33,172 nucleotides of DNA, taken from Candidatus Omnitrophota bacterium (GTDB taxonomy: Bacteria; Omnitrophota; Omnitrophia; Omnitrophales; JAQTRP01). The stretch covers positions 1 through 33,172 of the forward strand of contig JAQTRP010000007.1 in the NCBI GenBank assembly GCA_028711765.1. The letters are read 5' to 3'. The notes beneath the pieces were generated by a model that was given only the letters and a program-made list of their open reading frames with translations, was not told the DNA's origin and did no database searches. Made by a program: the position numbers and the translations under genes. Shown here one piece after another: positions 1-33,172 of this stretch; position 1 is the stretch's first letter, and the number at the start of each line of letters is the position of its first letter.

Positions 1-10
1 GAGAATAGGC

Positions 11-859
11 GTGAGAGATGTGAACAACGGCATTCCAACCCAAATCGATGTTATTTACCGTCTGCCAAGCGCCAATATGAATAAGTTAGCCAGCAAGCGG
101 GTTGACTGGCACACTGGCACACCGACTCACTGGACTATGGGACAGTCGTTGGGGGAGGGAGATTCAGTTATAAGTTCTAAGTTATTAGTTGTAAGTAAAC
201 CATTGCAGAATGCGCAACTTAAAACTTATAACTTACAACTTAAAACTGTTTTAGCAAACATCCGCTCGGCCAAGACCGAAATAGTGGAGATTGTAACGAG
301 TGATTCGCTGGCTAATATTTCGCCCGCGGAACTTGATCTTATTCTCTCGAACGAGCATAACAAAGTCGAGGTTGTCTGGACCCCGCACCACAAGGGTGCG
401 GGGCGAGCTACGAACGATAGTTCAGCCCGTGAAGCTTATTTGAAGGAGCTCGGGCTTTATGATATTTTTGTAAAGCATGGCCGTATTCCTTCGATGGGAT
501 TGGGCAGAAATGCGAACCGTTTCGGGGCAGGCGAGGATGGGCCCATAAGTCAGGCGATCTCTTATTACGCAAAGAGGGTAGAGGACCCGCGGAATATTAC
601 CGTAATTACAAAGGCGGACTTCCTGCCGTTCGATTATCTCTACACAGCCAAACCGAGCGCCAATGTGATGCGCGGCGATGTTAAGCACGCCCTCATCCTC
701 GGCCATTATCTTGCCCAGCTTGCAGGCAGGCTCGAGTATGATATCTTTAACGTCTTCCACCTCGAAGGCGGCAGGTTTGTGGCAAGTCCCATCGCCGAGT
801 TCGTCGAGTTTATAGTGGGCCGCACGCGTGAGTTCGAGCGGATGAACGTTGCCGCGTAG
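11..859 (+). CDS. Unrecognised protein, probably 5'-truncated by the window edge
   Basis: I do not recognise this family. The frame is open to the left edge (positions 2-10 are sense codons) and there is no convincing ribosome binding site before the GTG at 11, so the true start probably lies outside the window. The part after about residue 85 looks like an ordinary soluble alpha/beta protein with normal codon use for the window (VEVVWTPHHKGAGRATNDSS, then KADFLPFDYLY and HLEGGRFVASPIAEFVEF near the end). There is no signal peptide or membrane segment. The oddity is the first third: residues about 26-41 and 52-79 are encoded by DNA that matches intergenic repeat families found elsewhere in the window (see 85-133 and 165-248). 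Either the repeats inserted in frame, or this part is degenerate and the functional protein is shorter. No function is proposed. Confidence 0.55.
   Translation: MRDVNNGIPTQIDVIYRLPSANMNKLASKRVDWHTGTPTHWTMGQSLGEGDSVISSKLLVVSKPLQNAQLKTYNLQLKTVLANIRSAKTEIVEIVTSDSLANISPAELDLILSNEHNKVEVVWTPHHKGAGRATNDSSAREAYLKELGLYDIFVKHGRIPSMGLGRNANRFGAGEDGPISQAISYYAKRVEDPRNITVITKADFLPFDYLYTAKPSANVMRGDVKHALILGHYLAQLAGRLEYDIFNVFHLEGGRFVASPIAEFVEFIVGRTREFERMNVAA
85..133. repeat. TTAGCC/ACTGGC-word repeat inside the first ORF (family I)
   Basis: This segment resembles the intergenic element at 19729-19783. Both run GTTAGCCAG, five variable bases, GGGTT(A/G)AC, then repeated (A/C)TGGC words and end in GGCACACCG(A/G)CT. 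Here it lies inside an open frame and would encode LASKRVDWHTGTPTHW. Confidence 0.5.
165..248. repeat. AAGTTATAAG-word inverted repeat inside the first ORF (family B, copy 1)
   Basis: The left arm (165-196) is built from CAGTTATAAGTT, CTAAGTTATTAG and TTGTAAGT words. The right arm (214-248) is the reverse complement, ending ACTTACAACTTAAAACTG. About 17 nt separate them. The same words form intergenic inverted repeats at 12357-12471 and 18107-18279. Here the element is read through in frame as a stretch rich in K, L, S, T, V and N. Confidence 0.75.
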
Positions 860-861
860 TA

Positions 862-1003
862 AGCGAAAAGTTAAAAACGCAAAGCGCAAAACTAAAATTA
901 AAAATTTAAAACGGCCTAACTTGGCTTAGAAACGGCGCATAATCCGGAAAGTTTTAACTTTTGAATTGCGATTTTGCACTTTTCGCTTTACATTTTGCAC
1001 TTT
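862..1003. repeat. A/T-rich long inverted repeat (family C, copy 1)
   Basis: The left arm (862-911) contains AGCGAAAAGTTAAAAACGC, AAAGCGCAAAAC and TTAAAAATTTAAAAC. The right arm (951-1003) carries the complements GTTTTAACTTTTGAATTGCG and TTTTGCACTTTTCGCTTTAC. It fills the gap between the first gene and the tRNA-Lys promoter. Related copies lie at 10475-10582 and 21531-21662, also immediately upstream of promoters. Confidence 0.7.
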
Positions 1004-1009
1004 TTTCCC

Positions 1010-1037
1010 TTGCCATATCACTCTAACTCCCTATAAT
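1010..1037 (+). promoter_or_regulatory. Sigma70-type promoter of tRNA-Lys
   Basis: TTGCCA at 1010-1015 (one mismatch to the -35 consensus) is separated by 16 nt from a perfect TATAAT at 1032-1037. Transcription would start near 1044, about 15 nt before the tRNA. Confidence 0.75.
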
Positions 1038-1058
1038 AGCTTGAGTAATCACGCTCGT

Positions 1059-1131
1059 GGGGGCGTAGCTCAGTTGGCAGAGCACCACCCTTTTAAGGTG
1101 GGTGTCGTTGGTTCGAGACCAACCGCCCTCA
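1059..1131 (+). tRNA. tRNA-Lys (anticodon UUU)
   Basis: The cloverleaf folds by eye. The acceptor stem GGGGGCG (1059-1065) pairs with CGCCCTC (1124-1130), with one G-U pair. The D arm begins GCTCAGTTGGCAGAGC. The anticodon stem CCACC/GGTGG holds the loop CTTTTAA, giving anticodon TTT. The T arm is GTTGG-TTCGAGA-CCAAC. The discriminator base is A at 1131 and the CCA tail is not encoded. It is a 73-nt stand-alone gene with its own promoter and is followed by a repeat with an internal hairpin. Confidence 0.95.
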
Positions 1132-1133
1132 CT

Positions 1134-1258
1134 TGCCCCGTTGGAGACAGGAAGCGCCTTTGGCGCTTCCGTTGGTATATATGAGATAATTGTTGCTGGA
1201 AGGAATAATATATTTTACAAGTGTGATTTGATAATTACCACTTGTCTCCAACGGGGCA
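1134..1258. repeat. 125-bp element with 16-bp perfect terminal inverted repeats and an internal hairpin
   Basis: TGCCCCGTTGGAGACA at 1134-1149 is repeated exactly as its reverse complement at 1243-1258. Just inside the left end is a perfect 9-bp hairpin, GGAAGCGCC-TTT-GGCGCTTCC (1150-1170). The hairpin could end the tRNA transcript, but no U-tract follows it. The remainder is A/T-rich and non-coding. The layout resembles a small non-autonomous (MITE-like) element inserted directly after the tRNA. Confidence 0.6.
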
Positions 1259-1300
1259 GGTATATCGTATATCGTGAAAACCAAAGGCAGCACTAATCGA

Positions 1301-1351
1301 AAAGGGGTCAGGGTCATTTTTATCATCTAAAGAAATGACTCCGACCCCTTT
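1301..1351. repeat. AAAGGGGTC inverted repeat
   Basis: AAAGGGGTCAGGGTCATTT at 1301-1319 faces AAATGACTCCGACCCCTTT at 1333-1351, with two or three mismatches in about 19 bp and a short A/T spacer. From general knowledge, such GGGGTC dyads are abundant in environmental genomes and often associated with REP/RAYT-like systems; no transposase is present here. Confidence 0.65.
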
Positions 1352-1379
1352 ATCATTGTAGCGACGGACCGGAGGAAAG

Positions 1380-3041
1380 ATGCCGTACTCGAATTCTATG
1401 ACGGTAGGAAAATATTTGGTGAAACGCTTGGAAGAAGCCGGCCTGAAACACATCTTCGGCGTGCCCGGCGATTATGTCTTGGGTTTCTTCGATCTTTTGG
1501 AAGCCAGCCGGATGAAGGTAATCTGCACCTGCAACGAATTGAACGCGGGTTACGCCGCCGACGCGTACGCGCGTATAAACGGCGTCGGCGCGGTGTGCGT
1601 TACTTACGGCGTCGGAGGTTTTAGTCTCTTTAATGCCGCGGTCGGGGCCTTCGCCGAGAGGGTGCCGCTAATCGTCATAAGCGGCGGCCCCAAGTTGTCG
1701 GAGCGGTCCCACCGTCATTTGCTTCACCATACGATCGGCGATATGAACCTGCAATACAATATTTACGAGAAGATAACGGTGGCTTCCACAGTTTTGCTGA
1801 GCCCCGAACAAGCGCCCCGCGAAATCGACAATACCATAGCGGCGTGCCTGCGCTACAAACGTCCGGTCTATATCGAAGTTCCCGTTGATATTATTACCAA
1901 GCCATGCGGCGAGCCGGGGCCATTTAAGCCCGATACCTCGATAAAAAGCGATAAGGCCTCTCTTGATGAGGCGGTTGCCGAGACGGCGGCCATTCTAAGT
2001 ACGGCAAAAAACCCCGCTATACTCGCGGGTGTCGAGGTGCACAGGTTTAATATCCGCAAAGAGCTTGAAGAGCTTATCAACCATACCGGTTACCCGTTTG
2101 CCTCTAATTTACTGGGCAAGGCCGTTCTTCCCGAAAAGCATCCTCAGTTTACGGGCGTCTACAACGGCGCCATTGGGCCGGAATCCACGCGGCGGGTCGT
2201 GGAAGAGGCCGATGTTTTGTTGAGCCTCGGCTCCTTGATGACCGATGTCAACTTGGGGATAGGGACGGCACGGCTTGATATTTCGCGGATGGTTGTCGCC
2301 AATTCCGATAACGTGCGCATAAAGCACCATATTTACCAGCACGTAGGCCTGAAGGATTTTATAGCGGGCCTCTGTTCAAAGTTGCCGGCGGGGAAAGCGG
2401 ATCTTGGGAAGATAGATCACCCCTCCAAAGCTCTTAAGGAAGATTTTACTCCCGTCGCCGGACAAAAGCTTACCATCAGCCGTTTTTACCGCAGGATAAA
2501 CCATTTCATAGATAAAAATCACGTCATTCTCGCCGATGCCGGCGATTCTCTTTTCTGCTCGGCGGAACTTTTTCTGCCGGAAGGCGTCGAATATATCGGG
2601 CAGGCGTTTTATCTCTCTATCGGCTATTCTCTCCCGGCAACACTCGGCGTAGAACTCGCGGCGCCGGATCGCAGACCTGTTCTTTTTGTGGGCGACGGCG
2701 CGTTCCAGATGAGCGCGCAGGAGTTATCCACTATAATCCGTAACGGCCTCAATCCGATTATTTTTCTTATAAATAATGACGGCTATACCATCGAGCGCGT
2801 AATCAATGACGGGCCGTATAATGATATCAAGATGTGGAAGTACTCCATGCTGCCTCAGGTTTTCGGCGGGGGATGGGGCGCGGAGGTAAAGACGGAAGGC
2901 GAGCTGGAGGACGCCCTCAAGCGAGCGAAGGACAATCCTGATTCCCTCGCATTTATCGAGGTGCGGCTTGATAAATGGGATTGCTCCAGCATCCTTAGAA
3001 ATGTAGGAAAATTACTTGGCAAACAGAATGTTTATCGATAA
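1380..3041 (+). CDS. Thiamine-diphosphate-dependent 2-keto acid decarboxylase (pyruvate/indolepyruvate decarboxylase family)
   Basis: Non-oxidative decarboxylation of a 2-keto acid to an aldehyde. At 553 residues it has family length and the N-terminal PYR, central and C-terminal PP domains in order. Catalytic residues of pyruvate decarboxylase are visible: D31 (VPGDY), E53 (CNELNAGYAADAYAR), the paired H116-H117 (LLHHTIGD) and E472 (NNDGYTIE). These sit within a few residues of their positions in the Zymomonas enzyme. The ThDP/Mg motif starts GDG at 438-440 and ends NND at 465-467. The paired histidines separate it from acetolactate synthase. The start is ATG at 1380 after GGAGG. It overlaps the next gene, so the two are probably co-transcribed. 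Substrate (pyruvate, indolepyruvate or branched-chain keto acid) cannot be told from sequence alone. Confidence 0.9.
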   Translation: MPYSNSMTVGKYLVKRLEEAGLKHIFGVPGDYVLGFFDLLEASRMKVICTCNELNAGYAADAYARINGVGAVCVTYGVGGFSLFNAAVGAFAERVPLIVISGGPKLSERSHRHLLHHTIGDMNLQYNIYEKITVASTVLLSPEQAPREIDNTIAACLRYKRPVYIEVPVDIITKPCGEPGPFKPDTSIKSDKASLDEAVAETAAILSTAKNPAILAGVEVHRFNIRKELEELINHTGYPFASNLLGKAVLPEKHPQFTGVYNGAIGPESTRRVVEEADVLLSLGSLMTDVNLGIGTARLDISRMVVANSDNVRIKHHIYQHVGLKDFIAGLCSKLPAGKADLGKIDHPSKALKEDFTPVAGQKLTISRFYRRINHFIDKNHVILADAGDSLFCSAELFLPEGVEYIGQAFYLSIGYSLPATLGVELAAPDRRPVLFVGDGAFQMSAQELSTIIRNGLNPIIFLINNDGYTIERVINDGPYNDIKMWKYSMLPQVFGGGWGAEVKTEGELEDALKRAKDNPDSLAFIEVRLDKWDCSSILRNVGKLLGKQNVYR

Positions 3042-5688
3042 AAAATTGATCGAACGCGGCCTTAGCCCCCAAGAAGCGGCGCTACGCTTAAGCAAGTTCG
3101 GCCCCAACCAACTGCAGGAAAAGAAAGCCGTCTCGCCCCTAAGTATTTTCTTTGGGCAGTTTCATGATTTTATCGTCTGGGTCTTGATAGCCGCGGCGCT
3201 CATTTCAGGTTTCCTTAAAGAATGGGTCGACGCTCTGGCGATTGTCGCCATCGTTATAATGAACGCGGTTTTAGGATTCATCCAGGAATACCGCGCCGAA
3301 AAATCCCTCGCCGCGCTGAAAAAATTATCAAGTCCCACCTCTAAGGTAATCCGTGACGGACAGCATACGATAATTCCCTCATCGGAGATCGTGCCGGGCG
3401 ATTTGGCGGAGTTAGAGGCCGGCGATAACGTGCCCGCCGACGGGCGGATAGTCTATCTTACGCCTAATTTCGCCACGCAAGAGGCGAGCCTCACCGGAGA
3501 ATCAACTCCTGTCGCGAAGACCGGCGCCGACATAGAAGAAGGCCTTCCCTTGGCGGATAGGATAAATATGGTGTTTCTGGGTACTTCCGTTGTTTCCGGA
3601 AAAGGCAGGGTCATAGTGACGGAAACGGGTATGCAGACGGAGCTTGGGAAAATCGCGGGGATGATTCAGGAAATAGAAAGCGAGGCTACGCCGCTCCAGA
3701 AGAAATTGGAACAGTTCGGCAAATGGATTGTGTATCTTTGTTTTGCGCTTGTGGCTTTGGTATTTTTGCTCGGCGTTATGCGCGGCGGAAAGATTTTTGA
3801 TATGTTTCTCACGGCAGTAAGCTTAGCGGTGGCGGCCATACCGGAGGGGCTGCCCGCGGTCGTGACGGTTGCCTTGGCCTTGGGGGTGCAACGGATGGTT
3901 AAGCGCCACGTTCTTATAAGGAAGCTCCCGGCTGTAGAGACTTTAGGCTGCGCCACAGTTATATGCTCCGATAAAACGGGCACACTCACGAAAAATGAGA
4001 TGACCGTTCAGGCTGTTTTTGCCGGCGGTAATTTATTTAAAGTAACCGGCGTAGGATACGAGCCGAAAGGGGAGATTCTGCTTAACGGAAAAGCGATCAG
4101 GCTGCAGGATTATCCGGACCTCGCGAAGGCCCTCGCCTGCAGCGTTTTGTGTAACGGCGCGCAGTTGGTGAAAAAGGATGACGGCTATAAGATAATCGGC
4201 GATCCTACCGAGGGCGCGCTCTTAGTCTCGGCGGCCAAGGCGGGTTTGGAAAAAGATAAATCGGAAGAGGAATTTCCTTTTGTGGAGGAGATTCCCTTCG
4301 ATCCCGTAAGGAAAAAGATGACGATAGTCAGAAAGGACAAGACGAAGCTCACCGCTTTCGTCAAAGGGGCGCCCGAAATTATTCTCAAGGATTGCGTACG
4401 GCTTGAGGAAAACGGCGCCGAGAAAGCGCTGAGCGATTCGGCGAAAGAGATGATACTCAAAGTCAATGAAGAACTGGCCGCTCAGGCGATGAGGGTTTTG
4501 GTGGTTGCCTATAGAGTTTTGGATAAGGCCCCCGAGGTGTATGAGGCGCAGCTTATCGAGAGGGACCTTACCTTTGCCGGCCTCGTCGCGATGATCGATC
4601 CGCCGCGTGATGAAGTTAAAGTGGCGATGAGGGAGTGCGAGGCGGCGGGCATAAAGACGGTGATGATTACGGGTGACCATAAAAATACGGCTGTCGCGGT
4701 CGCGAAGGAGTTGGGATTTTTCAAAGAAGGTTCTTTAGCCTTAACCGGCGAGGAACTGGACAAACTGAGCGATGAAGATTTTCAAAAAGAGGTTGAGAGG
4801 GTTTCTGTCTATGCCAGAGTTTCGCCCGAACATAAATTAAGAGTCGTGCGTGCGCGCCGTAAGCTCAAGGAAGTAGTCGCGATGACCGGTGATGGCGTGA
4901 ACGACGCACCGGCGGTCAAGGAGGCGGATATCGGCGTCGCGATGGGAATAACCGGCACAGACGTAACCAAAGAGGTGTCGGACATGGTCATCACCGACGA
5001 TAATTTTGCCTCGATAGTGGCGGCGGTTGAAGAAGGCAGGGGCATATACGACAACATCAGAAAATTCGTCCATTACCTCCTTTCCTGCAACGCGGGAGAA
5101 ATATTGGTTATGTTTGTCTCTACGCTAATAGGGTGGCCCGCGCCTTTACTGCCCGTTCAAATTCTGTGGGTCAATCTTGTGACCGACGGCCTGCCCGCGC
5201 TGGCGCTGGGAGTGGATCCGACGGATCCCAATGTTATGAAGCGCCCTCCGCGTCCTACCGGTGAGGCCGTGGTAACCAAACAGAGGGCGCTCTTGATGCT
5301 CACCCAGGGTGCCTTCATCGCTTTTTGCAGCCTTTTCGCTTTTGCCTTTGTCCTTTTTGTGGAAAAAGAGGGTTTGGATCGCGCGCGCACGGCGGCGTTC
5401 GTGGTTTTAGCGTGCGCTCAATTATTCCATTCTTTCAACTGCCGGAGCATGACGGAGTCTATTTTTAAGTTGGGCGTCTTTACGAATATTAAACTTGTCT
5501 ATGCCACGGCGGTATCGTTCTTGCTGCAGATGATCGTGGTTTATATACCGTGTCTCCAGAGGGTTTTTAAAACGGAGGCCTTAGGCATTCTTGATTGGTC
5601 TTTGGTGATCGCTCTTTCATCGCTTCCGCTCTGGGCGATGGAGATTGTGAAGATATTTAACAAAAGCAGGACGGGAAAATGTACCTAG
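3016..5688 (+). CDS. Cation-transporting P-type ATPase, Ca2+ (SERCA-like, P2A) type
   Basis: Inner-membrane ATP-driven cation pump, 890 residues. Seen in order: N-terminal cation ATPase domain (RGLSPQEAALRLSKFGPNQL); actuator motif TGES near residue 174; M4 motif PEGLPA at 276-281; phosphorylation site DKTGTLT with D319; hinge GDGVNDAP from 625; M5 NAGE (692-695); M6 WVNLVTDG (718-725). The M4, M5 and M6 residues match the Ca2+-binding positions of SERCA, so calcium (or Mn2+) is the likely ion. Start is ambiguous: TTG 3016 lies 7 nt after AGGA, while ATG 3028 also fits and gives 886 residues. Either overlaps the upstream decarboxylase. The stop TAG falls in GTACCTAG, one base from the repeat word GTACCTGG, so the last codons appear repeat-derived. 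Confidence 0.92.
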   Translation: MANRMFIDKKLIERGLSPQEAALRLSKFGPNQLQEKKAVSPLSIFFGQFHDFIVWVLIAAALISGFLKEWVDALAIVAIVIMNAVLGFIQEYRAEKSLAALKKLSSPTSKVIRDGQHTIIPSSEIVPGDLAELEAGDNVPADGRIVYLTPNFATQEASLTGESTPVAKTGADIEEGLPLADRINMVFLGTSVVSGKGRVIVTETGMQTELGKIAGMIQEIESEATPLQKKLEQFGKWIVYLCFALVALVFLLGVMRGGKIFDMFLTAVSLAVAAIPEGLPAVVTVALALGVQRMVKRHVLIRKLPAVETLGCATVICSDKTGTLTKNEMTVQAVFAGGNLFKVTGVGYEPKGEILLNGKAIRLQDYPDLAKALACSVLCNGAQLVKKDDGYKIIGDPTEGALLVSAAKAGLEKDKSEEEFPFVEEIPFDPVRKKMTIVRKDKTKLTAFVKGAPEIILKDCVRLEENGAEKALSDSAKEMILKVNEELAAQAMRVLVVAYRVLDKAPEVYEAQLIERDLTFAGLVAMIDPPRDEVKVAMRECEAAGIKTVMITGDHKNTAVAVAKELGFFKEGSLALTGEELDKLSDEDFQKEVERVSVYARVSPEHKLRVVRARRKLKEVVAMTGDGVNDAPAVKEADIGVAMGITGTDVTKEVSDMVITDDNFASIVAAVEEGRGIYDNIRKFVHYLLSCNAGEILVMFVSTLIGWPAPLLPVQILWVNLVTDGLPALALGVDPTDPNVMKRPPRPTGEAVVTKQRALLMLTQGAFIAFCSLFAFAFVLFVEKEGLDRARTAAFVVLACAQLFHSFNCRSMTESIFKLGVFTNIKLVYATAVSFLLQMIVVYIPCLQRVFKTEALGILDWSLVIALSSLPLWAMEIVKIFNKSRTGKCT

Positions 5689-5692
5689 GACG

Positions 5693-5744
5693 CAATAATG
5701 TACCTGGTACCGGTCCCGCGAATGCGGTACCAGGTACATTATTG
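5693..5744. repeat. GTACCTGGTACC hairpin (family A, copy 1)
   Basis: A perfect 20-bp stem (5693-5712 with 5725-5744, core ATGTACCTGGTACCG) surrounds a 12-nt loop. It begins five bases after the ATPase stop codon. As RNA it would be a very stable hairpin but has no U-tract typical of a terminator. Confidence 0.9.
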
Positions 5745-5752
5745 TAAAGTAG

Positions 5753-5842
5753 TACCAGGAGCCAGTTTCATAAGTATCTGTGAGTGCACCTTTACGTACC
5801 TGGTACCGGATTAACTGAATGCGGTACCAGGTACGTAAAGGT
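5753..5842. repeat. Composite repeat: GTTTCATAAGTAT module plus hairpin (family A, copy 2)
   Basis: A 5' module (5753-5787, GGAGCCAGTTTCATAAGTAT) is followed by a perfect 21-bp hairpin (5788-5808 with 5822-5842) with a 13-nt loop. The same module precedes the hairpin at 17540-17621 and is present inverted twice at 17631-17705, so module and hairpin move or duplicate together. Confidence 0.85.
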
Positions 5843-5868
5843 ACTTCTAATAAGGGAAGGACAGAGAA

Positions 5869-6663
5869 ATGAGATTCGTTCGTTATTCACTCGCGGTGTT
5901 GATAATTGTAGCGGCCTTTGGCGTGGCGAACGCCGAGGATAACAAGGATACCCTATATCAGGTGTCGACCATAGGCGCGCTTATGCAGGGCGTCTATGAC
6001 GGCGCGGTGAGCTTCGGCGAACTGAAACAACACGGCGATTTCGGCATCGGCACCTTCGACTCGCTCGACGGCGAGATGGTAGCTCTCGACGGCGGGTTCT
6101 ACGGTATCGGGACGGACGGCAAGGCCTATCCAGTTGATGAGACGGCGAAAACACCGTTTTCGGTGGTGACTTTTTTTGAAGCGGATAAGATTGTGCGTTT
6201 GGATAAGCCGATGGCCTACGGGGAACTTACTCAGTACCTCGACACGCTGCTTCCCACGAAGAATATTTTTTACGCGATCAAAATAGAAGGAACCTTTAAG
6301 TATGTCAAGACGAGGAGCGTGCCGCGACAGGCGAAACCTTATCAGCCGCTCCTTGAGGTTACGAAAAATCAGTCTGTTTTTGAATTCCGCAACGTCGAAG
6401 GGACGGTAGTCGGGTTCTGGTTTCCTCAATACATGGAGAAGGTGAATGTTCCGGGCTACCACCTTCATTTTATTACGAAAGACAGAAACGGCGGGGGGCA
6501 TGTGCTTGATTGCGAGCCCGCGAATGTCACGGTCGAAATCGACGACACCCGCGATTTCTTTATGGTGCTGCCATCGGATGCGGAGTTTAATAAAGTAAAC
6601 CTGGAAAAGGACACCCGCGCCGAGCTCGCGCAGGCGGAACAGAACACAAATGGTCACAGATGA
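5869..6663 (+). CDS. Alpha-acetolactate decarboxylase, exported form
   Basis: Converts 2-acetolactate to acetoin and CO2. The 264-residue protein matches the family over its whole length (STIGALMQGVYDG, HGDFGIGTFDSLDGEMVALDG, then FWFPQYMEKVNVPGYHLHF and GGGHVLDC). The zinc ligands are H198, H200 and H211, with the same 2- and 11-residue spacing as in the Brevibacillus enzyme. Residues 1-22 form a clear signal peptide: basic start, hydrophobic LAVLIIVAAFGV, ANA cleavage site before E23. The protein is therefore probably secreted or periplasmic, unlike most Gram-negative homologues, which are cytosolic. The ribosome site is AAGGACAG. The last codons and TGA stop lie in a CACAGATGA repeat word, giving a non-conserved tail NTNGHR. 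It could act together with the decarboxylase at 1380-3041. Confidence 0.93.
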   Translation: MRFVRYSLAVLIIVAAFGVANAEDNKDTLYQVSTIGALMQGVYDGAVSFGELKQHGDFGIGTFDSLDGEMVALDGGFYGIGTDGKAYPVDETAKTPFSVVTFFEADKIVRLDKPMAYGELTQYLDTLLPTKNIFYAIKIEGTFKYVKTRSVPRQAKPYQPLLEVTKNQSVFEFRNVEGTVVGFWFPQYMEKVNVPGYHLHFITKDRNGGGHVLDCEPANVTVEIDDTRDFFMVLPSDAEFNKVNLEKDTRAELAQAEQNTNGHR

Positions 6664-6701
6664 ACTCTTGGAGCCTCGACTACACAGATGATCACAGATG
6701 A
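6645..6701. repeat. CACAGATGA-word repeat (family E, copy 1)
   Basis: Three copies of (A)CACAGATGA and one degenerate CACAAATGG lie across the end of the acetolactate decarboxylase gene and the following gap. The related word ACACAGATTA builds the long inverted repeat at 32691-32905. Confidence 0.6.
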
Positions 6702-6722
6702 CCGTGTACATAAGGAGTTGTA

Positions 6723-7631
6723 ATGTCTACCGGTGTTAACAAAAAACTGATTGAGCGGGGGCTTGGGGTCGCGGACTTCAAGACCTTTGAGGCGGACAAG
6801 ATTTGGTCGCGCTACAGCAATGATAAGGTTGTGATCGGAGAAGGGCTGGGGCGGGTAATCAGGGTGCTTTCAAAAACACTTCCTCTCGCGAAGCCGCTTA
6901 CGGCGCTTTCCATCGGATCAAGCAATGAGCCTCAGTTCCGTATCCTCGAGACGGCATTCCGCGGCGGGCTTTACCTTCTCGATATCGAAGAGGAAGCGCT
7001 CGATATAGTAAAAGAGCGAATACGGCGTCAGTGGACGGATCACGTCTCAACGATACGCGGTAATTTCAACAAAATTTTCTTGGACAAGAAGAATACGGTT
7101 CGTTTCCTTAAGGCAAAACTCGGCGGCCGGAAGATGAATCTCGTGACACTTCACCATTCGATGTACTATTGCGACGAATCAAAGTGGATGGCTCTTTTTG
7201 AAAACCTTTACCGCAAGATCCTCGCTCCCCAAAGCGCGGTTCACGCGGTACTTATGGCATCCAACAGCAGCGACGATTGCACGACAACGTGGCTTTATAA
7301 TCATTTTGTGGGGAAATTTTTCGGGCTTGGAAACAATCAAAATTTACGCGAGTTTAAAAGGGGGCTGGAAAGAAATAGTATTTTTAGCGGGGCGAAGACT
7401 TTCTTAAAGAGTCATCACGTGCGTTTTTTTGTGGACGATTTTGAAAAGTTTATGGCGGTCGTGTGGATGATACTTCTTTATCCGGATGCGCATAAGTATA
7501 GCCTTCGGCAGAGAGAAGAAATCACGGAATTTGTCTACAGGAAGTTTTGGAAGCCCCGAAGGCCGTTGATACAGATTCAGGATCACCTCGCGCTTTACCG
7601 TGGGCTCCGTACGTCGGCAAGGATTATTTGA
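6723..7631 (+). CDS. SAM-dependent methyltransferase-like protein of unknown substrate
   Basis: The 302-residue protein has a Rossmann methyltransferase core. Motif I is degenerate, LSIGSSNEPQFR at about residues 63-74. It is followed by YLLDIEEEALDIVKERI (an acidic residue ending strand 2, as in class I methyltransferases) and a strand-4 region NLVTLHHSMYYC near 140. The C-terminal third (DDFEKFMAVVWMILLYPDAHKYS) matches no accessory domain I can name. The start is ATG 6723 after AAGGAG. The stop lies 2 nt before the proposed start of the phosphatase, so the two are probably translated together. The family assignment rests on fold-like motifs; the substrate is unknown. Confidence 0.6.
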   Translation: MSTGVNKKLIERGLGVADFKTFEADKIWSRYSNDKVVIGEGLGRVIRVLSKTLPLAKPLTALSIGSSNEPQFRILETAFRGGLYLLDIEEEALDIVKERIRRQWTDHVSTIRGNFNKIFLDKKNTVRFLKAKLGGRKMNLVTLHHSMYYCDESKWMALFENLYRKILAPQSAVHAVLMASNSSDDCTTTWLYNHFVGKFFGLGNNQNLREFKRGLERNSIFSGAKTFLKSHHVRFFVDDFEKFMAVVWMILLYPDAHKYSLRQREEITEFVYRKFWKPRRPLIQIQDHLALYRGLRTSARII

Positions 7632-7633
7632 TC

Positions 7634-9016
7634 ATGGGAAAGAATAAATTTGATAAAGGCAGACTCGTTCCTTATCTCTCTGAATTTGGGGAGGCAAAGG
7701 CAAAGCTGATTAAATCGCGCCTGCGGCTTTTCTGCTTGCTCACGCTTGTTATTTACATCACGACGAGCGCGTTAGGTTTCATCTTGGATCACGGGGAATT
7801 TCAAAGTATCGAAATCGTAACTTGGATTCTCATTACTGCCGTAGCGGTACTCGTCTTATTTCTGAACCAAAGAAGCGGGACGCTGCGTGAGGCAAAACTG
7901 AATTCGGCGTTGTTCGCGGTCGCGTTTGTTTCGGCCATGACGTTCGAGTTCTTTATATATCCGCAATATGCCTCTTGGGGGCCTGCCGCCTTCGCCCTCA
8001 TCATGTTTTTCACCTGCTTCGTAATACCGTGGGATATTCCCGGCGTGATATTCAACGGCGTTCTGAATATGCTGGGTTATTCGGCTTTCTATATATCCTG
8101 TTTGCTTAATAAGGCTATCGTTGCGCCGGATGTGTCTTTTGTATTTAGCACGAAGGATTACACCGACGGACTGACATTTCTTTCGATAGCGCTTGTTCTT
8201 TGCTTGGCGATAAGGAGAAGGGACAATGACAGGGAGAAGGAAAATTTCGTCCTGATGAAAGAGCTCGAGGCGAGAAACAATCAGATGGAAGAGGAGCTCG
8301 CCCTCGCGCGGGACGTCCACAAGACTCTCATTCCGCGATCGACGAGCACCGACAAGGCGAATATCGCGGTGAGTCACGTGCCTGTCTCCACGGTGGGAGG
8401 GGATTACGCTACCTTTCACGTGACGAAAGACGGCGATCTTTTCTTTCTGATCGGCGATATCACGGGCCACGGCATTTCCGCCGCGCTATTGGTGAACAGG
8501 ATATACGGCGAGGTGGAAAACCTGATAAGGCAGGACTGCATGCCGGGGAAACTCCTCAAAGAGCTCGATCAATTTGTCCAGCGCCACTTCAAGCAGACGC
8601 GCATGTACCTGAGCGTGTGTTCGGGGCTCCTCGATTTCAGGAAAGGAATTTTATTTTATTCCAATTACGGCCATCCGCCGCAGATCCTGCATCAACACAA
8701 GGACAATAACGTCTGCCTCCTTAAGTCGCAGACCCATCTTTTAGGTATAGGGTTTGACGCGGTTGAGACCAAAGTATTTGAGGGAAATCTGAGCTTCAGC
8801 CATAAGGACAGGATAATTTTATTCACGGACGGCCTTATTGAGGCTACAGACGCGAATAAGGAACTTTACGGAATCGATAGGCTATCGGATTTTGTAAAGC
8901 TCCATATAGACGAGCATCCCACCGTTTTCAACAACAACTTGCTCGAGGAAGTCACCGCCTTCAGAAGTGGCCTCCCCGCCGACGACATCTTCCTCCTCAC
9001 CATCGATATTAAATAG
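7634..9016 (+). CDS. Membrane-anchored SpoIIE/RsbU-type PP2C serine phosphatase
   Basis: Likely dephosphorylates a phospho-serine on an anti-sigma-factor antagonist or similar partner switch. From ATG 7634 the protein has 460 residues: about six membrane helices (roughly residues 25-195, e.g. LFCLLTLVIYITTSALGFIL and WILITAVAVLVLFL), a short linker helix with an ELEARNNQMEEELALARD coiled coil, then the PP2C domain. Metal-binding motifs are present: GGDY 255-258, GDITGHG near 275 and the terminal DDIFLLTI; FTDGLIEA lies between. I prefer ATG 7634 because it lies two bases after the upstream stop. An in-frame start at 7547 would add 29 residues that overlap the methyltransferase and look non-native. 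No anti-sigma or STAS partner is encoded in the window. Confidence 0.85.
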   Translation: MGKNKFDKGRLVPYLSEFGEAKAKLIKSRLRLFCLLTLVIYITTSALGFILDHGEFQSIEIVTWILITAVAVLVLFLNQRSGTLREAKLNSALFAVAFVSAMTFEFFIYPQYASWGPAAFALIMFFTCFVIPWDIPGVIFNGVLNMLGYSAFYISCLLNKAIVAPDVSFVFSTKDYTDGLTFLSIALVLCLAIRRRDNDREKENFVLMKELEARNNQMEEELALARDVHKTLIPRSTSTDKANIAVSHVPVSTVGGDYATFHVTKDGDLFFLIGDITGHGISAALLVNRIYGEVENLIRQDCMPGKLLKELDQFVQRHFKQTRMYLSVCSGLLDFRKGILFYSNYGHPPQILHQHKDNNVCLLKSQTHLLGIGFDAVETKVFEGNLSFSHKDRIILFTDGLIEATDANKELYGIDRLSDFVKLHIDEHPTVFNNNLLEEVTAFRSGLPADDIFLLTIDIK

Positions 9017-9029
9017 CGATATTGCGATA

Positions 9030-9083
9030 GCCTTTATGTACCTGGTACCGAACCCATTAATCCGGTACCAGGTACATAAAGGC
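9030..9083. repeat. GTACCTGGTACC hairpin (family A, copy 3)
   Basis: A perfect 21-bp stem (9030-9050 with 9063-9083) and 12-nt loop, starting 14 nt after the phosphatase stop. The outer arm words CCTTTA/TAAAGG are shared with copies 2 and 4. Confidence 0.9.
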
Positions 9084-9119
9084 GGATCAGCGCCATCCAT
9101 ATCCGTCGTTGTTCCTTTG

Positions 9120-9148
9120 TTGCACTTTAGGATAGGCTGTGTTATCAT
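9120..9148 (+). promoter_or_regulatory. Probable sigma70-type promoter of hisS
   Basis: TTGCAC at 9120-9125, a 17-nt spacer, then TATCAT at 9143-9148. The hisS start codon follows 30 nt later with a GAGGA ribosome site at 9168-9172. No T-box-like leader is visible in this short 5' region. Confidence 0.6.
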
Positions 9149-9178
9149 ACGTAAAATTTTTGATAATGAGGACTTAGC

Positions 9179-10471
9179 ATGACTAAATATCAGGCCATAA
9201 AAGGGATGTCGGACATACTGCCGGAGGAGTCTCAGGTTTGGCAGCGGCTTGAGGAGGTAACCCGAAGTTTCTTCAGGACAAACGGTTACGAAGAAATCCG
9301 TACTCCCGTAGTTGAGGTGACCGAGCTTTTCCAGCGTTCTATTGGCGAGGCCTCCGATATAGTCCATAAGGAGATGTACACCTTTAAGGATCGCGGCGAC
9401 CGGTCTATGACCTTAAGGCCAGAGATGACGGCTTCGGTGGCGCGCGCGGTTATCGAGAATAACCTTATCCGCGAGGCAAAGCCGCTCTACCTTTATTACA
9501 TCGGTCCTATGTTCCGCGCCGAGCGGCCCCAGGCGGGGCGGCGGCGCCAGTTCCACCAGGTAGGGATCGAATCGATCAATACACCTTCGCCTTTCTCCGA
9601 TGCCGAAGCGATCGCATTGCTCGCGCGTTATCTTCGCGTTGTCGGCGTCGAGAGTTTTAAAATTAAGATAAACACCCTCGGATGCCCAAAGGATCAAGCT
9701 GAATATCGCGAAACGCTCAAGGCGTATTTCTCGAAAGAAAGCGCCGCTCTGTGCGAAGACTGCAAGTACAGGCTTGAAAAAAATGTCCTCCGTATATTCG
9801 ATTGTAAGAATGAATCCTGTCATAAAATTATAGACAACGCGCCGCCGATGAAACCATGCGGAACCTGCGGAAGCGATTTCGATACGATTCGCGAACTTTT
9901 GAAATCCGTCTTTAACGTTTTTTACGAGGTAGACCGCAAGCTTGTCCGCGGCCTTGACTATTACACCGGATGTGTTTTCGAGGCGACCTCAGCCGGCCTA
10001 GGCGCCAAGGACGCGGTCGCGGCAGGCGGGAGATACGATAACCTGATTAAGGAAATGGGCGGTGCCGATTTGCCTGCGACCGGTTTTGCGATCGGAATCG
10101 AGCGTCTTCTTGAATCGATGAAGGCCGATAGTTCTCCGCTTCTTGTAGAGCCGCGGCAGAAGAGAATTTACGTGGCGCTCGCCGGCGTAGGTTTGGATGC
10201 GATAAAACGTTTTAGCAAGGTCCTCGGGGGATTCAATTCCGCTTTGTGTCTACTTAGAGAAAAGGGCCATGAGGTATTTTTCCATTTTCGGCCGGATGTT
10301 TCTCTGAAGTCCCAGCTCAGGGAGGCCGACAAGTGGGGCGCCCGCGCGGTTATAATTTTGGGCGAAGACGAATTAACAAAGGGCGTTATGACCCTGAAGG
10401 ATTTTGAGTCGAAGGAAGAGAAGAAAGACATCGCGATAAGCGAGTTGGTAAGCATTTTTCGCTGGGATTAA
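9179..10471 (+). CDS. hisS: Histidyl-tRNA synthetase
   Basis: Charges tRNA-His in the cytoplasm. At 430 residues it has the usual bacterial length. Class II motifs appear in order: motif 1 region KGMSDILP and TPVVEVTELFQRSIGE, motif 2 YYIGPMFRAERPQAGRRRQFHQVG, the HisRS signature LVRGLDYYTG with R257, and motif 3 ATGFAIGIERLL. A CxxC...C...C cluster (CEDCKYRLEKNVLRIFDCK, then CGTCG) in the central insertion resembles the one seen in many bacterial HisRS. The C-terminal anticodon domain (RIYVALAG... HFRPDVSLKSQLREADKWGA) is complete. The start has a GAGGA site six bases upstream. A repeat-filled 129-bp gap separates it from aspS. Confidence 0.97.
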   Translation: MTKYQAIKGMSDILPEESQVWQRLEEVTRSFFRTNGYEEIRTPVVEVTELFQRSIGEASDIVHKEMYTFKDRGDRSMTLRPEMTASVARAVIENNLIREAKPLYLYYIGPMFRAERPQAGRRRQFHQVGIESINTPSPFSDAEAIALLARYLRVVGVESFKIKINTLGCPKDQAEYRETLKAYFSKESAALCEDCKYRLEKNVLRIFDCKNESCHKIIDNAPPMKPCGTCGSDFDTIRELLKSVFNVFYEVDRKLVRGLDYYTGCVFEATSAGLGAKDAVAAGGRYDNLIKEMGGADLPATGFAIGIERLLESMKADSSPLLVEPRQKRIYVALAGVGLDAIKRFSKVLGGFNSALCLLREKGHEVFFHFRPDVSLKSQLREADKWGARAVIILGEDELTKGVMTLKDFESKEEKKDIAISELVSIFRWD

Positions 10472-10474
10472 AGC

Positions 10475-10582
10475 AGAAAACGCAGAGCGCAAAACTAAAG
10501 TTTAAAATTAAAAATTTGATTTGGCGGCTTAATTTTTGAATTTTCAATTTTGGTTTTGTACTTTTCGCTTTAAATTCTAAAC
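10475..10582. repeat. A/T-rich long inverted repeat (family C, copy 2)
   Basis: The left arm (10475-10520, GAAAACGCAGAGCGCAAAAC then AAAATTAAAAATTTG) faces a right arm (10530-10582) with TTTTGAATTTTCAATTTTGG and TTTTCGCTTTAAATT. It occupies almost the whole hisS-aspS gap. Confidence 0.7.
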
Positions 10583-10583
10583 T
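10556..10583 (+). promoter_or_regulatory. Possible promoter of aspS within repeat copy C2
   Basis: TTGTAC (10556-10561), 16 nt, TAAACT (10578-10583), 17 nt before the aspS start codon. The match is modest. Both elements are formed by the right arm of the family C repeat. Confidence 0.35.
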
Positions 10584-10600
10584 GACAAAAGGGTTAACAC

Positions 10601-12361
10601 ATGTTGCGGACTAACACCTGCGGCGAACTAAGAAAAACCGATATCGGAAAGACCGTCACGCTCTGCGGATGGATTGACACGCGGCGCGACCACGGCGGCC
10701 TTATATTCACGGACTTAAGAGACAGATGGGGCGTAACCCAGCTTGTCTTTAATCCCGAGAGAAACAGCGAAATCCACGAGAAGGCGGAGAAGATCAGGAC
10801 GGAGTACGTCGTGCGCGTCCAGGGGAAGGTCGAGGCGCGTCCTGCCGGCACGGCGAACCCGAAGCTTCCGACGGGGGAGGTCGAAATCCTCGTCGACCAC
10901 TTTGACGTCCTCAATTCGTCGCCGACGCCGCCTTTTGAGATTTCCGAGAATGCCGACGTCTCGGAAGATATACGGCTCAAGTACCGTTTCCTCGATATCA
11001 GGCGGCCGTCGATGCTGAGGAATTTGACTCAGCGCTACCGCATAACGAGAATCGCCCGCGAATACTTTGACGGCCTCGGCTTTCTCGAGATAGAGACGCC
11101 GTTCCTCACAAAGAGTACCCCTGAGGGCTCACGCGATTTTCTCGTTCCCTCAAGGCTTAACCCCGGCACTTTTTATGCCCTGCCGCAGTCGCCGCAGCTT
11201 TTCAAACAGATCCTTATGGTTGCCGGCATAGACCGCTATTTCCAGATTGTCCGCTGTTTCCGCGACGAAGACCTAAGGGCCGACCGCCAGCCGGAACACA
11301 CCCAGATAGACGTCGAGATGTCGTTTGTCGAAGAAAACGATGTTATGTCCATTATGGAAGGCCTCCTCGCGCGGGTCCTCCGCGAAGTGCGCGGCGTCGA
11401 GGTAAAGCCGCCGTTTCGCCGTATCAGTTATCATGACGCGATGAACCAGTACGGCTCGGACAAGCCCGATCTGAGGTTCGATCTTAAAATCCGCGATTAT
11501 TCGGACGCGCTGCGCGGCTCGGGCTTTAACGCTTTTGAGGAAGTCCTGAAATCCGGCGGCGTCGTGAAAGGGGTTTGTGTTCCCGGCGGCTCGCAATTTT
11601 CGAGGAAGGATATCGACGACCTTACTAAAGTGGCAAACAGCGCGGGCGCAAAAGGCCTCGCGTGGATGAAAGTGAAAGACGGCGGCGAAGTTGATTCGCC
11701 GATTAAGAAATTTTTTGACAAGTCTATTCTTGATAAAGTCGTGAGTGAAAGCGGTGCTAAGTCAGGAGATCTTTTGCTTGCCGTCGCGGACGAATGGCAC
11801 ACTGCCTGCGTCGCGCTCGGCGTCTTGAGGCTCGAGCTCGCTCGCCGGTTAAAACTCGCGGATAAGGAAAAGATCGAGCTTTGCTGGGTCGTTGATTTTC
11901 CGCTTTTCGATTATGATACCGAGGAGAAACGCCTCGTCGCGATGCACCATCCTTTCACGTCTCCCAAACCGGAAGACATTCCTCTTTTCGAAAAAGAGCC
12001 GCTCAAGGTGAGGGCGCGCGCTTATGACATTGTTCTCAACGGAGAGGAAATCGGAGGGGGGAGTATCCGTATCCATCAGCGGGAAGTACAGGAGCTGATG
12101 TTTAAGACTTTGGGTATCGGCAAGGAGGAGGCCGAGCAGAAGTTCGGATTTCTCCTGAGCGCTCTCGTTTTCGGCGCGCCGCCGCACGGCGGCATCGCCA
12201 TCGGACTCGACCGGCTTACGGCCATGCTCATGGGGCTGGATTCTATACGCGACACAATCGCGTTCCCGAAGACTCAAAAAGGCGTCTGCCCGATGACGGA
12301 GGCCCCCTCAAATGTCTCGGCGAAACAGTTGAAAGAGCTGCACATACAAACAAAGTTGTAA
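10601..12361 (+). CDS. aspS: Aspartyl-tRNA synthetase, probably non-discriminating (Asp/Asn)
   Basis: Class II synthetase of 586 residues, bacterial type: N-terminal OB anticodon domain, catalytic core interrupted by a GAD-like insertion (about residues 290-420), and C-terminal motif 3 ([15 protein letters not shown]). Motif 2 region [20 protein letters not shown] and the flipping-loop region STPEGSRDF are intact. In the anticodon domain it has H31 (RRDHGG) and G83 (RPAGTAN). Those are the residues of non-discriminating AspRS such as that of Pseudomonas aeruginosa; strictly Asp-specific enzymes have Leu and Lys-like residues there. It may therefore also aspartylate tRNA-Asn, which would need GatCAB. 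The ATG start follows GGGTTAACAC, a weak ribosome site. Confidence 0.95.
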
Positions 12362-12471
12362 GTTTTAAGTTGTAAGTTATAAGTAAAATCGCAAAGAAAA
12401 AAATTGCAAAAATCAAACGTTCTTTTGCTTACTGCTTAAACTTACAACTTATAACCTACAACTTATAACTG
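12357..12471. repeat. AAGTTATAAG-word inverted repeat (family B, copy 2)
   Basis: The left arm (12357-12389: TTGTAAGTTTTAAGTTG, TAAGTTATAAGT) starts on the aspS stop codon. The right arm (12424-12471) is its complement (CTTACAACTTATAACC, TACAACTTATAACTGG) and ends 7 nt before the phoH start codon. The spacer is A-rich. phoH therefore has no room for a conventional ribosome site outside the repeat. Confidence 0.85.
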
Positions 12472-12478
12472 GTTTTCT

Positions 12479-13420
12479 ATGGTTGAAAAAATCATAAACC
12501 TGCGTTCGGACGATGAGGCGATAAAGCTTTACGGCAGTCTCGATGAGAATCTGCGTTTTGCCGAGAAGCATTTTGACGTCCAGATCGCGGCCCGCGAGAG
12601 GAAACTCAGGATACGGGGAGATCACCGCGGCGTGAGGCAGGCGACGGATTTTTTCCTTGAGCATCTTGCGGTAATCCGCGGCGAGCTGGGAGAGCCGCGC
12701 GATCCGGCAGGCCCCAAGGCTCTTCTGGGAGAGGAGCGCGTTCCCGTGAAGCCCGCGCTTGAGTTTTTCCATAAGGGCAAGGTAATCAGGGCGCGTACGA
12801 AAAATCAGGAGCGTTATATCGCGGCGGCGCAGAAATACGACGTCGTCTTCAGCATAGGCCCCGCCGGCACGGGAAAGACATATCTCGCGATGGCGGTGGC
12901 GGTGGATTATCTTAAAAAACGCCGGGTAAGCCGCATAATCCTGACGCGCCCGGCCGTCGAGGCGGGGGAGAGCCTGGGATTTCTTCCGGGCGATATGTAC
13001 GCCAAGATCAATCCGTACCTCCGGCCCCTTTACGACGCGCTTTATGATATGATGGACGCGGAGGAGGTGGCGCGCTATGTCGATAGGGGCGTCATCGAGA
13101 TTGCGCCGCTCGCCTTTATGCGCGGCCGCACCCTCAACGATTCTTTTGTGATACTCGACGAGGGACAGAACACGACCCACTGGCAGATGAAAATGTTTCT
13201 TACGCGGCTCGGTTTTTCCTCCAGGGCGATTATCACGGGAGATATTACGCAGGTCGACCTGCCCGAGAAGAAGCGCTCGGGCCTAATTGAAGTGCAGGCG
13301 ATTTTAAAAAGGGTCAAGGGAGTAAAATTTTGTTACCTTACGCGGCGCGACGTGGTGCGGCATAAGGTTGTACAGGATATTGTGAGGGCCTATGAGAAAC
13401 ATTCTGAATCCAAGGAGTGA
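12479..13420 (+). CDS. PhoH family ATPase (YbeZ type)
   Basis: Predicted RNA-associated P-loop ATPase, 313 residues. The N-terminal ~110 residues ([26 protein letters not shown]) form the KH-like domain usual for YbeZ. Walker A is GPAGTGKT at 127-134, followed by [17 protein letters not shown]. Walker B is [11 protein letters not shown], followed by the sensor region [14 protein letters not shown]. It overlaps the HD phosphohydrolase gene by 29 nt and heads an operon with ybeY, the standard partner of YbeZ in rRNA maturation. The start ATG 12479 has no visible Shine-Dalgarno, because a repeat arm ends 7 nt upstream; translation may be leader-structure dependent. Confidence 0.9.
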
Positions 13421-15554
13421 CCGTGGCATCGGTTTTAACATCGCTAGCCGCTTCTTTGCCTTCGCGGCGGCCTTTGTCGCCATCGTCCTGATTATATCGT
13501 TTGACCGTGGCAGGCATATATGGAAAAAGGATTTTAAAGTAGGCGAGCCCGCGCCGTGCAGCGTATATTCGCCGTTTGATTTTTCCGTATTGAACGAGTC
13601 GAAGACCAAACTCGCGAAAGAAACCGCCGCGGCGGCCGTCCTTGACGTTTATAATATCGATCAGGCGGTGAATCAATCTGTTTTTCAGGCGCTAGACGAT
13701 GTTTTTGCGATCGTTAAAGAACGCCAGAAGTTACCCCCCGAGAAACGCATGGAGGGTGGTACGCCCCCCGTGATTTCCGAAGCTAATTTTCGTATCTTTC
13801 TTGAAACGGATGCCGAGGGCGCGAAACAGCTTTTACGTTCGGCGTCGGACCCGGTTTTGGCCGAAGGCGTTATTGATTCCGCTCAGAAGTCGGCTCTCTT
13901 GTCGGACAGTAAGAATAAGATACTTGTCGTAAAGCCCGGAGACAAGGTCGAAACGGAGCTCAGCGTGAAAGACCTTGTTACGGCGGATAAGGTCTCGGCC
14001 GCTATCGAGAAACGCCTGGGAGAGGCAGTGAAGGAGCGCAAGCTACGCGCCGCCCTTGTTGAACTTGCGGCCGCGGCAATGAAGCCGAATCTTGTTTTCT
14101 TGGGTGACGAGACGGCAAGGCGCAAGAAGGCGGCCGAGACGGCCGTGGCGACCCTGTATGACAAGATCCAAAAGAACGAGCTTATCCTCGAGCGCGGCCG
14201 CATCGTTACCGGGAAAGAATTCTCATTGCTTGAGGAGATCGAGAATAAGGTAATAGCCACACAGACACGGAACAAGCTTTTCGGTGTGGGATTAATTTGC
14301 CTTATCGCGTTCTCAGTTCTGGCGAGTTACCTCTATTATTTTGAAAGGGAGCTATACGGTTCCCTGCGTATCATTCTGCTCATTAACGTGGTTCTTGTAG
14401 CCACCGTTTTCCTCGAAAAAGTCGCCGTTTCATTGCCCCACCTGAACGCCTATTTTATGCCGGCAAGCCTCGCAGCCCTTTTGCTTTCCGTGTTGATAAG
14501 GCCGCGCCTTGGGGTTCTGGGCGCCTTTATGATTTCTATTTTTAGCGGTCTCCTCACCAATTTTAAGGGAGATATTTTCTTTTTCATTTTGCTCGGAAGT
14601 CTCACCGGTACTTACGCCACCATCGGCCTGAGAAAACGCTCGCAGTTTCTCGAAGTCGGCGCCCTGATCGGTATCGTGAATTTTTCGTGCATATTCAGTT
14701 ACAATTTGCTGATGGGGTCAAGCGCCAATACGTCTTTACAGATCGCGGTTTTAGGTCTTGTGAACGGCCTTCTTATTTCGATGCCGCTTTTTTTCATCGC
14801 GCTTCCCGTTTTCGAGCACGTGTTTGGCATGACTACCGACGTGACCTTACTTGAGCTTTCGGACCTTAATCATCCGCTCTTGAGGAGGCTTGTGATAGAA
14901 GCGCCCGGTACATATCATCACAGCCTTGTCGTCGCGAATTTGGCCGAGGCGGCCTGTGAGGCGATAGGGGCGGATGCCCTCCTCGCGCGGGTAGGTTGTT
15001 ATTTCCACGATATCGGCAAGATCGAGAAGGCAGAATATTTCGCCGAGAACCAGAATATGCGAGAGGGGAGCAGGCACGAGAAGCTTTCTCCGTCGATGAG
15101 TTGTCTTATAATCACAAGTCACGTCAAGGACGGCATAGAGCTCGCTAGGAAATACAAGCTGAAGGGTATCATAATCGATTTCATCGCCGAACATCACGGG
15201 ACAAGCACAGTTTACTATTTTTACAAAAAGGCGTTGGACGAGCAGAGGCCGGAAGACGAAGAGGTCCGCGTGGATGATTTCCGCTATACCGGGCCGAGGC
15301 CGCGGAGGAAGGAGACGGCCGTTACGCTCCTTGCCGACTCGGTCGAGGCCGCTTCGCGGACCCTTCAGGATCCGGCCCCCGCGAGCCTTGGCGGCCTTGT
15401 GAAGAAGGTTATTAACGATAAGTTTATCGACGGCCAGCTCGATGAATGTGACCTGACCATTCAAGACTTAAAGAAGATCGAAGAGAGTTTCACGCGCAGC
15501 CTGATGGGCGTTTTTCATACGAGGATTGAATATCCCGCTAATGATAAAAGTTAA
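13392..15554 (+). CDS. 7TM-HD family phosphohydrolase (PgpH/YqfF type)
   Basis: Membrane HD-domain protein; characterised PgpH members hydrolyse cyclic di-AMP. At 720 residues it has the family architecture: an N-terminal membrane helix (about 17-37, [17 protein letters not shown]), an extracytoplasmic 7TMR-HDED domain (about 45-285), seven membrane helices (about 295-475, e.g. [21 protein letters not shown]) and a cytoplasmic HD domain with TYHHSL, HDIGK (H539, D540), and EHHGT. It starts inside phoH (29-nt overlap, GAGGG upstream) and nearly reaches ybeY. c-di-AMP specificity is inferred from the family; a matching diadenylate cyclase is not in the window. Confidence 0.92.
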
Positions 15555-15969
15555 CGTGACGAATCACGCCCGGCGCTTTAAGGTTTCGCTTGCCGGATTA
15601 AAGCGGGCGGCTGTTTTCGTGCTTAAGCGTTTCCGGATTCGTTCGGGAGAGCTCAACGTTCTTTTGGTTTGTGACCGCGAGATACGGCGTTACAACCGCC
15701 GTTTTTTGCACCGCGACCGCCCGACTGATGTAATTGCCTTTCAGGGTGAATGTCTAAGGCGCGTTCAGGCGCCGTTTTTGGGCGATATTGTTATCTCGCT
15801 CGAACGGGCGAAGAAACAAGCCGCTCTTTATAAGAGTACTTTTAAGCGCGAGGCATACCTTTATCTCATCCACGGTATCCTTCATATTATGGGTTATGAC
15901 GACCGTGCTAAGGCCGGTCGACGGCGGATGGAGATATTGCAGGCGTCGTTTTTAGAAAGAATATTGTAA
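15541..15969 (+). CDS. ybeY: Endoribonuclease YbeY (16S rRNA maturation), variant metal site
   Basis: A 142-residue protein matching YbeY: NVLLVCDREIRRYNRRFLHRDRPTDVIAF, then GDIVIS and the metal-site helix. The usual site is HGxxHxxGxDH. Here it reads H111-G-I-L-H115-I-M-G-Y-D-D121, so the third zinc-ligand histidine is replaced by aspartate at precisely the E. coli spacing (H114/H118/H124). Asp can bind metal, so activity is not excluded. Start ATG 15541 is preferred; a TTG at 15526 in the same frame would add five residues and sits one base after GAGG. It overlaps the HD phosphohydrolase by 14 nt and acts in the same pathway as YbeZ/PhoH. Confidence 0.88.
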   Translation: MIKVNVTNHARRFKVSLAGLKRAAVFVLKRFRIRSGELNVLLVCDREIRRYNRRFLHRDRPTDVIAFQGECLRRVQAPFLGDIVISLERAKKQAALYKSTFKREAYLYLIHGILHIMGYDDRAKAGRRRMEILQASFLERIL

Positions 15970-15985
15970 AGCGGGGATTCGAACG

Positions 15986-16639
15986 ATGAAAAAACACTTT
16001 AAAGAATTAATGATAGGTTTCAGGAATAGTTTCTTTGCGGGTATCGCCGTTTTACTGCCGCTTTGGGTTACAGTTGTGGTTGTCAGGTTTTTGGTTGTCT
16101 GGATGAACCGTTTCTTAGTAAATCCTATAGCGTCCATTGTCAAGGTTAGCCTCGGATGGACCGGAATGGAGCCTGTCTTCTGGACGGCGAAGATCGTAGT
16201 TTTCTTCGCGATAATATTCGCCATAGCCCTCATCGGTATGGTGGCGCGCACAATCGTCATGAAGCGTCTCATCAACTTCGGTGAAGGTATCCTGCTCAGG
16301 ATCCCTCTTATACGAAACGTCTATCGCGCGGTGCAACAACTGAGAGACACGTTTCTTATTAACAAGAGGAATATTTTCCAGCGTGTCGTCCTCATAGAGT
16401 TTCCGCGCCCGGGAATTTTCTCCATCGGTTTTGTTACTGCGGAATCAGGCGGGGGGATACCCGAGCTACAAGACAAAGATCTTATAAATGTTTTTGTCCC
16501 GACCTCACCCAATCCGACGACGGGATTCTTCCTGATGGTGCCACGTAGCGAGGCGAAGCCGCTTTCTATGTCGATTGAAGACGGAATCAAATTAGTTATT
16601 TCGGGAGGTGCGCTTCCGCCGAGTGACTGGAAGAAATGA
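15986..16639 (+). CDS. DUF502 family membrane protein
   Basis: The 217-residue protein has two N-terminal membrane helices (about 15-38, FFAGIAVLLPLWVTVVVVRFL, and 70-92, IVVFFAIIFAIALIGMVAR). Then come the family motifs IPLIRNVYRAVQQL and VLIEFPRPGIFSIGFVT, and a C-terminal soluble part with VFVPTSPNPTTGF. The function of DUF502 is not established; a protein-trafficking role has been described for plant homologues. It starts 16 nt after ybeY, and its stop overlaps the recO start (ATGA), so it belongs to the same operon. Confidence 0.9.
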   Translation: MKKHFKELMIGFRNSFFAGIAVLLPLWVTVVVVRFLVVWMNRFLVNPIASIVKVSLGWTGMEPVFWTAKIVVFFAIIFAIALIGMVARTIVMKRLINFGEGILLRIPLIRNVYRAVQQLRDTFLINKRNIFQRVVLIEFPRPGIFSIGFVTAESGGGIPELQDKDLINVFVPTSPNPTTGFFLMVPRSEAKPLSMSIEDGIKLVISGGALPPSDWKK

Positions 16640-17418
16640 CCATCCAGAAAACCCAAGCCATTGTCATTAAGCGCTCGCCGCTAAGGGAAAGCTCCTATCT
16701 CGTCACACTCTACACAAAAGATTTCGGTAAGATCCGGGCGGTTTCCAAGGGGATACGCTCGGCGCAAAGCGGCAGGTCTTCGCATTTTGAGCTTTTTAAC
16801 TGGCTCGAGATTCTATTCTACGAAAAAAAGCGCAGCGATACCTTTCTATTAACTGAGTCAAGCGTTGTGGATTCTTTCCCGCGCATCCGAAAAGATATTG
16901 AGTGTGTCGGGTGGGCAAGCTATCTGCTTGAGCTTGTTGACGCGGCGGCGGAACTGCACGAGCCGAATGAGGAACTTTTCCAGATTCTCGCCGATACGCT
17001 ATCTCACTTAGGACTTTATGATTCGGAGCTTCTCGTCCGTGCATTTGAGACTAAGCTGCTCCATTCGATGGGTTATCTGCCGGATTTCGAGCGCTGCAGC
17101 GCCTGCAATGGCAGCCTCACGAAGGCCTTTTTTGTTTTTCACGACGGCAGCCTCGTGTGCGAGCGTTGCCGGAAGGGGATCGGGCGCGGACGGCCCATTT
17201 CTCAGGGCGCGGTAAAGGCCTTGAGATTTATTCTGTCACATCCGCTCCATAAGGCCTGGCAGCTTAAAGATAAGGGGAGTGTTTTGAGCGAGACCTCGTC
17301 TTTACTGCGCTATCTTGCCTCTATGAAATACGAACGCAGATTCAAGACGCTGCATTTTTTGGGAGAGATTGTTACACCCGAGAAGGGCAAGAAGAGTTTT
17401 AAGGCGCCTAATCAGTAA
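16636..17418 (+). CDS. recO: DNA repair protein RecO
   Basis: Recombination mediator that helps load RecA onto SSB-covered single-stranded DNA. The 260-residue protein has the N-terminal OB fold (TQAIVIKRSPLRESSYLVTLYTKDFG) and the central helical domain. Its zinc ribbon is CxxC-17-CxxC at C154, C157, C175 and C178 (CSACNGS ... CERC). It is translationally coupled to DUF502 through ATGA and is the last gene of the phoH operon. The gap after it contains no clear terminator, only repeats and a possible antisense small ORF. Confidence 0.93.
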   Translation: MTIQKTQAIVIKRSPLRESSYLVTLYTKDFGKIRAVSKGIRSAQSGRSSHFELFNWLEILFYEKKRSDTFLLTESSVVDSFPRIRKDIECVGWASYLLELVDAAAELHEPNEELFQILADTLSHLGLYDSELLVRAFETKLLHSMGYLPDFERCSACNGSLTKAFFVFHDGSLVCERCRKGIGRGRPISQGAVKALRFILSHPLHKAWQLKDKGSVLSETSSLLRYLASMKYERRFKTLHFLGEIVTPEKGKKSFKAPNQ

Positions 17419-17482
17419 GGCTTAGGACCACCAGCACGAGGACAATCAGGATAATTTGTACGGCATTCAATATCCACGACAT
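17408..17482 (-). CDS. Possible 24-residue single-helix membrane peptide, convergent with recO
   Basis: On the minus strand an ATG at 17482 opens MSWILNAVQIILIVLVLVVL followed by SLTD and a stop at 17408-17410, overlapping the recO 3' end by 11 nt. Composition is that of a single membrane helix and resembles, only in size and character, Ibs-type hydrophobic toxins or an N-terminal SecG-like helix. The only purine-rich site (AAGAAGG) is 18 nt upstream, too far for a good Shine-Dalgarno, so it may be chance. Confidence 0.25.
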   Translation of the reverse strand: MSWILNAVQIILIVLVLVVLSLTD

Positions 17483-17539
17483 AGTTATAATTCTTATCGG
17501 CCTTCTTTGACGCAGACTTTAGCAAGCACTAACCCGTGC

Positions 17540-17705
17540 ACCAGGAGCTGGTTTCATAAGTACTTGCACACCTTTATGTACCTGGTACCGGTTCCGCGAA
17601 TACGGTACCAGGTACATAAAGTTACCCCCAAAGGCATTTGCAGATACTTATGAAACCGCTTCCAGGTACGTAAAGGCAACTTTGACTTATGAAACCGGCT
17701 CCAGG
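17540..17705. repeat. Compound repeat: hairpin copy 4 with direct and inverted GTTTCATAAGTA modules
   Basis: Module GGAGCTGGTTTCATAAGTAC (17543-17562) leads into a perfect 19-bp hairpin (17572-17590 with 17603-17621, 12-nt loop). It is followed by two inverted module remnants, GATACTTATGAAACCGCTTC (17643-17662) and CTTATGAAACCGGCTCCAGG (17686-17705), and a half hairpin arm at 17662-17676. The block looks like repeated insertion and partial deletion of one composite unit. Confidence 0.8.
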
Positions 17706-17745
17706 TACTGGGTACCGCATGTCCGGATCCGGTACCCAGTACCTG
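17702..17745. repeat. Diverged GTACTGGGTACC hairpin (family A, copy 5)
   Basis: CAGGTACTGGGTACCG (17702-17717) pairs perfectly with CGGTACCCAGTACCTG (17730-17745) across a 12-nt loop. Relative to copies 1-4, the stem bases differ but are compensated on both sides. Confidence 0.85.
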
Positions 17746-17841
17746 ATATGGCCCGTATTTGAACTTACGGGATTTACGTGGTAAACTTATAGTTGGAGCA
17801 GGATAAGCTCAGGTACCAAGTACCGGGTCTTTGTACTTGTA

Positions 17842-17885
17842 CAGGTGCCTGGTGCCGGATTAATGGGATCGGTAGCAGGCACCTG
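17842..17885. repeat. Diverged GTGCCTGGTGCC hairpin (family A, copy 6)
   Basis: CAGGTGCCTGGTGCCG (17842-17857) faces CGGTAGCAGGCACCTG (17870-17885), with two mismatches and a 12-nt loop. A further half element (CAGGTACCAAGTACCG, 17810-17825) precedes it. The right arm ends where the GAGGGAG ribosome site of the next small gene begins. Confidence 0.75.
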
Positions 17886-17900
17886 AGGGAGTTTAAAATA

Positions 17901-18101
17901 ATGGATATGTTTGTTTATTTGGACCAAAATAATGTTGGGGACAGCGAAAGTCAGCCTGAGCAGTTGAGGAAAAAGCAGGATGAGTTTCTGGATGTGTATT
18001 CTTTGTATTTAAAGACCGGCTCTCGCTGGATAAAGGAAGAGGCCATTCTTAAGGCCTATGAGCTCCATATGCTTGATAAGAGATTTTCGTTTGAAATATA
18101 G
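17901..18101 (+). CDS. Hypothetical 66-residue charged protein
   Basis: Not recognised. From ATG 17901 (GAGGGAG at 17885-17891) it encodes a small, acidic and helical soluble protein: MDMFVYLDQNNVGD, then EQLRKKQDEFLDVYSLYLK and RWIKEEAILKAYELHMLDK. It has no cysteine pairs, signal peptide or membrane segment. The in-frame extension upstream to 17793 runs through repeats and is rejected. It stands alone between repeat blocks and is followed by a strong intrinsic terminator at 18161-18188, which supports it being an expressed gene. Confidence 0.6.
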   Translation: MDMFVYLDQNNVGDSESQPEQLRKKQDEFLDVYSLYLKTGSRWIKEEAILKAYELHMLDKRFSFEI

Positions 18102-18160
18102 AAAAGCAGCTGTAAGCTTTAAGTTGTAAGCTATAAGTAAAGACAAATCTCAGGAATAAA

Positions 18161-18188
18161 AGCGGGTTGCAAAACAACCCGCTTTTTT
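18161..18188 (+). terminator. Strong intrinsic terminator after the 66-residue gene
   Basis: AGCGGGTTG (18161-18169) pairs perfectly with CAACCCGCT (18175-18183) around a CAAAA loop, followed by a run of T. A-rich sequence precedes it. Confidence 0.9.
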
Positions 18189-18224
18189 GCTTTTTAGGGA
18201 TTTGTTTTTATTTATAGCTTAAGG

Positions 18225-18244
18225 CCTGCCTGACGGCAGCCAGG
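18225..18244. repeat. CCTGCCTGCCGG palindrome, degenerate copy (family D, copy 3)
   Basis: CCTGCCTGACGGCAGCCAGG interrupts the right arm of the family B repeat. Other copies are at 19666, 19709, 23538 and 32640. Confidence 0.7.
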
Positions 18245-18307
18245 CTTACAGCTTATAGCTGATAACTTACAGCTGACTTAAAACTGCTTTAATAATTGCT
18301 CACTGCG

Positions 18308-18354
18308 TGTTATAATCCCCACCTCAAAAATCCTGCTATTTTTCTGTATATAAT
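18308..18354 (+). promoter_or_regulatory. Possible dapL promoter region
   Basis: An extended -10 (TGTTATAAT, with TATAAT at 18311-18316) and a second TATAAT (18349-18354) lie upstream of dapL. Neither has a good -35 box at the right distance. The hairpin repeats at 18361-18450 would lie in the 5' leader. Confidence 0.4.
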
Positions 18355-18360
18355 TCACGT

Positions 18361-18450
18361 CAGGTACCAGGTACCGACCCCTTAACCCGTGTACCAGGTA
18401 CCGGATACTGACATACGGTACCTGGTACACGATCTTGCACCTGGTACCTG
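18361..18450. repeat. Nested GTACCAGGTACC hairpins in the dapL leader (family A, copies 7 and 8)
   Basis: The inner hairpin CGTGTACCAGGTACCG (18388-18403) pairs perfectly with 18416-18431 across a 12-nt loop. An outer pair, CAGGTACCAGGT (18361-18372) with ACCTGGTACCTG (18439-18450), encloses it. The block ends 16 nt before the dapL ATG, next to its GAGGT ribosome site (18453-18457), and could fold in the mRNA leader. Confidence 0.85.
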
Positions 18451-18466
18451 ATGAGGTCCATAACTT

Positions 18467-19657
18467 ATGTTTGGAAGGCATATCCCGGAAGATTTCGTGA
18501 CGGAGCCCGATTTATTGAAAAAACTCCCTACGTATCTCTTTGTCGAGATAGATAAGAAAAAGCGCGAGGCCCAGGCCAAAGGCAAAGACATCATCGACCT
18601 TGGTATCGGAGACCCCGATCTGCCCACGCCCGCTTTCATAATTGACGCTCTTGAACGCGCCGCGCGCGATCCCGCGAACCACCGCTATCCGTCCAATCAG
18701 GGCCTTAGGGTTTTAAGGGAGGCGATAGCGACTTGGTATAAGGAACGGTTTCACGTCGCGCTTGATCCTGATGAGGAAATACTGCCTCTAATCGGGTCAA
18801 AGGAGGGGATTGCCCACGCGCCGCTTGCCCTCGTCAATCCCGACGATCTGGTGCTTATACCCGATCCCTGCTATCCGCCTTATTATTCGGGAACCCTTAT
18901 GGCAGGGGCCGAGCCGTACCGTATGCCGCTTGTGGCGGCGAACGAATTTCTCCCCGATTTCGGCGCGCTTGACAGGTCCACGAAACAGCGCGCGTCGCTT
19001 CTTTTTATCAATTATCCCGGAAACCCGACGGGTGCCTGTGCCACGCGGGATTTCTTCGATGAAGCGGTCAATTTCGCGGTCGAGAATCGCATAATGGTGG
19101 CTCATGACGCGGCTTATACCGAAATCTATTTTGACAACATGCCGCCTCCGAGTTTTCTTGAGGCTAAAGGTGCAAAAGAGGTCGGGATAGAATTTCATTC
19201 GCTTTCAAAGACGTTCAACATGACGGGGTGGCGCATCGGTTTTGCCGTAGGCAACCGCAAAATGATACGGTGTCTCGCGCAGCTTAAGGGCCATTTCGAC
19301 TCCGGTGTTTTTCAGGCAATACAGCTTGCCGCGGTCGAGGCATTGAAAAAAGGCGGCCCGTCCGCGGCGGAAAACAGACACGTTTTCGAGGAGCGCCGCG
19401 ATGTTTTAGTCAACGGCCTCAGGAAAATCGGATGGGATGTCCCCATGCCGAAAGCGACATTTTATGTGTGGCTTCCGGTGCCGCCGGGTTACACCTCGGC
19501 CGAGTTGTGCATGAAACTATTGGAGGGTGCCGGCGTAGTCGCGACACCCGGCGTGGGTTTTGGCCCGAACGGCGAGGGCTATATCCGTATGACGATAACC
19601 GTTCCGGTGGCAAGGCTTGAGGAAGCAGTAAAGCGCGTAAAAGCGCTCCACGGTTAA
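18467..19657 (+). CDS. dapL: LL-diaminopimelate aminotransferase
   Basis: Fold-type I PLP aminotransferase of 396 residues that makes LL-diaminopimelate directly from tetrahydrodipicolinate and glutamate, for lysine and peptidoglycan. Visible family motifs: IIDLGIGDPDLPTP, HRYPSNQGLRVLREAIA, LIGSKEGIAH, PDPCYPPY, the NYPGNPTGA cofactor motif, and SLSKTFNMTGWRIGF with the PLP lysine K248. The SKE motif and length fit the DapL (DapL2-like) group better than generic aspartate aminotransferases. The start is ATG 18467, nine bases after GAGGT. It is flanked on both sides by repeat blocks, so it is probably a single-gene unit. Confidence 0.88.
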   Translation: MFGRHIPEDFVTEPDLLKKLPTYLFVEIDKKKREAQAKGKDIIDLGIGDPDLPTPAFIIDALERAARDPANHRYPSNQGLRVLREAIATWYKERFHVALDPDEEILPLIGSKEGIAHAPLALVNPDDLVLIPDPCYPPYYSGTLMAGAEPYRMPLVAANEFLPDFGALDRSTKQRASLLFINYPGNPTGACATRDFFDEAVNFAVENRIMVAHDAAYTEIYFDNMPPPSFLEAKGAKEVGIEFHSLSKTFNMTGWRIGFAVGNRKMIRCLAQLKGHFDSGVFQAIQLAAVEALKKGGPSAAENRHVFEERRDVLVNGLRKIGWDVPMPKATFYVWLPVPPGYTSAELCMKLLEGAGVVATPGVGFGPNGEGYIRMTITVPVARLEEAVKRVKALHG

Positions 19658-19665
19658 CCCCGTTG

Positions 19666-19728
19666 CCTGCCTGCCGGCAGGCAGGGTTAGCGAGTGAGCC
19701 GGTGAGCGCCTGCCTGCCGGTAGGCAGG
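19666..19728. repeat. Two CCTGCCTGCCGGCAGGCAGG palindromes (family D, copies 1 and 2)
   Basis: Copy 1 (19666-19685) is a perfect 20-nt palindrome without a loop. Copy 2 (19709-19728) has one change. The 23 nt between them (GTTAGCGAGTGAGCCGGTGA...) and the bases after copy 2 belong to the TTAGCC-word repeat, so copy 2 splits that arm. Confidence 0.9.
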
Positions 19729-19783
19729 GGTTAGCCAGTTAGTGGGTTAACCGGCTAACAGGCTAACTGGCACACCGGCTTAC
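19686..19783. repeat. TTAGCC-word inverted repeat (family I) split by a palindrome
   Basis: The left arm (19686-19708 and 19729-19752) consists of GTTAGC, GTGAGCCGGTGAGC and GGTTAGCCAGTTAG words. The right arm (19753-19783) is the complement, GGCTAACAGGCTAACTGGC then ACACCGGCTTAC. It fills the dapL-folK gap. Confidence 0.75.
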
Positions 19784-19795
19784 AAAGTAGGACAT

Positions 19796-20278
19796 ATGGC
19801 GACGGCATTCATAGGCGTAGGCTCAAACATCGGTGACAGGGAAACTTTTCTTAACCTTGCCTTGGGATTACTCAAACAAGATCCTAGTATTAAGGTTGAA
19901 AAGACTTCGCCTGTCTACGAAACCGATCCGGTCAGCGGCATTCCGCAAGGGAAATACCTGAACGCGGTGTGGCAGGTTAGCACCGATCTCACGCCGGAGC
20001 GGCTTTTGGACGTTCTCCGGGGCATAGAGAAAGCGCTCGGGAGGGAGCGGAAAGAACGCTTCAGCCCGCGCACCATCGATCTCGATATACTTTTTTACGA
20101 CCAGTTTATCTATTCTTCCGAGCGGCTTACGGTGCCCCATCCGAGGCTTCACGAGCGTTTCTTTGTGCTTCGTCCGCTCGCCGATCTTAGCCCGGATCTC
20201 CTGCATCCTATGATCCGCCGTTCGGTGAAAGATTTGCTGGGAGAAGTTGAGCGCAAGCTGGGCGTTCAGGCGCTTTAG
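19796..20278 (+). CDS. folK: 2-amino-4-hydroxy-6-hydroxymethyldihydropteridine pyrophosphokinase
   Basis: Folate pathway enzyme transferring pyrophosphate from ATP to the pterin. The 160-residue length is typical of HPPK. Motifs seen: FIGVGSNIGDRETFLNLAL at the start, TSPVYETDPV, and the signature RFSPRTIDLDILFYD with the Mg-binding DLD, followed by VPHPRLHERFFVLRPLADL. The start ATG follows AGGA. Only two bases separate it from panC, so folate and pantothenate genes form one operon, an arrangement that recurs in several bacteria. Confidence 0.96.
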   Translation: MATAFIGVGSNIGDRETFLNLALGLLKQDPSIKVEKTSPVYETDPVSGIPQGKYLNAVWQVSTDLTPERLLDVLRGIEKALGRERKERFSPRTIDLDILFYDQFIYSSERLTVPHPRLHERFFVLRPLADLSPDLLHPMIRRSVKDLLGEVERKLGVQAL

Positions 20279-20280
20279 TT

Positions 20281-21123
20281 ATGAAAGTTATTGTTTCAGC
20301 GCGTGCCTTAGCGCGCGAAATGGATAGATTGAGGCGTCAGGGAAAGACAGTCGGTTTTGTCCCGACGATGGGCGCGTTGCATGACGGTCATCTCTCGCTC
20401 ATACGGCGCGCGCGCCGCAAAAACAATGTTGTTGTAGTCAGCATCTTTGTCAATCCGATTCAGTTTGGCCACGGTGAGGACTTCACACGTTATCCGCGCC
20501 CCGTCGGGCGCGATAAGACGCTTTGCCTGAGGGCGGGCGTCGATTATATTTTTATGCCGCGGCCGGCGAGTCTTTATCCGAAGGGTTTTGGGACTTTCGT
20601 CGAGGCGACGGAGCTTTCAAGGCCGCTTTGCGGGGCCAAGCGGCCGGGGCATTTTCGCGGTGTCACTACGGTAGTGGCGAAACTTTTCAATATCGTCAAG
20701 CCGCACGCGGCGTATTTCGGCGCGAAGGATTACCAGCAGGCAGTTGTAGTCCGCCGCATGGCGCGCGACCTTAATTTCGATATTAAAATCGAAATATGCC
20801 CGATCATCCGCGAGCGGGACGGCGTCGCGATGAGTTCCAGGAATGTTTATTTAAGTCCCGAAGAGAGGCGGCGCGCCCGGTCGCTTTCAGAATCGCTTCG
20901 ATACGCGTGGAAAATGATTAATAAAGGGGAGCGCAGCGCGCAAAAAATAAAAGCGGCGATTCGCTCGATTCTTGGGAAGAATGTTTCGAAGATCGATTAC
21001 GTTGAGATTGTGCGTCTGGATAATCTTACGGTGCTTAAACGTTTGAGCGGTAGAGCGCTCATTGCGCTCGCCTGTTTCGTCGGACGCACGCGGCTTATTG
21101 ATAATGTTGTCGTAAAGGTATGA
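20281..21123 (+). CDS. panC: Pantothenate synthetase (pantoate-beta-alanine ligase)
   Basis: Joins pantoate and beta-alanine with ATP to give pantothenate, the coenzyme A precursor. The 280-residue protein has the HIGH-like motif VPTMGALHDGHLSLI, VSIFVNPIQFG, the RPGHFRGVTTVVAKLFNIV segment, AYFGAKDYQQ, and the KMSKS-like loop VAMSSRNVYLS. It is complete. It lies between folK (2-nt gap) and panD (13-nt gap), which supplies beta-alanine. panB is not in the window. Confidence 0.96.
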   Translation: MKVIVSARALAREMDRLRRQGKTVGFVPTMGALHDGHLSLIRRARRKNNVVVVSIFVNPIQFGHGEDFTRYPRPVGRDKTLCLRAGVDYIFMPRPASLYPKGFGTFVEATELSRPLCGAKRPGHFRGVTTVVAKLFNIVKPHAAYFGAKDYQQAVVVRRMARDLNFDIKIEICPIIRERDGVAMSSRNVYLSPEERRRARSLSESLRYAWKMINKGERSAQKIKAAIRSILGKNVSKIDYVEIVRLDNLTVLKRLSGRALIALACFVGRTRLIDNVVVKV

Positions 21124-21136
21124 AAGGGTTAAATCC

Positions 21137-21508
21137 ATGTGGATAAAAATGCTGAAATCGAAGATCCATCGCGCTACCGTGACGGATGCCAATCTGGAAT
21201 ACGAGGGAAGCGTTACGGTGGATCAGGATCTTTTGGATGGGGCGCATTTGATCGCGGGCGAGAAGGTACTGATCGTAAATCTTACGAACGGCGTTAGGAT
21301 AGAAAGCTATGCCATGGCCGGCAAGCGCGGGTCAGGTACTATTTGCATGAACGGCGGCGCGGCGCACCACGCCAAACACGGCAATAAGGTGATAATCATG
21401 AGTTTCTGCGAGCTCTTGGAAGAGGAGGCGTTAAAATTCAAGCCTTACGTTGTCCTCGTGGATGATAAAAATAAGATTGTCGGTGTCCGCCGTAGTGTTA
21501 ATCCATAA
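21137..21508 (+). CDS. panD: Aspartate 1-decarboxylase proenzyme
   Basis: Makes beta-alanine from aspartate for pantothenate synthesis. The 123-residue protein self-cleaves: the Gly-Ser site is at G24-S25 (LEYEGSVTVD), giving the pyruvoyl group on S25. Other conserved segments are MLKSKIHRATVTDANL, GEKVLIVNLTNGVRIESYAM, and NGGAAHHAKHGNKVIIMSF. The start ATG 21137 lies after AAGGGTT. It is last in the folK-panC-panD operon. Confidence 0.96.
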   Translation: MWIKMLKSKIHRATVTDANLEYEGSVTVDQDLLDGAHLIAGEKVLIVNLTNGVRIESYAMAGKRGSGTICMNGGAAHHAKHGNKVIIMSFCELLEEEALKFKPYVVLVDDKNKIVGVRRSVNP

Positions 21509-21530
21509 AAGGAGTAGCGGGAAAATCCAA

Positions 21531-21662
21531 AGTTTAAAAGTCAAACTGCAAAATCAAAGCGTAAAAGTTTAAAATATCGCATTAAAATATAAAACCGTAC
21601 CTGTACACCTTAGTTTTGGATTTTAAATTTTAATTTTGCATTTTGCGTTTTAATCTTTGATT
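21531..21662. repeat. A/T-rich long inverted repeat (family C, copy 3)
   Basis: The left arm (21531-21592: GAAAATCCAAAGTTTAAAAG, GCAAAATCAAAGCGTAAAAG) faces a right arm (21611-21662: TTTTGGATTTTAAATTTTAA, TTTTGCATTTTGCGTTTTAA). Its middle holds CGTACCTGTACAC, a possible family A remnant. The right arm supplies the -35 box of the nadA promoter. Confidence 0.7.
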
Positions 21663-21686
21663 TATCTATCTGCTCGCTACTATAAT
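21657..21686 (+). promoter_or_regulatory. Promoter of nadA-nadX
   Basis: TTGATT (21657-21662), 18 nt, TATAAT (21681-21686). The nadA ATG follows 20 nt later with AGGGGAG as ribosome site. No NiaR- or NrtR-like operator is recognised. Confidence 0.65.
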
Positions 21687-21706
21687 CAAATCAAAGGGGA
21701 GCTTAT

Positions 21707-22657
21707 ATGACTTTGCTTAAAAAACCCGAATTCAGAGAAGAAGAACAGTATAAACACAAACTTCGCGAGGAGATTTTTCAGCTGAAGAAGAAACGCAATG
21801 CTATCATCCTCGCCCACAATTATCAGCGTGACGAAATCCAGGAGATAGCGGACATTACCGGCGATTCGCTCGAGCTTTCGCGCGCCTGTACGAGGGTGAA
21901 GGAAGAAGTCATCGTATTCTGCGGTGTTCACTTTATGGCCGAGACGGCGAAGATCCTCAACCCGCACAAAACAGTTTTGTTGCCGGTGCTCGAGGCGGGT
22001 TGTCCCTTGGCCGAGATGATTACGATAGAAAAGCTAAAGGCACTCAAGGCCGAGCATCCCGGTGCTGCCGTCGTTTCCTATGTTAACTCTCCCGCCGAAA
22101 TAAAAGCGGAAAGCGATATTTGCTGCACATCGTCGAACGGTATAAAAGTTGTCAAATCGCTTAAGGAGAATAAAGTTATTTTTGTGCCCGACAGAAACCT
22201 CGCGCGTTGGGTGCAACTTAACGTCCCCGAGAAAGAGCTGATTATCTATCCCGGATTTTGCATTACTCATATGCGTGTTAAGGAAGAGGAAGTTTTGAAA
22301 GCGAAGGCGGAACATCCGGGGGCCGTCCTGCTTGCCCATCCCGAGTGCGAGCCCGATGTTTTAAAGCACGCGGATTGTATAACGAGCACGGCGGGGATGT
22401 TTACCTACGCGAAGCAGTCGCCGGCGAAGGAATTTATCATCGCTACGGAAAAAGGCATGCTTTATCGCCTCGGCAAGGAGAATCCCGATAAGAAATTTTA
22501 TCTGCCTTCGGAGCATTTAATCTGCGCCACCATGAAGCTTACGACCCTCGGATGGATTTTGCACGCCCTTGAATTTATGGAATACGAAGTGACGGTCGAC
22601 GAGGATATCAGGCAGCGCGCGATCCGCGCCATAACAAGGATGCTCGAGGTAAAATGA
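21707..22657 (+). CDS. nadA: Quinolinate synthase
   Basis: Condenses iminoaspartate with dihydroxyacetone phosphate to quinolinate in NAD synthesis; a [4Fe-4S] enzyme. The 316-residue protein carries AHNYQRDEIQEIADITGDS and FCGVHFMAETAKIL. The three cluster cysteines fit C99 (LEAGCP), C185 (YPGFCITH) and C273 (LICATMK), with spacings of 86 and 88 residues, close to those of the Thermotoga and Pyrococcus enzymes. It overlaps nadX by ATGA, so both are translated together. An oxygen-sensitive cluster fits an anaerobic or microaerobic lifestyle. Confidence 0.96.
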   Translation: MTLLKKPEFREEEQYKHKLREEIFQLKKKRNAIILAHNYQRDEIQEIADITGDSLELSRACTRVKEEVIVFCGVHFMAETAKILNPHKTVLLPVLEAGCPLAEMITIEKLKALKAEHPGAAVVSYVNSPAEIKAESDICCTSSNGIKVVKSLKENKVIFVPDRNLARWVQLNVPEKELIIYPGFCITHMRVKEEEVLKAKAEHPGAVLLAHPECEPDVLKHADCITSTAGMFTYAKQSPAKEFIIATEKGMLYRLGKENPDKKFYLPSEHLICATMKLTTLGWILHALEFMEYEVTVDEDIRQRAIRAITRMLEVK

Positions 22658-23469
22658 AAAAGCTAAGGATCGGTATCATCGGTTGCGGCACCATAGGTTC
22701 TGCGCTCGCCCGCGCGGTTGAGAGACGTTTTTCGAAACACGCACACCTCGCCTATATAGCGGAGCTTGACCGTCCGAAGGCAGATAGGCTCATCCATTCA
22801 CTCAAGGCAAAACCGTTACTTCTCTCTATTGCTCAGTTGGTCAAGCGCTCCGATTTCATTATCGAGGCCGCGTCGGCCAAGATCTCTGGCGGGATAGCTC
22901 ATTCGGCGCTCAAGCGGAATAAAGAAATTCTTGTTATGAGCGTCGGCGGCCTCCTCGCTTCTTTTTCCTCCCTTGAACGGATTCTTAAATGTACAAAGGG
23001 GACCCTCTATATTCCATCGGGCGCCGTGGCGGGTATAGACGCCGTGCTTGCCTCCCGCGAGGGGAAGATACGTTCGGCGACCCTTATAACCCGAAAGCCG
23101 CCGGCGGGTCTTCGCGGCGCGCCGTTTTTTAAGACTTCGAAGATTAAACTCGAACGCGTCCGCAAGGAAACGCTTATTTTCGAAGGGAACGTCATCCAGG
23201 CCGTGAAGGCGTTTCCGAAGAATGTCAATGTGTCGGCGCTCCTCGCCCTTGCGGGTATCGGCCCGCGCAAGACAAAGGTCAGGCTTTACACCTCGCCCAA
23301 ATATACAAAGAACTCCCACGAGATTATAGTCGAGGGTGATTGCGGCGTTGTCCACACCCGCACCGACAATATGCCGTCCAAAGAGAATCCCAAGACGAGC
23401 GCGTTAGCGATCCGCTCGGCAGAGGCATTGCTCACCAAGGTGTTTAGCCGCTTCAAAGTCGGCACTTAA
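22654..23469 (+). CDS. nadX: L-aspartate dehydrogenase (NadX type)
   Basis: Oxidises aspartate to iminoaspartate with NAD(P)+, feeding NadA and replacing the flavin oxidase NadB. The 271-residue protein begins with a Rossmann motif, RIGIIGCGTIGSALARAVE. It continues with IIEAASAKI, VMSVGGLLA, the IPSGAVAGIDAV segment and FPKNVNVSALLALAGIG, and the C-terminal HEIIVEGDCGVV and ENPKTSALAIRSAEALL typical of the family. The start overlaps the nadA stop (ATGA), which supports the joint pathway. nadC is not in the window. Confidence 0.93.
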   Translation: MKKLRIGIIGCGTIGSALARAVERRFSKHAHLAYIAELDRPKADRLIHSLKAKPLLLSIAQLVKRSDFIIEAASAKISGGIAHSALKRNKEILVMSVGGLLASFSSLERILKCTKGTLYIPSGAVAGIDAVLASREGKIRSATLITRKPPAGLRGAPFFKTSKIKLERVRKETLIFEGNVIQAVKAFPKNVNVSALLALAGIGPRKTKVRLYTSPKYTKNSHEIIVEGDCGVVHTRTDNMPSKENPKTSALAIRSAEALLTKVFSRFKVGT

Positions 23470-23470
23470 T

Positions 23471-23570
23471 TTCGTATTGCGTATTGCGTGATGTGTATTG
23501 CGCAAAATTTTTTTGTGCTTTTACGCAATACACAATACCTGCCTGCCGGCAAGGCAGGCGCACGACGCAT
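23471..23570. repeat. GTATTGC-word inverted repeat (family H) split by a palindrome
   Basis: The left arm (23471-23502: CGTATTGCGTATTGCG, TGTGTATTGCG) faces CGCAATACACAATAC (23523-23537). A GC-rich palindrome follows (23538-23558). The arm seems to resume as GCGCACGACGCATGACGAA, so the uvrA ATG lies inside the arm. Confidence 0.65.
23538..23558. repeat. CCTGCCTGCCGG palindrome with one extra base (family D, copy 4)
   Basis: The 21-nt copy carries an inserted A (GGCAAGGCAGG). That creates AAGGCAGG ten bases before the uvrA ATG, which could serve as a weak ribosome site. Confidence 0.75.
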
Positions 23571-26358
23571 GACGAAACTCAAAATGCCTTCAGAAATCAT
23601 AATCCAGGGCGCCCGCCAACATAACCTAAAGAATATCAGCCTCAAGATCCCGCGCCACAAGATTACTGTCATTACCGGCCTCTCCGGTTCGGGCAAATCC
23701 TCTCTGGCTTTCGATACGATTTACGCCGAAGGCCAGCGCCGTTACGTCGAGAGCCTTTCTTCCTACGCGCGGCAGTTTCTCGAGCGGCTCGAGAAGCCGG
23801 ACGTCGACCATATCTCAGGTCTCGCGCCGAGCATTTCGATAGACCAGAAACACTTCACCCACAACCCGCGCTCGACGGTAGCCACCGTAACCGAAGTTTA
23901 TGATTTCCTGAGACTCCTTTATTCGAAGCTCGGCGACGTCCATTGTTATAAATGCGGCCGTCTTGTCGGGAGGCAATCTATTTCTGAAATAGTCCAGCGC
24001 GTTTTTGAGTTAAAGAAGGGGGAAGTTTTTAAGCTCCTGGCGCCTTTGGCGCGGGCGAGAAAAGGCGAATACAAAGATCTTTTCCGCGACCTCCTTAAGA
24101 AAGGTTATAGCTCCGTGCGCGTCGACGGCAAGATCCTTGATTGCTCGAAGGAAATTCCGCTTCACAAGACCAAGCGGCACGACATAGATGTGGTAGTGGA
24201 TACGCTACGCGTGGATGAAAAATACCGTGACCGGCTTGAGAAATCGCTCGCTATAGCGCTGGAGTTGGGCAAAGGGGCGTGCTTTGTTTTAGTAGGTGAC
24301 GCTTCGCGTCCTAAGGTTATCCCGTTTTCCTCCGAGCGGCATTGTTCCAATTGCGGTTTGGACCTCGGAGACTTTACGCCGAATATGTTCTCGTTCAATT
24401 CCCCGTATGGGGCCTGCCCCTCGTGCCGCGGCCTCGGTCACGTTTCTAAAATCGCCGCGGGCCTGGTTATTAAAGATGAGTCAAAACCCCTCCTCAGGGG
24501 CGCGATCTCGGAGGAGGTGTATTTTTCCTTTAATAAATATGTCATCGAGGAACTTGTCCATGAGCTCAGGGAGCGCTTCGAATTTGATCTCCATACGCCT
24601 TACCGGGATCTGCCCGGTGAGGTTAAAGACGCCTTTTTCTGGGGTTCCGAAGACATAACAGGCCTTCTCGAAGAGCTCCAGCATCTTTTTTACAGCACGC
24701 GTTCGGAAGTCATCAAGGAAAAGGTGAGGCGGTTTATCCGTGAAGATGTTTGCCATGTTTGTAACGGAGGACGGCTCAAGAAAGAGAGCCTCGGCGTCCG
24801 GATTGGCGGTAAAAATATTGTCGAACTGTGCTCGGCCTCCGCGAAGGAGGCCTTTGATTTTATTGATGAGCTCCGCTTTAGGGGTGAGAAGGCGAAAGTG
24901 GCGGAGCCGATCCTGAAGGAAATAAGAGGAAAGCTTAAGTTTCTCGTCGATGTGGGGCTGCATTACCTCACGCTCGAGCGGACCGTCAATACCCTCGGCG
25001 GCGGGGAGCTGCAAAGAATACGGCTCGCGAGGCAGATCGGCGTCGGCCTCGCCGGCGTTTTATATGTTCTGGATGAGCCCACCATCGGTCTTCACCCCAG
25101 AGACAACGAACGGCTCTTGAAATCGCTTGAGGCTTTGTGCGAGATGAAGAATACGGTTGTGATTGTCGAACACGACGAGGCGACCATCCGCAGGGCGGAC
25201 CATGTGGTAGATCTCGGGCCCGGCGCGGGGCCCCGGGGCGGGGCTATTGTGGGTGAAGGGCGCCCGAGTGACTTAAAACGTTTTCCCGAGTCTCTTACTT
25301 TTAAATATTTAAATCACGAGCTCAAGATTGCCCTGCCGAGCCGGAGAAAAGATTATCAAAAAACAAGTTCTATTTGGGTAAAAGGTGCCAAGGAGCACAA
25401 CTTAAAGAAGATAGACGCTCGTTTTCCGCTCGGCTGTTTCATTTGTGTCACCGGTGTCTCGGGCTCGGGCAAGAGTACCCTTGTCCACGATATTTTGTTC
25501 CAGGCCCTGCACAATAAAATTTGGAAGACGTCCTATCGCGTGGGGCGCCATAAATGTTTGGAGGGTGCCGAGCAGATTAACGGTGTAGTTGAAATCGATC
25601 AGTCGCCGATCGGCCGCAGCCCAAGGTCAAATCCGGCGACCTACACCGATATTTTCACGCCGATCCGGAATCTTTTTTCCCAAACGCCCGAGGCGCGTCT
25701 CAGAAGTTATTCGGCGGGCCGTTTCAGTTTCAATACGCGGGGCGGCCGTTGCGAGACCTGCGGCGGCGAGGGCTTCCAGAAGCTCGAGATGAGCTTTCTG
25801 CCCGACCTCATGGTTCTGTGCGAGACCTGCGGCGGCGGGCGCTATAACGAAGAGACCCTCAGCGTGCGTTATAAGGGTAAGAACATCGCCGAGGTTCTCG
25901 ATCTTTCGATCGACGAGGCGTACGAACTTTTCGCCAATATCCCGAGGCTGCGCGAGCGGCTCTCGCTCCTTCGCCGCATAGGTCTCGGATATCTCAAGCT
26001 GGGGCAGTCCTCTACTACGCTTTCCGGAGGAGAGGCCCAGCGCATAAAACTCGCCTTTGAGCTCGGCAAAAGGACAAAGGCGAGCGTGCTCTACATACTT
26101 GACGAGCCCACGACAGGGCTGCATTTTGCCGATGTGAGCCACCTTCTTCAGGCGTTATTTGAGCTGAGGGATGAGGGGCATACCGTGGTGGTTATTGAGC
26201 ACAATCTGGATGTGGTTAAGATGGCGGATTATATCATCGATCTCGGCCCCGAAGGCGGCGAGGGGGGAGGGCGCGTCGTTGCCTCGGGTTCGCCGGAGGA
26301 AATAGCTCACTCGAAGCAATCCTATACGGGTAATTATCTCAGAAATTATTTGAATTAG
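23569..26358 (+). CDS. uvrA: Excinuclease ABC subunit A
   Basis: Damage-recognition ATPase of nucleotide excision repair, 929 residues from ATG 23569. Two ABC modules are visible: Walker A GLSGSGKSS (about 38-46) and GVSGSGKST, zinc modules CSNCGLD...CPSCRG and CETCGGEGFQ...CETCGGG, and Walker B VLYVLDEPTIGLHPRD and VLYILDEPTTGLHFAD. The second ABC signature is normal (LSGGEAQRIKLA). The first is altered to LGGGELQRIRLA at 476 onward, with the signature serine changed to glycine. The start is uncertain: an in-frame TTG/ATG region upstream to 23488 lies in a repeat and is unlikely, and ATG 23584 is a second option. It appears monocistronic. Confidence 0.95.
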   Translation: MTKLKMPSEIIIQGARQHNLKNISLKIPRHKITVITGLSGSGKSSLAFDTIYAEGQRRYVESLSSYARQFLERLEKPDVDHISGLAPSISIDQKHFTHNPRSTVATVTEVYDFLRLLYSKLGDVHCYKCGRLVGRQSISEIVQRVFELKKGEVFKLLAPLARARKGEYKDLFRDLLKKGYSSVRVDGKILDCSKEIPLHKTKRHDIDVVVDTLRVDEKYRDRLEKSLAIALELGKGACFVLVGDASRPKVIPFSSERHCSNCGLDLGDFTPNMFSFNSPYGACPSCRGLGHVSKIAAGLVIKDESKPLLRGAISEEVYFSFNKYVIEELVHELRERFEFDLHTPYRDLPGEVKDAFFWGSEDITGLLEELQHLFYSTRSEVIKEKVRRFIREDVCHVCNGGRLKKESLGVRIGGKNIVELCSASAKEAFDFIDELRFRGEKAKVAEPILKEIRGKLKFLVDVGLHYLTLERTVNTLGGGELQRIRLARQIGVGLAGVLYVLDEPTIGLHPRDNERLLKSLEALCEMKNTVVIVEHDEATIRRADHVVDLGPGAGPRGGAIVGEGRPSDLKRFPESLTFKYLNHELKIALPSRRKDYQKTSSIWVKGAKEHNLKKIDARFPLGCFICVTGVSGSGKSTLVHDILFQALHNKIWKTSYRVGRHKCLEGAEQINGVVEIDQSPIGRSPRSNPATYTDIFTPIRNLFSQTPEARLRSYSAGRFSFNTRGGRCETCGGEGFQKLEMSFLPDLMVLCETCGGGRYNEETLSVRYKGKNIAEVLDLSIDEAYELFANIPRLRERLSLLRRIGLGYLKLGQSSTTLSGGEAQRIKLAFELGKRTKASVLYILDEPTTGLHFADVSHLLQALFELRDEGHTVVVIEHNLDVVKMADYIIDLGPEGGEGGGRVVASGSPEEIAHSKQSYTGNYLRNYLN

Positions 26359-26443
26359 CCGCGGGCTTCTGATAATATGACTTCGTAAGGAACATCAATA
26401 GTCTATTTCGAGGCGTTAAAATATTTTCCGAAGGGGGAATAAA

Positions 26444-26647
26444 ATGATAACGGAAATTGGAATTGTAGCCGGTGACATATGGCATTATTTGGATCAGCAC
26501 CAAAAGGGAACGCTGGATGATATGGTCGTGTCTATCAAGAAACCGAAAGGCCTTATTCTCATGGGTCTCGGCTGGCTTGCAAGGGAGGGCCATGTAACGC
26601 TCCTTGAAAAGGGTGGGACCTACGAAGCCACACTGACACGCAGATAG
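26444..26647 (+). CDS. Small winged helix-turn-helix protein (DUF2582-like)
   Basis: The 67-residue protein is essentially one winged helix: EIGIVAGDIWHYLDQHQKGTLDDMVV, a recognition-helix region KKPKGLILMGLGWLAREGHV, and a wing TLLEKGGTYEATL. It resembles the short wHTH family PF10771 (DUF2582); members' roles are not well established. It has a strong ribosome site, GAAGGGGG, before ATG 26444. It ends three bases before the deacetylase-family gene, so the two are co-transcribed. Whether it binds DNA cannot be decided from sequence. Confidence 0.75.
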   Translation: MITEIGIVAGDIWHYLDQHQKGTLDDMVVSIKKPKGLILMGLGWLAREGHVTLLEKGGTYEATLTRR

Positions 26648-26650
26648 AAG

Positions 26651-27550
26651 TTGGCGACCCTTTTAGTATACTCTCCTGATTACCACGTAGATTTAGAGGG
26701 GCATGTTTTTCCTACCGCCAAGTATCATAAACTCGCCGAGCGCTTAAAGAAAGAGCTTAGACTTCCCCCTCCGTTTTGGGTTGAGTCCAAACCCGCTTCG
26801 CGCGAAGATATCCTTCTTGTTCATAGCCCCAAGTTTATAGATAAACTCGAGCGCGGCTCGCTTTCGTGGGATGAAATATTCACGCTCGAGCTGCCGTTTC
26901 AGCCGGAGGTTTACCGGTTTTTCCTTCTTACGGTAGGCGGGACCATACTTGCATCCGAGATCGCGGTTGAGAATGGCATCGGCATTCATCTCGGCGGCGG
27001 ATTTCATCACGCCTTTCCGGACCACGGCGAGGGGTTTTGCCTCTTGAATGATGTCGCGGTGGCGGTAGCGAAGCTTCTTAAGGAAGGGAAGAAGAAGCGC
27101 ATTCTTATCGTGGATCTCGATCTCCATCAGGGAAACGGGACGGCTTATATCTTCAGGGACGAACCGCAAGTCTTTACCTTTTCGATGCACGAAGAAGAAA
27201 ATTATCCCGCGCATAAGCCGCCGGGGAAATTGGATGTCGGGCTTCGCGGCGGTACCGACGATAAGGAATATTGCGGGCTTCTTAAGAAGAGCCTTGGTGA
27301 AATCGAGAAACAGTTCACGCCCGATATGATTTTTTATCTTGCGGGCGCCGATCCTTATAAGGACGATCAGTTAGGACGGCTCGATCTTTCGATAGAGGGC
27401 TTAAGACAGAGAGACGGGATTGTGCGTGATTTCGCAAAGAGACTGAATACGCCTGTCTGCGTTACCTTGGCGGGCGGTTATGCCCGCAATGTGGAAGATA
27501 CGGTAACGATTCATTTTAATACCGCGAAGATGTTCTTGAATATGGTGTAG
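26651..27550 (+). CDS. Histone deacetylase / AcuC family hydrolase
   Basis: Zinc amidohydrolase of the arginase-deacetylase fold, 299 residues; bacterial members deacetylate proteins (AcuC), polyamines or small molecules. Catalytic features: paired histidines H119-H120 in GGGFHHAFPDHGEGFCLLND, zinc ligands D157 and H159 (DLDLHQGNGTA) and D234 (GADPYKDDQLG), and the late GGYARN tyrosine loop. The N-terminal HVFPTAKYHKLAERL resembles the short class IV-like bacterial group. The start is taken as TTG 26651, three bases after the upstream stop, with only a weak GATAGAAG site; no in-frame ATG exists nearby. It is co-transcribed with the winged-helix gene. Confidence 0.85.
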   Translation: MATLLVYSPDYHVDLEGHVFPTAKYHKLAERLKKELRLPPPFWVESKPASREDILLVHSPKFIDKLERGSLSWDEIFTLELPFQPEVYRFFLLTVGGTILASEIAVENGIGIHLGGGFHHAFPDHGEGFCLLNDVAVAVAKLLKEGKKKRILIVDLDLHQGNGTAYIFRDEPQVFTFSMHEEENYPAHKPPGKLDVGLRGGTDDKEYCGLLKKSLGEIEKQFTPDMIFYLAGADPYKDDQLGRLDLSIEGLRQRDGIVRDFAKRLNTPVCVTLAGGYARNVEDTVTIHFNTAKMFLNMV

Positions 27551-27557
27551 GTATTAG

Positions 27558-27748
27558 CTTGGTTTATTCCTTGCAGGGACGTTCGCAATTCCCCAGCGAG
27601 GAATTGCTCACTCGCTTCCGGCCCCTCGGCTAGTCACCGTGCGCCTCGGGGCCTCCAGACGCCCTGCTACGGAACAAACCAAGCCGCCTTACCGTCATTG
27701 CGGGGATACAATCACAAGGGGAGTCCGAAGGCCGACGCGGCAATCTAA
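27558..27748. repeat. Non-coding repeat block between the deacetylase gene and cutA
   Basis: The 295-nt gap is non-coding. It holds imperfect inverted arms, TTGGTTTATTCCTTGCAGGG (27560-27579) and CCCTGCTACGGAACAAACCAA (27661-27681, written without its last G), around a GC-rich centre. A second unit follows, GTCATTGCGGGG ... GGAGTCCGAAGGCCGACGC and GGCAATCTAAG (27695-27750). It resembles the widespread ATTGCGAGGAG...GCAATC repeat of environmental bacterial genomes. Confidence 0.6.
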
Positions 27749-27774
27749 GAGCTAAACAGCTATTTTTATACTTA

Positions 27775-27813
27775 CTAGGAAAAATCGGGACATCGAGTCC
27801 CGATTTTTCCTAG
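27775..27813. terminator. Perfect 17-bp hairpin, probable bidirectional terminator
   Basis: Stem CTAGGAAAAATCGGGAC pairs with 27797-27813 around a 5-nt loop (ATCGA). The GC core is flanked by A5 on one side and T5 on the other, so either strand shows a stem followed by U. It lies 33 nt before cutA. Confidence 0.65.
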
Positions 27814-27845
27814 GGGAACATTGGAGGCAAAGGGAGGATATAATC

Positions 27846-28154
27846 ATGAAAGGTCTTGTGATATTTTCGATGGCGTCGTCAAGGAAGGAAGCCGAGAGGA
27901 TCAAAAACGCGCTGCTTAAAAAACGTTGCGCGGCGTGCGTCAACATCATCAAGGATGCCAAGTCTTTCTTCTGGTGGAAAGGAAAAATCGACAGCGCGAA
28001 GGAAACCCTTCTTATTGTTAAAACCACCGGAAGGAATTTCAAAAAGTGCGCCCGTCTGATAAGAGAGAACCACTCCTACGAAGTCCCTGAGATTATAGCC
28101 CTTCCGATAGTCGACGGCGATACAGCGTATTTGAAATGGCTTAAAAATCCGTGA
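27846..28154 (+). CDS. cutA: CutA1 divalent-cation tolerance protein
   Basis: Small trimeric cytoplasmic protein, 102 residues, the normal length. Conserved features: VIFSMASSRKEAERIKNALL, RCAACVNIIKDAKSFFWWKGKI, ETLLIVKTT, and HSYEVPEIIALPIVDGD with the terminal YLKWL. The exact role is still debated (copper tolerance, signalling or scaffold). ATG 27846 follows GGGAGGATATAATC, a good ribosome site. It stands alone, convergent with the XRE regulator gene. Confidence 0.94.
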   Translation: MKGLVIFSMASSRKEAERIKNALLKKRCAACVNIIKDAKSFFWWKGKIDSAKETLLIVKTTGRNFKKCARLIRENHSYEVPEIIALPIVDGDTAYLKWLKNP

Positions 28155-28159
28155 GGGTA

Positions 28160-28262
28160 AATATCGTATCTCGTTGTTAGTATCTCGTATCTCGCAAAAA
28201 TGTACAGCGCACTTTTATTTCTCTTCGAGATACTAGATACGAGAAACGAGACACGATTTTTT
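28160..28262. repeat. GTATCTC-word inverted repeat between convergent genes (family F)
   Basis: The left arm (28160-28194: ATATCGTATCTCGTTG, GTATCTCGTATCTCG) faces a right arm (28226-28262: CGAGATACTAGATACGAG, AAACGAGACACGATT). It joins the 3' ends of cutA and the XRE gene. The right arm runs into the XRE stop codon, and its T-run could end cutA transcription. Confidence 0.85.
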
Positions 28263-28812
28263 AAAGGCGCGGCGGGGAAGCGACCGAGAAGAATCGCGCT
28301 TTCTGCGGATTAGGATTTGAAACGGTATGTTTCAGCGAAGCGTCAAAGTAGAGCGCATCCTGTTTTTTAAGCGCGTAGGTATCCTTATCTAAAAGCACCT
28401 CGATAGATCCCTCGATAACGTAGATAAATTTCTCAACGCCCCTTTCGCACTGCTCGGATTTCATTCTGGTCTTGGGCGACATATTGACAAGGAGAGGCGT
28501 CATTTTCTTTTTAAGCACGTCCTGCGTCAAGAGTTCCACCTGGATTTTCTGAGACGGCCGTAGTTCCGCCTTGAGCGGCTCGCCACGCTGTAAGGCGGTT
28601 TTCTGTTTTCTGTCATCAAGCTCCTGATAAAGCTCTGCCACGGTTATTCCCAACGCGTCGGCGATGCGCTTGTGGCTGTCTACCGTCCCGGTCATGATGC
28701 CGGTCTCGATGCGCGAGAGGGTGGCCTGGGCCACGCCCGTTTTTTCCGCGAGTTCTATAAGGGTTACATCCTTTGCCTTCCTGAGTTCCCGTATTCTTTT
28801 TCCGATGTGCAT
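28261..28812 (-). CDS. XRE-family regulator with C-terminal cupin domain
   Basis: The 183-residue DNA-binding regulator has an N-terminal HTH_XRE domain (residues 4-60: GKRIRELRKAKDVTLIELAE, TGVAQATLSRIETG) and a C-terminal small-molecule-binding cupin fold (about 110-180: CERGVEKFIYVIEGSIEVLL, DALYFDASLKHTVSNP). This is the widespread HTH-cupin architecture (e.g. PuuR, SinR-like). ATG 28812 has AAAGGACG upstream. It is the only clear minus-strand gene and diverges from the ComEA-like gene, sharing a ~230-bp regulatory region. The inserted ligand and targets are unknown; autoregulation and control of the divergent gene are natural guesses. Confidence 0.9.
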   Translation of the reverse strand: MHIGKRIRELRKAKDVTLIELAEKTGVAQATLSRIETGIMTGTVDSHKRIADALGITVAELYQELDDRKQKTALQRGEPLKAELRPSQKIQVELLTQDVLKKKMTPLLVNMSPKTRMKSEQCERGVEKFIYVIEGSIEVLLDKDTYALKKQDALYFDASLKHTVSNPNPQKARFFSVASPPRL

Positions 28813-28861
28813 GGTTTTCGTCCTTTCTTATTGGTCAATCTAGGTATGCAGATTTATCAAG

Positions 28862-28889
28862 ATTATAGCACTTGCAAGCCGAGGGTCAA
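28862..28889 (-). promoter_or_regulatory. Promoter of the XRE-cupin gene
   Basis: On the minus strand, TTGACC (28889-28884), a 16-nt spacer ending in TGC, then TATAAT (28867-28862): an extended -10 promoter about 50 nt before the start codon. Confidence 0.8.
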
Positions 28890-28952
28890 GACAAAGCGAT
28901 TAGGGTTTTCCCTGGCCCCTGAGTCACCCCCTTTGCCGATATGTTTTTAATG

Positions 28953-28990
28953 CATATTTTTGTTGACAAAAGTGGAAATATGTATATACT
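28953..28990 (+). promoter_or_regulatory. Promoter of the ComEA-like gene with overlapping palindromic operator
   Basis: Consensus TTGACA (28963-28968), 16 nt, TATACT (28985-28990). The -35 box lies in a perfect dyad TTTTGT-TG-ACAAAA (28958-28971). A wider dyad, CATATTT (28953-28959) and AAATATG (28976-28982), surrounds it. The nested symmetry is what a dimeric repressor site looks like. Confidence 0.7.
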
Positions 28991-29041
28991 CATCACTTAA
29001 GAAACGCGCGCTGTTTTATTAAGAAAGGAGGTGATAAAGCG

Positions 29042-29359
29042 ATGAAAAGACCGACATTTTTGGCTGTAATTGCCATCGTGCTCTTTATTTCGGCAGGTTT
29101 TCTTATGAGGCCCGGCTATCTCAGGGCAGCCGACGGGGCAGTTAAGGTATCCGCCGCATCAGTGGTTTCTAAGGTGAATATCAACACTGCCTCCAACGGA
29201 GAGCTTGAGCAGGTGCGTGGCATTGGTCCGGTCCTTGCCGGCCGCATTGTCCAATATCGGAACGAGAACGGTAAGTTCTCGAAACTCGAAGATTTGGCCA
29301 ATGTTAAAGGCATAGGTGGGGCCAATTTTCAGAAAATTAAGGAACAGGTGGCCCTGTAA
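29042..29359 (+). CDS. ComEA-like helix-hairpin-helix DNA-binding protein
   Basis: The 105-residue exported or membrane-anchored protein has a hydrophobic N-terminus (residues 6-21, FLAVIAIVLFISAGFL, basic residues in front), a short linker, then a double helix-hairpin-helix domain: VNINTASNGELEQVRGIGPVLAGRIV and LEDLANVKGIGGANFQKIKEQVAL. That is the ComEA competence-type domain that binds double-stranded DNA non-specifically. The ribosome site AAAGGAGGTGAT is close to a perfect anti-16S match, suggesting high expression. It has its own strong promoter, a terminator at 29397-29424 and a divergent regulator. The small size without a SLBB domain is common in Gram-negative ComEA. Confidence 0.9.
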   Translation: MKRPTFLAVIAIVLFISAGFLMRPGYLRAADGAVKVSAASVVSKVNINTASNGELEQVRGIGPVLAGRIVQYRNENGKFSKLEDLANVKGIGGANFQKIKEQVAL

Positions 29360-29396
29360 TTTGGCCGCGTTTGTTCCGTCGAAAAGGCAGGTTTGA

Positions 29397-29432
29397 CGGG
29401 GAGGGCTCTCGAGGGCCCTCCCCGCAGTTTTC
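29397..29432 (+). terminator. Intrinsic terminator of the ComEA-like gene
   Basis: CGGGGAGGGC (29397-29406) pairs perfectly with GCCCTCCCCG (29415-29424) around an 8-nt loop, followed by CAGTTTTC. It is a very GC-rich 10-bp stem with a short T-run. Confidence 0.75.
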
Positions 29433-29445
29433 AGGTATTGCGATT

Positions 29446-29487
29446 GTGTACCTGGTACCGAGCCATTTAATTCGGTACCAGGTACAC
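29446..29487. repeat. GTACCTGGTACC hairpin before glyQ (family A, copy 9)
   Basis: GTGTACCTGGTACCGA (29446-29461) pairs with TCGGTACCAGGTACAC (29472-29487). Counting from the CCG/CGG closing triplets, the loop is 12 nt, as in the other copies. Confidence 0.88.
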
Positions 29488-29584
29488 GACGAAAAGATTG
29501 ATTTTTTTCGGGTTCGTGGTAGAATTACACCTCTTCTTCGTTTCAATATAGGTAGTTTATTTACCTGTTCGGCGGGGTGTGATT

Positions 29585-30457
29585 GTGCCTAAGTCTTCTA
29601 ATTTCCAAGAGTTAATTCAAAATCTCAATCAGTATTGGGCTAAGCAAGGTTGCTTGCTTGCCCAGCCTTATGACCTTGAGGTCGGCGCGGGCACTTTTTC
29701 TCCTCATACCTTCCTAAGGGCTTTAGGCCCAAAGCCTTGGCACGTCGCCTACGTTGAGCCCTCGCGGCGCCCCACGGACGGCCGTTACGGCGAAAATCCC
29801 CAGCGCCTCCAGCATTATTACCAGTATCAAGTAATTCTCAAACCGGCGCCCGTCAATTCTCAGGATTTATATTTAGACAGCCTCCGCTATGTCGGGATTG
29901 ATGTTGACGGCCACGACATCCGTTTTGTCGAAGACGATTGGGAGTCTCCGACTTTAGGCGCGTGGGGGCTCGGATGGGAGATATGGCTCGACAGCCTTGA
30001 GGTGACGCAGTTTACGTATTTCCAGCAGTGCGGCGGCATCGATCTTGATCCGATATCCGTCGAGCTTACCTATGGGCTCGAACGCCTCGCGATGTTTATT
30101 CAGGGGAAGCAGAGCGTTTTTGATATTAAATGGAACGATACCGTCACCTACGGTGAGGTCCACCTCGAGACCGAGAAGCAATTTTCGCGTTTCAATTTTG
30201 AAGAGGCCAACATTCAGATTCTCCAGCGGCATTTTGACGAATACGAGAGCGAGGCATTGCGGCTCTTAGAGAAGGGTTTGACGCTTCCGGCATACGACTT
30301 CTGTCTCAAGGCATCGCATGTTTTTAATCTTCTCGACGCGCGCGGCGCGGTGAGCGTTTCGGAGCGCCCCCGCATGATCGGCCGTGTCCGCAAGCTGGCG
30401 AAGCAGTGCGCGGAACAGTATTTAGGTTTAAAGGGACAAAGTGGAAAAAAGCAATAA
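29585..30457 (+). CDS. glyQ: Glycyl-tRNA synthetase alpha subunit
   Basis: Catalytic subunit of the bacterial alpha2beta2 glycyl-tRNA synthetase, about 290 residues. Family motifs are complete: [58 protein letters not shown]-like (here [15 protein letters not shown]), [47 protein letters not shown] 29585 is preferred because GGCGGGG ends 7 nt upstream; GTG 29579 is also in frame but only one base from that site. It overlaps glyS by 17 nt, coupling the two subunits. Confidence 0.96.
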
Positions 30458-32633
30458 TTCCAAAAATTTCCTCCTCGAAATAGGCACCGAAGAACTTCCG
30501 GTCGACGCCCTTGATGTCCTTCGCGGGCATTTTACGGCGAGACTCGAGGCCGCTCTTAAGGAAGCCCGTCTTGCTTTCGGCTCCACTAAACTTGAGCTCA
30601 CTCCCCGCAGGGTGGTATTTTTTATCGACGGGCTTTCTCTTTGCCAGGAGGACGAAGCACTCGAAGTTACAGGTCCCCCCAAAGATAAGGCCTATGATTC
30701 ATCCGGAAAGCCGACCGAGGCCCTGCTCGGTTTTTTAAGAGCAAAGCAGCTTAAGGAGAAAGACATATTTATCCGCGAGTCCCGCGGCACCAAGTGCGTC
30801 GCCGCCAAGATAGTCAGGGGAGGAAAGCCGGCGGAGGAGATTCTCCCCGAAATTATTTTGCGTGTGCTCCAGTCGCTCCCGTTTCCCAAGCTGATGCGCT
30901 GGGACAATTCCGGTTTCCGTTTCCCGCGTCCCGTCAGGTGGTGTTTGGCAATTCTTGGGAATAAATCATTGGCGCTCTCGTTAGGCGGCGTCAAGGCAAA
31001 ATCCGAAACTCACGGTCATCGTTTTCTATCGAATAAAACAATGTCTGTTAAAGGGGCGAATTGGGAGAAATTCAAAACCATTCTTCGCAAAAATCACGTC
31101 GTTCTGGATTGCGAGGAAAGAAAGGCCCTGATCCGGAAAGGCCTTACGCAGAAGGAGAAGTCGTCGCCGCCCGATGAAGGGCTCATTCATGTCGCATCGC
31201 TTCTTGTGGAAGAGCCTTTCCTCATCGAGGGCACGTTCAAAAAGGAATATCTCAAGCTCCCCGAGGAGATTCTTTACACCGCGATGAAAAAATATCAGAG
31301 GATTTTCGCGGTTTACGATTCAAACGGCAAGGTCCTCGATCGTTTTATCGCGGTCATCAACGGGAAACGAAAGGATCTCGCGCGGCTCAAGCTCGATTAC
31401 GAAAGGGTGTTGGAGTCGCGGCTCGCCGACGCGCAATTTTTCTATCATGAAGACACTCGTTCATCGCTTGATTCCAAACGGGATCGCCTGAAAGACCTCG
31501 TTTTCATGAAAAAGCTCGGCACGTTTCTCGAGAAAGAGGAGCGGCTCGTTCGGCTCGCTGAATATGCCGTAAGCCATCGCGAAAGTTCGCTGGGTTTAAA
31601 CGAAGCGGAGAAAGATTATCTCAGGCGCGCGGCGCGGCTCTCAAAGAACGATCTTACGACTCAGATGGTTTTCGAATTTCCCGAGCTTCAGGGAGTTATG
31701 GGAAGGGAATACGCGTGCTACGATAAGGAACCTTTAGAAGTCGCGAGGGCAATCAGCGAACACTATTTGCCGAAATCTCTTACCGAGGATTACCGTCATC
31801 TCGCGAAGTCTATAAGCCGCGCGGGTGCCGTGCTCGGCGTGATTGACAGGCTCGATACGCTTGTGGGCACTTTCGCGATAGGCCTTGAGCCGACGGGGAG
31901 CCAGGATCCTTTTGCCCTGCGGCGTGCCGGCGGCACTTTAGTGAAACTCATCCGCGCCTTCAACCTGAGATTTCCGTACATTTCGTGGACTAATAAATTG
32001 CTCGAGCTTTATGGGATAAAAGGAGATGCCGAAGTGATATTGTTTAGTAAAAAACGCGGCACTACTTTAAGTGATTTTATAGAAGATAGAATATCCGCCG
32101 AGCTTCAAGTTAAAGCTGGTACTCGCGAATACGAGATTCTCCAAGGTGTGACCAAGTATAAAGGCGTGGGCGAACGCAAGCATAGTGACATCGCCAACGT
32201 TTTTTACCGATACGAAATTCTTTGTGAAATGTTTAGGAATAGGAAAGTTATTTTTGAAAGAGCTTTTAAGGTGGTAGAGCGGACGAAGAACATTATTAGG
32301 GGGAGTAGCTTCGAAAATTATGCAGATATTCTTAAACCGCCAGATCCTAACTTGTTTAGCACGTCAGAGGAGAAAAAGCTTTACGAACTGCTCACCGAAG
32401 TTAAACCAAAACTCAAGGCGTTAATCAAAGACGAAAGGTATGAGGAGGTTGTTAAGTTGTACGGGGATACTTTTTATGAACCCATCCACGTTTTCTTTGA
32501 CAAAGTATTAGTAAACGTAGAGGACAAAGCTGTAAAAAATAATCGTTTGAACCTTATGGCAAATATTAGCGATTTATTCGTTAATGATGTGGCGGATCTT
32601 TCAGAAATGACAAATATGGATGTTAAAACCTGA
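30441..32633 (+). CDS. glyS: Glycyl-tRNA synthetase beta subunit
   Basis: The tRNA-binding partner of GlyQ. The 730-residue protein starts at GTG 30441 inside glyQ after AAAGGGAC. It is near full length: [15 protein letters not shown], the [13 protein letters not shown] strand, [21 protein letters not shown], then HD-like and anticodon-binding regions ([23 protein letters not shown]-terminal [21 protein letters not shown]). From about 32030 to the stop the DNA becomes visibly richer in A/T, with AAA, TTA and ATA codons rare in the preceding part, although the protein remains a good GlyS. The last ~20 residues ([17 protein letters not shown]) look non-conserved, and the stop falls in CCTGATAC, a word of the downstream repeat. 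Confidence 0.95.
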
Positions 32634-32639
32634 TACACA

Positions 32640-32659
32640 CCTGCCTGCCGGCAGGCAGG
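32640..32659. repeat. CCTGCCTGCCGGCAGGCAGG palindrome (family D, copy 5)
   Basis: A perfect 20-nt palindrome identical to copy 1, seven bases after the glyS stop. Confidence 0.9.
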
Positions 32660-32690
32660 GATTATCGCAGATGGGTGTTTGGGGTTTTAA

Positions 32691-32905
32691 TATCACACAG
32701 ATGATCGCGGATGGTTCTAGCGAAGCGTATCAGGAAATCAGAGTATCAGTAGGCAAGGCATCGGGTTATCAGCGTATCAGATTAAAATCTTTTATCTGAT
32801 ATCCTGATACTCTGGTATTCTACTCACCGATATCCTGATATTCTGATGTGCGGTTTTATCTGTGCTAATCTGTGTAATCCAAATCTGTGTTAATCTGTGT
32901 TAATT
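32691..32905. repeat. Nested word repeats between glyS and ppdK (family E enclosing family J)
   Basis: The outer arms are ACACAGATGATCGCGGATGG (32695-32714) and (TAATCTGTGT)n (32857-32905). Inside are inverted TATCAG words: left 32729-32780 (ATCAGAGTATCAG, TTATCAGCGTATCAG) and right 32795-32848 (CTGATATCCTGATACTCTGG, GATATCCTGATATTCTGATG). Together with the palindrome at 32640 this fills the 294-nt gap. I see no gene or clear promoter there. Confidence 0.85.
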
Positions 32906-32927
32906 AAACAAAGGGAGGAGCACGAAG

Positions 32928-33071
32928 ATGTCAGCGAAAAAAGCATCGAAGAAACGGAGTAAGCGCGGGGGAAAGAAGTATGTTTACTTCTTCGGCGGCG
33001 GGAAGGCCGACGGAAGCGCCGATATGAAGGATCTGCTCGGCGGCAAGGGCGCGAATCTTGCCGAGATGACG
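32928..33071 (+). CDS. ppdK: Pyruvate, phosphate dikinase, N-terminal fragment
   Basis: ATG 32928 with GGGAGGAG upstream begins a basic tail ([16 protein letters not shown]). The PPDK N-terminus follows: [13 protein letters not shown] and [14 protein letters not shown], which carries the ATP-grasp start (K40). PPDK interconverts pyruvate and phosphoenolpyruvate with PPi. Family similarity stops at T48. After 33071 the frame stays open but reads [16 protein letters not shown], quite unlike the expected glycine- and proline-rich continuation (xxGxPVPPGFTxxT). The 16-residue lysine-rich leader is longer than in most homologues. Confidence 0.85.
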
Positions 33072-33172
33072 TGGCGTCGACGTAAGCTTTGTCACCCCCT
33101 GTGGGTTCGAGCTTGGCGAGTTCGATCAGCACGTCTAAGGACATGGCCTTGTAATCCTCCGCACGCGTGAGA
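33072..33172 (-). other. Antisense-coding fragment, probable chimeric contig end
   Basis: Read on the minus strand, the last 100 bases give a protein-like stretch [20 protein letters not shown] then [13 protein letters not shown], with codon use like real genes here. It does not match PPDK. This suggests a junction near 33071 joining ppdK to an inverted, unrelated coding sequence. I do not recognise the protein. Confidence 0.5.

Follow-up and report, generated by a model that had tools for sequence, protein, structure and literature searches.

How do repeats that otherwise lie between genes come to be read in frame within a coding sequence? The question is raised by the first open reading frame of the window, the whole 33,172-nt stretch of Candidatus Omnitrophota DNA analyzed here, in which two repeat families are embedded. 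A preliminary description had likened these elements to the palindromic elements of Rickettsia, and had considered both that they supply new peptide segments and that they mark a decaying 5′ part of the gene. Our analysis indicates that the two repeats probably lie in a spacer between units toward the 3′ end of a giant gene, that its units are joined at conserved junctions which are putative sites of cleavage, and that spacers of this kind, having only to be free of stop codons, take up repeats.

The Reading Frame at the Contig End

The window comprises contig C72 in its entirety, one of 145 contigs in a genome of 1.91 Mb that is 92% complete. The reading frame (2–859, + strand) is open from base 2 to a stop codon at 857–859 and has no start codon in the window. 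Since base 1 of the window is the end of C72, the GTG at position 11 is not the start, and the frame represents the last 285 codons, with the stop, of a longer gene. What had been described as a normal-looking protein is therefore cut by the contig end and is only the 3′ end of a giant gene, paralogues of which close giant frames on C47 and C112. Along the + strand, residues 1–27 (RIGVRDVNNGIPTQIDVIYRLPSANMN; 2–82), which we infer to be the end of a preceding unit, are followed by a TTAGCC/ACTGGC-family repeat read in frame as residues 28–44 (85–133), the junction peptide GQSLG at residues 47–51 (140–154), the AAGTTATAAG inverted repeat, also in frame (165–248), and the giant protein's C-terminal domain (248–856), whose last residues are VAA. 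The junction thus lies between the two repeats, and the inverted repeat has a GxSLG peptide on one side only, its downstream side being directly followed by the domain.

The C-terminal domain is 31–32% identical to the end of the C47 frame and related to that of C112; a search for it across the order returned just three copies, all in this genome. Pfam and NCBIfam searches of the window ORF gave no matches, and a scan of its protein against the genome contigs gave no relatives. An AlphaFold model of the domain built from two sequences had a pLDDT of 51, and its Foldseek matches were meaningless. Elsewhere in the window, a 19-nt inverted repeat (ACTTGCCCCGTTGGAGACA), its arms separated by 93 nt, lies at 1131–1261, directly after a tRNA-Lys gene (1059–1132), and an intergenic palindrome (AAAGGGGTCAGGGTCATTT) with arms 13 nt apart is found at 1301–1351.

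The Repeats Are Read as Coding Sequence

The AAGTTATAAG repeat has two pairs of arms, 166–183/216–233 (94% complementary) and 180–196/231–247 (88%), and its folding was strongly favored over that of shuffled sequences (z = -5.87; 0 of 200 shuffles equally stable). BLAST found 69 matches to this family across the genome, and 28 of the 37 copies that were placed are intergenic, with 7 in giant frames and 2 in doubtful ORFs, in keeping with the earlier statement that the families otherwise occur between genes. Intergenic copies available for comparison within the window include two at 12361–12471 (12361–12384 and 12435–12471) and two at 18115–18291 (18115–18138 and 18249–18291). The TTAGCC/ACTGGC family is looser: in the DNA examined, nhmmer located it at 19 sites within giant frames and at 17 outside them, including an intergenic copy at 19730–19782 (E = 0.0024). 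Membership of the segment at 85–133 is the weaker of the two assignments, its best non-self match having E = 3e-4 only.

Six giant-frame copies of AAGTTATAAG (one each on C72, C31, and C49, and three on C71) share a single register (..QLTTYNLQL..) and are free of stop codons; outside the giants, a stop occurs in that register in 56 of 84 ungapped alignments. The segment at 145–246 is 96% identical over 102 nt to C31:4633–4734 (- strand), where the copy lies between GSSLG and GASLG, in frame, inside an open frame of 10,472 codons. Because of this in-frame copy, the stop-free shared register, and the paralogous C-terminal domain that ends a 2,678-codon frame on C47 and is preceded there by a GxSLG linker, we regard the in-frame repeats as coding. 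Both of them are translated and add new peptide segments, in much the way known from Rickettsia palindromic elements. The intact frame, the near-identical copy on C31, and the C47 paralogue, which also follows a GxSLG linker, lend no support to decay of the 5′ part, and a true start after position 248, which would make the repeats upstream DNA, is excluded as far as homology reaches by the C31 copy and the C47 frame.

Giant Frames and Their Domains

Nine contigs of this genome carry parts of giant frames, 31,053 codons in total. The frames on C31 and C71 (7,997 codons) exceed 20 kb each, and the ends of C100 and C112, which overlap by 126 nt, form a single frame. The N-terminus is kept in two pieces, those on C31 and C71, with a hydrophobic, signal-like segment and a shared N-terminal domain. 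Pfam domains in the giant frames include HEAT repeats, radical SAM, glycosyltransferase 2, histidine-kinase ATPases, receivers, sigma region 4, malic enzyme, Fis-type HTH, DnaJ, GNAT, protein kinase, CMP kinase, epimerase, PP2C, FHA, and DUF1152, many of which resemble intracellular enzymes and regulators. The possibility that a giant frame is the sole source of an essential enzyme was rejected, the CMP kinase there being a second, divergent copy of an ordinary one encoded on C13. Within C31, residues 6132–6691 and 9980–10324 contain several repeats of one module (IWQRATKKAKLRMVNLLAKA.., closing in a part like sigma region 4), whose similarity is still visible in the DNA. A helix-like tail with the residues AA stands at all four giant-frame ends in this genome (C47, C72, C101, and C112). 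Among the 21 complete ORFs of relatives that bear the motif, 10 close in the same way and several more in SA or MA, so that the tail may be a C-terminal signal.

Junction Peptides Under Selection

The peptide GxSLG occurs 104 times in the 31,053 residues of the giant frames. Shuffles gave 1.14 occurrences, and other ORFs, with 72,668 residues, contained 4. The variable position is mostly A, S, R, or K, often with S before the motif and E after it. None of the 104 occurrences falls inside a Pfam domain, where 10.4 would be expected. Selection was assessed on in-frame sites within two mismatches of the GxSLG DNA consensus, irrespective of whether the peptide itself was present. Such sites numbered 73 in frame and 1 and 0 in the other two frames, and changes at GxSLG sites were synonymous in 70 cases and non-synonymous in 6 (possible changes, 13:23), which therefore indicates selection on the peptide. 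The TCG codon makes up 62% at the motif vs. 21%, and because motif codons are biased in this way, the abundance of GxSLG is due in part to DNA copying. Site-specific DNA recombination was rejected as the cause of motif conservation, because most changes are synonymous and each residue is encoded by several different codons.

Enrichment of GxSLG codons was found in this genome (31 to 0 in the control) and in G006, a member of another family (11 to 0), and at a comparable level in no other of 384 genomes of the phylum. In the giant frames of G006 (C89 and C33), the peptide DWLAR recurs just upstream of GASLG junctions, in 8 copies. In an unbiased peptide count, [GA]xSLG emerged from families f1, f4, and f7, whereas many f5 genomes yielded RSExR, the most enriched peptide in several other genomes. 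Changes at RSExR were synonymous in 100 cases and non-synonymous in 19 (possible changes, 10:26), so that this peptide, too, is under selection. An AspS tree places this genome with f4 (99/96) and f7 in a neighboring clade; a strict single origin of GxSLG was rejected, the label needing two changes on this tree.

GxSLG and RSExR may be either processing sites or hinges, with spacers that would tolerate any stop-free DNA. Cutting by a putative protease appears to be the likeliest reason why a peptide should be conserved at some 100 sites. Its chief rival is an uncut giant in which GxSLG and RSExR are hinge or docking peptides and the repeats merely lengthen flexible linkers. Residues near the motifs are indeed more often polar (64% vs. 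56%) and less often hydrophobic (26% vs. 34%), and intact giants are the view taken in the current literature (PMC10066038). A flexible linker, however, need not keep a set sequence, whereas this peptide shows strong purifying selection and differs between related families in the manner of a recognition sequence. These objections bear on the hinge and leave room for a docking peptide; on balance, we consider an uncut protein less likely than a cut one.

Repeats Are Concentrated in Short Spacers

Neighboring GxSLG peptides are separated either by 73 residues or fewer (25 cases) or by 110 or more (70 cases). With the two classes taken in this way from the data themselves, 21 of 25 short spacers and 3 of 70 long units are repeat-derived. 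Repeats shared with non-giant DNA, represented in these comparisons by about 320 kb that was picked partly for matching the repeats, cover 30% of spacers vs. 0.02% of units, and 14 of 15 shared-repeat segments lie at most 180 nt from a motif (random placement, 5.7; maximum 11 in 200 trials). The repeats are thus concentrated in spacers bounded by a selected peptide and kept out of domains and nearly all ordinary genes. In RSExR genomes, which serve as an independent replicate, repeats were found in 6 of 23 short spacers and in none of 97 long units; the [GA]xSLG rows of the same comparison of relatives include three spacers from this genome, via locus L065, and are not independent. One relative (G014) has, between RSESR and RSELR, a palindrome whose arms are 16 nt long and which bears no relation to the repeats of the window. 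A short spacer between two RSExR junctions in another (L105, in G007) encodes the peptide ..RHSEAA..EILRFAQDDE, which is presumably a translated intergenic repeat.

We propose that the giant protein would be a chain of units that fold separately and are linked through a conserved peptide at each junction, GxSLG in this genome and RSExR in related families, and that spacer DNA beside a junction, above all between close paired junctions, would have freedom from stop codons as its sole constraint. Palindromic repeats whose other copies are restricted to intergenic DNA could enter and persist in spacers because nothing more is required there. If a protease cuts at the junctions, the spacers would be discarded as short peptides, and doubled junctions would release the repeat-coded peptide. 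Against this reading, just about one quarter of all junctions are doubled, and the inverted repeat of the window has GxSLG on one side only.

As to the origin of this arrangement, separate genes may have been joined, in which case the repeats would be old intergenic remains rather than later insertions. The same repeat families are found in spacers and in intergenic DNA, and the units look like ordinary proteins, as expected of such fusions. However, the same junction-plus-repeat segment sits between unrelated domains (window and C31, 96%) and also in tandem (C31 1707–1821). This suggests that spacers were copied after the giant gene existed, and whole-spacer copying has thus occurred. We therefore find an origin from fused genes rather doubtful, while noting that it would fit either function, cut or uncut. 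Target-site duplication found little support as the origin of doubled junctions, as the flanking junction DNA of short spacers is alike at 10.9 of 15 positions, barely above the 9.7 of random pairs. That an assembly error at a repeat joined unrelated DNA is very improbable: the genome is a MAG of 145 contigs and a contig end cuts the ORF, but four sites distinguish the window copy from that on C31, many other contigs and other genomes show the same pattern of spacers, and the 126-nt overlap of C100 and C112 suggests that k-mers longer than the 102-nt shared stretch were used. Least probable of all is a non-coding or decaying 5′ part with the repeats upstream of the true start, for which the mostly intergenic location of the families might speak, as the frame is continuous from the contig end, six giant copies keep one register, and the in-frame C31 copy refutes it unless the C31 frame, too, is untranslated.

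A Candidate Processing Domain

Each of the 47 genomes of the order carries the N-terminal domain of the giants, which usually belongs to a long frame; the longest, with 35,113 codons on contig C37 of G018, is a single open frame, parts of which read as N. The domain has no Pfam family of its own, its members giving weak matches to ChaN, Ere, DUF5694, and TraB. Its model has a pLDDT of 90, and the best Foldseek match is the erythromycin esterase EreC (E = 0.1, probability 0.77), with others including 2rad and HopBA1. His15 and Glu43 are invariant and 28 residues apart, and the same spacing separates His85 and Glu113 of Bcr135 and His3902 and Glu3930 of RRSP (PMC6254334). The domain may accordingly be a putative hydrolase or peptidase of the Ere/TIKI superfamily, and that it might be what cuts the junctions is a guess. 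A bolder form of our proposal, which we put forward tentatively and with considerable doubt, is that the giants are polyproteins cut at clade-specific GxSLG or RSExR sites, perhaps by this domain, and that doubled sites excise a spacer peptide. Selfish intergenic DNA would then be tolerated in coding DNA because its product leaves the protein as the product of an intron leaves the RNA, an intron-like arrangement at the level of protein.

Comparison With Known Systems

The likeness to Rickettsia palindromic elements that had been proposed for this locus holds in part. Those elements are about 150 bp long and are inserted in unrelated, ordinary metabolic genes (PMC10969869). Both systems have short palindromic repeats that also occur between genes and are translated in frame, but here ordinary genes are spared (28 of 37 copies being intergenic, 7 in giants, and 2 in doubtful ORFs) and the repeats stand beside the junction peptides of giant frames. 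Common descent with the Rickettsia families is unlikely given that the host is a member of the Omnitrophota. MITE/REP elements are likewise small, palindromic, multi-copy, and mostly intergenic (PMC10969869), as are the repeats described here; in the comparison with MITEs, the junction DNA on the two sides of a short spacer scored 10.9 of 15 vs. 9.7 in random pairs.

Giant ORFs are themselves known from the Omnitrophota, and the available text of the published account describes ORFs beyond 20 kb with signal peptides, few annotated domains, and reported adhesin-like or polysaccharide-degrading roles (PMC10066038). The frames described here belong to the same phylum and share the length of more than 20 kb (C31 and C71) and the signal-like N-terminus, with an N-terminal domain common to all 47 genomes of the order; unlike those, they contain many domains that resemble intracellular enzymes and regulators, and the junction peptide, the repeat-bearing spacer, and processing are absent from the account as far as its available text goes. 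Giants of the MARTX type are large secreted chains from which different domains are released by proteolysis (PMC6254334), and the giants of this genome resemble them as multi-domain giant chains, an analogy that implies no homology. As in a self-processing polyprotein, a conserved peptide is present between units. Giant ORFs are of an already known kind; of the junction peptides and the rule that repeats sit in spacers we found no report in the literature searched, a body that does not extend to bioRxiv preprints, where there is major giant-gene work.

The post-transcriptional integrity of bacterial giant proteins was described as unclear in a 2025 paper (PMC12057145). Our results suggest a giant protein that is a string of units made of ordinary domains, possibly cut apart after translation, and the approximately 100 conserved junctions, together with the version found in related families, give exact sites at which whole and cut giants can be told apart. 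They also offer a clean test case, set up by nature, of where palindromic DNA of a selfish kind can survive within coding sequence.
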